Shown here: positions 1 to 53,940 of the stretch, in pieces | Layout of the letters: each line of letters begins with the position of its first letter | How positions within the stretch are numbered: the stretch's first letter is position 1 | NCBI RefSeq assembly: GCF_002443295.1 | Contig: NZ_BAOS01000020.1 | Coordinates: forward strand, 1-53,940 | From: Candidatus Scalindua japonica | Lineage (GTDB): Bacteria > Planctomycetota > Brocadiia > Brocadiales > Scalinduaceae | Reading direction: 5' to 3' | DNA: 53,940 nt | Position numbers and translations under genes: made by a program | The notes under the pieces: generated by a model | What the model saw: only the letters and a program-made list of their open reading frames with translations | Database searches by the model: none | What the model was told of the DNA's origin: nothing

Positions 1-465
1 GCATTGCAAGAATTGGTTGATTGTCACTTTGGACGAACCCTTCTTTTTACAAATCGACATGATTGGAGCAATGCCAAGATTATATTGGGCTATCACGGAC
101 AATCTGAAGTTGAGAGATACTTCCAGGACAGCAAAGACCCTGAGCACTTCTCCTTTCAACCTCCCTATCACTGGACAGACCAAAAGCTGCATGTTCATGC
201 CTTTTATTGTAATTTAAGCATGCTCTTGACAGGGCTGCTTCGTCGACGCCTCGCATTAAAAGGTTTGCTTTTACCCCCAGATGTTTTGTTGAAAAAGCTC
301 AATGATCTACAAGAAGCAACCCTCCTTTACCCACAGGAAAAAGCGGCCCCACCACAATTATCTTATTGTTTGGTGCGTCAAGACAGAATACAAAAACAGT
401 TATTTAAATTATTGAATTTATCACAATATACAAAAACAAAAGAAAATCCTTCAAAATCCACGTAA
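1..465 (+). CDS. IS-family DDE transposase, C-terminal part (cut by window edge)
   Basis: The reading frame is open from the first base, so the true start lies upstream of the window. The visible 154 codons resemble the C-terminus of IS4/IS1634-type DDE transposases. A 'GQSEVERYFQ' segment has the Y/R...E pattern expected around the last catalytic Glu of the DDE triad, followed by a hydrophobic helix ('HAFYCNLSMLLTGLLRRRL') typical of the family tail. It ends in a Lys/Ser-rich tail and TAA. The family assignment is inferred from motif shape; the N-terminal two Asp residues are not in the window, so activity cannot be judged. Confidence 0.7.
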   Translation, partial: ALQELVDCHFGRTLLFTNRHDWSNAKIILGYHGQSEVERYFQDSKDPEHFSFQPPYHWTDQKLHVHAFYCNLSMLLTGLLRRRLALKGLLLPPDVLLKKLNDLQEATLLYPQEKAAPPQLSYCLVRQDRIQKQLFKLLNLSQYTKTKENPSKST

Positions 466-893
466 ACAACTCCTTTATAGCCTAAAAATTAGTCAAAAAG
501 AGGGTAATACATTTGTATTGTCATAAGATCAACAAACACAAGAGATTGTATCAATTTTTTCATATAACTTGTAAACTGGGGCTAGACAACGGGGAGGGGT
601 TCACCAGAAGGATTAAAAGATACAAGGATGATTTATCTTCTTTAATGACTGAAAATTTTCAAATAATTAGATCAAACATCTAAAACCATTTCGATATGAG
701 TATAAGTTCTGATTGTTTTTTAATATACTTAAAGAAACGTGAATTAAGGTTCAATACCAAATGCCAAGAAGTACAGATGTTTATTTGGAAATGATTTATA
801 AACAACTCTTTATTTAAAAAAAAGAACCTTAAGGAAAAAATATGGCTAATTCATGTTAACAATTGATAAAGCAATTTATGAAAAAATTATTTT
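466..893. other. intergenic, IS-flank-like, no gene seen
   Basis: About 430 bases between the transposase stop and the converging 3' end of the pyruvyltransferase gene. It is AT-rich, with no convincing ORF, no tRNA and no clear terminator hairpin. The transposon's right end probably lies in the first part, but I cannot define an inverted repeat because the left end is outside the window. Confidence 0.5.
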
Positions 894-2198
894 TCAACCA
901 TTTAAATTTTTAAATAAATTAATCACTGCATCTTTTACCTTAGGTATTTTTCTTTTAAGCTGTTCTCTAATTAAATCTTTTTGCTCGTATGCTTTATCAA
1001 TTATATTTAATATATCTTTCTTACACATCTTGCGAGGGTCTGCAACAAGGACCTCAACACCTATAGTTTGCATTACTCCCAGAAATTTCTTGCTATAAGC
1101 AATTGACACCGGTGGTATGTTTTGAGAGAGAGCGGCAATACATGCATGCATACGAGAACCAATGAAAAAATCGCATAGTCCAATAATATATTTTATCTCA
1201 TTTTGGTTATATTCCCCTTTTACAAGAAAAAGTTTATCTTCATATTTTTTACTTATTTTATTATATATGTTCTCACAAGCTACTGAGTCACTTTCAAGAT
1301 GCTGAGAAGAACCAAATACATGAGGCAAGAGAATTATGTTCACATCTTTTTCATGAAACATAAAATCAATTATTCTGCACACAAGTTCTTTATAATCAAC
1401 TTTTAAACCAAACATATTGTTTTGTGTATAACCACCTGCATACAACAACCCACTTATGTTTAAACCTACAGTACACTTATCCTTATTGCTTCTTTCAAAA
1501 AAACCAGGTATATTTATATTGTCAGGTTTTACGGGATCAAGCACAAATCCAACATCATAACAAAACCTTAATTTGTCAAAATTATACTTAGACCCAAGTA
1601 ACTCTTTAACTTCCTTTAAACCAATGTAATCTCTTGAATAAACAACACTTGCACTATTAAGAATGTACCTTGCTAACTCTTTAGCAAACCTACTTTTAAA
1701 CGGCCCCAATGTTTGTGGTAATAAAATTAAATCTTTTCCCATAAATAATACAAGAAGTTTTGGGAGAGATACATAAAGCAAACTCCTAATACCATAAATA
1801 TCACTAAAACTATCACCACCTGCTATAGATGCAATAATGCCTGATTCAGAAATATGTCTCAAATAAATATTACTAGATATAATTTTATTCTTAATATTAT
1901 TTATTGGTATAAGCTTTATTATTAACGCAATTAGATTTAATGTTACAACATTATTTAGCAAATATAGCTTTTTCGAGAACCGCATATTAAGTAATTGGAT
2001 TTTAATATTTTTGTCGTTAATATTAACATCATAAAATAATTGTTTTTCACCATAACCTAACAAAGTTATCTCAGCATTAGGGAATTGGGAAGTTATACAT
2101 TTAATAGATCCATAAGTTAATGCTCCAACACCCATATTGTTTGTATTGAAGACAGCGCCTAATATACAAACTTTCTTTATTTTAGTTCTAGATTTCAT
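894..2198 (-). CDS. polysaccharide pyruvyl transferase family protein
   Basis: 434-residue protein resembling the CsaB/WcaK-type polysaccharide pyruvyltransferases, which move a pyruvate ketal from phosphoenolpyruvate onto a surface sugar. The N-terminus has the Gly/Asn-rich 'TNNMGVGALTYGS' loop seen at the start of this family. The C-terminal half has the conserved 'GSRMHACIAALSQNIPP' segment followed by 'YSKKFLGVMQTIG', the best diagnostic region. Length is normal for the family. It stands apart from the main EPS block, with IS debris on both sides, but on the same strand, so it is probably a decorating enzyme of the same polysaccharide. The acceptor sugar cannot be predicted. Confidence 0.85.
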   Translation of the reverse strand: MKSRTKIKKVCILGAVFNTNNMGVGALTYGSIKCITSQFPNAEITLLGYGEKQLFYDVNINDKNIKIQLLNMRFSKKLYLLNNVVTLNLIALIIKLIPINNIKNKIISSNIYLRHISESGIIASIAGGDSFSDIYGIRSLLYVSLPKLLVLFMGKDLILLPQTLGPFKSRFAKELARYILNSASVVYSRDYIGLKEVKELLGSKYNFDKLRFCYDVGFVLDPVKPDNINIPGFFERSNKDKCTVGLNISGLLYAGGYTQNNMFGLKVDYKELVCRIIDFMFHEKDVNIILLPHVFGSSQHLESDSVACENIYNKISKKYEDKLFLVKGEYNQNEIKYIIGLCDFFIGSRMHACIAALSQNIPPVSIAYSKKFLGVMQTIGVEVLVADPRKMCKKDILNIIDKAYEQKDLIREQLKRKIPKVKDAVINLFKNLNG

Positions 2199-2689
2199 AA
2201 CCTAAAGTTGTATTGTAGAATTCAACTAAGAAAACGAAGTGTGGATCTATATCACCATCAGTAAATTTTAGATTTTACTTGAGAAGATGATGCTTTTCTA
2301 TATGTATAAAACAATGTATATTTTGAGCCATACTTTTGGAATACTCTTTGTTTTCAAAAAATACTGCATTATTTAAAGTAAATTATAAAAAAGTGGTGCT
2401 CATTAGAAATTTTTTTTACTCCTTGAGTGCTTTATTCAAAAAAATCTCTTCAACCTGATAGCCCATAATTTTTACCTTTGATAATGGTGATATGCACTTA
2501 CTTCCCATCAATAACGGTACTTATCCTTTTCTTAATGGGTTATGGTATTTGGAGCTATTTAGTAGTCATTGAAAAAGTCACTTTTTTAGAAATGATAGTA
2601 TATTAAACACGACTCTTAAAATATTTCAAATTGTAGATAACAATCTTTGCCACTAGAAAGCTGGGCAAATAAGAATCGGCTTCAATATA

Positions 2690-3420
2690 TGCCTTATGTT
2701 ATTTTCACAGCCAGACAATATGTATTGATATTGTCTCCCTCTTTTCTAATAAGATAGTTTCTCTCTAACCGTCTGTCTTGATATGTTCATTTACCACTCC
2801 AATAGTTGATCACCGTTTTTCACCACTTCGTTATCGCCTTTTTTAACTTCCTCTTGCCTCTACTAACGATATGTACCACTGTCTCACCTTCATCTTTGTA
2901 TCCCCCCTAAACGAGCAGTTAAGATAAATCATCTTAAACCTTACGCTCGGTGAGACATTCCGTTTGCATGACGGCATCCTTAAGTGTATTCCGATCATAT
3001 TGATTACCATTATACGTCTTCATGCCCACTATTAAAGCAATCGCTTAACGTAGCATTCACATTCACCTTATAACCAAACTCATACTTCTTATGTGCCTTG
3101 GCTTCTTGTTGCCTGATACTCGTTTACACCAACGTGTCATTGAACCCATATCAATAGGATATCCGTGCTCAAAATATTCATTACAACAGAATGCTACCAG
3201 TACGGATTTACTAACCATTGAGAAACCACATTCACATAGCTCAGGTCAAACATTCCCCGTGTTGGTTTAGCGGGTCTGCCCTTACATTTGCTCTATAATT
3301 GCAAAAGGTTTTATCTAACTCTGAACACTTTATTCTGACTTATAAAATGGATTAAGAGCGTTTAATGTTATTGTTTTAGTAAGAGCTTTATTGAACAATT
3401 CTGTCTGTTGAGACTTAGAG
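2690..3420 (-). pseudogene. decayed IS5-family transposase
   Basis: No intact ORF, but minus-strand frames give a collinear series of IS5-type transposase blocks. Near 3290 there is 'GRPAKPTRGMFDL'. Then come 'EYFEHGYPIDMGSMTRW' and 'KAHKKYEFGYKVNVNATLS' around 3050-3190, 'NQYDRNTLKDAV' near 2980, 'GETVVHIVSRGKRKLKKA' near 2850, and 'DRRLERNYL...GDNINT' near 2740. The blocks are in correct order but separated by several stops and frameshifts, so the gene is long dead. Limits are approximate. The bases from 2199 to about 2690 hold nothing else I recognise. Confidence 0.78.
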
Positions 3421-3564
3421 CTTGTCTACAAAAAATCCTCAGTATTTTGGGTATTTTACATAATTAATATGTTTTCAAGCTATTATGAAATAGTTGCGGG
3501 AGTAATGCGGATATCCCAATTTTTTGATATTTACATAAAAACAATTTTCTCAGGATACTAAATA

Positions 3565-5235
3565 TTATTGTGACTCCACACGTACGTTTTGTGGTGGAGC
3601 CAGAGTCATAACAAAATATTCATAAGCTCCAATATCCCATGAAGCTGACTGTGGTCGGAGGACATCATCTTTATCACTATTAAAACCAGATATTGTTGCT
3701 CCTGTATTTATGGAGTTAAGAGAACCATTAGAAAGCCTATAATTGCCACTGCTTGACAGTTCTCCATTTGAAGGTATGTTAACTAAATTCGGATTACCAT
3801 AACTAGAGTTAGCATCATAGCCCAATGCTTTCCACTGGTCCAATGAATACCAAGTATTCGATTGCCTTAATGTTTGTGACTCATTATTTGGTCTATAATA
3901 TACATTATTACTAATAGTACCCGCCCAACCAGCATCAAATACTTCTAAGCAGGCAGATGAGGCAGAATTATATTGAACAAAGATATTATTTTTCACCTCA
4001 AAATCACTACCGCTCCCAAGACCAATTTTCATACATAAGCCAGTATTATAATTAACAAAAGTATTGTTATATATATATATTTTATCTGGTGCAAGTTCAC
4101 TAAACTGAGTTAATAATGTACCATTATAAGCGTGAGGATTTATGAAAGTATTGTTTCTCCAAGTAATATTATTTACTCCTGTATGCATAAAAGAAAAAGC
4201 TGTTCCATGTGGATTTTGAAAATCTCGATTATTATAAAATGAGTTTCCTTCTATTAAAATATCATGTGGATACTCGGCGGCATTAGAATTTCCATAAATA
4301 TGCAACCAATCGCCAGCATGGCATCTTTGTCCTGGGTCATCACCTTCATATTGCCAACCATCATGAAATATATTGTCGTATATCTGTATATTATGAGAGC
4401 TATATGTTATGCGCAAAGCAACACTAAAATATCCTGTTTGAATTCCACGATTAATACCCCCAAAGTTACAATCATGTATTTTAACATTGTCAGAACGAAA
4501 CATATATATGCAATCCCTTCCAACTGCATAAAATTCGCAATTATTAATTTCGAAATTATCAGTTCCGGCAGTTCTCAGGAATATTTGAGTTTGATCAGCA
4601 TAAACAGACTCGTCTGACCCTTGTGCACAAAGCATATCCCATCCTTCAGTTCTACTAAATATGCAATCTTGTATCAACCAATCATGACCACCAGAAACAC
4701 GAATTGTCCCTCGTTGAGTTTCAGTTGATACTCTCTTGACACTATAGATATCAAAATTTAATACTTTAATATAGCTACCGTAACCATTAAATGCATGAAA
4801 GTATAATTCTTTTAAATCTAATTTTGCTTTCCCAACGCCCCAATCACCAGCCGGTGTATTTCCTCTATAAGAAATATAATTTTCAATAGAACCTGACCTG
4901 TTAACAGTAATTTCACCGCTATAAGTTGAGCCACCTTTAAATATAACAGTGTCACCTGGTATTAAATTTATCAACAGAGCATTATTTGTCGCATTAGAAT
5001 CACCTGGACAATGTTTAAATGCAGTTCCTATTGATGTGCCAGTGTTTGTGTCAACACCATTTTCATAATCCACGTAATATGTAGTTGCATAAACTTGCAA
5101 AGTAAATAAAAAGTAAACTACAAATGAAAAAAACATAGTTTGTTTTTTTATGCAAAAAATATCGCACCTCGCGATACCTCCAACATATGAGATGATAGAT
5201 AAAATCATTTTCAATATTTTCAGAACATTTTTCAC
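3565..5235 (-). CDS. exported right-handed parallel beta-helix protein
   Basis: Secreted protein of about 556 residues. A GTG start at 5235 is chosen over the longer ATG frame (5277) because a perfect AAGGAGGA lies five bases upstream of it. The N-terminus is followed by a hydrophobic segment ('MFFSFVVYFLFTLQVYA') ending in a signal-peptidase-like A-x-A/T site before 'TTYYVDYENGVD'. The body has many short Asn/Gly turns ('IYGNS', 'IEGNSFYNN', 'WRNNTF', 'IYNNTF', 'VKNNIF') spaced like beta-helix coils, and ends with 'DIGAYEY' as in choice-of-anchor Q proteins. The C-terminus stops just after a 'LAPPQNVRV' linker that usually opens a fibronectin-III domain, so the protein may be trimmed. Beta-helix proteins beside EPS genes are often polysaccharide lyases or epimerases; no catalytic residues were identified. 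Confidence 0.8.
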   Translation of the reverse strand: MKNVLKILKMILSIISYVGGIARCDIFCIKKQTMFFSFVVYFLFTLQVYATTYYVDYENGVDTNTGTSIGTAFKHCPGDSNATNNALLINLIPGDTVIFKGGSTYSGEITVNRSGSIENYISYRGNTPAGDWGVGKAKLDLKELYFHAFNGYGSYIKVLNFDIYSVKRVSTETQRGTIRVSGGHDWLIQDCIFSRTEGWDMLCAQGSDESVYADQTQIFLRTAGTDNFEINNCEFYAVGRDCIYMFRSDNVKIHDCNFGGINRGIQTGYFSVALRITYSSHNIQIYDNIFHDGWQYEGDDPGQRCHAGDWLHIYGNSNAAEYPHDILIEGNSFYNNRDFQNPHGTAFSFMHTGVNNITWRNNTFINPHAYNGTLLTQFSELAPDKIYIYNNTFVNYNTGLCMKIGLGSGSDFEVKNNIFVQYNSASSACLEVFDAGWAGTISNNVYYRPNNESQTLRQSNTWYSLDQWKALGYDANSSYGNPNLVNIPSNGELSSSGNYRLSNGSLNSINTGATISGFNSDKDDVLRPQSASWDIGAYEYFVMTLAPPQNVRVESQ

Positions 5236-5240
5236 CTTAG

Positions 5241-5248
5241 TCCTCCTT
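5241..5248 (-). promoter_or_regulatory. strong ribosome binding site for the beta-helix gene
   Basis: Read on the minus strand this is AAGGAGGA, five bases before a GTG codon. It decides the start of the beta-helix gene; the ATG 42 bases further upstream has no such site. Confidence 0.8.
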
Positions 5249-5814
5249 GAATGATTAATAAAAATTTGAATAATCACAATAATACCCTTTATCTATAATA
5301 TAAACGATGCAATAGTAGTTGTTTAGTTTATATTTTTCAGATATTTGACAAAAGAGTTAATTTCTATAATAATTACTTTTACATTGCCAACCAAGCCATC
5401 GCAAATACAATGCCACCGCCACAGTACTATTTTAATAAATTGCAGCTTGCCATGTACACAGAAAGCTTACAAAGGTGACCTGCTACGGTTGTTAGCACCA
5501 CCTTTAGAGTTAGAGTTCAGGTTAATACAGAAAGTTGTAACGTAGTGGAAACTATCTGTATAGATTTGATCGTCTCTGGAGCAGGTCACACACATGTATT
5601 CTTTTCTGACATTTGTGTGAAACAGTGACCCAGAATAATACATTAAATTGCTTAATGTGTTATTATAGAAATTCGTGCCATAACCAAAAATCTAACAAAA
5701 TAATATTCGTTTTATAATAAATTAATGATTTGTGAACCAAACTATGTGTTAGAAAATTTAACCTTTTACTAACATGTGAGCATCATGGTTACATCTAATC
5801 AAAAGAGTATTATT
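5249..5814. other. intergenic, no recognisable gene
   Basis: Roughly 570 bases between the beta-helix gene and the IS200-type element. A 66-codon plus-strand ORF (5345-5545) has no recognisable features or RBS and is probably chance. Reverse frames around 5390-5640 show short open stretches broken by stops that could be very old gene debris, but nothing was identified. Confidence 0.4.
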
Positions 5815-5827
5815 TAGAGTAAAGAAT

Positions 5828-5846
5828 CCACCTGCATAGCAGGTGG
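5828..5846. repeat. right-end hairpin of the IS200-type element
   Basis: Perfect 8-bp stem with a 3-base loop (CCACCTGC ATA GCAGGTGG). Two smaller hairpins follow toward the gene (5858-5870, CCCC/GGGG; 5881-5897, CTTCCT/AGGAAG). Position relative to tnpA fits the transposon's 3' (right) end structure. Confidence 0.7.
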
Positions 5847-5924
5847 CTTTGGAGTAACCCCTATAAGGGGATAAAAATGCCTTCCTCCCAAAGGAAGCAA
5901 GGTTGAGTTGCCCCCATGATAAAG

Positions 5925-6362
5925 TTAAAATTTAAATTTCTGTTGTGCTTCTCCCTGACTCTCTTTCTTTTCTTGATACTTCACATATTTGAGAATCTTT
6001 TCCGCATCTAAACCTACTGTGTCAACACAGTAACCTCTTGACCAGAAATGATTACCCCAATAGGGTTTCTGCTTCAAATTCTTAAATTTATTCAGTACTC
6101 GAATTGCTGTTCTACCTTTAACTATGCCAACAAAATCAGATATCGAAATCTTGGGAGGTACCATAACAATCAAGTGAACATGATCAATCTGAATACTTAG
6201 CTCTATAACTTCACAACCTTTTTGCTCTGAAAAAGCCCTTATACACCTGTTTACTTCATTTGCAACTTGACCTGTCAGAATCCTTAAACGATACTTCGGT
6301 GTCCAAAGAATATGATATTGACAATGCCATAACGCATGCGATAATCTACGAAATCGACTCAT
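5925..6362 (-). CDS. tnpA: IS200/IS605 family transposase TnpA
   Basis: 145-residue Y1 HUH-type transposase. The opening 'HALWHCQYHILWTPKYR' is the family's standard N-terminus. The HUH metal motif is in 'QIDHVHLIVMVPP' (about residues 58-70), and the nucleophile Tyr is the last Tyr of 'ILKYVKYQE' (about residue 130). Length is typical and the frame intact, so the element may still be active. It cuts and joins single-stranded DNA at the hairpin ends, normally during replication. It sits alone between the beta-helix gene and the alanine racemase gene. Confidence 0.93.
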   Translation of the reverse strand: MSRFRRLSHALWHCQYHILWTPKYRLRILTGQVANEVNRCIRAFSEQKGCEVIELSIQIDHVHLIVMVPPKISISDFVGIVKGRTAIRVLNKFKNLKQKPYWGNHFWSRGYCVDTVGLDAEKILKYVKYQEKKESQGEAQQKFKF

Positions 6363-6450
6363 TTGTTACTCCTTTGTTGATGTTGTGGGGACAACTCAAC
6401 TCAGATTGTAACAATGAGTCTTTTTATTTGGCAAAGCCTTTGTTCTCTGA

Positions 6451-6469
6451 CCACGACCAAAGGTCGTGG
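6451..6469. repeat. left-end hairpin of the IS200-type element
   Basis: Perfect 8-bp stem with a 3-base loop (CCACGACC AAA GGTCGTGG), about 90 bases upstream of the tnpA start. This is the expected place of the left-end subterminal hairpin. Confidence 0.7.
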
Positions 6470-6564
6470 GTTTCCACAATATAACTAAATATTTTATTGA
6501 TAGATTGCTGTTTTTGAAAAACGTTATTATATCTTTTTTTTAAGATTTTCTTTTAAATTATTTT

Positions 6565-7722
6565 TCATACTATGATTCTATCAATTTCTGAATTAATACG
6601 TGTAACAACTTCATAATTAATCGTTCCAAGTAAATTTGCCAAATTATCTGCAGAAATCTCTTCATCCCCTTGCTTTCCCAACAAAACAACTTCATCCTCT
6701 AATTGTACATCTGGAATGTCAGATACATCCACCATAGTCAAATTCATACAAATTTGCCCACATACAAATGCTTTTTTCCCCTTTATCAAAACATAACCAT
6801 TGTTTGATAAACCACGATCATAACCCTCTGCATATCCAACGGGCAGAACAGCAATCCTTGAACCTCTTGTCGTCCTATATGTACAATCATAACCAATGTA
6901 ATGCCCTGGTTGTACCCATTTTATTTGAGCAATACGTGTCTTCCATGTCATGACAGGAAACAGATCCCCTTTGTTTCCTAAAAAATGGTTTTTATAAGAA
7001 ATAAACGTTTCCCTAGACGGCCATAATCCAAATTGACTTATACCCAATCGCACCATATCATAACGTGTTTCATTTAAAAGAATTGTTGCAGCAGAATTTG
7101 CAATATGCTTTTTCAATTTAGGAAATCCTTCATTGATTATTGTATTTATCATTTGTTCAAAGCGGTTTTTTTGATAATAAGCATAATCATAGTTATTTGT
7201 ATCGTCAACACTTGCAAGGTGAGTGTAAGCTGCGTCAAGAACAACTAATGGTGTCCTTTTCAATTTCGATATAAACCACTGTAAATCATTTTCTGTAACT
7301 CCTTGTCTATGAAAACCGGTTTCCAGTTTTAAATGGACAATAACAGGTTTTTTTAGGCGTTGGGTAATATCAATCAATTTGATCAAAGACTCTTTGTTAA
7401 ATAGTGCAAGATGGCAATCTGTGCGTACAGCCTCTTCCAACCGTGAAAGCGGAACATGTCCCATAATCAAAATATCTTGACGAAAACCCGCATTCAACAA
7501 ATTTAAGGCTTCATCCAGAGAATAAACACAAAAGGTATTTATTTTACATTTTGACGCAAGCGATGCAATTAACTGCCAACCATGTCCGTAGGCATTGGAT
7601 TTGATCATTACAGAGAGTTCAACATTATCTTCTATAAGTTTCTGGAAAAAACTTATATTATGAGCATAATTGCTTTCAGATATTTCAATCCAGTTATTTA
7701 AATTCTGAGAGTATTCAACCAT
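6565..7722 (-). CDS. alr: alanine racemase
   Basis: 385-residue PLP fold-type III alanine racemase, interconverting L- and D-alanine in the cytoplasm for peptidoglycan or polymer decoration. The PLP-binding lysine is Lys41 in 'VMIKSNAYGHG'. The second catalytic base is expected in the 'GYDCTYRTT' segment (Tyr278/Tyr282), and 'MVRLGISQFG' carries the Arg that contacts the pyridine ring. The C-terminal beta domain has 'QICMNLTMVDV'. Length is normal and all landmarks are present. It is on the EPS strand, about 100 bases downstream of the asparagine-synthase-like gene, so it may belong to the EPS transcript rather than a cell-wall operon. Confidence 0.95.
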   Translation of the reverse strand: MVEYSQNLNNWIEISESNYAHNISFFQKLIEDNVELSVMIKSNAYGHGWQLIASLASKCKINTFCVYSLDEALNLLNAGFRQDILIMGHVPLSRLEEAVRTDCHLALFNKESLIKLIDITQRLKKPVIVHLKLETGFHRQGVTENDLQWFISKLKRTPLVVLDAAYTHLASVDDTNNYDYAYYQKNRFEQMINTIINEGFPKLKKHIANSAATILLNETRYDMVRLGISQFGLWPSRETFISYKNHFLGNKGDLFPVMTWKTRIAQIKWVQPGHYIGYDCTYRTTRGSRIAVLPVGYAEGYDRGLSNNGYVLIKGKKAFVCGQICMNLTMVDVSDIPDVQLEDEVVLLGKQGDEEISADNLANLLGTINYEVVTRINSEIDRIIV

Positions 7723-7825
7723 TTAAAGATCTTAACACCAAATAAATTTAATTAACCAACACCTAGTCTTAAAGATTAACCTGTATAAACTAATTTAAGA
7801 AAATCAAAAAAAATCTATTTAAAAT

Positions 7826-9490
7826 TCAACTTATTTTGTCAATGCTCGAATATATAGAGCCAACTTCACGAGCTGCAAGTTCTATAGTTAAAATAGAGCC
7901 TATTAACAAAGGGATAAAGTCATCTTGCTTAATCTTATTAACATAACGATTAAATATTTTTTTATTGTAAAGATTACCCGTAACCATTTCATCAATATTT
8001 AGTAAAGAATCAACTTCTTTAGAATTTAAAATCAAGCGCGCAAGGTTCTCCATATAGCCGCTAAAGTAGGTCCCTCTCAATTGCTTAATACGCTTTAGTA
8101 GTTTAACAATACGATAATTAAGCGACTCATAGGAATATGAAGATTCATTTTCAAAAGGTTTGTTCTTCAAAAATTGCCGAGTTGCTTCTTCTGCCAATCC
8201 TGAACTCCATTGGCGTAGTTCGATTGGTATTATAGACAGGCAGTCTATAACTGAAGGATCAAATAAAGGCATTCTTACTGTTCGCCACCTTCCTACAGCA
8301 GAGAAAGTGGTACCAGCAAAATGATGCATTCTATGCAATAAATAATAAATATCAAGCCTATGCCAATAAAATGGGGCTTGACTTAAAAATGTTTTTAATT
8401 CTTCTCTTATAACTTTATCTCCTGCTTTTGCAATCTCAGTCAATATAATTGGATTTGCAAAAGGCATCATTTCCCTTATCTTGCCATGCAAGAGAAACCA
8501 CTTTCCAATAGATATAGGTATTTTGCCATTTCCTATCCATTCGTAATAAAACCCTCTAAATACTTCTCCGCCAACTCCTGTAATTGATCCTTTGGAATCT
8601 AGTTGGTCAAGTACCCAAGGAAGATGCCAGTATTGAAGCATATTTACCATTCCTCCGGAAGCTCTTAAATATTTTTTAGCTAAACTCATTCCTTCATCAG
8701 GATCAATATCCTTCAAACGGTCTAAAAAAATTGCTTGGTGCGGTACTCCAAGTTGTGAGGAACGACGTTTAGCCCCAATCATGTCAGGGTCTCCACTACA
8801 CCCGTGAGTCCACGTACGAACAGGAATGTCTTCGCTTAATAAAGCGGATAAAACTAACAAACTGTCTCTGCCTGCAGTTAGTTCTTGTACATCACAATCT
8901 CGCCAATGACGAACTACCGCCTTTTTTACCGCATTTGTATAAATATCCACTGCATTCCGATGATTAGTATATGATGGATCTTTGGGAAACCAATATACAA
9001 TCTTTTTCAGATTGGAATCCAATGGAATTAATGTAGAAGGCGAAATACACTCAACCTCTGTGAATAATGTTCTCCCCCCTTGAGGATTTCCTCTAGCCAT
9101 AAGTTCATATGCTCCAATTGGATCTATATGTACAGAAGCAAATGATGCAACAGCAAGTGCATCAGCACCAACAACAACATCATCATCACCGATATGTCTT
9201 AAAAAAAGATGCTGCAAACCAATTGTATCGGTACATATCCAAGCCCCTTCTTCTATTTTGCCTCTCAAAATTACAGCCCACGGTGGAGGAAAATCACGTA
9301 GATGACGTTCTTGGATTGCACTAACGACTTCTTTAGGACTAGGAATTCCTTCAGGAGGGTCACTTCCAAACCACCATAATTCTCTGCCATCTTCATCACG
9401 TTGATATAATGCTAAGTCTGCTCTAACAATATGTATTTTTCTCTTTTTATAAACAAAAGTAATGGTCTTCATAAGCGTTTTTATTTCCAT
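7826..9490 (-). CDS. asparagine synthase-like protein without glutaminase Cys
   Basis: 554 residues. The C-terminal half resembles the ATP-pyrophosphatase domain of AsnB, with the PP-loop at residues 204-210 reading 'LTAGRDS' instead of the usual 'SGGxDS'. The N-terminal part has the fold pattern of an Ntn glutaminase domain ('GLQHLFLRHIGDDDVVVGAD') but no Cys after the start Met under either candidate start (Met1 or Met7), so it should not hydrolyse glutamine by the usual route. The start overlaps the end of the upstream polymerase-like gene by 10 bases, so the two are translationally coupled. It probably adenylates or amidates a sugar or peptide carboxylate using another nitrogen source; the substrate is unknown. 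Confidence 0.75.
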   Translation of the reverse strand: MEIKTLMKTITFVYKKRKIHIVRADLALYQRDEDGRELWWFGSDPPEGIPSPKEVVSAIQERHLRDFPPPWAVILRGKIEEGAWICTDTIGLQHLFLRHIGDDDVVVGADALAVASFASVHIDPIGAYELMARGNPQGGRTLFTEVECISPSTLIPLDSNLKKIVYWFPKDPSYTNHRNAVDIYTNAVKKAVVRHWRDCDVQELTAGRDSLLVLSALLSEDIPVRTWTHGCSGDPDMIGAKRRSSQLGVPHQAIFLDRLKDIDPDEGMSLAKKYLRASGGMVNMLQYWHLPWVLDQLDSKGSITGVGGEVFRGFYYEWIGNGKIPISIGKWFLLHGKIREMMPFANPIILTEIAKAGDKVIREELKTFLSQAPFYWHRLDIYYLLHRMHHFAGTTFSAVGRWRTVRMPLFDPSVIDCLSIIPIELRQWSSGLAEEATRQFLKNKPFENESSYSYESLNYRIVKLLKRIKQLRGTYFSGYMENLARLILNSKEVDSLLNIDEMVTGNLYNKKIFNRYVNKIKQDDFIPLLIGSILTIELAAREVGSIYSSIDKIS

Positions 9491-10833
9491 CTAAATTTAA
9501 CATTTTTTGCTTTTCCACAATTCTTCTCTAATAATATACCGATTGATATTAAAGACCAAAACAAATAATTCAACTGAGGAGCAAATATCTTAACATTCGT
9601 CATCATAAATAACAGTACCGTAATACTTGTTAAAACACCAGCCACTATGTCTACGTTTGCCCTATCGATTCTTGCCCAAATAAAAAACAATCTTTTTAAA
9701 ACCGTAATGTACAGCAATATAGTTAGACCAAATCCAATAAATCCAGTTTCAAAAAGATTGGCTGCGTAATGATTGTCCCAGCTCCATACAACATATTTCT
9801 CATCAGAATACGAAAGGTTTCTATCAATACTTATTACTTCACTGGCGCCTGGACCATAACCAAAAAGTGCTTGCTCAATCGATTTTCGGATTTCAGAATA
9901 AGCTATATCCCATAATTCAAACCTATATTGATAAGTTTGGCCTTTAAATGAATCCTGATTAAGTGTATCGGCAGTTTTAATTCCTAATGATTCATAAACA
10001 CCCGGCTTTATAATCAAAACAGCTATTGCAAAAACAATAACTATCATAACTTTTTTTTTGATTCTGATAGAACCTAATGCAAACATCATCATCCCAGCTA
10101 TGACTGTTGCTAACAAAGGCCCTCGACTGCTAGAGAAATAAATAGCTGATATTGACACCATTAAAGAAAACCATAATGCAAAATATTTAAAACTATTTAC
10201 TTTTGAATATCCAATTAATACTAAAGTAATTGGCCATGCCATTGCCATCGCCGTCCCAAGAAGTATTCTATGCGGGTAGGTTGACATCACATCGTTTGCA
10301 TATTGCTCCTTCCTTACGTATGCAAAAAGGAAGGAATCTACAGGATTAAACCCTGTATATTTTTCGATAAATGCAAGCAAAGCGACCAAAGACAGTCCAA
10401 AGGAAATATAGTACAACAATCTGATTGCATCATTTCTATTACTTATGCTTGTCGAGACAATCAAGTAAAAGAAAATTATCTCAATAATATAAGAAAAATA
10501 TGTTTTAATGCTAAAAACGAAATCACTAGAAAATAACAGAGAAATAAAATTTGCCGCTGCAACTAGGACAAGCAAAAAAACAAAAGGGAGTTTAATTATT
10601 TTCTGATAATATATATTTCTTTTGTTCCGAAGATACCAAAATAATAACAATAAAATCAACATTAACCTATGAATCGAAAAGTTTGGAAAGCTACCAGGAG
10701 TTACTATCATCAAATAAGAAGTTAAGGATACGAATAATAAAATAGTTACAAAAAGACCATTTTTATAGTCTTTTTTTAAATAACATGTTAGTAGAATTAA
10801 TATTACTATTATAAAGAGAACATCCGTTTTCAC
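9481..10833 (-). CDS. O-antigen ligase / Wzy-like polymerase
   Basis: 450-residue, very hydrophobic inner-membrane protein with about 10-12 predicted transmembrane helices. A larger periplasmic loop between the later helices contains 'LFGYGPGASEVIS', the glycine-rich region typical of the Wzy_C/WaaL family. This family polymerises lipid-linked repeat units or ligates them to an acceptor on the periplasmic face. GTG start at 10833. It lies directly downstream of the flippase gene on the same strand, the usual Wzx-Wzy arrangement. I cannot tell polymerase from ligase by sequence alone; with a Wza/PCP system nearby, polymerase is more likely. Confidence 0.82.
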   Translation of the reverse strand: MKTDVLFIIVILILLTCYLKKDYKNGLFVTILLFVSLTSYLMIVTPGSFPNFSIHRLMLILLLLFWYLRNKRNIYYQKIIKLPFVFLLVLVAAANFISLLFSSDFVFSIKTYFSYIIEIIFFYLIVSTSISNRNDAIRLLYYISFGLSLVALLAFIEKYTGFNPVDSFLFAYVRKEQYANDVMSTYPHRILLGTAMAMAWPITLVLIGYSKVNSFKYFALWFSLMVSISAIYFSSSRGPLLATVIAGMMMFALGSIRIKKKVMIVIVFAIAVLIIKPGVYESLGIKTADTLNQDSFKGQTYQYRFELWDIAYSEIRKSIEQALFGYGPGASEVISIDRNLSYSDEKYVVWSWDNHYAANLFETGFIGFGLTILLYITVLKRLFFIWARIDRANVDIVAGVLTSITVLLFMMTNVKIFAPQLNYLFWSLISIGILLEKNCGKAKNVKFRWK

Positions 10834-11085
10834 AATTTAGCTTTAGCCCTTATTGTATTTTAGATTTCTTTAATATTTTTTATATTTCCCGTAACAGCGA
10901 ACTTACCATATTTTTCAGAGAAATTACTTTGACTGCGGTAGACACAAGATGTAATTTTTGTGTCTATGGACGAAATCTTTTTTACCGACTTTTGCAATAT
11001 ACTGTTACTGCCTGACCTTGTTTCCCTGCTTTAAGATAAGAAAGGAAGTTAGACGCCATAGTCCAAGACAAACAAGATTTAGTAG

Positions 11086-12561
11086 TTACCTTAGCGAAGG
11101 TTTTAACTTTAAATTTTTTTGTTTAAGAATGACCATAAAGGAAATACTATATGCAAAGACACATCCTATAATACTTGGTAAAATACCCAACTGATGAAAT
11201 GGCATTATCTTATACATTGTAAACCATGCGATAATAACAGGAAGAGAACAACATAATGCTTTTGGAAAGATACAAAAGTACTCCCATATTTTAATTTCAG
11301 TGAGATAACGTAACCTCACCACCTGAAAGAAATAAGCAATCATCATCGCAAATAATCCAGCGCTTGCCGCGCCTACTACACCGTACCACTTAACAGCAGG
11401 ATAAATAAATATAACTATTAGGATCGCCCTTATACCCACAAAGAGACGTTGCTGCTCTGGACGTCCCGTTGCAAAAAACAAAGTTGCAATAGGTGCACCG
11501 CAAGTTCTTGCCAAAGTAGTAACAAAGATTATGGCAAACGGAATAGCAACTACCGTATATTGAGTACCATAAACTAAGTAAAGCAGATCCTTTCCATTGA
11601 AAAACAAAAGGAAAAGTAGTGGGAATCCTAAATATGCAGTTAATGATGTAGTTTTCATAACTGCCCGATTTATTCTTTCTTTTTGGTCTTTCATTTCAGA
11701 AAAGACAGGCATCATAATTGGGTTAATAAATATTGAAATTAGTAGAGAAGGAATTCTCGCTAAACTAGCAACCATGCTGTATAAACCCAAATCACCCTTG
11801 GATAATAGTTTTCCAACTACAAAGATGTCGGCTTGAATGAATATAAAACAAAGTATTGGCAACCCAAACATACCACGTACATATTTAAATAATTCATTCA
11901 ATTGTTTTCTATCAAAATCAAATCCAGGTATGAAAGGTGAAATCATGAATGACAAAAAACACCGTGAAGCAGCCTCAACAATAAAACCAATTACTAAAGC
12001 CCAAACATTAGTTATAAAAAAAGCTAATATGATGGCCGTTAAGATACCACAAACGCTACCGCCCTGTGATATTGATACCCATCTTGAATATTTCATTTGC
12101 TTCAGTACTACAAATGCTCTTGGGCTCATGAACCCATTAAAAAGAATGGTGGAAAACGATAGGATCAGCAACGGCAACAATTCTGGATCATCATAAAATC
12201 TTGCAATCCACGGAGCGCCTACATAAGCAATAGCAAAAAGGACTATTGAACGAAAAAATGATACCCACCATGCTCCATTAAGATAAGTTTGTTCTTCTCC
12301 TTTTGGATTTTGAATTATTGCCTCTTTAATACCAATTTGCGTAAAAGACTCAAAAGCAGCGTTCACTGCAAGCAAAATTGCCATTGAACCAAATGCTTCC
12401 GGTGCAAGCAGGCGAACCAAAATCATGTTGCGGGCAAATCTCAAACCATTTTCAATCGTACTACCTATCCCCAGCCACATACCTCCATGAATTGCACGAT
12501 CTTTAAGACTTGTACCACTAAAAATTTTTCCAAAGTTTTTCGTTAATTTCCTTAAAATCAT
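11086..12561 (-). CDS. Wzx-type polysaccharide flippase
   Basis: 491-residue MOP/PST-superfamily transporter. After a short cytoplasmic N-terminus, 'GGMWLGIGSTIENGLRFARNMILVRLLAPEAFG' (residues about 27-59) is the characteristic first-helix region of WzxC/TuaB-like proteins. About 12 transmembrane helices follow. It should move the undecaprenyl-linked oligosaccharide to the periplasmic side. The gene follows asnB by about 25 bases and precedes the polymerase-like gene, with a 250-base gap (10834-11085) in which I see no gene or clear terminator. Confidence 0.88.
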   Translation of the reverse strand: MILRKLTKNFGKIFSGTSLKDRAIHGGMWLGIGSTIENGLRFARNMILVRLLAPEAFGSMAILLAVNAAFESFTQIGIKEAIIQNPKGEEQTYLNGAWWVSFFRSIVLFAIAYVGAPWIARFYDDPELLPLLILSFSTILFNGFMSPRAFVVLKQMKYSRWVSISQGGSVCGILTAIILAFFITNVWALVIGFIVEAASRCFLSFMISPFIPGFDFDRKQLNELFKYVRGMFGLPILCFIFIQADIFVVGKLLSKGDLGLYSMVASLARIPSLLISIFINPIMMPVFSEMKDQKERINRAVMKTTSLTAYLGFPLLFLLFFNGKDLLYLVYGTQYTVVAIPFAIIFVTTLARTCGAPIATLFFATGRPEQQRLFVGIRAILIVIFIYPAVKWYGVVGAASAGLFAMMIAYFFQVVRLRYLTEIKIWEYFCIFPKALCCSLPVIIAWFTMYKIMPFHQLGILPSIIGCVFAYSISFMVILKQKNLKLKPSLR

Positions 12562-12585
12562 TTTAATGTCAACGCTATTTTATAA

Positions 12586-14484
12586 TTATGTGATACAATC
12601 ATTGTCAATAAACTTTCGGTGCCACAATTCAAGAACAATCAGTGAAAAAATCACCTTTGAATGATTCATACGCTGTGAATTTTCACGAATTAATCTTTCG
12701 ATTGATTTTTTTTCAAAATAACCTCTATTGAGCGTTTTTTTATCCATCATGATATCATAGACAAAATCTTTCATTTCATTTCTCAACCAAGACTCGTAAG
12801 GGACAGGGAAACCTGTTTTTTTTCTATATAAGATTTCCTTGGGTACTTTATTAGAAAATGCCTTCTTTAAAATGTGCTTTGTCGTAAACCAATTAAGTTT
12901 ATGGCTATCCGGCAAATTAGCAGCAAATTCCAGCAGCCTATGATCAAGAAGTGGCACTCGAAGCTCTACGGAATTAGCCATAGTGATTTTATCAGCCTTG
13001 GTTAAGAGATCATCAGGCAGCCATGTTTTCGTGTCTATATAAAGCATTTTATTCAAATTACTTACTTTTGTAATATTCTCAAAATAGTCTCTAGTGATTC
13101 CTGCCGAGTTGTTCTTATTTATGTTGTCCCCGAATTCTTTACTATAAAATTCATTCTTGTTATCATTAAAATAACCAGATGGACTTGAAGTTCTGCTATA
13201 ATAATACTCTTTCATCTCTAATGTCATAAGGGGAGCATATTTTTTTAATTTCTCCAAATACCTCATATTACCCAGCTTGTCTATAAGGACCGAGATAGGG
13301 CTATTCAGTGGACCAATAATTTTCTTTATGCGTTCCATCCAAACATAATTTCTGTAATTTGGATAGCCGGCGAATGCCTCATCACCTCCTTCTCCTGAAA
13401 TTAAAACCTTAACGTGTTCTTTTGCTAACTTAGATACATAATATAACGCTATCGCAGGTGGTTCACATACGGGTTCTTCCATATGCCAGACATATTTTGG
13501 AAGAAAATTCAGAAAACCCTGTGATGACATAGTCATTTCGTAATGTTTAGTCCCAAATTTCTCAGCAGCAAGCCTTGCAAATGGTCTTTCGTCTGCAAAG
13601 CTCTCTCCCTCAAAGCCAATGGTGAATGTACTTATATCCTTATCGGTCTCATCAATAGCAAAACTAAGCAAAGCCGTTGAATCGATGCCCCCACTTAATA
13701 AGAATCCAACCGGTACATCGCTGATCATATGGTCTCTCACTGACTCCCTTAATAAATCAATCAATTGGCCTTTCGAATCTTCAAAACTATAGTTTCTTTT
13801 AGAATTTGAAAAATTAAGATCCCAATACTGCTTAATATTTATTTTTTCATTTTTCAAAATTAAGTAATGCCCTGGACTAAGCTTGTGTATGCCCTTGAGT
13901 AAAGTTTCTGTTCCTGGAATATAGAAATATGTTAAAAATCTATCAACAATCTCAGGATTTTCTTCCCTCTTCACCTTTGGGTCTTCCAATATTGATTTCA
14001 TCTCAGAAGAAAAAAGAAAAGAGTCTTTGGTCATACAATAATAAAGAGGCTTTATTCCTACTCTATCTCTGGCAAGTAACAAAACACTCTCTTTCTCATC
14101 CCATAAGGCGAAGGCGAACATTCCTCTCAGTTCTGAAATGAAACTCTCGCCATATTCTTCATATAAATGAACTATGACTTCAGTATCAGATTCAGTCTTA
14201 AAAACATGCCCCTTCTCTATAAGCCTTTTTCGTAGTTCTCTATAATTATATATCTCTCCATTGTAAACGACCCAGACATTCATATCTTCATTCGAAATAG
14301 GCTGTTTCCCCGTATTAAGATCAATGATTGATAACCGCTTGTGCCCTAAGCCAACCTGCCCTTTAATATACATGCCTTTATCATCCGGCCCACGATGGTT
14401 CATAATGGCCATCATATTTTCCAAGACCCTCCGATCTACAGTGCTATCTTTGTCAAAATTAACTTTTCCGCAAATTCCACACAT
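12586..14484 (-). CDS. asnB: asparagine synthase (glutamine-hydrolysing), EPS-type
   Basis: 632 residues from the ATG at 14484. That start is chosen because an AGGA lies six bases upstream and it exposes the nucleophile Cys after Met removal ('MCGICG'); an in-frame TTG two codons earlier would block it. The Ntn glutaminase domain contains 'NHRGPDD' and 'YNGEIYN'. The synthetase domain has the PP-loop 'SGGIDS' at residues 264-269 and 'GEGGDEAFAGY'. It transfers ammonia from glutamine to a carboxylate via an AMP intermediate. AsnB paralogues like this are regular members of XrtA/PEP-CTERM EPS loci, where the acceptor is probably a sugar acid rather than aspartate. Eight bases separate it from the upstream GT2 gene. 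Confidence 0.92.
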   Translation of the reverse strand: MCGICGKVNFDKDSTVDRRVLENMMAIMNHRGPDDKGMYIKGQVGLGHKRLSIIDLNTGKQPISNEDMNVWVVYNGEIYNYRELRKRLIEKGHVFKTESDTEVIVHLYEEYGESFISELRGMFAFALWDEKESVLLLARDRVGIKPLYYCMTKDSFLFSSEMKSILEDPKVKREENPEIVDRFLTYFYIPGTETLLKGIHKLSPGHYLILKNEKINIKQYWDLNFSNSKRNYSFEDSKGQLIDLLRESVRDHMISDVPVGFLLSGGIDSTALLSFAIDETDKDISTFTIGFEGESFADERPFARLAAEKFGTKHYEMTMSSQGFLNFLPKYVWHMEEPVCEPPAIALYYVSKLAKEHVKVLISGEGGDEAFAGYPNYRNYVWMERIKKIIGPLNSPISVLIDKLGNMRYLEKLKKYAPLMTLEMKEYYYSRTSSPSGYFNDNKNEFYSKEFGDNINKNNSAGITRDYFENITKVSNLNKMLYIDTKTWLPDDLLTKADKITMANSVELRVPLLDHRLLEFAANLPDSHKLNWFTTKHILKKAFSNKVPKEILYRKKTGFPVPYESWLRNEMKDFVYDIMMDKKTLNRGYFEKKSIERLIRENSQRMNHSKVIFSLIVLELWHRKFIDNDCIT

Positions 14485-14492
14485 TCTCAATC

Positions 14493-15494
14493 CTAATTTA
14501 TACTCTTTGATGGTCCATGAGATACTTGACTATTAGATGTTAATTCTTTTGCCCATTTTTCATAGCCTATCGACCAACGAAAGATTTTTTTCCACTTTGT
14601 AAATGCAACAAGTATAGTATCTTGCTTACGCAATATTATAGCACTGGGCATGAGTATTATAATCAACATCATTCGACATATTGAAACAAAGGTCATTACA
14701 GACTTATAAAAATAAGCGCTTTTCTTACCCCTGTATTTCTCCATGAATTTGGATACAGATTCTCTCATGAGAACAATACCAAAATAGTTTTGTTTGCTCT
14801 TTGTACTTTTTCCACCATGATGAATAATTTGAGAGGAGTTGACGTAATATGTTTTGTAACCGGTTTGATTAATCTTATAACAAAGGTCCAGGTCTTCAGA
14901 ATACATGAAATAATCCGTACTGAATTGATTCACCTCCTCAAAAACACTACGTTTAACCATAATACATGCACCGGAAATGACCTCAACTTCTTGCGGTTTG
15001 TCATTACTACGAAATAATGGTTTCATACCCCATAACTTCAATGTGGGAAATAAAAACTTTAGATAGTCAATATCAAATGCCTGGTTTAAAACAGTCGGAT
15101 AAGGTTGGATACAACTTGTCTGCAACGATAAGTCAGTGTTAAGTAATCTGCAACCAATTGCGCCTGCGTCTGGCATTGTTTGTAAATTTGTATACATTAT
15201 TTTGACAGCATTGCTAATTATTTCTGTATCCGGATTTAAAAAAAGTAATGTTTTTCCTGTAGAATGTTGAAAACCCAGATTATTTGCATAGGCAAAACCA
15301 TGATTTTTTTTACTTTGTATAAAAATAACACGTGGAAAACCCTTTTTAAGCATTTCATCACATCCATCATAGGATGCATTGTCAACCACAATAACCTCGA
15401 ACTCAACATCTGGCGGTTGACTATACATACTGGTGAGGCATTTTCTTAAATGGTGCAAAGAATTCCAATTAACAATTATTATTGAGATATCCAC
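14493..15494 (-). CDS. GT2 glycosyltransferase (rhamnosyltransferase-like)
   Basis: 333 residues. The GT-A nucleotide-binding start 'DISIIIVNWNSLHHLRKCL' and 'VIVVDNAS' are followed by the metal site in 'LLFLNPDTEI' and the acceptor region 'YFMYSEDLDLCYKI', as in WbbL-type transferases. A hydrophobic stretch near residues 265-287 may anchor it to the membrane. The start is GTG; its first base is the last base of the upstream gene's TAG stop (TAGTG), so the two glycosyltransferases are translationally coupled. It adds one sugar to the lipid-linked repeat unit in the cytoplasm. Donor and linkage are unknown. Confidence 0.9.
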   Translation of the reverse strand: MDISIIIVNWNSLHHLRKCLTSMYSQPPDVEFEVIVVDNASYDGCDEMLKKGFPRVIFIQSKKNHGFAYANNLGFQHSTGKTLLFLNPDTEIISNAVKIMYTNLQTMPDAGAIGCRLLNTDLSLQTSCIQPYPTVLNQAFDIDYLKFLFPTLKLWGMKPLFRSNDKPQEVEVISGACIMVKRSVFEEVNQFSTDYFMYSEDLDLCYKINQTGYKTYYVNSSQIIHHGGKSTKSKQNYFGIVLMRESVSKFMEKYRGKKSAYFYKSVMTFVSICRMMLIIILMPSAIILRKQDTILVAFTKWKKIFRWSIGYEKWAKELTSNSQVSHGPSKSIN

Positions 15495-16372
15495 TATTTA
15501 TATTTCCAGATACTCTGCCGAAAAAATAGTTTATTTAACTGTTGTTTTCTCAGATAAGCAATTAAGTCTTTATCATCAACCTGTGGTATTTTTATTATGT
15601 AACCATTTACATATCCCCACATAAGCGCTATGGAAACGATAAAATAAGGTTTTTGAAAAATCCTTTTTATACACTTAAGAATCATAAAAAGCGGATGATA
15701 TCCGCTAATATAATTTGCCCTTCCATTCTTCGTCCAATTACCCCATGTTCCATCAGCCACTCCGGTACTTCTGTGATGACTTATTTTTAATTCGGGATAA
15801 CTCCTCGTCTCCCACCCATTCATATTAGCCTTCACTTCATCAAGAGTGTCCCACCCGGGTGCTTTAAGAAGACCACCGATATCGTCCCAGCATTTTGCCC
15901 TGTATATCTTTGTAGCACCTCTAACATGAAAAATAGGGTCTCTTTCATATATCATTCTTCCATCAATTATGTTGTAAATCCCACCACCGCATATTCCGAG
16001 TTTCTGATTTTTTTTGAAATTCTCAAAACATTTCTCGAAATATGTATCGCTAAAAGTTAAATCACCATCCAATTTAACAATGAAATCCCATTCTTTAAAC
16101 TGCAAATTATTAAAAGCATCATAAAAAGCCTCAATTACACCTCCACCTGCTTTGCGAAAACCTCTATCATGCCTGTGTATTGTTTTAATCCATCCGTATT
16201 GATTTGCATATTCGTCAATTATCATGGCAGTATTATCTGTCGATCCGTCATCAACAATAATCCATTCAATGGGTCTTATCGTCTGTGAAATTACCGAATT
16301 GATGGTTTTCTCAATGTATTCTTCTTCGTTCCGAACGGGTGTGATTATGACGTATTTTATTTTTTTATCCAT
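15494..16372 (-). CDS. GT2 family glycosyltransferase
   Basis: 292 residues from the ATG at 16372; an in-frame TTG two codons upstream is less likely. The GT-A fold signature is clear: 'YVIITPVRNEEEYIEKTI' then 'WIIVDDGSTDNTA', with the DxD-like 'VKLDGDLTF' near residue 100. 'GWDTLDEVKANMNGW' is the acceptor-side motif. The C-terminal region has one possible membrane helix. It overlaps the downstream glycosyltransferase by one base, so the two probably act consecutively on the same repeat unit. Confidence 0.9.
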   Translation of the reverse strand: MDKKIKYVIITPVRNEEEYIEKTINSVISQTIRPIEWIIVDDGSTDNTAMIIDEYANQYGWIKTIHRHDRGFRKAGGGVIEAFYDAFNNLQFKEWDFIVKLDGDLTFSDTYFEKCFENFKKNQKLGICGGGIYNIIDGRMIYERDPIFHVRGATKIYRAKCWDDIGGLLKAPGWDTLDEVKANMNGWETRSYPELKISHHRSTGVADGTWGNWTKNGRANYISGYHPLFMILKCIKRIFQKPYFIVSIALMWGYVNGYIIKIPQVDDKDLIAYLRKQQLNKLFFRQSIWKYK

Positions 16373-16514
16373 GTTCAATGGTACTGATGAAAACTAAAGT
16401 GAGCTAAAGTTTTAAAGTGATCTTAAGTGACTAAAGTTATATTAAATAAAATTCATATAAATTTGACCTCACGCAAAGACGCTAGCTCGCAAAGGTTAAA
16501 GCACTTGACTCCCC

Positions 16515-16625
16515 AGTTAAATATGCTCCCCTATGGAACTTATTGATTCCATGTGGCAAACCCTTAAGGAACTGCTTATGCATTCCATTGGGCAAATCCC
16601 CGTGGAATAACTTGTTCCACGGGAC
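16515..16625. repeat. small palindromic repeats (CCC.TGGAA / TTCCA.GGG type)
   Basis: Three short dyads in a row. The clearest is a perfect 9-bp stem, CCCGTGGAA/TTCCACGGG, at 16599-16623. The pattern recurs at 21600-21715 and near 25278. An 83-codon minus-strand ORF across this stretch is a by-product of the repeats. Confidence 0.55.
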
Positions 16626-16646
16626 AAGCTGGACAAATTTACCAGG

Positions 16647-17531
16647 TTAATTAAGTTGATTAGTGATTGAGGATAATTTCCTTTTGAACATCTTAAAAAT
16701 ACATTGTGGCTTATTAAGCCAATCATAGCCACCTTCAAGCTTTGCTTTGAAAAATATGATGTCATCACAAGAATTTACGGGTATTCGTTTAGCAAAACAG
16801 ATATCATCTTTTCTAGAAGTCGTTCCTATTCTAGTACTCACACTATATTTGTAATCACATTCGCGGAGAATGTCTTTTAAATATTTTCTAAATTCATTAT
16901 CTTCCTCTGGAAATGCGAACGGATAAGAGAAAGAGTCTATTACTTCTCCAAGCTTATCCTCGATGGTTTCCTTGGAATGCCTGATTTCATATTCAATTTC
17001 CTCTTTCTTTATAGATTTAAGTTGTGGATGCGTAACCGTATGAGAGCCAAAGTTTATGCTATTATTATTCAATTCTCTTACCTCATCCCAACTGAGATGC
17101 TCTTTCTCATTAAGTCTTGATCCATTATTGTTAATAAATTCTGTTGGTAAAAATACCGTAGCAGTAAAGTTATATTTCTGTAGAACAGGAAATGCCTGTG
17201 TATAAAAATCACGAAATCCATCATCGAATGTTATGACTACGTACTTGAGTTGACGAGTTGATGAGTTAAGGAGTTGAGGAGTTTTCTTAAGTATATCTAC
17301 AATATCTTTAAGACTTACAACTGAGTAGTCATTTTCATGGAGATATCTCATATGTTCGTTAAAAATATCAGGGGATGTATTGACTCTATAATATGGGTGA
17401 ACTCCATTTTCACTCTCATTTGAGATACTGTGATACATTAAGATAGGAATACAATCATCTCTTTGTGACCGTCTAATTCGACTGATAGGGTAAAAGAAAT
17501 ATAGGGTAGCTATACGGTCGATACGGAGCAT
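16647..17531 (-). CDS. polysaccharide deacetylase family protein
   Basis: 294-residue NodB-homology (CE4) protein. 'ILMYHSIS' opens the domain, 'TFDDG' (residues 101-105) provides the catalytic base and a metal ligand, and 'SHTVTHP' (163-169) supplies the two metal-binding His residues. The late motif is 'SFSYPFA'. The full metal site is present, so it is predicted to be active, removing N- or O-acetyl groups from a polysaccharide. A close relative of this family is a fixed member of XrtA-type EPS loci. No clear signal peptide. Confidence 0.9.
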   Translation of the reverse strand: MLRIDRIATLYFFYPISRIRRSQRDDCIPILMYHSISNESENGVHPYYRVNTSPDIFNEHMRYLHENDYSVVSLKDIVDILKKTPQLLNSSTRQLKYVVITFDDGFRDFYTQAFPVLQKYNFTATVFLPTEFINNNGSRLNEKEHLSWDEVRELNNNSINFGSHTVTHPQLKSIKKEEIEYEIRHSKETIEDKLGEVIDSFSYPFAFPEEDNEFRKYLKDILRECDYKYSVSTRIGTTSRKDDICFAKRIPVNSCDDIIFFKAKLEGGYDWLNKPQCIFKMFKRKLSSITNQLN

Positions 17532-17623
17532 TTTATAAGTACAATATAGAAATTTAAGAATTCAGGGATTAAAGTACAATGATTCAGGAATTAAAGAATT
17601 CAGGGATTTAGGAATTATGGATT

Positions 17624-17842
17624 TTAGAGATTATTCCATTCATCTACAGAAATGTCTCGATTAAGCTTTTCTTTAACTTGCTTTAATAGCATTTTCATCT
17701 GTGGAACTGAGAATTCTCGATTTGTAGGCACAACCTGTTTTTAGGATCCGTATCTCATGATTCCATGCCTGCTGCCTGCCTCAATATCACTGAATCCAAG
17801 TTTCTTAAGTTTCATCATAAAATCCCTTCTCTTGCATGGCAC
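17624..17842 (-). pseudogene. broken HicA-type toxin gene
   Basis: Directly downstream of the HicB-like gene, a frame beginning at a GTG (17842) gives 'VPCKRRDFMMKLKKLGF', the standard opening of the longer HicA/YcfA toxin branch. It continues past an in-frame TAA to 'VPTNREFSVPQMKML' and ends near 17624. The stop falls in the middle of the small dsRBD-like domain, so no functional toxin can be made unless the stop is an error. Not listed among long ORFs because it is interrupted. Confidence 0.72.
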
Positions 17843-17846
17843 CCAT

Positions 17847-18092
17847 TTATGCAACTATAGCTTCCTTTAGATTTAAGTTGATTCCTTCTATAACAGGTAT
17901 TTTATCGCGATGTCTCAACCCATTGATTAGCCAATCTTCTAAAGCGAAGTGAAGTTCTTTTTGACATTCATAAAGAGTACTTCCGAAAGCAATGGTTCCT
18001 GAAAAAGCTGATATTTTTCCACAGTAAGATCCATCTTCTAGTTTTTCGTATTCAGCCTTGCTCATTGCCCTCTCGATATATTGTGTAAGCAT
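17847..18092 (-). CDS. hicB: HicB-like antitoxin (orphan)
   Basis: 81 residues with the HicB/UPF0150 pattern: 'YCGKISAFSGTIAFGSTLYECQKELHFALEDWL' gives the beta-beta-alpha core (partially degraded RNase H-like fold). A GGAGG lies seven bases before the ATG. HicB proteins bind and block HicA and repress their own operon. Here the partner just downstream carries a premature stop, leaving an intact antitoxin without a working toxin in cis. It may cross-neutralise another HicA in the island or simply be decaying. Confidence 0.82.
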   Translation of the reverse strand: MLTQYIERAMSKAEYEKLEDGSYCGKISAFSGTIAFGSTLYECQKELHFALEDWLINGLRHRDKIPVIEGINLNLKEAIVA

Positions 18093-18389
18093 TGTTAACC
18101 TCCAAAGTTTATGGTTGAACTTCCTGAAAATATCTTAGAAACACGAAAACACCGCGTTATACATCCTTTTCGAATCCTGTTGCAAGGTGTAAAGGCGAAA
18201 GCATTAGCTAGATGCTTGATACTGAATTCTCGTTTTGGCTTTGTGCCAAAGTTGCACAGATTTAATAAAATTGGTTAGCATCCTGCCAAGGTGGTTGTAT
18301 TAAGGTTAATTTAGGAATTCAGGGGTTTGTATGGTTCAGCGTTCTGGGTTCGGCGTTCATAGTTACAATAAAAAACACGAAATGCGAAC

Positions 18390-18600
18390 CTATTTATTTT
18401 CAAAAAATATCTTTTCCTCAAGCCCTGATTGGCGTACCATACTCCGAAACGTTTTTATGTCAAAATCCTTCTTATTATCCAGCACAGTAACCCTTCTCTT
18501 TACACCATTTATAACAGCTTTAAACTGTTGATGGCTACCCTTTTGTCCCACAAATACGAATTCGGTACTGCAAATTTTCTCGTTCTCATTTCCAGCTCTT
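18390..18600 (-). pseudogene. 5'-truncated HicA remnant
   Basis: The minus-strand frame from about 18560 to the TAG at 18390 encodes 'FVGQKGSHQQFKAVINGVK' and continues to 'SGLEEKIFFENK'. This is nearly identical to the C-terminal three quarters of the intact HicA at 24471-24710, and flanking DNA is also shared. There is no start codon and the N-terminus is replaced by unrelated sequence. It is a partial duplicate of that HicA. The remaining bases up to 18788 and from 18093 to 18389 hold no recognised gene. Confidence 0.78.
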
Positions 18601-18788
18601 TAGAAAATTCTTTATTATCCACAACTCTAGGCACTTTAAAATTTAGTTCATTTTAGTCACTTGAATAGAAGAGTCTTTACAATTAACTTAAGTTGAAATT
18701 CATTCAAGCTTTCCAAGAAACTTATTAGCCAATAAGCAATTAACCTTTTTTATCAATGTAATCAACCTATCAACTTATTGACTATTCA

Positions 18789-20936
18789 TCAATTCTTATA
18801 ATTACCTACCAGTTTATCTACGATATTGAGATAGATATTTTCTTTTACTTCCCAGCAATTGCTTTCCATGTATTTTAGTGAATTTTCAACAAGCTGATCA
18901 CGTAATACTTTATCTTTTACAAGCAAAAATATTTTCTCTCCCAAATCTCTTTCATCGCCAGATTTGAAAAAACTCACCAAAGACTCATCAAAATAAAATT
19001 GATCTATTTTAGTATTAGAAGCAATCACCGGAACTCCGAGACCCATAAATTCAAATATCTTTGTACTGAAAGCCTCATTACCAAAACCATCAGCTCTTTT
19101 GGGAACTATTCCTAAATCTGCAGTCGCCATACAGTTTGCATTTTCTTCAACTGGCAGATAATCCTTAAAAAATATCCGTTCTTCAAGTTTCAAATGTGCA
19201 ACTAATTCCATAAGTTCGCCCACCTGGACACCACCTCCACGGATATGGAACTCTAACTCCGGAATATTATCACAAATAATGCCAAAAGCCTTAATTGCAA
19301 TATCAAGTCCCTGGTGCCAATTTAGGGTACCAGGGTACATGATCAGAAACTTATCTTTCCTTTTCTTTTTCTCTCGTTTGAAAAAAACACTTGAATTCGG
19401 ATAGTTTAGGATTGTTGTACATTTTCCCTCATCGACAGATCTGGTGATAAGCTTACTCCGCCATAAATCATTGGAAACGATAACATGATCAGCAAAGGCG
19501 GCAGACAGTCTTTCAACCATAACTAAGAGTTTATAAGTTAGAGAATTATTTCCCACCTTAAACTTATCCACATAAAACTCAGGGACAATATCATGTATGT
19601 CCAAAATAATTTTTGATCCTGCTATCTTTGGAATAAATGCTGTAAATACTAAAAAATCGGGTATATTGTGGATATGTATCATATCATACTTTTTAAAAAC
19701 GTATTTTCCAGTTAACACAGTTGACGCCTTAATATAGAACAGAATAATCTTAAACAAATACATATATTTTGAGGTTTCTTTATGAGATCTCTTTTGCACT
19801 CGAAATACTCCAACACCATTTACTTTGTCATAACGTGGTTGATCTTTTACCCCCAGACAAATTACATCTACTTGGCCTCCACGCCTGGCTAGTGACTCTG
19901 CATATCTTATAACTCTATTATCAGATTCATAGTTTGTATATGCTACCATACAAAACTTCTTCATACCTTTATCACTACCTTTTTCTTGACATTTTTTATT
20001 TGTAATTATTTCCCTTAAATTAGTGGATTGCATTTTGCAAAATCCAGCCATATGTTTAGGCAATACATGCCAGTATTGATCTTTATATCTCTTTTTAATA
20101 TATTTAAGAAGCTCAACATAATATTCTATTGGATATTCTTCAATGTTCCGTTTTTTTTCCCCTAAATTCATATAATCAGGATGAGTATTTAAGAGCACCA
20201 TTCCACCCTTCTCAACAATCCAGTCCAGCTTTCTTTTCCAGATATCTATTGTATTCTCTCTCATAAATAAAAACAGTGTAGAATCTTGTGGGAGTGTATA
20301 TGGAAGTTCTATATAACTATTGTGAGTCAAGTTGCTTGTCACCAGGAATGGGAAAATTGTTTTCATGCCTTCTGACTGTGGTTCAAATGGGTCTGTATCG
20401 AATGTTGAGGAGTCGTATTCTATATTTAAACCATGAATCCAATCCAGGTTGTTATGCATGGATGGAGAACGAAAACCTACAGAATTCCATTCCTTTAAAT
20501 AATGGTTAATTTTTATCGCTCGTTTTTGAAATGTCTTTTTGGACTTATAAAGCTTTCCGTCATGATACAATCCATGCACACCTACTTCAAACCCGTTATC
20601 CGTAAGATAGTGACGGAGTTCTTTAGATACTTTGTGTCGTTCAGGCACAAAATTAAAGCATGAATGAAAGCCTGATTCCATCTCTAATTCTGCTAATTTA
20701 CGGCAATTATCCTGGCCCTTTACCGTCTCAACATCGTGTGTGAGTACAAGCGCGAATTTCTTTCCCTCCGGCCAGCCTGTCCAGCCTTGAGGCGGATTTC
20801 CCGCCTTTTCATCTATGGGCCAGACGGCTGAGCATGCCCGGCGTTTTCTTTGAACATACATTCTGCGAAGGCCTATCTGCAGGCGTCTCGGGATGAAAGG
20901 TTTAAGACTATAGTAGAGGTTGTTGATAAGGTTCAT
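18789..20936 (-). CDS. deacetylase-like / GT4 glycosyltransferase fusion
   Basis: 715 residues with two clear parts. Residues about 55-300 resemble a NodB-like deacetylase: 'LVLTHDVE' (63-70) replaces the TFDDG motif, 'GVHGLYHDG' has the His residues, and 'THPDYMN' is near the end. From Met325 the protein is a GT-B, family-4 glycosyltransferase: 'MKKFCMVAYTNYESDNRVIRYAESL', then 'PGTLNWHQGLDIAIKAF', 'KDYLPVEENANCMATADLG' and 'EFMGLGVPVIASN' with the donor-binding Glu. Met325 is a normal start for a stand-alone GT, so this is a true in-frame fusion (or an internal start is also used). One polypeptide could add and then deacetylate a sugar. Confidence 0.85.
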   Translation of the reverse strand: MNLINNLYYSLKPFIPRRLQIGLRRMYVQRKRRACSAVWPIDEKAGNPPQGWTGWPEGKKFALVLTHDVETVKGQDNCRKLAELEMESGFHSCFNFVPERHKVSKELRHYLTDNGFEVGVHGLYHDGKLYKSKKTFQKRAIKINHYLKEWNSVGFRSPSMHNNLDWIHGLNIEYDSSTFDTDPFEPQSEGMKTIFPFLVTSNLTHNSYIELPYTLPQDSTLFLFMRENTIDIWKRKLDWIVEKGGMVLLNTHPDYMNLGEKKRNIEEYPIEYYVELLKYIKKRYKDQYWHVLPKHMAGFCKMQSTNLREIITNKKCQEKGSDKGMKKFCMVAYTNYESDNRVIRYAESLARRGGQVDVICLGVKDQPRYDKVNGVGVFRVQKRSHKETSKYMYLFKIILFYIKASTVLTGKYVFKKYDMIHIHNIPDFLVFTAFIPKIAGSKIILDIHDIVPEFYVDKFKVGNNSLTYKLLVMVERLSAAFADHVIVSNDLWRSKLITRSVDEGKCTTILNYPNSSVFFKREKKKRKDKFLIMYPGTLNWHQGLDIAIKAFGIICDNIPELEFHIRGGGVQVGELMELVAHLKLEERIFFKDYLPVEENANCMATADLGIVPKRADGFGNEAFSTKIFEFMGLGVPVIASNTKIDQFYFDESLVSFFKSGDERDLGEKIFLLVKDKVLRDQLVENSLKYMESNCWEVKENIYLNIVDKLVGNYKN

Positions 20937-20980
20937 GGTTCTTGGTTCTTGGTGCTTGGTTATTGGTTATTGTTTTCTTT

Positions 20981-21090
20981 ATTGAATTTATCAGTCTATA
21001 ATGATTACATTCAGAATTCGGTGTCTCTGCAATATCAATAACACCAACTGCAAAGTCTACAGTTTTTTGCCAAACCTCTAAATTATGAAA
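20981..21090 (-). pseudogene. four-helix bundle (S23/IVP-type) protein fragment
   Basis: The minus-strand frame gives 'FHNLEVWQKTVDFAVGVIDI' and 'HYRLINSIK', the first helix and turn of the four-helix bundle family often called 23S rRNA intervening-sequence proteins. There is no start and the frame runs into a simple repeat (GGTTCTTGGTTCTTGG at about 20938-20975). Only the N-terminal third remains. Confidence 0.65.
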
Positions 21091-21130
21091 TGAAACAACG
21101 AGAATAATCGTTCAGAAGTCAACATTTTCA

Positions 21131-21166
21131 TCCACAGATTACGCAGATTGACGCAGATTTTTTGTA
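21131..21166. repeat. dispersed CAGATTACGCAGATT repeat, partial copy
   Basis: TCCACAGATT followed by two more CAGATT units at 9-10 base spacing, ending in a T tract. Same right-arm sequence as in the composite repeats at 23061-23337 and 24056-24310, here without the left arm. It lies between the four-helix fragment and the VapC remnant. Confidence 0.8.
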
Positions 21167-21230
21167 AGGGTTCCCCAGTGAAATTGGTTTCACATTTCAC
21201 GGGGCAGGCAATCAGAGAATTCAAACCCTT

Positions 21231-21565
21231 TTACCCAATACTCTCATGCTTCAAAGGATTAATTACTTTGAAATTCATACGCTCAGCCACTTTGCACAAA
21301 TTTTCGTCAGATGCTACGAAAACCCAGACCTCATCATAAATCATGCTGTATGTCCCTAAATGCAATGCATCAAGGGTCCTCAGCCCATGGGCTTTACCAT
21401 GCCCCCCTCAATAAACGTTCTGATTCCTTTATTACTGAATGGGTCAGAGGTTCGACATTGAAAAGTGTCATCTGCTCCTCAAATGCTTCTATTGCCACCT
21501 CTAATCGGCCTTCATCAATCTCCCTGTTTCTAAACCTCCTGAACACTTGGGGTTACCTAATCTAT
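21231..21565 (-). pseudogene. frameshifted VapC/PIN-type toxin remnant
   Basis: Two minus-strand frames join into a PIN-domain C-terminal two thirds. The first has 'FRRFRNREIDEGRLEVAIEAF' style sequence with 'FNVEPLTHSVIKESERLL'. The second has 'HGKAHGLRTLDALHLGTYS' followed by 'VFVASDENLCKVAERMNF' and 'VINPLKHESIG'. They meet at a run of six G (plus-strand C6 at 21402-21407), where a one-base change breaks the frame. The N-terminal Asp-containing strand is missing. 'LRTLDALHL' is the best landmark, carrying a conserved PIN acidic residue. Confidence 0.75.
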
Positions 21566-21599
21566 TGACAAACTTCATACCCATGTTAACTTTTCAACA

Positions 21600-21715
21600 G
21601 ACACAAATTATAAAGTTAAGTAGTCTCCCCAGTGGAATAATTGGTTCCACCCCAGTTAAACACGCCTTGCATTTCACAGGGCAGGCGGGATAAGTCGCGT
21701 TCCATAGGGCAGGCG
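21600..21715. repeat. small palindromic repeats, second cluster
   Basis: Contains CCCCAGTGGAA...GGTTCCACCCC followed by two 'CAGGGCAGGCG'-like units. These are the same kind of short dyads as at 16515-16625 and the isolated GGTTCCACTGGGCGGGCG near 25278. A further related unit precedes it near 21170-21210. No gene in this stretch. Confidence 0.5.
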
Positions 21716-21801
21716 CGAAATATGCTAAATTTACTTCTTAATTCACTTCCATCACGTTTCTAATTGCCTCAATCATATCCTTCAATCCCTCATCCGTAGT
21801 T

Positions 21802-22071
21802 TTAGCTGATAATCTCTTTTTGCCTAAGAAGCCTAATGTATTCTTCATACGTTAACGGACAATCTACTAATTCTTTAAAATTTTTTTGAGATAGTTTCAA
21901 TTGCCCTCTAATTTTATTTTCTATCTTTTTGCTGATATCTCCCTTACCATGAGAATAATGAACCCTTAATATTTTTTTACCGTTCACTACTAACCATCCA
22001 TAATAATGCCCAGTAGATCTGACACTCAAATTTAGCTTCTTAAATATTTTTCCGACTTCCCTTTTCTTCAT
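21802..22071 (-). CDS. putative small toxin of an unnamed TA-like pair
   Basis: 89 residues. The pattern 'VGKIFKKLNLSVRSTGHYYGWLVVNGKKILRVHYSHGKGDIS', a helix then Gly/His turns and paired strands, resembles the alpha-beta-beta-beta core of HicA/dsRBD-like mRNA interferases. A conserved His in 'VHYSHGKGDI' is where HicA has its catalytic His, although the sequence is divergent. The longer C-terminal tail is not in standard HicA. Its ATG overlaps the stop of the upstream gene by four bases (ATGA), the classic two-gene TA arrangement. Function is inferred from size, context and this weak resemblance only. Confidence 0.6.
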   Translation of the reverse strand: MKKREVGKIFKKLNLSVRSTGHYYGWLVVNGKKILRVHYSHGKGDISKKIENKIRGQLKLSQKNFKELVDCPLTYEEYIRLLRQKEIIS

Positions 22072-22415
22072 CTGTCCTCAATAACTTCCACTAAGAAGGC
22101 TAACCATTTCCCGGGTAATCTGCCTAAATTGTCTTTATCTTCTTTTAGGTCTTCATAAACAGAAACAATCTCCTTACATAAATTGTTAATTGCTTCATAC
22201 TCTGTATCAGCATAGGCAAAAGCTTCTATATCATCAAGAGACGCTATAACTTTATCTTCTTCTATTTCAATCGTGATGTATATTGGCTTTGTCAGAATAT
22301 AGCTTGGGCTCTGCAGGGTATTTAAGGCTATTATCTTATAGTGACCCTCAATAGCATTTACTAATCTTTTAGAAAGGGTTTTGTATTGTTCTTCTGTTAA
22401 AATATCAATCTTCAT
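22068..22415 (-). CDS. putative antitoxin of an unnamed TA-like pair
   Basis: 115-residue acidic protein, preceded by AGAGGAG seven bases before the ATG. The middle ('ITIEIEEDKVIASLDDIEAFAYADTEYEAINNLCKEIVSVYEDL') is a beta-beta-alpha unit like the HicB core, in which two strands precede a helix starting with an acidic 'DTEYEAI' box. 'LPGKWLAFLVEVI' follows. It overlaps the downstream small gene by four bases. I call it an antitoxin by context and fold resemblance; no DNA-binding motif is obvious. Confidence 0.58.
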   Translation of the reverse strand: MKIDILTEEQYKTLSKRLVNAIEGHYKIIALNTLQSPSYILTKPIYITIEIEEDKVIASLDDIEAFAYADTEYEAINNLCKEIVSVYEDLKEDKDNLGRLPGKWLAFLVEVIEDR

Positions 22416-22524
22416 TTTTTATCTCCTCTTTACATTTCAGATTTTGGGACGCGAAAGCCTTCCAGAAGAGGGTCAATTCTTTATCTTTGACATTTCTCAC
22501 ACTCATAGCCGTAGTTATAACAAT

Positions 22525-23020
22525 TTATTCATTCTTAAATAAATCTTCGATTTTTTCGCAGCCAATTACCTTTTCTCCTAACGCTTCTAATCCTTCTGAT
22601 GTTTTTATTTCAGATAAACGTTTATTGATATCAGATGGCAATGCACCCCACTTACTTTCTATCAAACGAATTAATAGTGTTTTTTCTCCTTCTATCTTGC
22701 CTTCCATCTTGCCTTTTATCTTGCCTTCCATCTTGCCTTTTTCAATTAATTTTAATGCAGTTGTCATACTTATTTCACCTCCCTTCTCTGATATCTCTTT
22801 ATATAGTATTTACAACCTTATCCACCTCTATTTCGGTTGAACCATATAGATACCTGATTACACTTTCTAGAAACTTTAACCCCTCTTCCTCTTCAAAATA
22901 CTGTCTGCCTATTTCAAGGAAACCCTTTAAATTTCTCTCCAACTCTCTTTCATTGAAAATATTCCTCATAATCAACAAAGATATCTCAAGAGAAATTCTT
23001 CCAAATACCTTCTCTTGCAC
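22525..23020 (-). pseudogene. Rpn/PD-(D/E)XK-type nuclease, C-terminal remnant with frameshift
   Basis: Two ORFs (22799-23020 and 22525-22767) join across one frameshift. The joined product reads '..EEEEGLKFLESVIRYLYG', then 'EISEKGGEISMTTALKLIEKG', then the low-complexity 'KMEGKIKGKMEGKIEGE', ending in an alpha-helical tail. This is the C-terminal half of Rpn/Transposase_31-type (recombination-promoting nuclease) proteins. The nuclease domain is gone. Upstream, at about 22995-23070, are the end of a HicB ('LNPKETIGV') and the start of a HicA ('VPCKRRYLE') in decayed form, so the fragment was joined to an older hicBA pair. Confidence 0.65.
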
Positions 23021-23060
23021 GGCACCAACTTATACACCAATAGTTTCCTTTGGATTTAAG

Positions 23061-23337
23061 TATTTAAAATTTTTCAGTTTAAAAACCATGTTGTGGTTCT
23101 TTCCGGGTTATTTGTTCCATCTGTTTAATCTGTGGATCTTCTTATCCTTCGTGTTAGAGAATTACTTTTTTTGTCCACAGATTACGCAGATTGACGCAGA
23201 TTTTTTATCACGCCAGGTACGCCAGGAAAATAAAAATACTAACCACGAAGCTAGAAACAAATTCAAAGGCGGAAATGATAAAAAGCAGAAAAAAAAGGGC
23301 TAAACCGCGAAATATGCTAAATAAACGAAATTATTAA
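23061..23337. repeat. composite repeat copy A
   Basis: In order: a left part whose reverse complement is the first codons of a GxxExxY gene (MEQITRKEP...); an 11-bp arm TAATCTGTGGA; a spacer of about 38 bases (CTTATCCTTCGTG...TTTTTTT); the inverted arm TCCACAGATTA with CAGATT iterations; CGCCAGGTACGCCAGG; and a tail ending ATGCTAAATAAACGAAATTATTAA. The last bases supply the stop codon of the adjacent MazF-like gene. Copies B (24056-24310) and C (25316-25597) are nearly the same. Confidence 0.88.
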
Positions 23338-23699
23338 CGAAAAATTCCCAATTGAAAAAACATGGCATCTAAGATTTTATCTTGCCGTTCTACTGAATCA
23401 ATCGTGCCAAGTTGCTCTATCAACCGCTTTTTGTCCAATGTTCTGATTTGATAACATAAGACGATGGACTCTTTTGTTAGTCCTCCTACGCCATTTGGAA
23501 TCAGTGCTTCATTTGGGTAAACCTTCCTGTCAACTTTTCTTGAGGTTATCGGAAGCACATTTACAACAGGTAATAACTGATTGATTTGGTCTTCGCTAAT
23601 TACCACAACTGGACGAGTTTTACCTTGCTCTGAGCCAATGGTTGGATCAAGATTAGCAAGGTAAACATTCCATCTAAAGAAATCCTTTATTACTGCCAC
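23334..23699 (-). CDS. MazF/PemK-family mRNA interferase toxin
   Basis: 121 residues. 'RWNVYLANLDPTIGSEQGKTRPVVVIS' (about 9-35) is the PemK/MazF signature, with the Arg of 'GKTRPVVV' and the Thr of 'PITSR' at the expected catalytic positions. GTG start at 23699 lies inside the end of the antitoxin gene (10-base overlap), with GAGGA just upstream. MazF-type toxins cleave single-stranded RNA at short sequences and are held inactive by the co-expressed antitoxin. The TAA stop lies in the end of composite repeat A, so the C-terminus abuts repeat DNA. Confidence 0.92.
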   Translation of the reverse strand: MAVIKDFFRWNVYLANLDPTIGSEQGKTRPVVVISEDQINQLLPVVNVLPITSRKVDRKVYPNEALIPNGVGGLTKESIVLCYQIRTLDKKRLIEQLGTIDSVERQDKILDAMFFQLGIFR

Positions 23700-23929
23700 T
23701 CCTCTAAGTCAACGTATTTTAAATCTTCAGATACCTCTTTTAAATCACTCAAGAAAAACTTATCCTGGGTCGCATTTTTAAGTTCATTGATTTTATTATT
23801 ATAGTCTTCTGTCTTATTGCGGAAAAATATAATAATCTCAACAGGATCATTTTCCGGAACATGATCAGGGATCTTGATCCGAATTTCATGATTCTTAGGT
23901 GTTCTTACAATTTGCTTGATTGCTTCCAT
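23690..23929 (-). CDS. antitoxin of the MazF-like toxin
   Basis: 79-residue acidic protein overlapping the toxin gene by 10 bases. The N-terminal part ('IKQIVRTPKNHEIRIKIPDHVPENDPVEIIIFF') looks like a short swapped-hairpin or AbrB-like DNA-binding beta unit. The C-terminal half is helical and acidic ('LSDLKEVSEDLKYVDLEEWQ'), as in antitoxin toxin-binding tails. An AAAGG precedes the ATG. Assigned by position and architecture rather than strong family motifs. Confidence 0.78.
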   Translation of the reverse strand: MEAIKQIVRTPKNHEIRIKIPDHVPENDPVEIIIFFRNKTEDYNNKINELKNATQDKFFLSDLKEVSEDLKYVDLEEWQ

Positions 23930-24055
23930 TTTTTACCTTTTTTGGGTTTGGAATTTATTGATACTATATACTTGATAGAAACTAAAGTGACTAAAGATGT
24001 TTCCACAGATTACACAGAGTAACTTCCAAATTATAATCCACAGATTTTACAGATT

Positions 24056-24310
24056 AAAAACCATGTTGTGGTTCTTTCCGGGTTATTTGTTCCATCTGTT
24101 TAATCTGCGGATATTCTTATCCTTCGTGTGAGAGAATTACTTTTTTTGTCCACAGATTACGCAGATTGACGCAGATTTTTTATCACGCCAGGTACGCCAG
24201 GAAAATAAAAATACTAACCATGAAACTCGAAACAAATTCAAATGCGGAAATGGCAAAAAGCAGAAAAAAAAGGGCTAAACCGCGAAATATGCTAAATAAA
24301 CGAAATTATT
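24056..24310. repeat. composite repeat copy B
   Basis: Near-identical to copy A over its length: the same reversed GxxExxY start codons, inverted TAATCTGTGGA/TCCACAGATTA arms, spacer and tail. Further partial CAGATT units sit at 24001-24055. Between the copy and the next gene (24311-24470) a short minus-strand frame ends 'FDKMSVRSFMAKELPM', which may be a gene fragment but is not recognised. Confidence 0.88.
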
Positions 24311-24470
24311 GATAGTTTACATGGGCAATTCTTTAGCCATGAAACTTCTAACGCTCATTTTATCAAACCTAATACCTTTTGCCTTTTGCAATACCTTGAG
24401 TACATGAGTGATGATAGTAAATACTGAATTCTCGATGTTTAATGCTAGTCATAAAATACGAAATGCGAAT

Positions 24471-24710
24471 CTATTTTTTTTCAAAAAATATCTTTTCATC
24501 AAACCCTGATTGACGGACCATACTCTGAAACGTTTTTATGTCAAAGTCCTTCTTGTTATCCAACACTGTAACCCTTCTCTTTACACCTTTTATAATGGTC
24601 TTAAACTGTTGATGGCTACCCTTTTGTCCCACAAATACAAACCCATATCTCTTTAATACCTTTTCAACTTCTTTACTTGTGATGTTAACTCTTGGCACAA
24701 GCTTTCTCAC
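24471..24710 (-). CDS. hicA: HicA-type toxin
   Basis: 79 residues from the GTG at 24710; a second GTG four codons in ('VPRVNITSKEVEKVLKRYGF') is an equally good start. 'FVGQKGSHQQFK' carries the catalytic His in the expected G-S-H context of HicA mRNA interferases, and 'RVTVLDNKKDFDIKTFQSMVRQSGF' forms the third strand and last helix. It overlaps the upstream HicB gene by 26 bases. A truncated near-identical copy is at 18390-18600. Confidence 0.92.
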   Translation of the reverse strand: MRKLVPRVNITSKEVEKVLKRYGFVFVGQKGSHQQFKTIIKGVKRRVTVLDNKKDFDIKTFQSMVRQSGFDEKIFFEKK

Positions 24711-24984
24711 TGAATTCGTAAAATTCTGAAGGGGCAGATGATCTCAATAAAGATTTAAACCTTTGATAATATTCTTCGATTACCTTATCAGGAACATGTC
24801 TTGGAATAAAATCATCCTCCTCATTATCCTTTATAACGGACTCAAGATAACCTTCTACAGCCTCTTTAAGATTATTTCTTGCTTCTTTTAATGTCCCACC
24901 CTCTGTTGCTATATCAAGCTCAATGCATATTGCAGTATACTGGTCATCACTCTTTTCAATAATTCCATGGAATATCATTTCCAT
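24685..24984 (-). CDS. hicB: HicB-type antitoxin
   Basis: 99 residues. 'FHGIIEKSDDQYTAICIELDIATEGGTLKEARNNLKEAVEGYLE' is the standard HicB partial RNase H-like core, followed by a short helical tail. AGGAGAGG lies seven bases before the ATG. It overlaps the HicA toxin gene, so the two are coupled. HicB neutralises HicA and usually represses the promoter, although this short form has no obvious added helix-turn-helix. Confidence 0.93.
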   Translation of the reverse strand: MEMIFHGIIEKSDDQYTAICIELDIATEGGTLKEARNNLKEAVEGYLESVIKDNEEDDFIPRHVPDKVIEEYYQRFKSLLRSSAPSEFYEFSEKACAKS

Positions 24985-25100
24985 TTTTAGCCTCTCCTAT
25001 TTAATACAAGATATACATTTATTTTCCCACTTTTAAAAGTGAATAAAATTAGTTAAACAGAATTTAAAAAAACAATCTCACGCTAAAAGCCACTGAGAAA

Positions 25101-25279
25101 AGTGATCTAAAGAGGTTTCCACAGATTACGCAGATTAACGCAGATTTTTTTTCACGCCAGGAACGCCAGGAAAATAAAAATCACTAACCATGAAACTCGA
25201 AACGAATTCAAATGCTCAAATGACAAAAACAAAAGCATTAAACCGCGAAATACGCTAAATAATCGAAATTATTAAGAGG
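25101..25279. repeat. right-half repeat, second type
   Basis: Starts AGTGATCTAAAGAGGTTTCC instead of the GxxExxY-derived left half, then shares CACAGATTACGCAGATT, CGCCAGGAACGCCAGG and the tail through CGAAATTATTAAGAGG with the composite repeats. The same variant is at 27316-27496. Confidence 0.85.
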
Positions 25280-25315
25280 TTCCACTGGGCGGGCGCAAAG
25301 AGATACAGATTTATG

Positions 25316-25597
25316 TATTTAAAAATTTCAGTTTAAAAACCATGTTGTGTTTTTTCCGGGTTATTTGTTCCATCTGTTTAATCTGTTTAATCTGCGGATT
25401 TTCTTATCCTTCGTGTGAGAGAATTACTTTTTTTGTCCACAGATTACGCAGATTGACGCAGATTTTTTATCACGCCAGGTACGCCAGGAAAATAAAAACT
25501 AACCACGTAACTTGAAACGAATTCAAATCTTCAAATTACAAAGATTAGAAACAAAAGGGTTAAACCGCGAAATATGCTAAATAAACGAAATTATTAA
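25316..25597. repeat. composite repeat copy C
   Basis: Same architecture as copies A and B, with one extra TTTAATCTG iteration in the left arm. It ends ACGAAATTATTAA, about 40 bases before the stop of the next HicA gene. The placement, immediately 3' of a toxin gene, matches copy A. Confidence 0.88.
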
Positions 25598-25637
25598 GAG
25601 TTAGGTTACAGGGGTTAAAGAGATGGTTTACCTTATT

Positions 25638-25871
25638 TTATGCCAAATCTAAAATCCTTATAATTTTATCTTTGTCGATACCTGCCTGTCTTAACATTTC
25701 ATGAAATAACCATTGAGGAATATCACTTCCATGTTTATGGCTGATTCTTACTCTCAAAATTGCACCGTTTGATAAAGTTTTCCTCCATGTTTCATGTTTT
25801 TTTGAACGGACTTTTTCAAAACCTAATTGTTTTAGTACTAGTGTAAACTGGTTATACGTGTACGAAGCCAT
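25638..25871 (-). CDS. hicA: HicA-type toxin
   Basis: 77-residue YcfA/HicA protein. 'FTLVLKQLGFEKVRSKKHETWRK' places the catalytic His in the loop after the first helix, then 'RVRISHKHGSDIPQWLFHEMLRQAGID' gives the last strand and helix. It overlaps the upstream HicB-like gene by 20 bases. It is clearly a different HicA subtype from the 24471 gene, so this is not a recent duplicate. Confidence 0.9.
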   Translation of the reverse strand: MASYTYNQFTLVLKQLGFEKVRSKKHETWRKTLSNGAILRVRISHKHGSDIPQWLFHEMLRQAGIDKDKIIRILDLA

Positions 25872-26163
25872 GTTTTATTTCGATGAGCATTTTCAATTCC
25901 CAGTCGGTTTTACATAAAGATATTGCCTTGATATACGGTAAATGATGCGCTCTGTTTGGACTTTTAGAATATAATTCAATATCTCCCATATATTCTTCAG
26001 CATAATCTTTTATGGCTTCAATCATATCATTAATCGCTTCTTCAGGAGAATCCATTTCGGTTACAATATCCAATTCAGGACAAAAGGCACAATATTCCAT
26101 TCCTTCCTGGGCTAATAAAATAGAAAGTCTCCCTTCCTTTATCATGATTCTTGGCTCTTCCAT
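25852..26163 (-). CDS. hicB: HicB-like antitoxin
   Basis: 103 residues. 'LSILLAQEGMEYCAFCPELDIVTEMDSPEEAINDMIEAIKDYAEEY' is the HicB core with the 'CPELDI' and 'SPEEAI' boxes. A GAGGG lies upstream of the ATG. The C-terminal part is replaced by 'HHLPYIKAISLCKTDWELKMLIEIKHGF' without a recognisable DNA-binding domain. Coupled to the downstream HicA by a 20-base overlap. Confidence 0.88.
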   Translation of the reverse strand: MEEPRIMIKEGRLSILLAQEGMEYCAFCPELDIVTEMDSPEEAINDMIEAIKDYAEEYMGDIELYSKSPNRAHHLPYIKAISLCKTDWELKMLIEIKHGFVHV

Positions 26164-26339
26164 AAATAACCCTCACTTCCTGCTATGGTAAACGTATTTA
26201 ACAAAAACTATTTCATCTTCACGATCTAAGCGTATTCTGCGCAACTCTTTCAATATTGCAACCAGGTCCCGCCAAACTAACTGTCGGACAAGCTGGCGAG
26301 GACGGAATGTGACTAAAGAGGCTTCCGCAGATTACGCAG

Positions 26340-26425
26340 ATTTTTTATTTTTTCAGCAACCATTATCTGTTGTTCATGAGTGAGTTGTGGATACATAGGG
26401 AGTGAAAGGATTTCTGAAGCTGCTT
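26340..26425 (-). pseudogene. C-terminal fragment of a DegT-type aminotransferase gene
   Basis: The minus strand encodes 'AASEILSLPMYPQLTHEQQI' then 'MVAEKIKN', matching, with a few changes, the last 30 residues of the complete aminotransferase at 29413-30606. It is preceded by a CAGATTACGCAGATT copy (26324-26345). The upstream part of this gap (26164-26330) has an open minus-strand frame ending 'LRRIRLDREDEIVFVKYVYH', probably another gene fragment of unknown origin. Confidence 0.72.
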
Positions 26426-26510
26426 TCTTGCCATTTGTTGTTCAACTACAATTCCTTAATCCCCGAATTCTTAAATCTGTTCCATCTGTGTAATCTGCGG
26501 ATTAATGCTT

Positions 26511-26735
26511 TTAATTCTTATTTTCAAATACATCAGCCGGTAATTCAAATTTTTCTATTAAGTCATTAATGGCATAAGATAGAATTGTTGTCTTCTTTCC
26601 ATGAGACTTAATAGGATATGATTTCTTTGTTTCGGGATCATAAAATTTCGGATGCCTTCCTTTGCCGGTCACAAATATTATGTCATATTTTTTTAATGCT
26701 CTGATTACTTTTCGTAATTCCAGATTTTTAGGCAT
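26511..26735 (-). CDS. HicA-like toxin (divergent)
   Basis: 74 residues: 'LRKVIRALKKYDIIFVTGKGRHPKFYDPETKKSYPIKSHGKKTTI'. The helix, G-R-H loop and strands follow the HicA plan, with the His of 'GKGRHPKF' at the catalytic position, and 'LSYAINDLIEKFELP' is the last helix. It overlaps the upstream gene by eight bases. More divergent than the other two HicA proteins, but fold order and context agree. Confidence 0.82.
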   Translation of the reverse strand: MPKNLELRKVIRALKKYDIIFVTGKGRHPKFYDPETKKSYPIKSHGKKTTILSYAINDLIEKFELPADVFENKN

Positions 26736-27108
26736 ATGTTACTTCAGCAGTTAATTGTTCAAACTTCTTTGGAGACTCCATTATTATTGATTTAGACAAC
26801 GATCTTTTAAAGCTCTTATTAAGTTGTTTGGTTTCCTGTTCATTAAACATTCTCCAATACATATTATGTGCGGGATCATAGATATTTGCTGTGTTAGAGT
26901 TTTCTATTGCCGTCAGAATGTACTCTTTAATTGACTCTGCTAGAGACTTTAATGCATCCGTTTCGTTTTGTCCATGTGAGGATACGGTAAAATCTAAACA
27001 ACGAGTAACATATAGGTTATCTTCCCTGGTCAATAAAACATGTAGTTCGGGGCTTACCCATAACTCCCCAATTTTTATTTTAATTCTCAAAGCCTTTAAT
27101 GTTTTCAT
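26728..27108 (-). CDS. HicB-like antitoxin (divergent, long)
   Basis: 126 residues from the ATG at 27108. The frame also opens at a TTG four codons upstream, but that TTG is part of the GGAGAGG ribosome binding site. 'LHVLLTREDNLYVTRCLDFTVSSHGQNETDALKSLAESIKEYI' is a HicB-type core with an unusually Ser/His-rich second strand. The tail 'MYWRMFNEQETKQLNKSFKRS' is basic and may bind DNA. It overlaps the small downstream toxin gene by eight bases. Confidence 0.8.
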   Translation of the reverse strand: MKTLKALRIKIKIGELWVSPELHVLLTREDNLYVTRCLDFTVSSHGQNETDALKSLAESIKEYILTAIENSNTANIYDPAHNMYWRMFNEQETKQLNKSFKRSLSKSIIMESPKKFEQLTAEVTYA

Positions 27109-27120
27109 AGCCCTCTCCAA

Positions 27121-27315
27121 AAAATTAATATTTTGTACGTTTTTATTTTAATACTCTTATATAGCATTGTCATACCATGTTTTTAATAGCCAGTTGCACG
27201 CAAATTTTTTTTTGCTCTCATCCACAAAGCACCTTGCCTTGTTCAAGAACCTCACATTCAAGAGATGCATGCACGCTACGATATTTATCATAGTCATAGA
27301 CACATCCATGTTTTA
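27121..27315. other. short gap with a possible nucleotidyltransferase fragment
   Basis: A minus-strand frame ending at 27218 reads 'YDYDKYRSVHASLECEVLEQ' then 'GKVLCG'. The last part is like the C-terminus of MntA-type minimal nucleotidyltransferases ('...VLEQGKVLYG'), but there is no start and no upstream domain. Low-confidence relic. Confidence 0.35.
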
Positions 27316-27496
27316 AGTGTCTAAAGAGGTTTCCACAGATTACGCAGATTTTTCATCACGCCAGGTACGCCAGGAAAATAAAAATCACTAACCACGAAAC
27401 TCGAAACGAAATTTAAATGTTCAAATGACAAAAAACAAAAGTGCTAAACCCGCTAATACGCGAAATATGCTAAATAAACGAAATTATTAAGAGGTT
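27316..27496. repeat. right-half repeat, second copy of the second type
   Basis: AGTGTCTAAAGAGGTTTCC, then CACAGATTACGCAGATT with one CAGATT unit fewer, then CGCCAGGTACGCCAGG and the ACGAAATTATTAAGAGG tail. It ends about 30 bases from the 3' end of the FemAB-like gene. Confidence 0.85.
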
Positions 27497-27523
27497 ACAG
27501 GGGCAATTCTTATTACCATATTT

Positions 27524-28563
27524 CTACCCCATATATTTATAAAAAAGGTTGCCAAAAACTTTTAGTATTGGGATTGGAGTTTTATTAAATACTTTATTGT
27601 GAAAACCGGAGACCAATGAACTCTCTTTAACAAATTTGTTATCTTTTAAATCATATTTATAATATTTTATCATATGTTTAGCGGCACCCCACCCATTTTT
27701 AAATCGCACAAGGCCTTTGTGTTCTAAATTGGTTTTACCGAAGCAAAACTCTTGATATCCATTCCGGCAGTACCATTTTATGGCCTCCCACATAACAATG
27801 TTGTTTGGCCTGAATCCCTGATATTGTATATCCGAAGCGCCATATTTATATATTGCCTTTTCTCCAAAATGAAAATAAACGGCACCTGCAATAATTTTCT
27901 TTTTATATGAAGCAAGCAAAACAAAACCAAGATCCCTTGAAATAATATAGTCATATATGTTTCTAAAAAAAAAGCAGGCTGAGGTGGTAAACCATGCATC
28001 TTCCTCGTCAAACAGTTTAATCTGTAAAATTCATTTATTGATGCCAATGTATTACAAACTTCCACTTTTATATCTGCCTTGATCGCCTTCTTTATGTTTC
28101 TCCTGGTACTATCCCTTAAATTGGAAAATATCTGATCTTCACCTTGTGACAGATCTAACGTGTGTCCGTAGTAATATGAAGAAAGAGGTGATTCCTGAAA
28201 GAGCCACTCTCCACCTTTTATCTCAATAGATTTCCAACTACTCTTCTTCCCGTATTCAATTAAATAATCAAACACATCATTAATATGACTTCCCTCTGCA
28301 ACAATAGGATCAACGTAATCAGCAAATGGTAGTGATACACCTTTCTTTCCTGCTATAAAGTTTTTTACTTCCATAATTGGCATTAAAACCAATAATTTAT
28401 TTTCTTTAATTAATGTAAAGTAAAGAGGCTTAAAGTTGTATGATTCATGAAGTACCCTCGCCCAGCTTGATGAATGAAAGAAGGAATAATCTGGGTTTGA
28501 AAGTAATAGATCGTCCCAACCGGGATATGTTATGGGGTTTATTATTTTGAGGTTCATATTCAT
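27524..28563 (-). pseudogene. FemAB/GNAT-like EPS protein, split by homopolymer frameshift
   Basis: The N-terminal ORF (27778-28563) has 'DLLLSNPDYSFFHSSSW' and 'LRDSTRRNIKKAIKADIKV'. The C-terminal ORF (27524-27919) has 'SYKKKIIAGAVYFHFGEKAI' and 'MWEAIKWYCRNGYQEFCFGKT'. Together they form the FemAB-type double GNAT protein associated with XrtA/PEP-CTERM EPS loci, thought to add amino acids or acyl groups to a polymer or lipid. The frame breaks at a run of nine A (27965-27973, T9 in the sense strand); ten would restore 'PAFFFRNIYDYIISRDLGFV'. Either a real mutation, a slippery phase-variable site, or a sequencing error. Confidence 0.82.
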
Positions 28564-28607
28564 CCACAGATTACGCAGATTGACACAGATTTTATGGATT
28601 TTTATTA

Positions 28608-28787
28608 TTAAAAATCAACAGGCAAGTTTACTTCCTTTTTCCATTTTATATTTCTATTAGCAAACTCAATACTTAGGGCTTCTTGATAAACGGCTTCCAG
28701 AAAACCGGCCCCTAGAGATTTATGAACCTCCATGGCAGCACCAATTATTTCATGTGTTTGTGGATCTTTCCGGGTTATTTGTTCCAT
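28608..28787 (-). pseudogene. truncated GxxExxY protein gene
   Basis: 59 codons: '[20 protein letters not shown]' then '[17 protein letters not shown]' with the G-x-x-E-x-x-Y motif, ending at a TAA just after 'KKEVNLPV'. The nuclease-like C-terminal half is missing. Its 5' end runs into the same spacer that separates it from the next, intact GxxExxY gene. Confidence 0.85.
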
Positions 28788-28858
28788 CTGCGTTAATCTG
28801 TGTAATCTGTGGATATTCTTATCCTTCGTGTTAGAGAATCACTTTTTTTGTCCACAGA
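28788..28858. repeat. GxxExxY unit junction (spacer flanked by inverted arms)
   Basis: Lies between the start of the truncated GxxExxY copy and the end of the intact one: TAATCTGTGGA, ATTCTTATCCTTCGTGTTAGAG..., GTCCACAGATTA. This is the same core as composite repeats A-C. It shows that the composite repeat corresponds to the junction between two tandem GxxExxY units. Confidence 0.85.
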
Positions 28859-29272
28859 TTACGCAGATTGACGCAGATTTTTCTTATTATTCTTATTAAA
28901 AATAAATCGTTTAAAACCCAGGCTGCTTGCGCCAAAGTTAATCAGTAAACCTGTCTCCAAGCCTGTTGCTTTTAAGTAATTGATAATTTGTGACTCTTCT
29001 TTTCCACTAAGTTCACTTAATGCTTTCAACTCCACAATTATTTTTTCGTAACATAAAAAGTCTGCTCTATAACTTGTTGAAAGTTTTACCTCTTTATAGT
29101 AAACAGGCAAGTCCACTTCTTTTTTAAATTGTATATTTCTATTAGCAAACTCAATGATTAGTGCCTCTTGATAGACTGCTTCAAGAAAACCGGCTCCTAG
29201 CACATTGTGAACATCCATGGCAGCACCAATTATTTCATGTGTTCGTGGATCTTTCCGGGTTATTTGTTCCAT
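28859..29272 (-). CDS. GxxExxY protein (putative PD-(D/E)XK nuclease fold)
   Basis: 137 residues. '[17 protein letters not shown]' holds the name-giving motif. 'YRADFLCYEKIIVELKAL' has the D...E-x-K arrangement of PD-(D/E)XK nucleases, and 'LINFGASSLGFKRFIF' is the usual end. Biochemical role of the family is not established. The last residues ('KKNLRQSA') are encoded by the CAGATT repeat itself, and the start codon lies in the repeat's other arm, so gene and repeat form one unit. The nearest repeats lie on both sides. Confidence 0.9.
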   Translation of the reverse strand: MEQITRKDPRTHEIIGAAMDVHNVLGAGFLEAVYQEALIIEFANRNIQFKKEVDLPVYYKEVKLSTSYRADFLCYEKIIVELKALSELSGKEESQIINYLKATGLETGLLINFGASSLGFKRFIFNKNNKKNLRQSA

Positions 29273-29385
29273 CTGCGTTAATCTGTGTAATCTGTGGATA
29301 TTCTTATCCTTCGTGTTAGTGTATTACTTTTTTTGTCCACAGATTATGCAGATTGGCGCAGATTTTTCTTATTATTAAAAATAAA
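29273..29385. repeat. GxxExxY unit junction and 3' remnant
   Basis: Same spacer and inverted arms as at 28788-28858, followed by GCAGATTTTTCTTATTATTAAAAATA, which equals the 3' end of the GxxExxY gene at 28859 without any gene body. A third unit probably stood here and was deleted up to the 3' end of the aminotransferase gene. Confidence 0.8.
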
Positions 29386-29412
29386 ATTCACCTTCGCGGG
29401 AAGCCGCCCGAG

Positions 29413-30606
29413 TTATATAGTCTTCGCGTGAGGAAAAAACTCTTTTATTTTCTCCGCAACCTGTATCTGTTGATCATGGGTAAGTTGTGGATACATAGGT
29501 AGTGAAAGGATTTCTGATGCGGTTTCTTCAGACACGGGGAAGTCTCCCTTCTTATATCCCAGTTTTTCATAGGCTTTTTGCAGGTGAAGCGGTACCGGAT
29601 AATGGAGTCCTGTAGCAATATTGTTTTCTGATAGATGGTGTTGGAGTTCTTCTCTGCTTTTTGTTCGTATGACGTAAAGGTGATAAACAGCCTTTGACCA
29701 TTCTGGTTCATGGGGAGTCTTTATACTATCAATCTCGCTTAGCAGTTCGTTATATCCATTGGCCAATTGCTGCCGCTTCTCATTCCATTCAGACATGTGT
29801 CTGAGTTTTATCTGTAAAATACCTGCCTGTATCGCGTCAAGCCGGCCATTATACCCTTCTATCTCATGATGATATTTTTTTGTCTGGCCATGGTCACGTA
29901 GCTGTCTGATTTTTCCGGCTATTTCTTCATTGTCTGTAGTTACAGCCCCAGCATCTCCAAACGCGCCCAGGTTTTTCCCTGGGTAAAAGCTGAATGCTGA
30001 TACCAACCCCATCGAGCCCGCAACTTCCCAATTCTCCGTTTTTTTAGATTTGTATTGAGCACCATGTGCCTGACAGGCGTCTTCAATAACAACAAGATTG
30101 TATGTTTCCGCTATCTGCAGAATAGGATCCATATCAGCAATCTGACCATAAAGATGCACTGGGATTATGGCTGTTACCGGTTGTCTGGTTTTAGCGTTTA
30201 AGAGTCGATGAGTTTTATTATCAAAGCAGCATTTGGTTTCAAGATATTCTCTTAATTTCTCAATGTCAATATTGTAAGTACTTTCATTAATGTCAACAAA
30301 AGCGGGTAAAGCACCTGCCTGTGTTATGGCCTCTGAAGTGGCAATAAAGGTGTTGGGGACGGTGATCACTATATCACCATCATTTACTCCAGCAGCTATC
30401 AATGAAAACCTGAGAGCGTCTGTTCCGCTATTAAGACCTACACAATATTTTGCATTGCAAAATGCAGCAAAGTCCTTTTCGAAGTTTTCCACCATAGGCC
30501 CACCTATGAAGCCGCCTGTACTCAGGGCTTTATTAAAAACGGCCAGGAATTCCTCTTTTAGTTCCAGATGAGGGGTGATGAGGTCTATAAATGGTATTTT
30601 GTTCAT
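29413..30606 (-). CDS. DegT/DnrJ/EryC1 sugar aminotransferase (WbpE-like)
   Basis: 397-residue PLP enzyme that aminates a keto-sugar nucleotide using glutamate. 'NSGTDALRFSL' binds the phosphate, 'VIEDACQAHGA' holds the pyridine-N Asp, and the PLP lysine is in 'SFYPGKNLGAFGDAGAV'. Start supported by a GAGGAGAA eight bases upstream. With the WbpD- and WbpB-like genes just upstream it most likely makes the 3-amino group of UDP-2,3-diamino(-acetamido) hexuronic acid. A GxxExxY gene now separates it from those partners. Confidence 0.92.
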   Translation of the reverse strand: MNKIPFIDLITPHLELKEEFLAVFNKALSTGGFIGGPMVENFEKDFAAFCNAKYCVGLNSGTDALRFSLIAAGVNDGDIVITVPNTFIATSEAITQAGALPAFVDINESTYNIDIEKLREYLETKCCFDNKTHRLLNAKTRQPVTAIIPVHLYGQIADMDPILQIAETYNLVVIEDACQAHGAQYKSKKTENWEVAGSMGLVSAFSFYPGKNLGAFGDAGAVTTDNEEIAGKIRQLRDHGQTKKYHHEIEGYNGRLDAIQAGILQIKLRHMSEWNEKRQQLANGYNELLSEIDSIKTPHEPEWSKAVYHLYVIRTKSREELQHHLSENNIATGLHYPVPLHLQKAYEKLGYKKGDFPVSEETASEILSLPMYPQLTHDQQIQVAEKIKEFFPHAKTI

Positions 30607-30629
30607 TTCTTCTCCTCAGATTACGCAGA

Positions 30630-31025
30630 TTACACAGATTTTTTATCTTTAAATATAAAACGTTTAAATTCTAAACTACTTGCACCAAAATTGAGAAGTA
30701 AACCTGTTTCCAGGCCTGTTACTTTCAAATAATTTATAATTTGGGACTCTTCTTTTCCACTAAGTTCACTTATAGCTTTTAACTCAACAATTACACTTTC
30801 GTAACATAAAAAGTCTGCTCTATAACTTGTTGAAAGTTTTACCTCTTTATAGTAAACAGGCAAGTCCACTTCTTTTTTAAATTGTATATTTCTATCAGTA
30901 AACTCAATGCTTAGGGCTTCTTGATAAACGGCTTCCAGAAAACCTGCCCCCAGCACTTTGTGAACATCAATGGCAGCACCAATAATTTTATGTGTTCGAG
31001 GATCTTTTTGGGAAATCTGTGCCAT
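30630..31025 (-). CDS. GxxExxY protein inserted in the sugar operon
   Basis: 131 residues, closely similar to the copy at 28859-29272 ('[17 protein letters not shown]', 'YRADFLCYESVIVELKA', 'LLNFGASSLEFKRFIF'). Flanked by CAGATTACGCAGATTACACAGATT on the 3' side and CCATCTGTGAAATCTGCGG on the 5' side, directly between the WbpD-like stop and the WbpE-like RBS. Same strand as the operon, so it need not be polar. Confidence 0.9.
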   Translation of the reverse strand: MAQISQKDPRTHKIIGAAIDVHKVLGAGFLEAVYQEALSIEFTDRNIQFKKEVDLPVYYKEVKLSTSYRADFLCYESVIVELKAISELSGKEESQIINYLKVTGLETGLLLNFGASSLEFKRFIFKDKKSV

Positions 31026-31050
31026 CTGTGAAATCTGCGGACTAATGTTT

Positions 31051-31521
31051 TTAAATCTTTCTTATAAAACGAGCGGGGTTTCCTGCAACTATGGAATCTG
31101 GGGGAACGTCTTTGGTCACCGTGCTACCGGCACCGACAATGGAGTTTTCGCCAACGCTTATATTTGCGAGAATCGTAGCGCCAGAGCCGATAGAAGCGCC
31201 CTTTTTTACCAATGTTGTCTCCACATTCCAATCTTCTTCACTTTTCAACTCTCCCTCTTTGTTTGTTGCACGAGGATATTTGTCGTTTATAAACATAACA
31301 CCGTGACCTATAAGTACATTGTCTTCTATAGTCACGCCTTCACAAATGAATGTATGGCTCTGTATCTTACAATTTTCACCAATTTTCGCGTTCTTTTGTA
31401 TCTCAACAAAGGTTCCTATCTTTGTTTTATCGCCAATTTCACAGCCGTAAAGATTTACAAAATTACAAATTTTTACATCTTTCCCCAACTTTACGTCATC
31501 AGCAATTGTAGAAAATTTCAT
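31051..31521 (-). CDS. hexapeptide-repeat N-acetyltransferase (WbpD-like)
   Basis: 156-residue left-handed beta-helix acyltransferase. Hexapeptide coils run from '[19 protein letters not shown]' to '[25 protein letters not shown]', ending in the standard '[13 protein letters not shown]'. The loop '[18 protein letters not shown]' is the WbpD/WlbB acceptor-binding insertion. It uses acetyl-CoA to acetylate the 3-amino group of UDP-GlcNAc3N uronate made by the aminotransferase. It lies 64 bases downstream of the Gfo/Idh/MocA dehydrogenase gene. Confidence 0.9.
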
Positions 31522-31584
31522 TTTATTTTTAATATTTTAAGCCATGAGTCCTGAATCATAAGCCACCATCTAACAATGGTTTAG

Positions 31585-32592
31585 TTAAATCGCTACCTTT
31601 CCACCGCCATTTGACAATGATTTTGAGGATGCCTCCAGGATTTCAACTACTTTCAAACCTTCTTTGCCACATGAATCGGGTTTTAAATCGCTTTTTATAC
31701 AATCCAAAAAGTGCTGACATTCCGTTTTTAATGGTTCGGCCTGTTGGATAAATGGAGCATGCATATCGCCGTAGTGGTAAGAAAATTGGAACTCTGCAAA
31801 TGTGTCATAATGTGGAGGCCTTTCTACTCTTTTGTCATATACCTTAATCTTTTCATTTGGTTCTAAATCGTCGTAAACGAGCATTTTCTTAGTACCGACA
31901 AACTTCGTCTCTCTTACCTTGTTAGGATCAAGCCAGCTACTCTGGATAGTGGCAAACCCACCATTCTTGAAATCGATTGTCATATTTGTAATGTCTGCAA
32001 TATCTTTAGTGATATGTGCCTTACCCTGACAATTTACGTGTGTGGGCTCATCATCCAGAACATAGAGGATAATGGATATCTCATGCGGCGCAAGGTCCCA
32101 GGTAACGTTAATGTCTTCCTGGTAGAGCCCCAGATTCAAGCGTCGTGAGCCAATATACATAATATCACCTAGATCACCTCTTCTAATAATTTCCTTTATT
32201 TTACGTACCGGTGATGAGTAAATGAATGTATGCCCAATCATAAGTTTCAACCCATTCTTCTCTGCTAGAGCGATCAACTCTTTACACTCCTTTCCAGAAC
32301 GAGCCATGGGCTTTTCTATGAAAGTATGTTTATTTGCCTGAAGACTTTTCCTGGCCATCTCAAAATGGAATCTAACCGGTGTTACAATAAAGATCACATC
32401 TATATCTTTATTGTCGACTAAATCATCATAATTGGTGGTTGTCTTGATGTTACCATAGAGCCCCTTCATATGGTTTAATCGCTTAACATCAATATCACAT
32501 ATCATCTCAACTTTACAGTCAGGAAGAGAATAGAGATTTCTCACAAGATTAGGCCCCCAATAACCACAACCCGCAACTGCAACTTTAAACAT
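31585..32592 (-). CDS. Gfo/Idh/MocA oxidoreductase (WbpB-like)
   Basis: 335 residues. The N-terminal Rossmann domain starts 'VAVAGCGYWGPNLVRNL'; the family signature 'TFIEKPMA' (about residues 91-98) has the Lys that contacts substrate and cofactor. The C-terminal sheet domain has 'WDLAPHEISIILYVL'. In the WbpB/D/E pathway it oxidises C3 of UDP-GlcNAc uronate using NAD. An AAAGGAG precedes the ATG, which overlaps the end of the sugar transferase gene by eight bases. The dehydrogenase making the uronate (WbpA) is not in the window. Confidence 0.9.
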   Translation of the reverse strand: MFKVAVAGCGYWGPNLVRNLYSLPDCKVEMICDIDVKRLNHMKGLYGNIKTTTNYDDLVDNKDIDVIFIVTPVRFHFEMARKSLQANKHTFIEKPMARSGKECKELIALAEKNGLKLMIGHTFIYSSPVRKIKEIIRRGDLGDIMYIGSRRLNLGLYQEDINVTWDLAPHEISIILYVLDDEPTHVNCQGKAHITKDIADITNMTIDFKNGGFATIQSSWLDPNKVRETKFVGTKKMLVYDDLEPNEKIKVYDKRVERPPHYDTFAEFQFSYHYGDMHAPFIQQAEPLKTECQHFLDCIKSDLKPDSCGKEGLKVVEILEASSKSLSNGGGKVAI

Positions 32593-33826
32593 ATTTACAA
32601 ACTCCTTTCTCTTTATTTTTGTTTTCCTGCATACTATCTAAAACTTGAAGAACAATGGCAAAAGGAGTTTTGAGTATGATAATAACGTCTAACAAAAAGG
32701 ATTCTTGTCTTGAATACCTGATGTCAAGCCGTATCATCTGTTCAAAAGTAAGTCTATTTTTCCCACTTACCTGCCACAATCCAGTAATTCCCGGTAAAGC
32801 ATTAAAGCGCCCGTTATGCCAGCTCTCGTATTCCTCCTGCTCGTAAAGAACCGGTGGACGGGGGCCAATCAAACTCATTTCACCTCGAATTACGTTAATC
32901 AACTGGGGTAATTCGTCTATACATAATCGTCGAAACACCTTTCCAAAGGGAATTAAACTATTTAAATTATCCCGTTTGATCATAGGTTTGTTTACATTTC
33001 CGTCACTATGTTTTTCAGATTTTATTAGTCCAGCCACATATTTTTTATGAGCATTCGTACAATTTCCGACCTTCATACTTCGAAATTTCAGCATGATAAA
33101 TGTCTTGCCCATATACCCCACTCTTTCCTGTTTAAAAAAGACAGGCCCTGGAGAGAGTATTTTAATTGATATGATCGTAATGAGAAAAAGAGGAGATGCC
33201 AAAACAAGAACTAAGACAGACACGGTTATATCAACATATCGTTTCCAAACGGGCATTTTGTAGTCGTAATTATTTTTTATTTTATACTCAAGTTTAACGT
33301 TATCGACAAAATCCTTCTCAGTCTGATCACTTATTGAATATGATTTATTTGAACTGGGGTTGCTCTGTTTAGTGTAACCATTATTTTTATCAGATTTATT
33401 TAAGTAGTTAGTTATATTATTAATATCTTTCCAATCAATTGGATAGATATAAACTTTAAAGGTAATATTTTGTCCCGTGGTAGAAATAAATTTCTCTTTT
33501 ATATTTTTCGCGAAAATCGATGCACCTGCCCTATCAGTATTATTCAAACAGACACCAATGTGTTGATTGTCAATCATTCCAACTTCATCAATCATACGTG
33601 TCCCACGCTTATTAAATATCTTTATAAATAGCTCGATAGTTTTTTCGCTTTTTCCACTCAAGTCAAACTCCACAAGAGAAAAAACACTTTCACTTCTGTC
33701 GCATCTAACTCGTTCCCGCATAATAATACTCTTAAATTCATTTTCTGAATAAATATTGCAACGTAAATTCCTTGGGCGAGCATCACCATTCAATTTATTA
33801 TGTTTCAAAAATGTGAATAATTTCAT
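32585..33826 (-). CDS. polyprenyl-phosphate sugar transferase with N-terminal GGDEF-like domain
   Basis: 413 residues. The C-terminal 220 residues are a classic initiating sugar transferase: a membrane hairpin ('ITVSVLVLVLASPLFLITII', about 199-218), 'GPVFFKQERVGYMG', 'LMLKFRSMKV'-like helix, 'IDELPQLINVIRGEMSLIGPRPP' and 'PGITGLWQVSGKN'. It moves a sugar-1-phosphate to undecaprenyl phosphate. Residues about 25-135 resemble a degenerate GGDEF/nucleotidyl-cyclase fold ('SVFSLVEFDLSGKSEKTIEL', 'RMIDEVGMIDNQHIGVCLNNT') without the GGDEF motif, so probably a regulatory, non-catalytic module. Confidence 0.88.
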   Translation of the reverse strand: MKLFTFLKHNKLNGDARPRNLRCNIYSENEFKSIIMRERVRCDRSESVFSLVEFDLSGKSEKTIELFIKIFNKRGTRMIDEVGMIDNQHIGVCLNNTDRAGASIFAKNIKEKFISTTGQNITFKVYIYPIDWKDINNITNYLNKSDKNNGYTKQSNPSSNKSYSISDQTEKDFVDNVKLEYKIKNNYDYKMPVWKRYVDITVSVLVLVLASPLFLITIISIKILSPGPVFFKQERVGYMGKTFIMLKFRSMKVGNCTNAHKKYVAGLIKSEKHSDGNVNKPMIKRDNLNSLIPFGKVFRRLCIDELPQLINVIRGEMSLIGPRPPVLYEQEEYESWHNGRFNALPGITGLWQVSGKNRLTFEQMIRLDIRYSRQESFLLDVIIILKTPFAIVLQVLDSMQENKNKEKGVCKYV

Positions 33827-33853
33827 CGTTTTAATACCTAAAGCTTATAACTT

Positions 33854-34591
33854 TTAAAGTCTTTTATATATACATTCTGGAATATAATGCTTTCTTTTAT
33901 TCAGAATTACACCAAGTATATTTCCACCATTATTTTTGATTTTTTCTTTTACTATATTTATTTTCTGCCACTTTGTGTGATCTGCCTCTACAACCATGAC
34001 AACCCCATGCACTTTATTGGATATCGCGATTATATCAGAAGATGTATCTGCAGATGGAGAATCTATCAAGATATAATCAAATTTTTGTTTTAGTTCCTCA
34101 AAAATATCACTAATTTTGGGAGATCCAAAAATTGAAGTTACATAGTCCCCATTTAATGAAAGTTGTCCTACATATAATTTAGAATTACCGATCTGATGCA
34201 GTACATCGTTAATAGACCTACCATTACTAATAACTTCTGCAACTCCCCCCCTGGGTTTAATACCAAAGAATTTAGAATGGCAAGAGTTAGATTTGGCATC
34301 TAATAACAAAACGTTTTTATCAAGTTTGGAAGTAGAAATTCTGGCAAATTCCCGAATCACAGAGGAAGTGCCTTCTCCTCTGGATGAACTAATAAACTGA
34401 ATAATCTTGTTCGGAAATTCAGAAAGAAGAGAATTGATGTTTTGATAAAGGAGTATCATCTCATCTTCCATATCAATTTTTTTATGGACCTTTGCAGGAG
34501 ACCGCTCGGCAATATTATCTGCAAAGGGTATCTCCTTTAATCCTTTCTGCTCCTGTCTGGCATGTTCCAAAGCTTTGTATATTTTACTCAT
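33854..34591 (-). CDS. BY-kinase-like ATPase of the EPS locus
   Basis: 245-residue CpsD/CapB/XrtA-type protein. The start 'MSKIYKALEHARQEQ' is typical of this branch. The Walker A loop reads 'SSRGEGTSSV', with Thr where bacterial tyrosine kinases have Lys; Walker A' 'VLLLDAKSN' and Walker B 'YILIDSPSA' are present. The usual C-terminal tyrosine cluster is almost absent (one Tyr in 'HYIPECIYKRL'). AAGGA lies nine bases before the ATG. It should pair with the PCP protein to control polymer length, but kinase activity is doubtful. Confidence 0.82.
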   Translation of the reverse strand: MSKIYKALEHARQEQKGLKEIPFADNIAERSPAKVHKKIDMEDEMILLYQNINSLLSEFPNKIIQFISSSRGEGTSSVIREFARISTSKLDKNVLLLDAKSNSCHSKFFGIKPRGGVAEVISNGRSINDVLHQIGNSKLYVGQLSLNGDYVTSIFGSPKISDIFEELKQKFDYILIDSPSADTSSDIIAISNKVHGVVMVVEADHTKWQKINIVKEKIKNNGGNILGVILNKRKHYIPECIYKRL

Positions 34592-35048
34592 AAATGTTTT
34601 TCCTTAACAACAAGACAGTAGCAACGTTCATATTTTACTACCATAACAACAAAAAGAATTAAACCGCGAAATATAGGAAATAGGCGTTCTTGGTTCTTAG
34701 TTCTTGGTTCTTGGTTCTGGATTCTAGGTTATTTTTTTTGCCGACTTTGATTGTAAGCCAGTAAATATTTTATGAAACCACAATATCCTCAAATCGATCT
34801 ATCCTCATACCTTCTACTACTAACAAAACCAACGAAACATATGTTCAGCCCTGTCCAGTTAGATGAATCCATTCGGATGCTTCAGCGAATAACAGGCAGG
34901 TTTTTTGTACACCCTGAACCTTTGAACGGCAAACCCTGAGCGGCCGCTATATTTTAATACTAATATGTTAATCTGATTTAGACATCTCAGCATTTACGCG
35001 TTCTTCATAGCTGGATTTTAGCCTATCTAACGGTTGCTTCTCTTTTGC
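34592..35048. other. gap with simple repeat and four-helix-bundle start fragment
   Basis: A GGTTCTTGGTTCTTGG-type simple repeat at about 34686-34735 is like the one at 20938-20975. Minus-strand codons at 34770-34808 read 'MRIDRFEDIVVS' then stop, like the first residues of a four-helix-bundle (S23-type) protein. Both sites thus pair the simple repeat with such a fragment. Nothing else recognised. Confidence 0.45.
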
Positions 35049-36251
35049 TCATTTTGTAACATAGTTTGCTGTTTCGTAATTTTCATCGATTGTTACGCCT
35101 TTAGAACCTAATACCTCTTTTGCTTTATCATCATGTATTTCACTATTTTTAGTTGAGACAATATTACTGCCGCTAAGATAGATATGAGGATTTGCAGGAT
35201 TTGCTAACCTTTCTAAAATTGTAATTGTTGTAAAGTTCTTTTTAATCGGCTCTGCAGCTTCTTTTTCCAAATCAGGTTTTATCTCTTTTTCCTCGTTAAA
35301 TGTTATACTTGTCTCTTGAAAAAGTTCTTTACTCTTTTCAATTGATAAAATTTTACTTTTTTGTGAATAGAACAAAAAAAGTACTAAGAATAGTGCAAAT
35401 GCTATTGGTAAAGCGAACTCCCATCTCAAAATAGAAAATTTCCTCTTTCCCTCAAAATCAGCAATAACTTCACTGACTGTTCTGCCAGTAACCGGCCTTT
35501 GCTGATTTCCATATCCGGTAATTAGCGCATTGTCACAGAGGATATTTAAGATTCGTGGGGTACCTTTGGCTTTTTTAATAATCCGATTAATTGCGCCTTT
35601 TGTGAAAACCCAGGCGTCATCTGCACCAACTGTAGCTAATCGGTGCCTGATATATGTTATACTCTCTTGCTGAGTAAGTGGAGATAGTGTGCTTCTGACT
35701 GCAATGCGCTGTTTGAGCTGACGCAGGTTGTTTTGCTCAAGCATATTATCAAACTCAGGTTGCCCGATAAGTAATATCTGAACCAGTTTATCTGTAGACG
35801 TCTCCAGATTAGAAAGCATACGAAGATTTTCCAACGTTTCAAGGGGCATATTTTGTACTTCATCTATTATGATCACAAAATTATGACCTTTTTTGTATTC
35901 CTTTATCAATACCTGATGTAAACAATTTACCATTTCAAAGACTTCATCTGTCTCAAGAGTAATTTCCAGTTCGTCGAAAATAGTCTTAAGAAGGCCCTTG
36001 AAGGAAAGGTTGGCATTAATTATATAGATAGTTTTTAAGCTATTCTGATCAATCTCTTTAATATACGAACGCAGTATGGTTGTTTTCCCTACCCCAACTT
36101 CACCGGTTATTGCCATAAATCCTTTCCTATTTTCTACCGCGTAGAATATTGAGGCTAACGCCTCCTTATGTCCTTCACTTAAGAATAGAAACTCCGGATC
36201 CGGTGTCACATTGAAAGGTTCATTACTGAGTTTGTAAAAGTTCAGGTACAT
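35049..36251 (-). CDS. XrtA/PEP-CTERM-type secretion ATPase (ExeA-like)
   Basis: 400 residues. The start 'YKLSNEPFNVTPDPEFLFLS' and the AAA Walker A 'GEVGVGKTT' (residues 50-57), with Walker B 'FVIIIDEVQNM', define the ExeA-like family used as a marker of exosortase EPS loci. 'LRQLKQRIAVRS' is the sensor region. A single transmembrane helix ('FALPIAFALFLVLFLFYS') follows at about 278-295, and the C-terminal 100 residues are periplasmic and unlike known domains. Role in EPS assembly is unproved; it is thought to couple ATP hydrolysis to envelope export. Confidence 0.9.
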   Translation of the reverse strand: MYLNFYKLSNEPFNVTPDPEFLFLSEGHKEALASIFYAVENRKGFMAITGEVGVGKTTILRSYIKEIDQNSLKTIYIINANLSFKGLLKTIFDELEITLETDEVFEMVNCLHQVLIKEYKKGHNFVIIIDEVQNMPLETLENLRMLSNLETSTDKLVQILLIGQPEFDNMLEQNNLRQLKQRIAVRSTLSPLTQQESITYIRHRLATVGADDAWVFTKGAINRIIKKAKGTPRILNILCDNALITGYGNQQRPVTGRTVSEVIADFEGKRKFSILRWEFALPIAFALFLVLFLFYSQKSKILSIEKSKELFQETSITFNEEKEIKPDLEKEAAEPIKKNFTTITILERLANPANPHIYLSGSNIVSTKNSEIHDDKAKEVLGSKGVTIDENYETANYVTK

Positions 36252-36569
36252 GGTATTAAAGTGAGTAAAGTATAATGAGCTACTTTGTACCTACAGATAT
36301 AAAAAAATCGCAAGTAATTCACTGTATTAGTTCGTTTTAGTCACTTGTACAGCAGGCCTCTGCATGGCCATTAGCTCTGGCTCAACGTTGGTATTCTGGT
36401 GGATGGCTACGCAGCGCAATGAATGTATGCACAGCTCCGCCATCTCAGTTACATCTTAACTGTTCTCCAGGACAAACGCTATTTAGATCCTTCCACTTAC
36501 AAATGGATTTAAACATTTATCCTCTTTTGACGAATGAGCTTGCTATAATTTGCCCTCTTCGTGGTTTTT
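36252..36569. other. gap between ATPase and PCP genes, possible small ORF
   Basis: About 320 bases. A 38-codon minus-strand ORF at 36327-36443 ('MAELCIHSLRCVAIHQNTN' onward) has no RBS or recognised family and may be chance or the tail of a lost gene. AGTGAGTAAAG-type words recall the AGTGACTAAAG sequences beside several repeats. Confidence 0.3.
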
Positions 36570-38063
36570 TTACTTTTTATAATTTATGGATGTTAATACA
36601 GGTAATCCTAATTGTTTCTCTACATTCTCAACCGTCTTTATTGTGTCGTCCAGGTATTCCCGTATGTAGGCAATACCAACACTACCAACAAGGCCCAAAA
36701 GCAAACCCATTGCAAGATTACGTTTTTTTTTAGATTCTATAGGAAAAGCGGGTAAGCTGGCTGGCTGGAGGATAAGTACGTTAGAGATTCTGCTTGAATC
36801 AAGTGCTACAGATATCATAGATTGTTGGTAGCTTTTACGATACTGACTATACTCCTCTTTTGCAATGTCAACTTCTCGCTGCAAAGTCAATAAAACCGCT
36901 TCGTAATTACTTAATTTTTTCAAATTATTTTTTCTCTTTTCCAGAGACTTTTTCAAGAATTGTTTGTTTAAAAGCAATGCCTGGAGCTTTGCCTGTTCCT
37001 GTTCCAATTCAAGCTGTATAGCCTGGTAATTGGCATCAATGCCGGTGGTTAGTTCAGTATTAGTCTCCTGCTCTTTTAAGAGTTCGGCCTCTACAAAACT
37101 GATTTGTGAACGCAGTTCTACCAGTATCCTGGAATCATCTAAATACCTGTTGCCAAGTTCGACCTCCCTGAATTTAAGGTCAATGAGGCGCTGCTTCAAT
37201 GAATCTGCCACAGGGTTCGACTTGCCAGTTACTTTGCTTAGTTCTGTGACCTCTGTACGTTCATCCAGGCTTTTTTCAAGCATGGCAATCCTTCCTTGTG
37301 AGGATATTATAAGGCCATCGGTCTCTTCTATATTCTGCTCCAGCCCACTAATCCTGGCTATACCTTCTTCTTTTTGCACTTCAATCGAGACAATTCCCTG
37401 TTTATCACAGTATTGTCTTAATTGTTTCTCTTTTTCTATCAATAAAGATTTGAACTTGTCAGACTGCTTTCGAAAGAATTTGGGCTGCGCCTCAGCTTTA
37501 TGTATATCAATATGCCTATCGATATAAACGTCTATCAAATTCTCAAGCACGTCCCTGGCAATACGAGGGTCATGTGACTTGAAACTAATGGTAACAATCT
37601 GCTGTTTACCCTTTTCTGGAATGACCGAAAGATTTTCCAGTACCAGCCGCTCTGCCAGTTGGTCTCTCTGCTCCTGAGAATCTAAATCATCGCGCAAGAC
37701 CGGAAGAATCGCTTCCTGCCCGACTAACTCAATAACACGTCCTAGAACATACCCGCTGGTAAGGATCGATATCTCGGCGTTTAAACCTCCTTCTTTAGCA
37801 AAAACTAAATTAGGCGCAAGCGCCGATTCATCCCACGATATATTTTCTCTGCCAGGCTTGATCAATATTTGTGCTTGAGATTCATAAATATCAGTTTCGA
37901 TTGACAATACAATTAAAGTAGCAGTTACACTGGTTAATAAAAATACCAACAAAACTTTCCATTTATTTCGAAAGATAACAAAAAGGAAATTACGCAACAC
38001 AAGCGAATTATCTTTTCCCCCGGTTTCTACCAACTCTAAATCTGCATGTTCTTCCAGTTGCAT
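36570..38063 (-). CDS. Wzz/GumC-type chain-length determinant (PCP)
   Basis: 497-residue inner-membrane protein. The first transmembrane helix is 'WKVLLVFLLTSVTATLIVLSI' (about 35-54). A long periplasmic part has coiled-coil stretches ('LLIEKEKQLRQY', 'AKLQALLLNKQFLKKSLEK'). The Pro-rich 'PASLPAFPIESKKKRN' leads into the second helix ('LAMGLLLGLVGSVGIAYI'). Architecture matches XrtA-type chain-length proteins with no fused kinase; the kinase-like gene lies downstream. AAGGTAA precedes the ATG. Confidence 0.9.
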   Translation of the reverse strand: MQLEEHADLELVETGGKDNSLVLRNFLFVIFRNKWKVLLVFLLTSVTATLIVLSIETDIYESQAQILIKPGRENISWDESALAPNLVFAKEGGLNAEISILTSGYVLGRVIELVGQEAILPVLRDDLDSQEQRDQLAERLVLENLSVIPEKGKQQIVTISFKSHDPRIARDVLENLIDVYIDRHIDIHKAEAQPKFFRKQSDKFKSLLIEKEKQLRQYCDKQGIVSIEVQKEEGIARISGLEQNIEETDGLIISSQGRIAMLEKSLDERTEVTELSKVTGKSNPVADSLKQRLIDLKFREVELGNRYLDDSRILVELRSQISFVEAELLKEQETNTELTTGIDANYQAIQLELEQEQAKLQALLLNKQFLKKSLEKRKNNLKKLSNYEAVLLTLQREVDIAKEEYSQYRKSYQQSMISVALDSSRISNVLILQPASLPAFPIESKKKRNLAMGLLLGLVGSVGIAYIREYLDDTIKTVENVEKQLGLPVLTSINYKK

Positions 38064-38131
38064 AATAGTTACCTTTTCTTTTAAGAAACTACTTTTTGTG
38101 ATTTCATTGTTACGTTCATTTTCACTGTTGA

Positions 38132-38938
38132 TTATCTGAAAGACCCCCCACTATTGGGCCTAAACCCTATAGTATTGGTACTTTTTAGCTTTTGAGTAGT
38201 GTTTGTTGCAGTAAACGATGGGGGCATTAATCCCGTAATGTATTGTGCTACAAAGTCATTCAGCTTGACAATCATTTTACGTGGTACAAATAACATATCG
38301 TTGGGGCCCAGAAAGTATGGATCACTTTCAGGTTTATAAAAAGCGTTTTCTAGATCAAGCAGTGACGCATAACGCTTTTCACCAATGTTTTGTATAAGCA
38401 CGACATTTTTAGGTGCCGCTGTAGTCGTATCAAAACCACCTGCTATCATAATCGCCTCAAGGGCTGTCATATTACCATTAATAGGCAAAACACCTGGAGT
38501 TTTAACCGCACCGCCAATATAGACGCGCTGATCAGCCTGGGAACGAACTATCACAGTAAGAACGGGATCTTTTAAATGTTTCTCATAGAGTTTTGTAAGA
38601 TGTTCGTCCAGCTTTTCAGGTGTAAGACCCGCTACCTGCACTTCATCTATCAACTGAAGCGAAATATTACCATCGTGCCTAACAGTCTGGATTTCATTTA
38701 ATTCAGGCCAAAAGCGGTACTTTACTTCTATAACGTCACCCGGTCCGAGTGTAATCGTGGGACGTTCCAGTGGATGCAACGGGAACTCTGTATGCTCTAA
38801 TTTCGGAATAGTATTCACTCCTAAGCATGAAGCAGTCATTAAACAGATAAGCATAAGACATACTATACTCTTAGCCGCAGATTTGTATTTATGTACTTTC
38901 CCTTGAAAATTTCTATTCATAAATATAACGCTTTCCAT
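38132..38938 (-). CDS. Wza-type polysaccharide export lipoprotein
   Basis: 268 residues (262 if the second ATG at residue 7 is used; a GGAAAG stands before it). The signal peptide ends in a lipobox 'LMTASC', so it is anchored to the outer membrane. 'ITLGPGDVIEVKYRFWPELN' begins the Poly_export domain and 'VYIGGAVKTPGVLPINGNMTALEAIMIAGG' is the SLBB domain. It forms the outer-membrane channel for the polymer. It is the first structural gene of the EPS cluster, immediately downstream of the regulator. Confidence 0.92.
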   Translation of the reverse strand: MESVIFMNRNFQGKVHKYKSAAKSIVCLMLICLMTASCLGVNTIPKLEHTEFPLHPLERPTITLGPGDVIEVKYRFWPELNEIQTVRHDGNISLQLIDEVQVAGLTPEKLDEHLTKLYEKHLKDPVLTVIVRSQADQRVYIGGAVKTPGVLPINGNMTALEAIMIAGGFDTTTAAPKNVVLIQNIGEKRYASLLDLENAFYKPESDPYFLGPNDMLFVPRKMIVKLNDFVAQYITGLMPPSFTATNTTQKLKSTNTIGFRPNSGGSFR

Positions 38939-39024
38939 TAGTTACACAAGTTATTTAATAAAAAACTTTTTACTACCAATTTTCCGGAAGCTATTCTTCG
39001 ATAGAGATAAACTTGTAGAGTATG

Positions 39025-40553
39025 TCAGCACAACATATGTCTCAAAATATTAAAATTTTCTATCTTATTATTGAGACTCGCACGGCTAATACCGAGCTTT
39101 CTGGAAGCTATGGTTTTATTCCAATTTGCATTTTTAAGCTCATTCTCGATTACTTTCCTTTCAACTGTTCTTAAGATGTTTTTGACGGAGCTACGAGTTG
39201 ATTTCCTTCTCTCATGTTTTACTGAAAAAGCATTACTCTTCATATGTGGAGGAAGAAGCGTTGCTTCGATTTTATTATTTATACCAGATAGAATGATTAA
39301 ACGTTCGACCTGATTTTTAAGTTCTCGAATATTACCCGGCCAATTATACGCTTCAAACAATTTTATTACCTCCTCGTCTACCTCCTTTTTTGCCGTATTA
39401 CAGGTATCCGCATTAGTCTCTAAAAAGTGATATAACAATGGTATTATATCGTCCTTCCTCTCTCTGAGAGGAGGCAAAGTAATTGGAATAGCATTAATTC
39501 TATAGAAAAGGTCTTTTCGAAATAATTTTTTTTAACCTGTTCGTGTAATTTTTTGTTTGTTGCAGCTATAATCCTGACATCGACCCTTTGTAATTCAGTG
39601 CCTCCTACCTGGTAATACGTGCCATTTTCCAATATGCGCAAGAGGTTTGACTGGTTTTCTATACTCATATCTCCAATTTCATCGAGGAATAAAGTTCCCC
39701 CATCTGCAATTCGAAACAGACCTTTCTTATCTGATATGGCGCCTGTAAATGCACCCTTTACGTGCCCAAACAACTCTGAACTCAAAAGTGCATTATTAAA
39801 TACTGAACAATTTTGAATAATAAATACTTTGTCCTTGCGGGGGCTATTATAATGTATGGCCGCTGCCAGCAGATCCTTGCCAGTTCCAGTCTCTCCTTCA
39901 ATCAAAACTGTCGTTTCAGACCTCTCTAAAGTTCCCACTAAATCAAAAACCCTGGTCATTGCAGTGCTTTTGAAAATTATATTCTCATACTTTTCAAGAT
40001 AGTGATTTTCCCGCAATTTTTCATTACTCTTATCTAACAGCAATATCTCATTTTGTATTTTAAAATTAACTTTGACAACTTCAACAATTAGTTTTAAAAA
40101 ACTCTTTACATACTCTTCTGCAGAACCATTTAGAGGGACAATACTATCATAATTCCGATTAATTATTGTATCGTCAATCCCGAAGCTTTTTAATTTTATA
40201 TAAATATTTTTATCAAGATTTTTTTTCTTAGACAATTTCAAGCCAGAAACAATTATAGTACCTACAAATTCCTCATCAACCATGATTGGGAAAATTATTG
40301 CATCTAAATCATTATAGCATTTCATAGAGAAACACCCATTGTGTGTGTCAACTTCCTTGAGACATGTACTATAAAATTGACGGCAACTTTCTGCACTTTC
40401 ATTACATGAATGCATTAAATTACAAAAAGAATTTCTCATATGTCTTTTTTCGGATATGCAATTGTTATCTTTATCATAAAACAGTGTTACCATTCCCCAC
40501 CTTTTATAGCCGATATAACAAATTGTTTCGATCACATGAGATTCTAATATCAT
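39025..40553 (-). pseudogene. sigma-54 activator with PocR-like sensor, split by frameshift
   Basis: The N-terminal ORF (39444-40553) has a Cys-rich PocR-like sensor ('CNLMHSCNESAESCRQFYSTC', about 43-63), then an AAA+ domain with Walker A 'EGETGTGKD', the sigma-54-contacting 'GAFTGA' and 'LFLDEIGDM'. The C-terminal ORF (39025-39477) continues with 'LPPLRERKDDIIPLL' and a Fis-type helix-turn-helix ('NKTIASRKLGISRASLNNKI'). The frame breaks at eight T (39526-39533; A8 in sense); nine would give 'KKKLFRKDLFYRINAIPITLP'. A repaired protein would be about 505 residues. It heads the EPS locus, so it is the likely regulator. No convincing -24/-12 promoter was found. Confidence 0.85.
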
Positions 40554-41518
40554 ATTCCAGTCACCATATATTTTTATTTACTGTAAGAAACATAACACTA
40601 AAGTTTGCGTACAATAATACAAACCGTTTGCTTTTGTCAACAAAAAAAATTTAAAAAGAGATTTCAGTTCATTCATTAGTGTACTTATCGACAACATTTA
40701 AGAAAAAAACAGCTAAAAATCTTGCACTCAAAGTGCATAGTTTCTCTTTAGAACATTAAAAAACAATAAAAAAAGAGAGAATCAGAGCTTTCTTTAGGGG
40801 TGCCATACCTTTTGAATCAGCGAAACTAACCCCAATTGTGGCATAAACGCGGAGAGGACCCCCTCTGTTTTCATACTCTGAAAATGATAGACAAGTAGGG
40901 TGCATTCCATGCACCGCTAACAACGTTGGATATGGCAATGGTGTTATATTTTAAACAAATACTTGATTATGCTGACATGTTTCTGGTGCGTAAAACGCAC
41001 CCTACGATTTTCGTTTCCGGATGTAGAATGTTTTTGGTGGGCCCACCCTACAGCGACTTCCTTATAGTCGTTTTCATATTGTTCGTTAAAAATTACACGT
41101 TTTACCTTCCCTATTTATACCTTTTCCACGGACAAATTTATCATACACAAAAAAACAAAAAAAGAATTATAAGGAAACAGGAAGCCAGGAGATTGTTAAC
41201 AACTTTAACGGAATTCTATTAGCAGCATAGCAATAATTGCTAACGCAAATGTTAAAATACAGCGTCATCCGGTCAGGTTTTCATACTCTGAAAATGATAG
41301 ATGACAGATTACCTGAGGAATTGTATACTAGTATACTTTAGAGCAGACGAATAAACTCCATTCCAGAGAAGGATGTAGCCACATGCAATGCCACATATGG
41401 CACTGACAAACTATTAATATACTATAAACAGTATGCATGTTTTATGCGAGCCGTGTTTATGCGCAGGCTCTATATTTTATTAAAAATCTACAACAAACAA
41501 CGCAGGAGGAGATAACTC
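40554..41518. repeat. gene-free stretch with REP-like palindromes and a 25-bp direct repeat
   Basis: Three palindromes: GGTGCA...TGCACC (40899-40915, preceded by TAG), GGTGCG...CGCACC (40985-41001, followed by CTACG) and GGTGGGCCCACC (41036-41047, followed by CTAC). The first is inverted relative to the others, like a BIME. A 25-base direct repeat (GTTTTCATACTCTGAAAATG + ATAGA) is at 40867-40891 and 41277-41301. A 60-codon minus-strand ORF (40756-40938) runs through the repeats and is not credible. Confidence 0.7.
41504..41509 (+). promoter_or_regulatory. ribosome binding site of the PPIase gene
   Basis: AGGAGG nine bases before a TTG codon at 41519. It supports the rare TTG start, as no ATG is near. 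Confidence 0.75.
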
Positions 41519-42490
41519 TTGAAGATTCTGAAATTAAGTCTGGCATTTTTTGTTGTACAACTATTTTATCTGTATCAAATAAACGCTGAAAATTTAAACG
41601 CTGTACGTGTCATAGTAAATGGCGAGATAATAACAGAATTTGATATCAATAAACGAGCTTATGAAGCATTCAGTATTGCCGGACAAACATACTCGAAGTC
41701 AGAACTGGAGTCGAAGAAAACTGAGATAGTCCAGAATGCTATTGATGAATTAATTGACAGGAAAATACTTGTACAGGAAGCGAAGAAGCTTCTGGCCGAA
41801 AAACCTGAACTTTCAGAGAAGGTTGAAAAAAACGTTGATTCATTTGTCAAAGGCGCTGTTGACCAGGTAGGTTCTCTCTACAAATTTTATGAACTTGCTA
41901 ATAAACAGGGAATTAACCCTCTCCAGAAAAGAGCAGAACTAAAGAACGATCTATTAATAGAAGAAATCATGCGTGAGAATGTTTATAGTAAAATAATTGT
42001 TACGCCAAAGAAAATTAAAAACTATTACCGGGACCATGTTGATGAATTTTCAATGAAAGGCAGTATGAGTTTCAGGCATATATTACTGAAATTTTCCAGC
42101 TATAATTCTAAAGAAGAGGGAAAAACTGCTGCTGACAATCTATTAAACAGATTGAAGAGTGGTGAGGATTTTGAGACTCTGGCAAAAAAACATTCACGCG
42201 GACCGCATGCAGACAGAGGTGGCTTGTGGAGTCTTGATGAGGCAAGCGGCTTCAGAAAAGATCTGGTTGCCGCCATTTCTCATTTAAAAGAAGGTGAAAT
42301 AAGCCCGGTAATAAAATCCTCGTTAGGTTACCACATCTTTAAGATAGAAGAGGTTATTGCGGCTCAAACATTGTCCTTCACGAAGGTACAGGATGAAATC
42401 CGCAATACACTTTTTCGAGAAGAATTTATTAAGAAGAAAAAAGCGTATTTAAAGAAATTGAGAAAAAGAGTGGTAATACAAAGATATTAG
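41519..42490 (+). CDS. SurA-like parvulin peptidyl-prolyl isomerase
   Basis: 323 residues with TTG start. A signal peptide ('LSLAFFVVQLFYLYQINA') is followed by a SurA N-terminal chaperone region ('VRVIVNGEIITEFDINKRA', 'IDELIDRKILVQEAKKL'). The parvulin PPIC domain (about 180-275) contains 'FRHILLKF', 'DFETLAKKHSRGPHADRGG' and 'LGYHIFKIEEV'. One parvulin domain only, as in the PrsA/PpiC branch. It acts in the periplasm to fold outer-membrane proteins. Convergent with tyrS. Confidence 0.92.
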   Translation: MKILKLSLAFFVVQLFYLYQINAENLNAVRVIVNGEIITEFDINKRAYEAFSIAGQTYSKSELESKKTEIVQNAIDELIDRKILVQEAKKLLAEKPELSEKVEKNVDSFVKGAVDQVGSLYKFYELANKQGINPLQKRAELKNDLLIEEIMRENVYSKIIVTPKKIKNYYRDHVDEFSMKGSMSFRHILLKFSSYNSKEEGKTAADNLLNRLKSGEDFETLAKKHSRGPHADRGGLWSLDEASGFRKDLVAAISHLKEGEISPVIKSSLGYHIFKIEEVIAAQTLSFTKVQDEIRNTLFREEFIKKKKAYLKKLRKRVVIQRY

Positions 42491-42500
42491 ACACTAATTT

Positions 42501-42517
42501 CCTGCCCGAAAGGCAGG
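42501..42517. terminator. hairpin between convergent genes
   Basis: CCTGCC / GGCAGG stem around CGAAA, 10 bases after the PPIase stop. No T tract follows, so a weak or bidirectional terminator. Similar CCTGCCGG...GACAGG words occur at about 42586-42602 and 44623-44643, so it may equally be a small interspersed repeat. Confidence 0.4.
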
Positions 42518-42637
42518 TCAGGCGGGCACGGATTTACACTTATTAATTTTGGTTTAACACGGAACACTAATTATTTATACGCCCTCCTGCCGGACTGACA
42601 GGAATGTGCACTAAATGAAAATGTTTGACAACCTGGC

Positions 42638-43855
42638 TTATCCGGTCTGTGTTATGACTATTTTCGCAAATCGTCGTTTTCCTACTTTTAATATCATACC
42701 GTCTTGTAAACTTACTTCCTGTGCCGGGTCTGTATACTTTTTATCATCAATGCTGACCCCCCCCTGAGTAATCAATCTTCTCGCTTCTCCGTTAGTAGAC
42801 GCGAAACCATGATCCACCAGTAATTTCACTATCCAGATTTTGTGATTATTGCTTTCATTTGATAGGAGCGTTATCTGTGGAATATCATCCGGAATTTTAT
42901 GTTCTTTAAAAATCCTGTCAAATTCACCTGCAACCTTCTCTGCCACCTCGTTATCGTAATACCGGCTAACAATCGCTTTTCCCAGGACTGTCTTTGCCTG
43001 GCGAGGATGCTCTTTCAGCGTGTTATCGATTGCCTCCATAGTCATGTCTGTTGCCAGCTCAAAATACTTACGCATAAGTTCATCGCTTATTTTCATTGTT
43101 TTACCAAAGATCTCTTTCGGATCTTCATATATACCGATATAATTACCCAGGCTTTTACTCATCTTCTTATTCCCGTCAATTCCCTCCAGTAAGGGGGTAG
43201 TAAGTGCGCTTTGCGGCTGCATATTTGCGTCTCTTTGAAGGTCACGGCCCACAAGCAGACTGAATATCTGATCTGTACCACCGATTTCTACGTCGCTTTT
43301 CACCATTATTGAATCGTATCCCTGCATTAACGGATAAATAAATTCGTGAAGGCTGATAGGGACCCCCGAAGAATATCTCTTTGAAAAATCATCTCTCTCC
43401 ATCATTCTGGCAACCGTCATCTTTGAGGCAAGAGTGATTACATCAGTAAATTGCATCTCTTTAAACCATTCGCTGTTGTAACGGATTTCTGTTTTTTCAA
43501 TATCCAGTATCTTTCCAATCTGATCCAGATATGTTTTCGTGTTATTGGCTATGTCTTCATGGGTAAGTTGGGGCCGGGTTTTATTTACTCCGGATGGATC
43601 ACCAACAATTGCCGTATAATCCCCAATGATCAGTACTGCCGTATGACCAAGCTCCTGGAAATTACGCAGTTTATGGATTGGGACCGCGTTTCCAATATGT
43701 ATGTCCGGTGCGGTGGGGTCGAGTCCCAGTTTAACCCGCAATGGAGTTTGTGTCTCTTGTGATTTTGTAAGTTTTTCAATTACCTCTTCCTCACGGACAA
43801 TTTCTATAACTCCTCGTTTAATAATTTCAAGTTGTTCTTCAACGCTCTTAAACAT
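42638..43855 (-). CDS. tyrS: tyrosyl-tRNA synthetase
   Basis: 405-residue class I synthetase charging tRNA-Tyr. 'LGLDPTAPDIHIGNAV' holds the HIGH-like motif and 'KKMSKSLGNYI' the KMSKS loop. The C-terminal S4-like RNA-binding domain includes 'GEARRLITQGGVSIDDKK'. Length fits the TyrZ-like bacterial subtype. Its ATG overlaps the stop of the upstream CPBP protease gene by eight bases. Confidence 0.96.
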   Translation of the reverse strand: MFKSVEEQLEIIKRGVIEIVREEEVIEKLTKSQETQTPLRVKLGLDPTAPDIHIGNAVPIHKLRNFQELGHTAVLIIGDYTAIVGDPSGVNKTRPQLTHEDIANNTKTYLDQIGKILDIEKTEIRYNSEWFKEMQFTDVITLASKMTVARMMERDDFSKRYSSGVPISLHEFIYPLMQGYDSIMVKSDVEIGGTDQIFSLLVGRDLQRDANMQPQSALTTPLLEGIDGNKKMSKSLGNYIGIYEDPKEIFGKTMKISDELMRKYFELATDMTMEAIDNTLKEHPRQAKTVLGKAIVSRYYDNEVAEKVAGEFDRIFKEHKIPDDIPQITLLSNESNNHKIWIVKLLVDHGFASTNGEARRLITQGGVSIDDKKYTDPAQEVSLQDGMILKVGKRRFAKIVITQTG

Positions 43856-44597
43856 GACTTTTCAAAAAATATTTAAAAGAAATTAAAAAAACCAATGTAG
43901 TAGTATTATGACAAACATGAACGGTTATTGAGGCTACTAACGTCCCGGTTTTTTCATATAAATACGCTAACAAAAGTCCTAAAATAAATATTTGTAAAAA
44001 TACATGGGCATTCCAATGTATTAATGCAAACACAAATCCACTGATAAAGATAGTTTGCCTCTTGTCGTAAATAATCCTTACGGCAGATTGCATGAATCCT
44101 CTAAAAAGAATTTCCTCTACAATCGGTGCGGCGAACATCCCAAAGAAAACCATGAAAGCAAGGACCCCGGAAGAGTCCTCTCTGAGAAGATTATTAATAA
44201 TATTTTGCTGCTCAGGGTCTATACCAAACGCTCTCAAGACAAAATCTACTATAAAGCCAGATGCAAGTATAACAGGAAGAATGATCAGGTAATGTTTCAG
44301 GCCGGTTTTAACATCACTTTTCCAGTCACGAATAGTTAAGCCCAATGATACTACAGGCAAACCATATCCTGTTCGGACAATATTAAAAATATAAAGGCAG
44401 GTTAAAATATTTACTACCAGCGACAAACTGAGAAAAACCGTATTCTGTCCAAATCTCTCTACTAAATCTAATCCGGAAATTTGCTTTACTATATATAAAA
44501 AAACAGGGATCCCCGCAAACATCATAAGTAAATAAAACAGGAAAACCTTAAATATATCCCTTAAACTCCAATGTTTATCACCACGTGAAAGTTCCAA
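43848..44597 (-). CDS. CPBP family intramembrane metalloprotease
   Basis: 249 residues with about six to seven transmembrane helices. Signature motifs: 'PIVEEILFRGFMQS' (E-E-x-x-x-R) and 'FALIHWNAHVFLQIF' with the first metal-binding His, and a further His in 'ASITVHVCHNTTT'. Start is TTG at 44597 in the predicted frame; a later start is possible. Members process prenylated or membrane proteins, or serve in bacteriocin immunity; substrate unknown. Coupled to tyrS by overlap. Confidence 0.87.
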   Translation of the reverse strand: MELSRGDKHWSLRDIFKVFLFYLLMMFAGIPVFLYIVKQISGLDLVERFGQNTVFLSLSLVVNILTCLYIFNIVRTGYGLPVVSLGLTIRDWKSDVKTGLKHYLIILPVILASGFIVDFVLRAFGIDPEQQNIINNLLREDSSGVLAFMVFFGMFAAPIVEEILFRGFMQSAVRIIYDKRQTIFISGFVFALIHWNAHVFLQIFILGLLLAYLYEKTGTLVASITVHVCHNTTTLVFLISFKYFLKSHV

Positions 44598-44692
44598 TTC
44601 AAAAGCGCTTAGAATGCTTACCCGCCTGCCGGTCTGTTTTGACAGGAAATAAAAAAATAAAAAATCTGCTTTTCATCACAACTCTAATCTGG

Positions 44693-45220
44693 TTACCGTT
44701 TCTTGCTTTTAGCCGCTGCCTTCTTCTTTGTTGTTACCTTTTCTACTGTCTTTTTTACCGTCTTCTTCTCCGCCTTTTTCTCTTCTTCTTTTTTTGCCTC
44801 TACTTTTTTCTTCTTTTTTCCTGCTTCTTTTACCTGTTTCTTAATATTTTTTATGTAATCCTCATATTCATCTTCATCCATCAGGGAATCAAGGTTATCA
44901 TCTTCAGCCAACCGGACCTTAATGAACCAGCCATCTCCATAGGGATCTTTCTGCAAAGTTTTTAAACTGGTAGACAAATCGGTGTTTACCTTCACAATTT
45001 CACCACTTAGTGGCGCTATTAAGTCATGCAGGGTATTTATGGATTCGATTTCACCATATGAAATACCATAAATAACTTCTTCTCCGACTTTTGGCAGACA
45101 AAGGTCTATGAGATCTCCCAGCGCGTCAGTAAGATAATCAGTTATTCCAATTGTTACTACTTTCCTTTTTAACTCAATCCAGTTATGTTCCGGAGCATAT
45201 TTAATTTTTGCTTTTTTCAT
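44693..45220 (-). CDS. GcvH-like protein lacking the lipoyl lysine, with H1-like tail
   Basis: 175 residues. Residues 1-125 follow glycine cleavage H protein closely ('HNWIEL', 'VTIGITDYLTDALGDLIDLCLPKVGEEV', 'GEIVKVNTDL', 'DPYGDGWFIKVRL'). At the lipoyl site 'ES[IV]K' the sequence is 'ESIN', so Asn62 replaces the modified Lys. Residues about 130-175 are a Lys/Ala/Glu-rich, histone-H1-like tail. No gcvT or gcvP nearby. It cannot carry lipoate at the usual site, so it is a repurposed H-fold protein, perhaps nucleic-acid or scaffold-binding. Confidence 0.86.
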   Translation of the reverse strand: MKKAKIKYAPEHNWIELKRKVVTIGITDYLTDALGDLIDLCLPKVGEEVIYGISYGEIESINTLHDLIAPLSGEIVKVNTDLSTSLKTLQKDPYGDGWFIKVRLAEDDNLDSLMDEDEYEDYIKNIKKQVKEAGKKKKKVEAKKEEEKKAEKKTVKKTVEKVTTKKKAAAKSKKR

Positions 45221-45221
45221 T

Positions 45222-45785
45222 TTAGTTTAATATAAAATTGTTTAATCTCGTATAAATTGGCCCTCTTGGGGTTAACTTACTTTGTATTAACGACAGAGAT
45301 GTGACTTTTTCAAGGCCGAAGAAACAATCTGTTCCGGAGCACAACGCATTTTTGAGTTTGGAAATCTTTCTCTGTGATTTGACTCTGCCGAGTGTAATAT
45401 GTCCAACGTATTTTCCTGATTCCTTTCTTATACCAAGCCGCTCAACTCCTTTGTCGAGTTTCTCATGGATTCTGCGAAGATCATTGCCTCGCTCCTGCAC
45501 ATAGACATAAACCACTCGCGGGTTCTTAAGACCTGGAAATGCCCCAATATTCCCAATGCTTATACTGAATGGCCTTACGCCGGAAGCAGCATCATTAATA
45601 ATCTGATTCAAGTTTGTAAGCACCTCCTCATCTATATTTCCAATAAATTTCAGAGTCAAGTGGATATTCTCAGGAGCAACCCACCTGACATCAGCGCCTG
45701 TCCTCTTTAACTTGCTCAAGTATTCAGATAGTTTGTTCTTTATATCACTATCAATTTCTATTGCGATAAATACTCTAATAGTCAT
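45222..45785 (-). CDS. thpR: RNA 2',3'-cyclic phosphodiesterase
   Basis: 187-residue 2H phosphoesterase. Both H-x-T/S-x motifs are present: 'IHLTLKFIGN' (about 41-50) and 'GHITLGRVK' (about 128-136). These hydrolyse 2',3'-cyclic phosphates on RNA ends to 2'-phosphates. Length is normal for ThpR/LigT. It lies one base upstream of the GcvH-like start and 35 bases after gltX, so the three share a transcript. Confidence 0.94.
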   Translation of the reverse strand: MTIRVFIAIEIDSDIKNKLSEYLSKLKRTGADVRWVAPENIHLTLKFIGNIDEEVLTNLNQIINDAASGVRPFSISIGNIGAFPGLKNPRVVYVYVQERGNDLRRIHEKLDKGVERLGIRKESGKYVGHITLGRVKSQRKISKLKNALCSGTDCFFGLEKVTSLSLIQSKLTPRGPIYTRLNNFILN

Positions 45786-45820
45786 GTAAATTTTACTATC
45801 GTTTTCCGGAAAATCCAGTA

Positions 45821-47140
45821 TTAGTCTGATAAAAAAGTATTTATTGCGTATTCCAGTCTCTTCAGGGTCTTTTCTTTACCTAAAAGTTCTAAACTTTCAA
45901 AAATTCCCGCGCTGGCACTTTTTCCTATAAGAGCAACTCTTATTGGTTGGGCCAATTTACCAAACCCAATATTATGTTCAGTTGTTATCGACCGCAAACA
46001 ATTTTCTAATTCCTCAATTGACGAGAAGTCTCTGATTTCCTTCAGTTTCCTGTAAGCATCTTCTACTAAAGACAAATTACCCTTTTTCAGATGCTTTCGT
46101 ACTGCCGCGTCTTCATACTCAATTTCATCAGAAAAAAACGGTGCAGCTAATGTTACAAACTCCGGTAGCGTTCTAAACCTCTCTTTATATAACTCTACGA
46201 GCTTATGCAACCATTCAGCTGACACTACATCATTATCTAAATTTGCATCTTTTATATATGGTTGTAATTCACTGACAAGTTTGCCAACCGGCAGATTTTG
46301 AATATATTTGCTGTTCATCCAGTCAAGCTTTGCAAAATCGAAACGTGAACTGGTTTTATTAACTCGTTTCAGAGTAAACTTCTCTATCATCTCCTGCCTG
46401 GTTAAAAGTTCCTGATCATGCCCTGGCGACCAACCAAGCAGCGCTATAAAATTAACCAGAGCATCAGGCAAATAACCTTTCACGCGATAATCCGTTACAG
46501 ATGTCGCTCCGTGGCGCTTACTCATGCGGGAGCCATCTTCTCCAAGAATCATTGGAATATGAGCAAACTCTGGCAAGTTAAAACCCAATGCTTTGTAAAG
46601 AGCAACCTGCCTTGGCGTATTGGAGAGATGATCATCTCCACGTATAATGTGTGTAATTCCCATTACCCCGTCATCAACAACACACGCAAAGTTATATGCA
46701 GGGAAGCCGTCTGCTTTCTGTATAATAAAATCTTCAATAAGGGAAGTGTCTGAATGAATATTTCCATGAACCATATCATCAAAACTGGTCTGCTCCCCCG
46801 TAATTTTAAAACGTACAGCCCTCCCTTTCTCCGGATCGTCTACATGATACGCTTTGTCCTCCTGCAATAATTTTTCTACGTATTCATTGTATATCTCAAG
46901 CCTGTCGCTCTGATGATACGGACCTTCATCCCAATCTAAGCCAAGCCATGTCATACTATCCAGAATTGCCTGAGTTGCCTCTTCGGTAGAACGCTGCCTG
47001 TCGGTATCTTCAATCCTCAATACCATTTTCCCGTTATTGTGTCTGGCAAAAAGCCAGTTATAGAGAGCTGTCCTCGCGCCTCCAATATGCAGAAAACCTG
47101 TGGGGCTGGGTGGAAATCTTACTTTAACATTTGAATCCAT
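45821..47140 (-). CDS. gltX: glutamyl-tRNA synthetase
   Basis: 439-residue class I synthetase. 'RFPPSPTGFLHIGGARTALYN' region holds the HIGH-like motif and 'EDGSRMSKRHGA' the KMSKS equivalent; 'FACVVDDGVMGITHIIRGDDHLSNTP' is the substrate core. It is about 30-50 residues shorter than typical GltX, mostly in the anticodon-binding part, but no frameshift is seen. Next to argC, with an 11-base gap. Confidence 0.96.
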   Translation of the reverse strand: MDSNVKVRFPPSPTGFLHIGGARTALYNWLFARHNNGKMVLRIEDTDRQRSTEEATQAILDSMTWLGLDWDEGPYHQSDRLEIYNEYVEKLLQEDKAYHVDDPEKGRAVRFKITGEQTSFDDMVHGNIHSDTSLIEDFIIQKADGFPAYNFACVVDDGVMGITHIIRGDDHLSNTPRQVALYKALGFNLPEFAHIPMILGEDGSRMSKRHGATSVTDYRVKGYLPDALVNFIALLGWSPGHDQELLTRQEMIEKFTLKRVNKTSSRFDFAKLDWMNSKYIQNLPVGKLVSELQPYIKDANLDNDVVSAEWLHKLVELYKERFRTLPEFVTLAAPFFSDEIEYEDAAVRKHLKKGNLSLVEDAYRKLKEIRDFSSIEELENCLRSITTEHNIGFGKLAQPIRVALIGKSASAGIFESLELLGKEKTLKRLEYAINTFLSD

Positions 47141-47151
47141 TAATTTTACCT

Positions 47152-48171
47152 CTAATACAAAAGTCCCAATGTCTCTTCAAAACCGTACATAATATTCATA
47201 TTTTGAACGGCCTGCCCGGCCGCCCCTTTTATTAAGTTATCTATTGTAGACAATATTATAACACGTTCGTCAACTACCCTGATTGCTATCTCACAAAAAT
47301 TTGTCCCAACAACGTCTTTCGTTCCTGGAAGTTTGTCATCTTTTTTGACCCTGACAAAAGGTTCTTTTGAATAATAATCATTATATATAGCTATAATCTC
47401 TTTACCAGAGCTTTTCTTTCTGGTTTTTACATATGTTGTACACAGAATGCCCCTGTTCATTGGGATTAAATGCGGAGTAAAGTAAACGTTTGTATCTGAT
47501 TTCCCAATCAGGGAAAGTATGTTTTTAATCTCAGGCGTATGGCGATGTACACCCACATTATAAGCCTCAATATTTTCATTGCGCTCACAATATTGAGTCC
47601 CCTCTTTAGGTTCACGCCCGCTACCGGAAATTCCGGATTTAGCATCAATGATTATATCATCTGTCTGAATGTAACCATTTGAGATCAATGGAGCTAAGCC
47701 AATTATCGCAGAAGTGGGATAACATCCGGGGTTTGCAACCAAATCTGCCTTCTTAATCTTTTCCCTGAATATCTCAGGAAGGCCGTAGGTCGCATTGTCC
47801 AGATTCGATGGATCAGTATGTTTAGCCTTGTACCATTTTTCGTAAATAGATTTATCCTGAAATCGGTAATCTGCACTCAGATCAACTACTCTTATTCCCG
47901 CATTCAGAAGCGCGGGAACATACTGCATAGCGATAACCGGAGGAAGGGTAACAAAAGCCATATCTACGCCTATTGGTACATCATCCTTGTCCATCCGAGA
48001 ACAGTGCATATCAAGTCTGTTTGTTAAAACGGGAAAAATATCAGAAATCTTGAATCCACCTTCTCTTCTGATACCAAGATACGATAGGTCGATCTCAGGA
48101 TGACGCAATAAAATCTTTATTAACTCCAGGCTTGTGTAAGCTGTCGCCCCGATAATACCAGCTTTGATCAA
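47152..48171 (-). CDS. argC: N-acetyl-gamma-glutamyl-phosphate reductase
   Basis: 339 residues. NADP-binding start 'AGIIGATAYTSLELIKILLRHPEI'; the catalytic Cys is in 'VANPGCYPTSAIIGLAPL'; 'GVHRHTPEI' and 'FTPHLIPMNRGIL' complete the active site. Third step of arginine biosynthesis. First gene of the argC-gltX-thpR-gcvH-like run on the minus strand. Confidence 0.96.
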   Translation of the reverse strand: MIKAGIIGATAYTSLELIKILLRHPEIDLSYLGIRREGGFKISDIFPVLTNRLDMHCSRMDKDDVPIGVDMAFVTLPPVIAMQYVPALLNAGIRVVDLSADYRFQDKSIYEKWYKAKHTDPSNLDNATYGLPEIFREKIKKADLVANPGCYPTSAIIGLAPLISNGYIQTDDIIIDAKSGISGSGREPKEGTQYCERNENIEAYNVGVHRHTPEIKNILSLIGKSDTNVYFTPHLIPMNRGILCTTYVKTRKKSSGKEIIAIYNDYYSKEPFVRVKKDDKLPGTKDVVGTNFCEIAIRVVDERVIILSTIDNLIKGAAGQAVQNMNIMYGFEETLGLLY

Positions 48172-48612
48172 TAATTATCTCCGTATTTCAAGGCAATAAG
48201 ACTCATACGCTTGAAAAAATTCAATGTTATAACACTTCGGCTCAACTCAATGTGATGTCATCCTGAGCCCCCGCCTGTACCGGATCGGACTGGGAGTAAA
48301 AGGATTGTCTCTTGTCGCGTAGCAACCTAACTTGTTAAAATACAATTACTTTTGGATAATAACAACCCTTTCCAAAAACGTCAAATCCAAAATTTACCGT
48401 TATCAATTAAGTGAAAAGAAGTACCGTTTTTAATAGTGTCAAGGAGAAACGAGCCAGAGAAAAGGCAACACATAAATTACTACAGAAATAGAAAGTATGG
48501 TAATAACATTTCAATATAAATGAGGTATAAAGTTTGTGCCTTGACACTCAATTATTTGTTTGGTAGATTAAAAGATGTTATTCATTTAAACAATTTTTCA
48601 GGTAATACTAAA
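48172..48612. other. divergent intergenic region, no gene
   Basis: About 440 bases between the divergent argC and TPR genes, so it should hold both promoters, but no strong -35/-10 pair stands out. A GC-rich GCCCGCCTGTACCGG word at about 48271 resembles the CCTGCCGG words of 42.6 and 44.6 kb. An upstream ATG at 48520, in frame with the TPR gene, has no RBS. Confidence 0.4.
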
Positions 48613-49623
48613 ATGAAAAAATTTCTCTTTTTACCAATACTATTTATGGCTTTTTTCATGATGTTTTTTGTAACATCATCGCAGGGTGCCGACAATTTTA
48701 AGGAATTTTATAATAAAGGTATTGAATTTTATAAACAGGGCAAATACGATCAAGCAGGAAAAGAATTTAATAAAGCAATAGAATTAAAACCTAATGATGT
48801 TTACGCCCTTTATGGATTGGGGAACACATATTATTGTAAGGCAAAGTATGATGATGCTGTCAAAGTTTACACTAAGGCAATCAATATAAATCCTGATTAT
48901 GCCAAGGTGCACTATTCACTGTCTCTTGCCTATAGTAAATTGGGAATGACACGTGAAGCGGAAAAGCAGAAGACAATGTTCAGAAAATTGTCTCAAGGAG
49001 GAAAAAGTGGCGGTTCATCATCGCATACGAAAGCATCACACACCAGTTCTCACGCAAAAGTTGAACACACCCCAAAAAAATCCTTATCTCATGCTCCAAA
49101 AAAATCTTTGCATGAAACGAAACGAACAGACACGCATGCGGCAAGTGGACACCAGGCGAAAACACAAGACACACATGCGGCAAGTGGACACCAGGCAAAA
49201 ACACAAGACACACATGCGGCAAGTGGACACCAGGCAAAAACACAAGACACACATGCGGCAAGTGGACACCAGGCAAAAACACAAGACACACATGCGGCAA
49301 GTGGACACCAGGCGAAAACACAAGACACACATGCGGCAAATAAGCATGATGGTAGAGGAAGTTCAAACTCAATCTTCAAAGGTTATTCAGGGGAAACACA
49401 TGAAGCAGATAAACGTGTTTTTAAGAATAAAAGTCGTGGAACATATAGTTTTTCGAAAAAACCCTATAGTCGCGTTAAATATTTTATTCAGGATAAATGG
49501 TTTGCGTCCGGCATAAATAAAATATGGATTTGCACTGCCGGCTATCTTTTTGGAATTCAGATATGGCTTTGCGTGGTAGCGTTCTTTTGCCTGGTATTGT
49601 GGAGAATCCGAGAGAAGGCATGA
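48613..49623 (+). CDS. exported TPR protein with 13-residue tandem repeat
   Basis: 336 residues from the ATG at 48613, chosen because it begins a signal peptide ('FLFLPILFMAFFMMFFVTSSQGA') and has an AGG about ten bases upstream. Three TPR units follow ('FKEFYNKGIEFYKQGKYDQA', 'DVYALYGLGNTYYCKAKYDDA', 'YAKVHYSLSLAYSKLGMTREA'). Then a low-complexity Ser/His/Lys region, five copies of THAASGHQAKTQD plus a partial sixth, and a C-terminal transmembrane helix with a basic end ('FFCLVLWRIREKA'). Likely an envelope scaffold. Repeat copy number may vary. Confidence 0.85.
   Translation: MKKFLFLPILFMAFFMMFFVTSSQGADNFKEFYNKGIEFYKQGKYDQAGKEFNKAIELKPNDVYALYGLGNTYYCKAKYDDAVKVYTKAININPDYAKVHYSLSLAYSKLGMTREAEKQKTMFRKLSQGGKSGGSSSHTKASHTSSHAKVEHTPKKSLSHAPKKSLHETKRTDTHAASGHQAKTQDTHAASGHQAKTQDTHAASGHQAKTQDTHAASGHQAKTQDTHAASGHQAKTQDTHAANKHDGRGSSNSIFKGYSGETHEADKRVFKNKSRGTYSFSKKPYSRVKYFIQDKWFASGINKIWICTAGYLFGIQIWLCVVAFFCLVLWRIREKA
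49132..49342 (+). repeat. 39-bp in-frame tandem repeat
   Basis: Five full units plus a partial sixth starting ACRCATGCGGCAAGTGGACA. Units differ only at single bases (ACG/ACA at the first codon of unit 1; GCG/GCA Ala in units 1 and 5 versus 2-4). Unit length is divisible by three, so copy changes keep the frame. Near identity suggests recent expansion. Confidence 0.95.
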
Positions 49624-50030
49624 TTTCCTTCTTTGTCCTCACAGGCTCATTTCTTTACATCAGAAACACCATCTTCAACTCCCAGCCTTAATGATATCAG
49701 GCAGGCAACAAAGTTAAACGTCAAAATTGAAAGCGAAAACGACCAGAATTGATTAATCAGTTTAAGCCGTAAAATCGTTTTTTTCAGATACTTTTAACTT
49801 TTTATGAATACATAAAAACTATTAATAGAAAAGGTGCGGATAAATACCTGCGGGGAATAACAATACCTCTTGTCTCCTCAGAAGCTTCTCAGGTTACATC
49901 AGATGTCAAATCTTTATACTGAAATTTCGGATGTTGTTAGTATTTAGATTATTTTAATTGACAAAATTCTTCCTTTTGTTATTTTCAATTAACACATGTT
50001 TTTATTTTAGATAACGGTAACCCATTAAAT
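49624..50030. other. intergenic, no recognisable gene
   Basis: About 400 AT-rich bases between the TPR gene and the metal-efflux cluster. No ORF, hairpin terminator or repeat stands out; the promoter of the efflux cluster is expected here. Confidence 0.4.
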
Positions 50031-50426
50031 ATGTTAAGAAAAACAATCAAGAACAGATGCTATATGACCCTGATATTGTTCGCATTTTGTTTATCAAGCG
50101 CGACTTTAGGCAGTTCTCTGTTATTTGGGTCTGATGCACATTTTCATCAAGATAACGTGCATGTTCATCACACTGATAAGGATCATGGTCTTGGAGGTTC
50201 GGACCATAAGGATGCAGATACAATCTTGTACCTTGACTATGTAACGGTGAATTCTTCTAATCATGTTAACATATTTTCCAGTCTCAATTCTTATCTTTAT
50301 TCTCATGATCTTCCAGATTACTGTTTTAATTTGTCTAACAATCTTTCAGAAATTCTGCATTATTTAAACAAGTGTAGTTTCTGCACTCATGATCTGTATC
50401 AACTCAAATCAGCATATCTGATTTAA
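50031..50426 (+). CDS. small His-rich exported protein of the metal-efflux cluster
   Basis: 131 residues. N-terminal hydrophobic signal ('MTLILFAFCLSSATLGSSLLF', about 12-32), then 'DAHFHQDNVHVHHTDKDHGLGGSDHKDAD', with eight His in 29 residues, and a C-terminal Cys pair 'CSFCTHDLYQL'. Small His-rich periplasmic proteins (CzcI-like) precede czc operons. It probably binds divalent metal and senses or buffers it. Start is the first ATG; the RBS is weak. Confidence 0.65.
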   Translation: MLRKTIKNRCYMTLILFAFCLSSATLGSSLLFGSDAHFHQDNVHVHHTDKDHGLGGSDHKDADTILYLDYVTVNSSNHVNIFSSLNSYLYSHDLPDYCFNLSNNLSEILHYLNKCSFCTHDLYQLKSAYLI

Positions 50427-50639
50427 ACAATTCATTCTGTCATTCTCTGTTTTTTAGCAATCCATTCTTACACGATCCATTTGATTAATGGTATCTGTAC
50501 GTTCATTCTTACTCTGGACTAAAATGTTTTGCAGTGCAGAGGTTATGTCAATTTGTAATGAAAAGCACAGATTGAGGCGGCAAGTCAACACTATACAAAC
50601 AGCTTGTATACACACTTTTTTTATTATTAACAAGAGGTA

Positions 50640-51932
50640 ATGACAATGCAGAAAATATTACGTTTATCCATACTTATGCTCGGAGTCTCTTATTGCGCGA
50701 TATGTTCCGATAAGGCCCTGCTGCAGTCTCACGCACAGGAATCAAATAAAGAAATTGAATATTTTACACTGGAAGAAGCGGTAGATATTGCCATTAATAA
50801 TAATCCCTTAATAAAGTCAAAAAAACATAACATAGGTTCTTATGAAGGAAGAATAAAGCAGGCAGGACTGCTGCCAAACCCGGAGATAGAATTCTACACA
50901 CAGGAAACACCAACTAATAATATAGGTTTTGATCAGAGCCAGAACTCTGTTGCCTTATTCCAGAAGCTGGAGACAGGGGGAAAGAGGAAATTGAGAGTTA
51001 AAGCAGCCAAAAAAGAAAAGAAGGTAATGGAAATGGATCTTCAGGCTACAATAACTGATACTAGAGCAAAGGTTAAGAAGTCATTCTTTAACGTTCTTAC
51101 GGCACAGGATGAATTAAAGTTTGCAGAAGAGACCTTAGAGATTGCTAAGAGTCTGATGTCTATTTCAAGCCAAAGATTTAAAATTGGAGATATTGCCAGG
51201 ATTGAGGTTCTCAAAGCAGAAATAGAATTGTCCAATGCTAAAATGAGAGTGCAAGATGCTGAAAGAAAACATCTTAATTCAGTAAAGATGTTGCAGACTG
51301 TCATGGGTGTACCAGACATTGGTATGAATAATCTGTTTCCTATTTCAACTGATGATACACCGTCACTAAATCTGGATACACTAAATGATTTACTTTTAGA
51401 AAACCATCCCGCACTGAAGGCGAGGGAGAGGGTTGTAGATCTCTCACAAATAAATATTTCCGAGGCAAAGAGAATGGCAATCCCTGATATTAATGCAACT
51501 GTTGGATATAAAAGGCTCTCTTCAACAGATATCAATACTGTTCAGGCGGGAATAGAGTTTCCTTTACCAATTTTCAACAGAAATCAGGGTAAGATTATTG
51601 AAGCCAGGGCATTATCTCACAAGGCAAAAGACGATTTAGAGATTGTTAGAAATCAATTACTACTTCAATTGAGCAATGCATTTTCTTTATATATTTCAAC
51701 TCGTGAACAAGCTCGTTTCTTCGTCGATACCATAATACCACAGGCAGAAGAATCCTTAAAGCTAGCCAGACAAGGATATGAGCATGGTGAATTCGATTAT
51801 CTTCAGGTGCTGGATGCACAAAGAACATTGGCAATCACAAAAGTTTCATATTTGAAGATTTTAAACGAACTCTTTTCTTCAATAACTGAAATAGAAAAGC
51901 TTGTTGGAGTAAAGATATCTGATATTAAATAA
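50640..51932 (+). CDS. TolC-family outer-membrane factor (CzcC/CusC-like)
   Basis: 430 residues. A signal peptide, then 'EYFTLEEAVDIAINNNPLIKSKKHNI', the standard CzcC start, and two OEP repeats: 'QAGLLPNPEIEFYTQETP' in the first half, 'FPLPIFNRNQGKIIEARAL' in the second, ending with 'YEHGEFDYLQVLDAQRTL'. It forms the outer-membrane channel for RND metal efflux. Two candidate ATGs (50640, 50646) share the AGAGG upstream. Confidence 0.93.
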   Translation: MTMQKILRLSILMLGVSYCAICSDKALLQSHAQESNKEIEYFTLEEAVDIAINNNPLIKSKKHNIGSYEGRIKQAGLLPNPEIEFYTQETPTNNIGFDQSQNSVALFQKLETGGKRKLRVKAAKKEKKVMEMDLQATITDTRAKVKKSFFNVLTAQDELKFAEETLEIAKSLMSISSQRFKIGDIARIEVLKAEIELSNAKMRVQDAERKHLNSVKMLQTVMGVPDIGMNNLFPISTDDTPSLNLDTLNDLLLENHPALKARERVVDLSQINISEAKRMAIPDINATVGYKRLSSTDINTVQAGIEFPLPIFNRNQGKIIEARALSHKAKDDLEIVRNQLLLQLSNAFSLYISTREQARFFVDTIIPQAEESLKLARQGYEHGEFDYLQVLDAQRTLAITKVSYLKILNELFSSITEIEKLVGVKISDIK

Positions 51933-51993
51933 TTTATTATTTACCACTGAAAATCACTATAAAATTAAAAACATTTTTCACGAGGATATTTAC

Positions 51994-53604
51994 ATGATTA
52001 TAACCTCTATTTATTATCCGCTTTTTAGAGCTAAGTATTTGTGTGTTCGTAAGGAAATTTTTAACCATTTAAAATCACTTACCATGGACAAAGCAATTAT
52101 TTCATTCCTCATCATTACAACCTTATTATTCAGTTGCAATAATGATGTCCATAATCACGTTAATACCGAACACGGAAATGAAACACATACAAGTGTTGAG
52201 ATTGAACCACTTGCTTACACTCTCTACACAGATAAAACGGAACTATTTGTAGAGTTTAAACCTTTGATTGTAGGAAAAATTTCGAAGTTCGCTGCCCACT
52301 TTACCCAATTAGGCGAAAACTTCAAAGCAGTTACAGAAGGTACAGTAACCGTTAGCCTGATCGGAAATAAAAAACAATCACCTGATAGAGCTGAAAAACC
52401 ATCATCTCCAGGCATATTTCGATTGGCTTTGAATCCAGAAAATTCTGGCACGTGTCAGTTGGTCTTTGACATTCAGACTAAAGAATTTACTGACAAAATC
52501 ACAATCCAAAGCGTTACTGTTTACCCTGATACAAAAACTGCATTGGCAAATCGGCAAGAACAAACAATCGAAGAAGAATTGGTTTATTTAAAAGAACAGG
52601 CATGGAAGGTTGATTTTGCCAATAGGGAAGTTAAAAGACAACCATTTACTGAAATTATCAAGACAACCGGACAAATCTTATCAACATATGAAGACGAGGT
52701 AATTATAACAGCAAAAAGCAGTGGTATCATATCGTTTGGAAAAAATAAAAAACTGATTGGTTCTTCTGTAGATTCCGGCGAGACCCTATTTATAATTTCA
52801 GGATCCGGTTTAACAGAAGACAATTTAGATGCTAAATACAAGGACGCAAAAAACAACTATGAAAAAATCAAAATAGATTTTGAAAGAGCCAAAGGTTTGG
52901 TAAAAAACAATATCATTTCACAAAAACAGTTTCAGGAAACACAACTCCGACTCAAAAATGCTCAAACGACTTTTAACACTATTGAGAAAAACTATACTGC
53001 TGGTGGACACAAAATCACGTCACCAATACACGGGTTTATAAAAAGTGTGATGACAAGAGAAGGAGAGTATGTTGAAATCGGACAGTCAGTCGCCAGTATT
53101 TCCCAAAACCGCAAGCTCATCTTAAAAGCCGAAGTGCCTCAAAAGTATTTCTCAAAACTAAATAACATTTCATCAGCAAATTTTGTCACCACTTACGACA
53201 GTAAAATATACAGCACCGACAGCTTAAATGGAAAACTCATTTCCTATGGAAAAAGCACCAACAACAACGCTTATTATATTCCGGTAAATTTTGAGATTAA
53301 CAATAATGGAGAAATTATTCCCGGCTCTTTTGTAGAAGTTTTATTAAAAACAAATGTGATTAAAGAAGCGTTAGTAATACCATACTCAGCGCTTATAGAA
53401 GAACAGGGCAATTATTTTGCTTATGTGCAAACATCAGGCGAAGGATTCCAAAAACGTGAATTAGAAATCGGCGCCAATGATGGCATGAGTGTCCAGATAT
53501 TAGAAGGCATAAACGAAGGTGAAAGAGTTGTCATTAAAGGAGGATACCAAATAAAGTTAGCAACAATGTCAGGAAAAATACCTGCTCATGGACACGAACA
53601 CTAA
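51994..53604 (+). CDS. RND periplasmic adaptor (CzcB/CusB-like) with His-rich start
   Basis: 536 residues. A GAGG nine bases before the ATG at 51994 supports that start, but the signal and lipobox ('LIITTLLFSC') begin at Met31 (52084). A His-rich stretch ('VHNHVNTEHGNETHTS') and an extra N-terminal beta domain ('LFVEFKPLIVGKISKFAAHF') precede the adaptor core. The hairpin and lipoyl core have 'VSLIGNKK', 'SGIISFGKN', 'GHKITSPIHGFIKSVMTREGEYVEIGQSV'. The architecture is common in Bacteroidota efflux systems. Confidence 0.92.
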   Translation: MIITSIYYPLFRAKYLCVRKEIFNHLKSLTMDKAIISFLIITTLLFSCNNDVHNHVNTEHGNETHTSVEIEPLAYTLYTDKTELFVEFKPLIVGKISKFAAHFTQLGENFKAVTEGTVTVSLIGNKKQSPDRAEKPSSPGIFRLALNPENSGTCQLVFDIQTKEFTDKITIQSVTVYPDTKTALANRQEQTIEEELVYLKEQAWKVDFANREVKRQPFTEIIKTTGQILSTYEDEVIITAKSSGIISFGKNKKLIGSSVDSGETLFIISGSGLTEDNLDAKYKDAKNNYEKIKIDFERAKGLVKNNIISQKQFQETQLRLKNAQTTFNTIEKNYTAGGHKITSPIHGFIKSVMTREGEYVEIGQSVASISQNRKLILKAEVPQKYFSKLNNISSANFVTTYDSKIYSTDSLNGKLISYGKSTNNNAYYIPVNFEINNNGEIIPGSFVEVLLKTNVIKEALVIPYSALIEEQGNYFAYVQTSGEGFQKRELEIGANDGMSVQILEGINEGERVVIKGGYQIKLATMSGKIPAHGHEH

Positions 53605-53658
53605 TTGAAATTTTGGATGTTGAATTTTGAATTATGAATGGTAAAGGGGACTTATAAA

Positions 53659-53748
53659 ATGAAAAAGGGAAATATAGTTTTTAATAAATCATTTGATTTT
53701 GCTTTACAAATCACTGCAATTGTTAAAACATCGCAATCGAAAGCGTAA
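53659..53748 (+). pseudogene. four-helix bundle (S23-type) protein start fragment
   Basis: 29 codons: 'MKKGNIVFNKSFDFALQITA' then nine more residues and TAA. The first helix is the start of four-helix-bundle (S23-type) proteins, as often found between czcB and czcA in Bacteroidota. Truncated to one helix. Confidence 0.6.
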
Positions 53749-53808
53749 ACTTTAATGAAATGTGAAATGTTCTAAAACAAAAATAATCCAAAATTTAAAA
53801 TTTCTACC

Positions 53809-53940
53809 ATGTTAAATAAAATTATACAATACGCCTTACATAATCGCCTAATGATTGTTGTTGCATCAGCGCTGCTTTTGATAGCAGGTATCTACACGGC
53901 TTCTAAAATGGAAGTTGATGTATTTCCTGACCTTACTGCA
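53809..53940 (+). CDS. czcA: RND heavy-metal efflux pump (CzcA/CusA-like), 5' end only
   Basis: 44 codons to the window end: 'MLNKIIQYALHNRLMIVVAS' followed by 'ALLLIAGIYTASKM' and 'EVDVFPDLTA'. This is the first transmembrane helix and the conserved 'DVFPDLT' start of the periplasmic porter domain of HME-RND pumps. It completes a CzcC-B-A order. Metal specificity cannot be read from this fragment. Confidence 0.93.
   Translation, partial: MLNKIIQYALHNRLMIVVASALLLIAGIYTASKMEVDVFPDLTA

Follow-up and report, generated by a model that had tools for sequence, protein, structure and literature searches.

A lysine-free paralogue of the glycine cleavage H-protein, with a basic tail, in Candidatus Scalindua japonica and its relatives

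GcvH-like proteins that are active outside glycine cleavage are already known. One such paralogue, GcvH-L, is lipoylated. It belongs to a sirtuin/macrodomain system (PMC4518038; PMC10789625) and is a carrier protein that is reversibly ADP-ribosylated (PMC10789625). LbpA, a GcvH-like paralogue of Hdr-like (sHdr) sulfur oxidation, has likewise been recruited to another pathway, and 95 of 95 LbpA proteins share a strictly conserved lysine (PMC6067878). The nearest parallel to the protein described here, likened to it by description, is the eukaryotic Simiate/FAM206A (Abitram), which is also related to the H-protein and serves another function. Simiate is not known to have a lipoyl site. It has been proposed to be an H-protein descendant working outside glycine cleavage, has about 20% identity to GcvH, and was reported to be absent from bacteria (PMC3859600). 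The chlamydial 'not_gcvH' (TIGR03077) and GcvH_rel_desulf (NF045810) are also GcvH-related and are named apart.

We analyzed a stretch of 53,940 nucleotides from Candidatus Scalindua japonica, here called the window. It encodes a protein with the same full-length domain as GcvH (PF01597; 3klr, 1onl, 3a7l) and a predicted fold about 1.1 to 1.6 Å from these structures. Unlike GcvH, the protein belongs to a clade in which the lipoyl lysine is replaced, the hairpin is relaxed, linkage to gcvT or gcvP is absent, and the gene is kept without glycine cleavage; the window protein also has an added basic tail. GcvH-L (5a35) is a structural match (E 4e-7) but only 19% identical, and no sirtuin or macrodomain gene was seen near the window gene. 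The window protein lacks the conserved lipoyl lysine by which LbpA proteins are recognized, and it scores 58.5 bits with the 'not_gcvH' model (cut-off 144.05) and 30.5 with GcvH_rel_desulf (cut-off 150). A literature search, with subscription papers largely outside it, returned nothing on a GcvH of anammox bacteria that lacks the lysine; this speaks only weakly for novelty.

The window protein and its lipoyl site

The gene, its domain, and its lipoyl position lie as follows.

44693..45220, minus strand: lysine-free GcvH paralogue, whole open reading frame (175 aa, ATG start)
44843..45220, minus strand: H-protein (GCV_H) domain, residues 1-126, from Pfam, predicted structure, and Foldseek
45035..45037, minus strand: codon 62 (AAT, Asn), the lipoyl-lysine position in the beta-hairpin turn, from alignment with canonical GcvH

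The Pfam GCV_H family (PF01597) matches residues 7-125 at 108 bits (E 3.8e-31, cut-off 22.2), covering the full-length domain that is expected of a GcvH. The protein scores above the cut-off of the NCBIfam GcvH subfamily model PRK01202 (120.8 against 117) and below that of the GcvH equivalog TIGR00527 (107.9 against 115.85 bits). AlphaFold2, run on the alignment of relatives, predicted an H-protein fold with domain pLDDT mostly above 90, and in a Foldseek search with this model the 22 best-matching solved structures were all H-proteins, with GcvH-L ranked last of these. Against the bovine H-protein 3klr, the predicted fold gave a TM score of 0.94 (normalized by target) at 1.1 Å. The first-pass annotation, made from the sequence alone, had described the H-protein fold as well kept, and both the domain match and the predicted fold agree. 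Relatives of the protein that bear names are mostly Candidatus Scalindua, plus another Brocadiaceae record.

Asn62 ('GEIESINTLHDL') aligns under the lipoyl lysine of canonical GcvH ('VVESVKSVSDV') with no gap nearby, which bears out the replacement of that lysine by asparagine noted at first pass. The lysine in the hairpin turn is absent from the window protein and from all clade members read. In lipoyl domains, lipoylation is abolished when the modified lysine is shifted by as little as one residue. Direct reading of the window protein found no lysine within 5 residues on either side of Asn62, and a displaced nearby lysine was rejected for the clade, since among 42 proteins a lysine occurs at +1 in three, at +3 in one, and at +4 in one, and otherwise not within 5 residues. 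The first-pass reading would have yielded to a lipoylatable lysine one or two residues away, and from the sequences of these 42 proteins none is conserved near the site. A strain mutation or sequencing error was likewise rejected, because the loss recurs across the order. The window protein thus lacks the tested defining feature of GcvH as a lipoyl carrier and is a GcvH-fold paralogue.

In the same genome, a canonical GcvH (ESVK) directly adjoins gcvP on contig 13, where lipA and the two halves of the P-protein are also encoded nearby, and gcvT is located on contig 5. The window protein is therefore a second, separate copy. The first-pass annotation had seen no other glycine cleavage gene near it and had proposed looking for a canonical GcvH elsewhere; the canonical genes do sit on other contigs, with the ESVK-type GcvH beside gcvP and lipA.

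Spread, single origin, and constraint

A profile search placed the lysine-free paralogue in 59 of 62 Brocadiales genomes and found none in G026, G038, or G043. The residue at the lipoyl position was read in 56 of the 59 (G011, G020, and G041 were left out) and is N, D, E, S, or H, mostly one of the first four and never K; among these 56, the copy in G013 is truncated. The copy in G046 (L063, G046:C12:238449-238802), also one of the 56, is broken by two stops, one TGA and one TAG, and is either a pseudogene or an assembly error. The broken copy and the three genomes without the gene may mean that the gene is dispensable or that the assemblies are incomplete. Elsewhere in the class, the lysine-free paralogue is present in 10 of 13 genomes, with E, D, Q, A, or R at the site; G064 has lysine-bearing GcvH copies only, and no lysine-free paralogue was found in G069 or G074, which are 67 to 70% complete. 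In the rest of the phylum, all 20 GcvH read keep the lysine (a sample of mostly best-scoring matches), as do all of the few seen from other phyla. The first-pass reading depended on close relatives keeping both the substitution and the tail, and other Scalindua species do have orthologues that show both. One record, under the title 'Deltaproteobacteria bacterium' (L003), contains an 87% identical gene in the Scalindua gene order and is probably a mislabelled or contaminated MAG.

In a tree of 93 GcvH domains, all 42 lysine-free rows fall on one side of a single branch (bootstrap 97, SH-aLRT 87), and the state of the lipoyl site requires one change, the loss of the lysine. The tree was built with the lipoyl column removed and comprises only 119 columns, and its deeper order is weak. 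The canonical GcvH of Brocadiales clusters with proteins of other phyla, and the lysine-free one with planctomycetal GcvH; this would suggest that the lysine was lost from an ancestral planctomycetal GcvH and that a working GcvH was acquired later. However, an AU test did not reject the topology holding canonical and lysine-free Brocadiales GcvH together, as a recent duplication would have it (p 0.127). Within the window's family, canonical GcvH occurs in two distant clades (L001 and L021-L028 versus L035-L040), and the working GcvH has therefore probably been swapped there at least once. Several Brocadiales also encode a third type of GcvH (L064, L067, L071, L073, L076, L079, L080, L082, and L107), which has a 'LEAGKYIGPLKAP' site and a conserved acidic extension at the C terminus; it keeps the lysine and forms a long-branch clade.

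Across nine Scalindua-group pairs, dN/dS of the domain was 0.10 to 0.29. The fold residues H12, W14, G25, E59, W98, and Y119 do not vary in the 42 lysine-free proteins. At the V, K, and A positions of the hairpin, entropy was 2.54, 2.31, and 3.35 bits in the lysine-free clade versus 0.15, 0, and 1.03 in lipoylated GcvH, and the positions of Ala30 and Asp36 are likewise free in the lysine-free clade. An invariant core with a free hairpin is the pattern that would be expected if the fold were kept and cofactor handling dropped. One further stretch differs between the two groups and is a possible new contact surface:

45062..45073, minus strand: residues 50-53, of which positions 50 and 53 are hydrophobic in the lysine-free clade and polar or charged in lipoylated GcvH

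Gene neighbourhood and independence from glycine cleavage

The window gene is flanked by the following genes.

45222..45785, minus strand: thpR, RNA 2',3'-cyclic phosphodiesterase family, from profile matches; separated from the start codon of the gcvH-like gene by one base
45821..47140, minus strand: gltX, glutamyl-tRNA synthetase, operon context
43848..44597, minus strand: CAAX-type (Rce1-like) membrane protease, operon context
42638..43855, minus strand: tyrS, tyrosyl-tRNA synthetase, operon context

The tRNA synthetases and RNA phosphodiesterase that had been noted as neighbours are thus confirmed, and thpR and the gcvH-like gene are probably in one operon. In eukaryotic synthetases, Lys-rich helical extensions bind tRNA. 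These features would fit a cofactor on the RNA side, in which the basic helix of the Scalindua relatives serves as a general tRNA/RNA-binding appendage for the products of gltX, tyrS, and thpR. The order argC-gltX-thpR-gcvH'-CAAX-tyrS is conserved in the window's family (f1), a single base separates the thpR stop from the gcvH' start, members in family f3 lie beside miaA and an HD-domain (HD/OB) hydrolase, and those in f2 have a CCA-adding enzyme near, together with nifU-like and cytochrome genes. However, in f4 and f5 the gene is next to DUF1611 and an enolase-superfamily epimerase, aspartate-semialdehyde dehydrogenase adjoins it in f8 and part of f9, and RNA genes commonly neighbour anything; we consider this account unlikely. 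The neighbourhood of RNA genes is particular to one family, and no conserved genomic partner was found across the families of the lysine-free clade. As no neighbour is common to all families, the surrounding genes do not point to a function, and the RNA-related neighbourhood does not carry the nucleic-acid role proposed at first pass. Nucleic-acid binding by the window protein would be argued from its charge. Elsewhere in the window, a TPR protein at 48520-49623 on the plus strand contains about five near-identical copies of a 'KTQDTHAASGHQA' unit, arranged in tandem.

Eight genomes (G005, G061, G062, G063, G065, G070, G071, and G072) keep the lysine-free protein with no match to GcvT, no GcvP over threshold, and no ESVK-type GcvH. 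Three of these outside Brocadiales (G062, G063, and G065) and the Brocadiales genome G005 (94%) are 92 to 94% complete. The lysine-free protein is the sole GcvH-family match in six of the eight, G005 and G061 adding the third type (LEAGK). The co-occurrence with GcvP and GcvT that is expected of a GcvH is thus missing, and an essential link to glycine cleavage was rejected because the gene is kept in genomes without GcvP and GcvT. Subject to MAG completeness, the gene content of these genomes excludes glycine cleavage as the essential function of the lysine-free protein.

A regulatory part in glycine cleavage is a separate matter. A cargo-free H-protein could act as a decoy that occupies GcvP, GcvT, GcvL, or the lipoylation enzymes and damps flux, and retention of the H-protein fold and many surface residues would suit such a role, as would the canonical GcvH and GcvP that most anammox genomes also contain. 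LipA was found in 12 of the 13 genomes searched for it, including all of the eight above except G061, which leaves a possible connection with the assembly of lipoate on other carriers. The persistence of the protein in those eight genomes tells against a decoy, and we regard this role as quite unlikely. The lysine-free H-protein is very probably non-lipoylated and repurposed. The first-pass annotation had proposed a recruited, non-lipoylated protein. This view has gained from the lack of a site lysine in about 60 distinct relatives, from the lack of a lysine conserved nearby, and from the relaxed hairpin and the single clade; it has also gained from purifying selection on the gene and from its persistence in genomes that have no GcvP, GcvT, or canonical GcvH.

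The basic tail and a possible adaptor role

The C-terminal extension of the window protein is as follows.

44696..44842, minus strand: Lys-rich C-terminal tail, residues 127-175, from composition and predicted structure

It had been estimated at about 45 Lys/Ala-rich residues, close to the 49 measured. These include 23 K, 1 R, and 7 E, for a net charge of +17, against -11 for the H domain, and AlphaFold2 predicted a low-confidence helix running into disorder. In Brocadiales, the median fraction of K+R in the last 20 residues is 0.45 in lysine-free proteins versus 0.10 in canonical GcvH; neighbouring proteins, taken as background, have a mean of 0.17 and a 95th percentile of 0.45, so that about 5% reach that value. 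Tails are 31 to 83 aa long in the window's genus, about 17 to 31 in most f4 genomes, and 7 to 10 in f3, and within one family they span 83 aa down to 4 aa. In f5 the C terminus is close to neutral, and most of f9 have an acidic one. Two anammox families thus have a long basic tail and others a variable or short one, whereas most non-anammox relatives lack it or end in an acidic stretch. Because several relatives with the lysine loss have a short, neutral, or acidic C terminus, the two traits are separable in evolution; as read from these sequences, the tail is younger than the lysine loss, a later and variable addition. Its shortness in f3, neutrality in f5, and acidity in most of f9 also indicate that it is not essential to the core role.

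The tail was considered as an anammox marker and the link found to be loose: hydrazine synthase alpha matches occur in f1 to f4, including f3 with its tails of 7 to 10 aa. The hydrazine synthase alpha domain PF18582 also has 11 and 16 matches, in long ORFs, in G064 and G065, which lie outside Brocadiales; it is a poor anammox marker there and probably covers more than the hydrazine synthase of anammox bacteria.

The charge of the tail suggests a polyanion ligand. A Lys/Ala-rich, low-complexity tail is a feature of histone-H1-like and HU-tail nucleoid proteins, and this one (K 23, A 6, V 5, and T 4 of 49), with its repeat-like length variation within the genus, has that feature. The protein could accordingly be a nucleoid protein whose H domain merely oligomerizes or anchors. 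However, tail length varies between 83 and 4 aa within a single family, sister lineages have no such tail, and its composition would equally fit RNA, DNA, phospholipid, or polyphosphate, which makes a nucleoid protein distinctly improbable. A decaying pseudoparalogue or assembly artefact without function, to which the broken copy and the three genomes without the gene might point, is very improbable given the dN/dS values, the invariant core residues, and the presence of the gene across the order and class.

We favour, at a probability of roughly 0.6, an old H-protein paralogue that lost its lysine once and is now a non-catalytic adaptor with a polyanion-holding tail. An old glycine-cleavage H-protein paralogue would have lost the lipoyl lysine in an ancestor inside the class of the anammox bacteria, and purifying selection would afterwards have kept it for a role outside glycine cleavage. 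Lacking a swinging arm, it would shuttle neither aminomethyl groups nor electrons and may serve as a binding or adaptor module, with the domain gripping a protein partner, perhaps via the newly hydrophobic surface at residues 50-53. A basic C-terminal extension was added in anammox lineages and, where present, would hold the protein to a polyanion, most likely RNA, the ribosome, or DNA. An adaptor with a polyanion-binding tail is plausible on the features of the protein. More tentatively, the paralogue may represent a class-wide family in which the H-protein fold became a non-catalytic adaptor that, in anammox bacteria, joins a protein partner to RNA, the ribosome, or the nucleoid, an independent bacterial parallel to Simiate/Abitram.

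Whereas the known bacterial GcvH paralogues recruited elsewhere, LbpA and GcvH-L, still bear lipoate, this class retains an H-protein that would not be lipoylatable, and in some of its members the lysine-free protein is the last remaining GcvH. Automatic annotation would call it a working GcvH, and the glycine cleavage or reductive glycine pathway would then be misassigned to genomes without it. The lysine-free gcvH is a defined, testable gene present in nearly all of the anammox-order genomes sampled.
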